Of a DNA stretch of 7,199 nucleotides, positions 1 to 7,199 are shown piece after piece. The notes under the pieces are model-generated. The model did no database searches. It was given only the letters and a program-made list of their open reading frames with translations, and was not told the DNA's origin. Position 1 is the stretch's first letter, and each line of letters begins with the position of its first letter. A program made the position numbers and the translations under genes. Source of the DNA: Candidatus Latescibacterota bacterium (GTDB taxonomy: Bacteria > JAAXHH01 > JABIQT01); assembly GCA_018667995.1 (NCBI GenBank), contig JABIQT010000833.1, positions 1 through 7,199 of the forward strand, read 5' to 3'.

Positions 1-1908
1 GAATACACGCCGATGGTCGGTGTCGGAGACCTGATTCGTTACAATGCCGGTGTGCCCAGGCCCATTACCCTCGGGTATTCTATGAAATTGGTCGATATCA
101 CCGGATATGGTCAACGGGATCTTGTCGGATGTTGGAATTACTACCATCGTCCGGGATCGCCCATCAGCGGTGTGGTGTGCTATCCCAGAGATACGGACGC
201 CGCTGATTTCACATTCGGGGACATGGTCCGGCTTCGGTACCGGGAATCTGGCGGCACGGACCTTCATCATTTCGCCGGCGTGTATCAGGAAGTGGAATTT
301 GCCGATTTTACCGGAAATGGACTGGTTGATATCGTCTTTACCGTAGCCAACACCGGCGAGGCAACCTTCTATTTGAATACCGGTGAGAGGGATGAGGCGG
401 GCTGGCCCGTTTACGTGAAGGACATCTCAATCAATATACCGAAGCAGCAGAACGGCGGGATATGTGCCGTCGATCTTGACGAAGACGGTGTGCTCGATCT
501 GGTAGTCAATGGCGCATGGATCCGAAACACCAATTCCGATGGATGGCCGTTTCAGGCCGCCGAGGCCGTGGATCTGAATCTTGGGAGATGTGCGACATTT
601 CTTGACTTGAACGGGGACGGACGCCTTGACGCAATCTATCTTGAAGGAAAGGGTTGTGAACAAATGATGATGCGTGCGTCCCGCGGCACAGGCGTCGAAT
701 TCGAGAACCGCGAGCCGCTTGGACTCAGTCTGGAGACGATCACGCAAATTACGACCGCGGACGATGGCCATCGCGTCGGGATTTTGGTGCAGCACAATAT
801 GTATCAAAACATCTCCTTCTTCTCCGTAGAAGCGCACCGCAATGGTGAGCCAGTCTGGACCGACCACGGGAGAGCTGAATCCTTGTCGGCGCCGCTTCAG
901 TGCAGCGATCAAGCATGGCCATGTGTATGTGACTGGGATGACGATGGGGTGGCTGACTTGCTCATAGGAGGCGGTTACGGGTGGCCGCGTGTGGTGATAA
1001 ATGACGGCACCTCGGCAAGGCCTGTATATCGTGAATCCGTGCGGATCCTTTCGGGCGGGGCTCCCATTCGAGTGCTGCGGGACGAGATCCTGTACAGCGA
1101 TCATTGGCATAATATGGGGTATCCCTATCCCGTACTCGTGGACTGGGATGGCGACGGCGTGAAGGATCTCATGCTTCCTAACGAGACCAATCGTATCATA
1201 TGGTACCGCAATACGGGATCCAACAAGGAACCGGTATTCGGCCCTGCGCAATACCTGGCTGTTGAGGGTTTCGTCGATTCAGCTGATAAGCGAAAGGCCG
1301 TCGGGCAATTAGCATTGGACAAGTCTCTGGAGAATCACCCCTACCCGTGGGACGAGACGTCGCCGTTCTGGTGGCGGACAGGAGCCGCTTTCGCCGACTG
1401 GAATAATGACGGCTTGATGGATATGATCACCCATGATAATACCCGCAAGGCAGCGCTATTCGTACAGACCCGGTTAGCTGACGGCTCTCTACGGCTTGAG
1501 AAGCACGGACAACTCCGCCTCGAGGACGGCCGACTGATTGACGATTCCATTGTAGGTCGGGAAAAACACTGGACTGAATCATTCCGCCCCGTGGATTGGG
1601 ACGGCAATGGGCTATTGGACTTAGTCTACAGCAATGCGGGGACGGGCAAGATATTCCTGTTGAGGAATGTCGGTACGAAGGAAGAACCGCTGTTTGCGGC
1701 TCCTCGTGAATTCACCTGTTACGGAAAGCCAATCGGTTTTACGATCCATGGCCCCAATGCGTGGCCTGCGGACATGAACGGGGACGGCAAACCTGATTTA
1801 CTTGGGTGTGTCGAATGGAGCGTCTACCCCTTCTTCTGCCATGCCGCTCTTGAGATGGACCGTCATCCCGATTGGGTATTGGGCCAAGTGCGTGTGGAAG
1901 CGGGGTGA
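1..1908 (+). CDS. FG-GAP/VCBS repeat protein, calcium-loop beta-propeller (5' end outside window)
   Basis: The frame is open to the left edge. The first ATG (13-15) has no room for a visible ribosome binding site, and the residues before it (EYTP) read like protein, so the true start probably lies upstream. Residue numbers here count that ATG as 1. Nine calcium-binding-type loops of pattern D-x-[DNT]-x-[DNY]-G-x-x-D begin at D28, D98, D154, D198, D307, D377, D462, D528 and D587. Examples are VDLDEDGVLD, VDWDGDGVKD and ADMNGDGKPD. Blade-like phrases such as WYRNTGSNKEPVF and LLRNVGTKEEPLF recur between them. This is the integrin-alpha-like FG-GAP/VCBS propeller architecture, normally found in secreted or surface proteins; the signal peptide, if any, is off the window. 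No catalytic domain is recognisable, so a binding role is possible but the ligand is unknown. The gene ends in TGA and faces the thioesterase gene convergently. Confidence 0.85.
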   Translation, partial: EYTPMVGVGDLIRYNAGVPRPITLGYSMKLVDITGYGQRDLVGCWNYYHRPGSPISGVVCYPRDTDAADFTFGDMVRLRYRESGGTDLHHFAGVYQEVEFADFTGNGLVDIVFTVANTGEATFYLNTGERDEAGWPVYVKDISINIPKQQNGGICAVDLDEDGVLDLVVNGAWIRNTNSDGWPFQAAEAVDLNLGRCATFLDLNGDGRLDAIYLEGKGCEQMMMRASRGTGVEFENREPLGLSLETITQITTADDGHRVGILVQHNMYQNISFFSVEAHRNGEPVWTDHGRAESLSAPLQCSDQAWPCVCDWDDDGVADLLIGGGYGWPRVVINDGTSARPVYRESVRILSGGAPIRVLRDEILYSDHWHNMGYPYPVLVDWDGDGVKDLMLPNETNRIIWYRNTGSNKEPVFGPAQYLAVEGFVDSADKRKAVGQLALDKSLENHPYPWDETSPFWWRTGAAFADWNNDGLMDMITHDNTRKAALFVQTRLADGSLRLEKHGQLRLEDGRLIDDSIVGREKHWTESFRPVDWDGNGLLDLVYSNAGTGKIFLLRNVGTKEEPLFAAPREFTCYGKPIGFTIHGPNAWPADMNGDGKPDLLGCVEWSVYPFFCHAALEMDRHPDWVLGQVRVEAG

Positions 1909-2045
1909 AGTTTCCATACGGGTTTTGTGTCAATGCGGAATAACCAACTATATCGCCGCACGACGATCGCTTTTGACGGCATCACCGGATAGGCCCATCC
2001 GAATTCTGGTAGCCGTCCTGGTTATTTGATAGATCCATTGCCTGT
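1909..2045. terminator. Convergent intergenic gap with weak compound hairpin
   Basis: This gap separates two convergent genes. It contains a perfect 6-bp inverted repeat, GACGGC (1975-1980) with GCCGTC (2012-2017), enclosing a smaller hairpin CGGAT/ATCCG (1986-1990 with 1997-2001, loop AGGCCC). A further short repeat, GATAGA/TCTATC (2028-2033 with 2045-2050), overlaps the thioesterase stop. None is followed by a clear T-run on either strand, so calling this a bidirectional terminator is inference from position. No coding frame, tRNA or promoter stands out in the gap. Confidence 0.3.
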
Positions 2046-2525
2046 CTATCCAGGCTCGAGATCCGCTTCTTTGAACAGGACATCGAGTTCCGGTGGCAGG
2101 AATGGCCGGCCTTTTTCATTAACTGAGGTCGCCGTCATTCTCGCTTTTATGATGAGATTCGGCCTCGCACATATCTCGGACATGTTGTGAGCGGCGATCG
2201 ATTCATTCTCGCTGGTCGCCAGTTTGGATGGGATGCGGTAAATGCGTTGGATAAATACGAACTTCAACCGTGACAACCGCTCCACATCAGATCCCACTAT
2301 GAATACATCCCCACTGCGGAGCGATTGGACGTAGTCCACCTCTGATCGAACGACCACCACGTTTACACCACGTCTGGCGAGGTCAACCACATCCAAACCA
2401 GCATCCTTTGCGAGCTGGTGTCGCGTATGTTCCAGGTAGTTCAAGTATACCGCATTGTTGACGATGCCCTGGAAATCGCACTCGTAATCGCGGACGGCTA
2501 TCTCGTTATAGAATTGGAACTCCAT
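2046..2525 (-). CDS. Acyl-CoA thioesterase, hot-dog fold (4HBT/YbgC type)
   Basis: The 159-residue product has the typical length of a single hot-dog thioesterase, a cytoplasmic family that hydrolyses acyl-CoA thioesters to free acid and CoA. The signature lies at residues 11-36: VRDYECDFQGIVNNAVYLNY followed by LEHTRHQ. It includes the catalytic-type Asp (D17) and the GIVNNAVY segment that starts the long helix. The C-terminal part ends with GRPFLPPEL. I chose the ATG at 2525 because it overlaps the TGA of the upstream gene as TGATG and has a GGGA seven bases upstream, inside that gene. A TTG at 2528 would add one residue. The overlap implies translational coupling to the propeller gene and transcription from its promoter. 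Substrate chain or ring type cannot be read from sequence. Confidence 0.88.
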   Translation of the reverse strand: MEFQFYNEIAVRDYECDFQGIVNNAVYLNYLEHTRHQLAKDAGLDVVDLARRGVNVVVVRSEVDYVQSLRSGDVFIVGSDVERLSRLKFVFIQRIYRIPSKLATSENESIAAHNMSEICARPNLIIKARMTATSVNEKGRPFLPPELDVLFKEADLEPG

Positions 2526-3892
2526 CAATCTGTCCCATCCGTCCTGAATGCGAACAAGTCCGCATCATTTAGAACGAAGCGAAAGCGAACGGTAGTACCA
2601 GCCAGGCCTGCTATATCAGACTCATTCCGCCATCGTATCCGCCCATCCAATGTGTCGCCGTACAAGACCTCCGAATCGTCCAGTGTATATCCTTCAATGG
2701 GGTGCCCCTCCGCATCTTGTACTTCTACGGCTATCGATCCGGCGGCCGAGGTGGCGTAGTTGAGATGCAGATTCGTGCCTCCGAAGACGAGCGGCTTCGT
2801 AGTCATCTCACCGCCGTGATAGCCCGCGCGGATGGATGCGAAACCGTGAGGTCTGACGGTGATACGTCGCATCCGATTTGTGTGCCAGCCATAGTTCTCT
2901 GAAACGTACATGGACCACTCATCATCACCTGTTTCGAACAGGCCAACGGCAGGCGTGCAGCTTCTATGGGTCCAATTGCGCTGGTCGCTCCCGGGGCGGA
3001 GCCAGGCCTCCGGAAAAGCTCGCGTCCAATTGTTCCCGTCTCGACTGGACATGAACACTGCATCTGAAAGGCCGGTACCAGGATAGTCCATGCCGTCGGT
3101 GGTCAGCGTTCGCTTCGGTAGAAAGCGCATGGGAAACGATAACAGAATATGTTCGGCGCCAGGGCATGGGACTGTAGCATTGGTGTAGAAGTGCTCCAGC
3201 GGAAGGTCGCCCAGATAGTTGTGCGGGACGGGTTCTGTCCAATGGATAAAATCATCAGATGTACAGCTCTGTATGGCCCGCACCCCGCCATCGGCTGTTT
3301 CGTGAAAATAGCGACTGAAGAGCCGATAGCATGCTGCGGCAGGATCCCACATGGCTACATTGACTGAGTCAAAGGCCCCGGTTACATCTAAGGGCGTTTC
3401 TCTAACGTTAGACCACGTCAGCCCGTCACCGGACGTAAATCCGTAGAGGCTGTCCTTTCCTACCCCTCCGACGGCTTTGAAGCGTTCGGCATGAGGAATG
3501 CCCGGCTTCTCGTCGAGGAATACGCAGAAGTTATGGGCCTTTATGCCGCGATGCAGTACGTTACGCGCTCCACCTTCGACGAGTCCCAGGGAGGGGCGCT
3601 CGAAGGTGATCCCATCATCGCTCGTCAAGAGATTCGTGGTTTGCTGCTCGCCCAGGTCCGCGCCTTTTTCACCGATTGGATAGAAGCCGCGATAGTACAC
3701 GAGTATCTTGCCATCCGCGCGCGTGAAATTGTAGCATCCGGTACAGGCATTCTCGAACGGCTGCTCTACCTGGAAAACGACTTCGCGTCGTATCGGGTCA
3801 TGAAGATATGGCTTGGCGTCGGTGATCGATTCAATTATGAAGTCGTCCACAAACAGCTCTCTGCGTGTACCGATATTAACTGGATCTGCCAT
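2525..3892 (-). CDS. Sialidase/GH32-43-like beta-propeller protein of unknown function
   Basis: The 455-residue product opens with GTRRELFVDDFIIE (residues 8-21), a hallmark of a large uncharacterised family in planctomycete-like bacteria that is often labelled glycosyl hydrolase. Four Asp-box-like motifs, S-x-D-x-x-x-[WF], mark propeller blades: S91-F97, S154-W160, S212-W218 and S283-W289. The conserved block GSDQRNWTHRS lies at 301-311. From about 360 a beta-sandwich follows (LHLNYATSAAGSIAVEVQD and RFRFVLNDADLFAFR), characteristic of the same family. No signal peptide is visible, suggesting a cytoplasmic protein. The frame extends upstream to 4042, but I chose the ATG at 3892. It has a strong GAGGGAG five bases upstream (3898-3904), begins just before the conserved region, and avoids overlap with the divergent VOC gene. 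A carbohydrate-active role is plausible from the fold; I cannot assign a substrate or confirm catalytic residues. Confidence 0.82.
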   Translation of the reverse strand: MADPVNIGTRRELFVDDFIIESITDAKPYLHDPIRREVVFQVEQPFENACTGCYNFTRADGKILVYYRGFYPIGEKGADLGEQQTTNLLTSDDGITFERPSLGLVEGGARNVLHRGIKAHNFCVFLDEKPGIPHAERFKAVGGVGKDSLYGFTSGDGLTWSNVRETPLDVTGAFDSVNVAMWDPAAACYRLFSRYFHETADGGVRAIQSCTSDDFIHWTEPVPHNYLGDLPLEHFYTNATVPCPGAEHILLSFPMRFLPKRTLTTDGMDYPGTGLSDAVFMSSRDGNNWTRAFPEAWLRPGSDQRNWTHRSCTPAVGLFETGDDEWSMYVSENYGWHTNRMRRITVRPHGFASIRAGYHGGEMTTKPLVFGGTNLHLNYATSAAGSIAVEVQDAEGHPIEGYTLDDSEVLYGDTLDGRIRWRNESDIAGLAGTTVRFRFVLNDADLFAFRTDGTD

Positions 3893-3897
3893 AGACG

Positions 3898-3904
3898 CTC
3901 CCTC
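3898..3904 (-). promoter_or_regulatory. Ribosome binding site deciding the propeller-gene start
   Basis: On the minus strand the sequence GAGGGAG precedes the ATG at 3892 by five bases. It fixes this start over the longer in-frame options that reach up to 4042. Confidence 0.75.
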
Positions 3905-3924
3905 TAGATCATCCTGTGATTTGT

Positions 3925-3953
3925 TTGACCGGAATAGCGGAACAGTATATTCT
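3925..3953 (+). promoter_or_regulatory. Sigma70-like promoter for the VOC-phosphatase unit
   Basis: Plus strand: -35 TTGACC (3925-3930), a 17-base spacer, then -10 TATTCT (3948-3953). The boxes match five and four of six consensus bases. The start would be near 3960, about 32 bases before the VOC ATG at 3992. Its -10 shares bases 3948-3949 with the -10 of the opposing promoter. Confidence 0.5.
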
Positions 3954-3972
3954 TGAGATCCACCCATGGCAA
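3944..3972 (-). promoter_or_regulatory. Sigma70-like promoter for the propeller-thioesterase unit
   Basis: Minus strand: -35 TTGCCA (3967-3972), a 17-base spacer, then -10 TATACT (3944-3949). Each box matches five of six consensus bases. Predicted transcription would begin near 3937, leaving a leader of roughly 45 bases before the ATG at 3892. This is read from sequence only; the sigma factor preference of the host is unknown. Confidence 0.55.
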
Positions 3973-3991
3973 AACAAAAAGGAGTCAATGA

Positions 3992-4411
3992 ATGTTGAAA
4001 CTCACCCATTCTGTGGTTGATATCGCCATAACGTGCAGCCACTTTGAGGAATCGCTACGCTTCTACAAGGAAAAGCTTGGATTTGACGTGGTCCTGGATG
4101 TTATGATTCCGGAGGATGTAGCGATCGCATCCGGACTGGCACCAACGGGCTTCAGGCAGGTTCGACTTCAGGCCGGCCAGACCTTGATAAAACTGATGGA
4201 TATTCAGCCTGCGCCTGAAAGACGGTCATCCGACTTCAGTGCAGGCGTGAGGTGGCTCACCTTTTTCGTTGAGGACGTGGCCGAAACGCGGGATGGACTT
4301 CTGGCCAGAGGAGTGACTTTTCTGTCAGAACCGGTTACGGCCCCGGATGCTGGAGGCGTCGTCTGCGCCCTGGATCCCGATGGTATCCTCATCGAATTCG
4401 TACAAACGTAG
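3992..4411 (+). CDS. VOC superfamily protein (glyoxalase/bleomycin-resistance fold), probably altered metal site
   Basis: The 139-residue product has the two beta-alpha-beta-beta-beta halves of a VOC protein. The first half starts with VVDIAITCSHFEESLRFY and KEKLGF (residues 8-31). The second starts with GVRWLTFFVEDVAETRDGLL (85-104) and ends in DPDGILIEFVQ (128-138). In typical metal-dependent members four residues bind the metal. Here the first His position appears to be D10, the Glu in the strand TLIKLMD is K67, the second His position is W88, and only the last Glu (E135) is kept. By that alignment a standard glyoxalase or dioxygenase reaction is doubtful; a ligand-binding role or a non-canonical enzyme is possible. 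The start at 3992 is set by GGAG at 3981-3984, seven bases upstream. It is the first gene of a plus-strand unit and is followed nine bases later by the phosphatase. Confidence 0.85.
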   Translation: MLKLTHSVVDIAITCSHFEESLRFYKEKLGFDVVLDVMIPEDVAIASGLAPTGFRQVRLQAGQTLIKLMDIQPAPERRSSDFSAGVRWLTFFVEDVAETRDGLLARGVTFLSEPVTAPDAGGVVCALDPDGILIEFVQT

Positions 4412-4413
4412 GA
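4410..4413 (+). promoter_or_regulatory. Ribosome binding site overlapping the VOC stop codon
   Basis: AGGA at 4410-4413 overlaps the TAG stop of the VOC gene (4409-4411) and lies seven bases before the phosphatase ATG at 4421. The arrangement implies co-transcription and probably coupled translation. Confidence 0.5.
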
Positions 4414-4420
4414 TGTTCTT

Positions 4421-4906
4421 ATGCCAGTATGCCTCCTCGTAAAGCATGCCATGCCGAAGGTAGCACCTGGCGTGGCCGCTTGCGAGTGGCGACTATCCGA
4501 AGAGGGGCGCAGGGCCTGCCTGCCACTTTCGCGACGGCTGGCCGACTTCCAACCGGGAGTGGTTGTGACAAGCACCGAGCCAAAGTCTGTCGAGACAGGG
4601 TCGCTCGTCGCGGCAAATCTCGAAATCTCGTGTGAAAGCGCTGAAGACCTGCATGAACACAGGCGGCAGACGGTCGGCTATCTCTCGAAGGAAGGATTCT
4701 CCACCGGAATACAGGATCTATTTGCCCGCCCTGATCAACTGGTATTCGGGGAGGAGACGGCTTCTCTTGCACTGAGGAGATTTACGGCGTCCGTACAAGG
4801 AGTGGTAGCACGCTTTCCCGGTGAATCGGTTGTCATTGTATCGCATGGCACGGTCATCTCGCTCCTCATATCTGAACTGACCGATCAAGAAGCATACCCC
4901 GTTTGA
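4421..4906 (+). CDS. Histidine phosphatase family protein, ended early by an in-frame TGA
   Basis: The 161-residue product belongs to the phosphoglycerate-mutase-like histidine phosphatases, which remove phosphate through a phospho-histidine intermediate. The N-terminal motif is LLVKHAMP (residues 5-12): H9 is the nucleophile position, and Lys replaces the usual Arg of R-H-G. Also visible are LSEEGRR (25-31), TSTEPKSVETG (50-60, where Arg is often seen in place of K55), the acid-bearing EDLHEHRR (75-82) and the second catalytic His in VIVSHGT (138-144). The product stops at EAYPV. Relatives, as I recall them, continue with a Trp and then L-G-L-P and a hydrophobic strand. Here the same frame beyond the TGA encodes SSLGLPSIVVLSSP and runs to a TAA at 4985-4987. 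The full protein would have 188 residues. Loss of the last strand may affect folding, though all catalytic motifs lie before the stop. Confidence 0.8.
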   Translation: MPVCLLVKHAMPKVAPGVAACEWRLSEEGRRACLPLSRRLADFQPGVVVTSTEPKSVETGSLVAANLEISCESAEDLHEHRRQTVGYLSKEGFSTGIQDLFARPDQLVFGEETASLALRRFTASVQGVVARFPGESVVIVSHGTVISLLISELTDQEAYPV

Positions 4907-4987
4907 AGCAGTCTTGGTCTCCCCTCAATTGTTGTATTGAGCAGTCCCGTGCTTGATTTTATTGAGACTATTTCACATATTGAATAA
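4907..4987 (+). other. Conserved-looking phosphatase C-terminus beyond the in-frame TGA
   Basis: Read in the phosphatase frame, this stretch gives SSLGLPSIVVLSSPVLDF and then IETISHIE before TAA. The L-G-L-P-S-x-V-V-L-S run matches the usual last strand of this phosphatase family, as I know it. It therefore looks like former or read-through coding sequence rather than spacer. Confidence 0.65.
4924..4941 (+). other. Small hairpin 17 bases after the in-frame TGA
   Basis: CTCAAT (4924-4929) pairs perfectly with ATTGAG (4936-4941) around the six-base loop TGTTGT. The loop starts 24 bases after the TGA and has G at its second position. These features fall within the loose limits known for bacterial SECIS elements, but such matches arise easily by chance. 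There is no T-run after it, so it does not look like a terminator. Confidence 0.3.
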
Positions 4988-5041
4988 CTAATACAGCTTC
5001 ACCCAACGAGCGATATCTTCCGATTTTCCTGGAGAACACAT

Positions 5042-6871
5042 ATGTCCTCTCTTTATGAACCCGTCGCCGGCCTGGACAACCTGTTCCAGTTCCGAGATTG
5101 CTGCAATGTCTACATGCTCAAGGACGGGAACCACGCCATCTTGTTCGATCTCGGCAGTGGAACAGCGCTTAGTTCCTTTAAACAGTTCGGCGGCAATTAT
5201 ATTGACGTGCACGCAGTCTACTATACACATGCTCATAGGGATCAGTGCCAGGGAGCGCCGCGGGCAACTTCACAAGGTATTACACTTCACTTCCCGAAAG
5301 AGGCACGGGACTTCGTTACTAGTCCCGATAGACCCGATCTCAATGATATTACTGAGTATCGCAGATCATATCCAGGCCGCTTCGAACCACCGCGGCCGTT
5401 CGTGGGTGGCGAATTTGACATGCAGGGCGGAGATTCCTTCTCGTGGCGAGGGTATAACATAGAGGTAATTGCAGTCCCCGGCCACATAGATCATCAACTG
5501 GCTTTCCTCATAGATATCGGTGATGAAAGAGTATGTCTCTGCGGTGATGCTTTTCACGCACCCGGTAAAATGTGGGAAGCATATCATCTGGAAACGGATC
5601 ACTATACGGGAGCGGGTGTCCGAAGCGCCATGGAGTCGCTACGAAAGATCAAGCAACAACGTCCTACAGTACTCTGTCCTTCCCATGGTGACGTGCTTCA
5701 TGGTGGATGTTGGGACGCCATAGAGGAAACCATTGCTGGCTTGCGAACCCTTTCGGAACTCAAGGACTCCATATGTCCCGGAAGGCCGGCAGGAAAGCGG
5801 TTGGTCGAGTGTGAATCGGACACGCTGATCGAAATCAGTCCCCACCTCCTCATGTGGAATAATACCTACTTTCTTCTGAGTGAGACGGGCGGAGCTATGA
5901 TGATAGACGCCCAGGGCCCTCTGCCTGTTGCGTTTCATGAGCACTGGGCAAAAAAAGCTGGCGATCGGATTATTGAGGCGGTCCTCGTGACTCATCCCCA
6001 CTGCGATCATGTGGAAGGTATCCCGCCTCTCCAGGCATGGCAGCGGACGCAAGGCCATCCTGTATGCCAGGTTTGGGCCCATGAACGGGTGGCAGCGTGC
6101 GTTGAATCTCCCTTTCAATACCGAAGACCCTTCATGCCCATAGAACCGGTTGCCGTGGACCGCAGGTTTACCGACCGCGAACGGATCTCATGGCAAGGCT
6201 ATCAATTCACGGCATACGATATGCCCGGGCAGACAGACCTTCATGCTGCCTATGCCACAACGATCGACGGTCACAAGGTAGTTTTCAGTGGGGATAATTT
6301 CTTCCCGCCACAGAAGTGGGGCGGGATGGGTGGATTATCAGGCTATAATGGAGGCCACCCGGACCTCTGGCGCGGTAGTATTACGCGTATGATGGCCATT
6401 GGTCCTGAGTGGGTCCTGGCATCTCATATGCAGCCTCATCCCTATAGAAGGGAAGACTATGAGGCTATGCTGCAGTGGACCGGAAATATGAGTGCGGCCA
6501 TGCACTCTATTTCCCCTGACAATGGTGTGGTTCGTCACCATAATCCTCATTTTATCGGTTTGCATCCACATGCGCAGAGAATCGTAGATGGCGAGGGGAT
6601 GATCACAGCCTGGGTTATGAATCCGTACGACAACGATGTTGAGGTGTCCCTAAAGCTGGTTCTGCCCGGTGGAATCTCCGTAGAGACACGTGAAGTGACA
6701 CTCACTGTCCCGCCGGATCAGGGCGGAGAGGTCGTCTGGGGGCTGTCGGTTTCCGAGGCGTCACAACGCGGCCGGACAAACATGGTCACTGTGGACGTCA
6801 CCTACGATGGTGTCTATCTGGGCGAAAAAGCCGCCTGCTATGTGATAGAGAGTGAGCCAACCGTAGGATAA
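5042..6871 (+). CDS. Tandem two-domain metallo-beta-lactamase-fold hydrolase with C-terminal beta domain
   Basis: The 609-residue product carries two MBL domains in a row; most MBL hydrolases have one. Domain 1 (about 10-240) shows THAHRDQ (62-68), PGHIDH (146-151), CGD (167-169) and PSH (213-215). Domain 2 (about 260-500) shows THPHCDH (317-323), PGQTDLH (395-401), SGD (416-418) and ASH (460-462). Domain 1 lacks the final His of HxHxDH (Q68). Domain 2 keeps that motif but has Gln for the His after P-G (Q397). Residues about 515-605 form a beta-rich, Ig-like end (NPYDNDVEVSLKLVLPGG) of unknown role. No signal peptide is seen. The ATG at 5042 follows GGAG (5031-5034) by seven bases. MBL proteins hydrolyse esters, lactones, thioesters or phosphodiesters with bound metal; the substrate here is unknown. 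The gene lies downstream of the phosphatase on the same strand, 54 bases after the TAA that ends its extended frame. A strong terminator follows it. Confidence 0.87.
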   Translation: MSSLYEPVAGLDNLFQFRDCCNVYMLKDGNHAILFDLGSGTALSSFKQFGGNYIDVHAVYYTHAHRDQCQGAPRATSQGITLHFPKEARDFVTSPDRPDLNDITEYRRSYPGRFEPPRPFVGGEFDMQGGDSFSWRGYNIEVIAVPGHIDHQLAFLIDIGDERVCLCGDAFHAPGKMWEAYHLETDHYTGAGVRSAMESLRKIKQQRPTVLCPSHGDVLHGGCWDAIEETIAGLRTLSELKDSICPGRPAGKRLVECESDTLIEISPHLLMWNNTYFLLSETGGAMMIDAQGPLPVAFHEHWAKKAGDRIIEAVLVTHPHCDHVEGIPPLQAWQRTQGHPVCQVWAHERVAACVESPFQYRRPFMPIEPVAVDRRFTDRERISWQGYQFTAYDMPGQTDLHAAYATTIDGHKVVFSGDNFFPPQKWGGMGGLSGYNGGHPDLWRGSITRMMAIGPEWVLASHMQPHPYRREDYEAMLQWTGNMSAAMHSISPDNGVVRHHNPHFIGLHPHAQRIVDGEGMITAWVMNPYDNDVEVSLKLVLPGGISVETREVTLTVPPDQGGEVVWGLSVSEASQRGRTNMVTVDVTYDGVYLGEKAACYVIESEPTVG

Positions 6872-6895
6872 GCTGTATCGTAGCGATTACCAATC

Positions 6896-6927
6896 AAGCG
6901 GCCCTGATTATTACATCGGGGCCGCTT
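6896..6927. terminator. Strong hairpin terminator between convergent genes
   Basis: AAGCGGCCCTGA (6896-6907) pairs with TCGGGGCCGCTT (6916-6927) around the loop TTATTACA. The nine outer base pairs are perfect and the inner three include one G-T wobble. TTTCT overlaps its plus-strand end. It lies 24 bases after the MBL stop and 32 bases from the stop of the convergent gene. On the minus strand the stem is followed by TTGATT, so it may serve both genes. Confidence 0.8.
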
Positions 6928-6959
6928 TCTATTGGGCACAAGCTATCTTGGACGAAGCC

Positions 6960-7199
6960 CTATCCGTCCAGCTTGAACCCGGATAGTTTTTTCTTCTTCA
7001 AGAGAAACAGTACCCGGCCTGCCTCGTCCATTTCATAATCTGGCCTCTTCTCCTTTAGAAGAATCTCCCTGTCCGCTACGCCCGTCTGAAGATTTATTCC
7101 TTTAAGTCCTTCGCCACCGTCTATTTTGGTCAGGACATATTGGTATTTTTCGGCTGCCATCGCAACACGAGTACTCAGTGCTTTGTTGAAGGAGTACCA
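6960..7199 (-). CDS. PQQ-like beta-propeller protein, C-terminal fragment
   Basis: The minus-strand frame is open to the right edge. Its last 79 residues are inside the window and it ends in TAG at 6960-6962. An internal Met (ATG at 7160) is not a convincing start: 13 upstream codons (WYSFNKALSTRVA) stay open and no ribosome binding site is seen. The fragment contains YQYVLTKIDGG, LKGINLQTGVADREILLKEK and PDYEMDEAGRVLFLLKKKK, then LSGFKLDG. This is the pattern of propeller blades in PQQ-like repeat proteins: a strand, D/N-x-x-T-G turn, strand, then a closing strand. Most members are periplasmic or secreted, but the N-terminus needed to judge that is outside. Function is not assignable from this piece. 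Confidence 0.6.
   Translation of the reverse strand, partial: WYSFNKALSTRVAMAAEKYQYVLTKIDGGEGLKGINLQTGVADREILLKEKRPDYEMDEAGRVLFLLKKKKLSGFKLDG

Follow-up and report, generated by a model that had tools for sequence, protein, structure and literature searches.

The window analysed here, 7199 bases long, is a whole contig of a draft genome from a Latescibacterota-related bacterium (1165 contigs totalling 6.06 Mb, with 85% completeness and 4% contamination). Its central feature is a histidine phosphatase gene that opens with ATG at 4421, reaches an in-frame TGA directly after ELTDQEAYPV, and then continues in the same frame with SSLGLPSIVVLSSPVLDFIETISHIE to a TAA, as can be read directly from the DNA and as an earlier, sequence-only reading had described it. 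The product is 161 residues long up to the TGA, and 188 if the TGA is counted as one residue. No second stop or frameshift occurs anywhere else in the frame, and its sole other Trp is written TGG, in line with that reading. The base after the TGA is A (a UGAA context), and the TGA itself is a plain substitution in mid-contig, with no homopolymer length change and no contig end nearby. Directly 3′ of the phosphatase lies a gene for a 609-residue product in which a pair of consecutive metallo-beta-lactamase-fold domains is followed by a C-terminal extension.

Table. Coordinates of the interrupted phosphatase gene, its parts and its flanking genes in the window.
Feature	Position	Strand	Basis or remark
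Glyoxalase/VOC-family gene	3992..4411	+	PF00903, E = 2.2e-17; upstream on the same strand, with 9 bases between it and the phosphatase gene
Histidine phosphatase (branch 1) gene, interrupted	4421..4987	+	Whole ancestral frame, 188 codons and a TAA
In-frame TGA, residue 162	4904..4906	+	Occupies the column of an invariant Trp, judging from 10/10 homologs with Trp
Family-like tail past the TGA, 26 codons	4907..4984	+	Position-specific score of 30.1 bits; AlphaFold2 model
TAA, likely ancestral stop	4985..4987	+	Homologs L068, L069, L070 and L074 finish a few residues away
Gene with two metallo-beta-lactamase-fold domains	5042..6871	+	PF00753 and PF12706; downstream of the phosphatase, same strand

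A search of genome contigs with the single phosphatase protein gave no match, and it was an alignment-based scan of GTDB genomes that yielded ten homologous loci, at 34–48% identity. Their records are those of Latescibacterota, Gemmatimonadetes, Anaerolineales, SAR202, Chloroflexota, Thermomicrobiales and Kouleothrix, and two of the ten coincide with L003 and L004 (L066 = L003; L067 = L004). The L003 and L004 homologs align without gaps across the TGA, with 47% and 44% identity over 183 and 188 positions. The residue aligned to the TGA is Trp in all ten homologs and a stop in none, and no homolog ends there: the 188-residue product aligns straight through. In nine of the ten, the Trp is followed by residues close to L-G-L-P-S and by a strand; the partial L075 is more divergent there. 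The family motif around the column is W-x-x-L-x-L-P-S, which bears out the family ending given in the sequence-only reading, a Trp shortly before L-G-L-P. Because every homolog has Trp in this column and the tail scores within the family range (see below), the TGA, as judged from the alignment, stands in place of an invariant Trp.

Family likeness past the stop, also claimed beforehand, is far above chance. Using a position-specific matrix built from nine homologs, the 22 aligned tail residues of the window gene scored 30.1 bits, and the homologs themselves, scored leave-one-out, ranged from 12.6 to 46.4 bits. None of 20,000 shuffles of the tail reached this value (maximum 10.3), and the next-best among 14,262 stretches from all six reading frames of the window scored 2.1 bits. 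When neutral decay was simulated from the tail as it now stands, the mean score fell to 19 at 10% divergence. The tail is without sign of long decay, and the cause of the TGA should therefore be recent, an error, or tolerated. An undecayed tail is, however, equally expected under a sequence error or working readthrough.

Membership of the enzyme family is supported by the PF00300 profile, which matches the first 161 residues (E = 3.9e-14) and gives the window protein 53.2 bits, above the curated cut-off of 21.7; every sequence in the homolog alignment matches the profile too, and homologs elsewhere align over the entire frame. In the alignment used for conserved residues, which included nine of the ten homologs, the catalytic His near the N-terminus (H9) and the second His in a late H-G motif (H142) are invariant, and both precede the TGA. 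The classical active-site Arg pair, consisting of the Arg before the catalytic His in R-H-G and a second Arg, is absent, with K8 and K55 instead. Nearly all homologs likewise have Lys for both usual Arg residues (K-H instead of R-H-G; E-P-K): Lys occupies residue 8 in 9/10 rows of the alignment and residue 55 in 10/10, and the solved relative 2qni has Thr and Lys. On this alignment, the two Lys are a trait of the subfamily and not of damage. They weaken the claim of classical catalysis, but profile and fold still place the protein in the superfamily.

An AlphaFold2 model of the read-through sequence, made with nine homologs, has a pLDDT of 94.4 and a pTM of 0.91. It places W162 within a helix (158–164), after which come strands at 169–174 and 180–184. 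Atu0299 (PDB 2qni), a branch 1 protein of PF00300, is the top match both by sequence (phmmer E = 9.7e-13) and by fold (Z 21.7 with an rmsd of 2.6 across 185 residues). The model also matches PhoE of Bacillus stearothermophilus, with Z 20.7–20.9, ends included. Atu0299, at 25% identity to the window protein, is uninterrupted, whereas a stop falls at residue 162 of the window gene. The read-through product is thus predicted to be a complete branch-1 histidine phosphatase, and the complete alpha/beta fold is predicted for this product only. Because the TGA removes the end of the helix and the last two strands, the 161-residue product is probably unstable or inactive.

How TGA is used in the source genome bears directly on the meaning of the stop. 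Two class-I release factors are encoded, RF1 on L006 and RF2 on L005, assigned from their own sequences and from adjacent genes, which encode a PrmC-like methylase and a LysS-like synthetase. The RF2 gene (prfB) begins MMGTELRDALREARTRIDTLRRTL, then has a TGA in the context CGGAGGACTCTTTGACC, and resumes in the +1 frame; it thus keeps the programmed CTT-TGA-C autoregulatory frameshift site, whose mechanism is as described in PMC5373646 and which makes sense solely if RF2 reads UGA. Within the window, two genes end naturally in TGA, as had been pointed out earlier: an FG-GAP gene at 1906–1908 and a minus-strand gene at 2525–2527. The start of a minus-strand thioesterase gene (2046–2528) overlaps the latter as TGATG (2525–2528), and translational coupling is likely. 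Across three large families of the source genome, no in-frame TGA occurred in 218 domain matches (49 sulfatase, 85 GFO_IDH_MocA and 84 ABC_tran), and the other in-frame stops numbered two (one TAA and one TAG), each within a fragmentary match. Elsewhere in the same assembly, a GFO_IDH_MocA domain on the minus strand (G000:C772:805-1171) is divided between two matches that overlap and contain a TAG, and it resembles a frameshifted gene. Neither tRNA-Sec nor SelB was found above cut-offs in the 85% complete source genome, where weak tRNA hits turned out to be tRNA-Ser and tRNA-Leu, and tRNA-Trp was not found in this draft by Rfam/ARAGORN or by pattern.

Taken together, the Trp column, the undecayed tail and the working TGA stop support the order of preference given by the sequence-only reading, with a nonsense mutation ahead of a sequence or assembly error and readthrough last. 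We consider it probable that the locus is a young, single-lesion pseudogene allele, produced when a Trp codon recently underwent one nonsense change. The evidence establishes the ancestral Trp, the intactness of the tail and the use of TGA as a stop in the source genome; we infer that the TGA base is real and that the change is recent. One base change would have converted the codon of the invariant Trp to TGA in an otherwise intact branch-1 phosphatase gene. RF2 would then terminate at this TGA, giving a 161-residue protein that has H9 and H142 and is without the last two strands. Such a protein would probably be unstable or inactive, and the pseudogene allele may have reached fixation or may still be segregating in the population. 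As in young pseudogenes, the disabling lesion falls at a site that is intact in all ten homologs.

Loss of the phosphatase should also be tolerable. Among 15 other genomes of the phylum that were searched, a relative of the gene is present in two, with no detectable relative in the remaining 13, and this patchy presence makes the gene look dispensable. In the taxonomic family of the source organism, no genome other than its own was found; plasmid records hold distant relatives only, and the source genome encodes another, more distant histidine phosphatase.

The most serious rival, unlikely though worth keeping in mind, is a consensus error, in which the assembled base is wrong (through sequencing error, low coverage or a base from a minority strain) and the real gene reads Trp. 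The intact remainder of the frame and the undecayed tail fit this explanation, as does the source being a fragmented draft. A plain substitution in mid-contig, however, is neither a homopolymer length change nor a contig-end effect, and the domain matches of this assembly contain few in-frame stops. The weights that we give to a nonsense change and to a consensus error rest on judgement.

Functional readthrough, in which a near-cognate tRNA-Trp would decode the UGA and yield a useful full-length enzyme kept under selection, seems improbable. In E. coli, UGA is known to be decoded by near-cognate Trp and Cys tRNAs, and RF2 binding is relatively weak at UGAA, the context found here (PMC5373646); the intact tail would also be expected. 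Because no homolog carries a stop in the column, however, there is no conserved recoding signal, and a search for a readthrough- or SECIS-like structure 3′ of the TGA found none, the downstream structure being not unusual (z = -0.99). We give still less credence to an unprogrammed, lineage-specific leaky termination, in which the organism's own tRNA-Trp would read UGA as Trp often enough to keep the phosphatase working. Low-level readthrough is possible in any bacterium, and nothing at this locus indicates that it is programmed or useful.

That the 161-residue product is a naturally shortened, working enzyme with a dispensable tail is very hard to credit: both catalytic histidines do precede the TGA, but all homologs keep the tail, the Trp is invariant, the tail supplies two strands to a predicted fold whose match to solved relatives spans residues 1–188, and decay would be expected in a dispensable tail unless the change was recent. 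Equally negligible is a genome-wide reassignment of TGA to Trp, already thought unlikely in the sequence-only reading, or a selenocysteine at this codon: the TGA does fall on a Trp column, but a code 4-like reading is rejected by the retained RF2 with its autoregulatory TGA frameshift, by genes that end in TGA and by the absence of in-frame TGA from the 218 domain matches, and a selenoprotein is unsupported, as homologs have Trp rather than Cys and no tRNA-Sec or SelB exceeds cut-offs in the 85% complete genome.

The gene is properly annotated as a histidine phosphatase with a single in-frame stop interrupting it (a possible pseudogene or consensus error), not as a 161-residue enzyme. The interrupted gene is no evidence for an altered genetic code, and a single in-frame stop like this one counts as ordinary gene damage. 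If readthrough were true, the gene would be kept alive by leaky UGA decoding.

Comparison with known systems places the locus more precisely. A recently described lineage that reads TGA as Trp, for which a tRNA-Trp with a 4-bp anticodon stem is described, has no RF2 and no terminal TGA (PMC13092985), whereas the source genome has both. In E. coli K-12, nudL and pheL undergo UGA readthrough and share with the window gene a UGA(A) and an in-frame extension; their extended products were, however, shown by tagging (PMC5373646), and that of the window gene is hypothetical. Premature stops are a common class of bacterial pseudogenes, accounting for 131/346 in Salmonella (PMC2916853). The window gene would share with single-lesion young pseudogenes such as those of Salmonella (PMC2916853) one inactivating point change in a frame that is otherwise undecayed.
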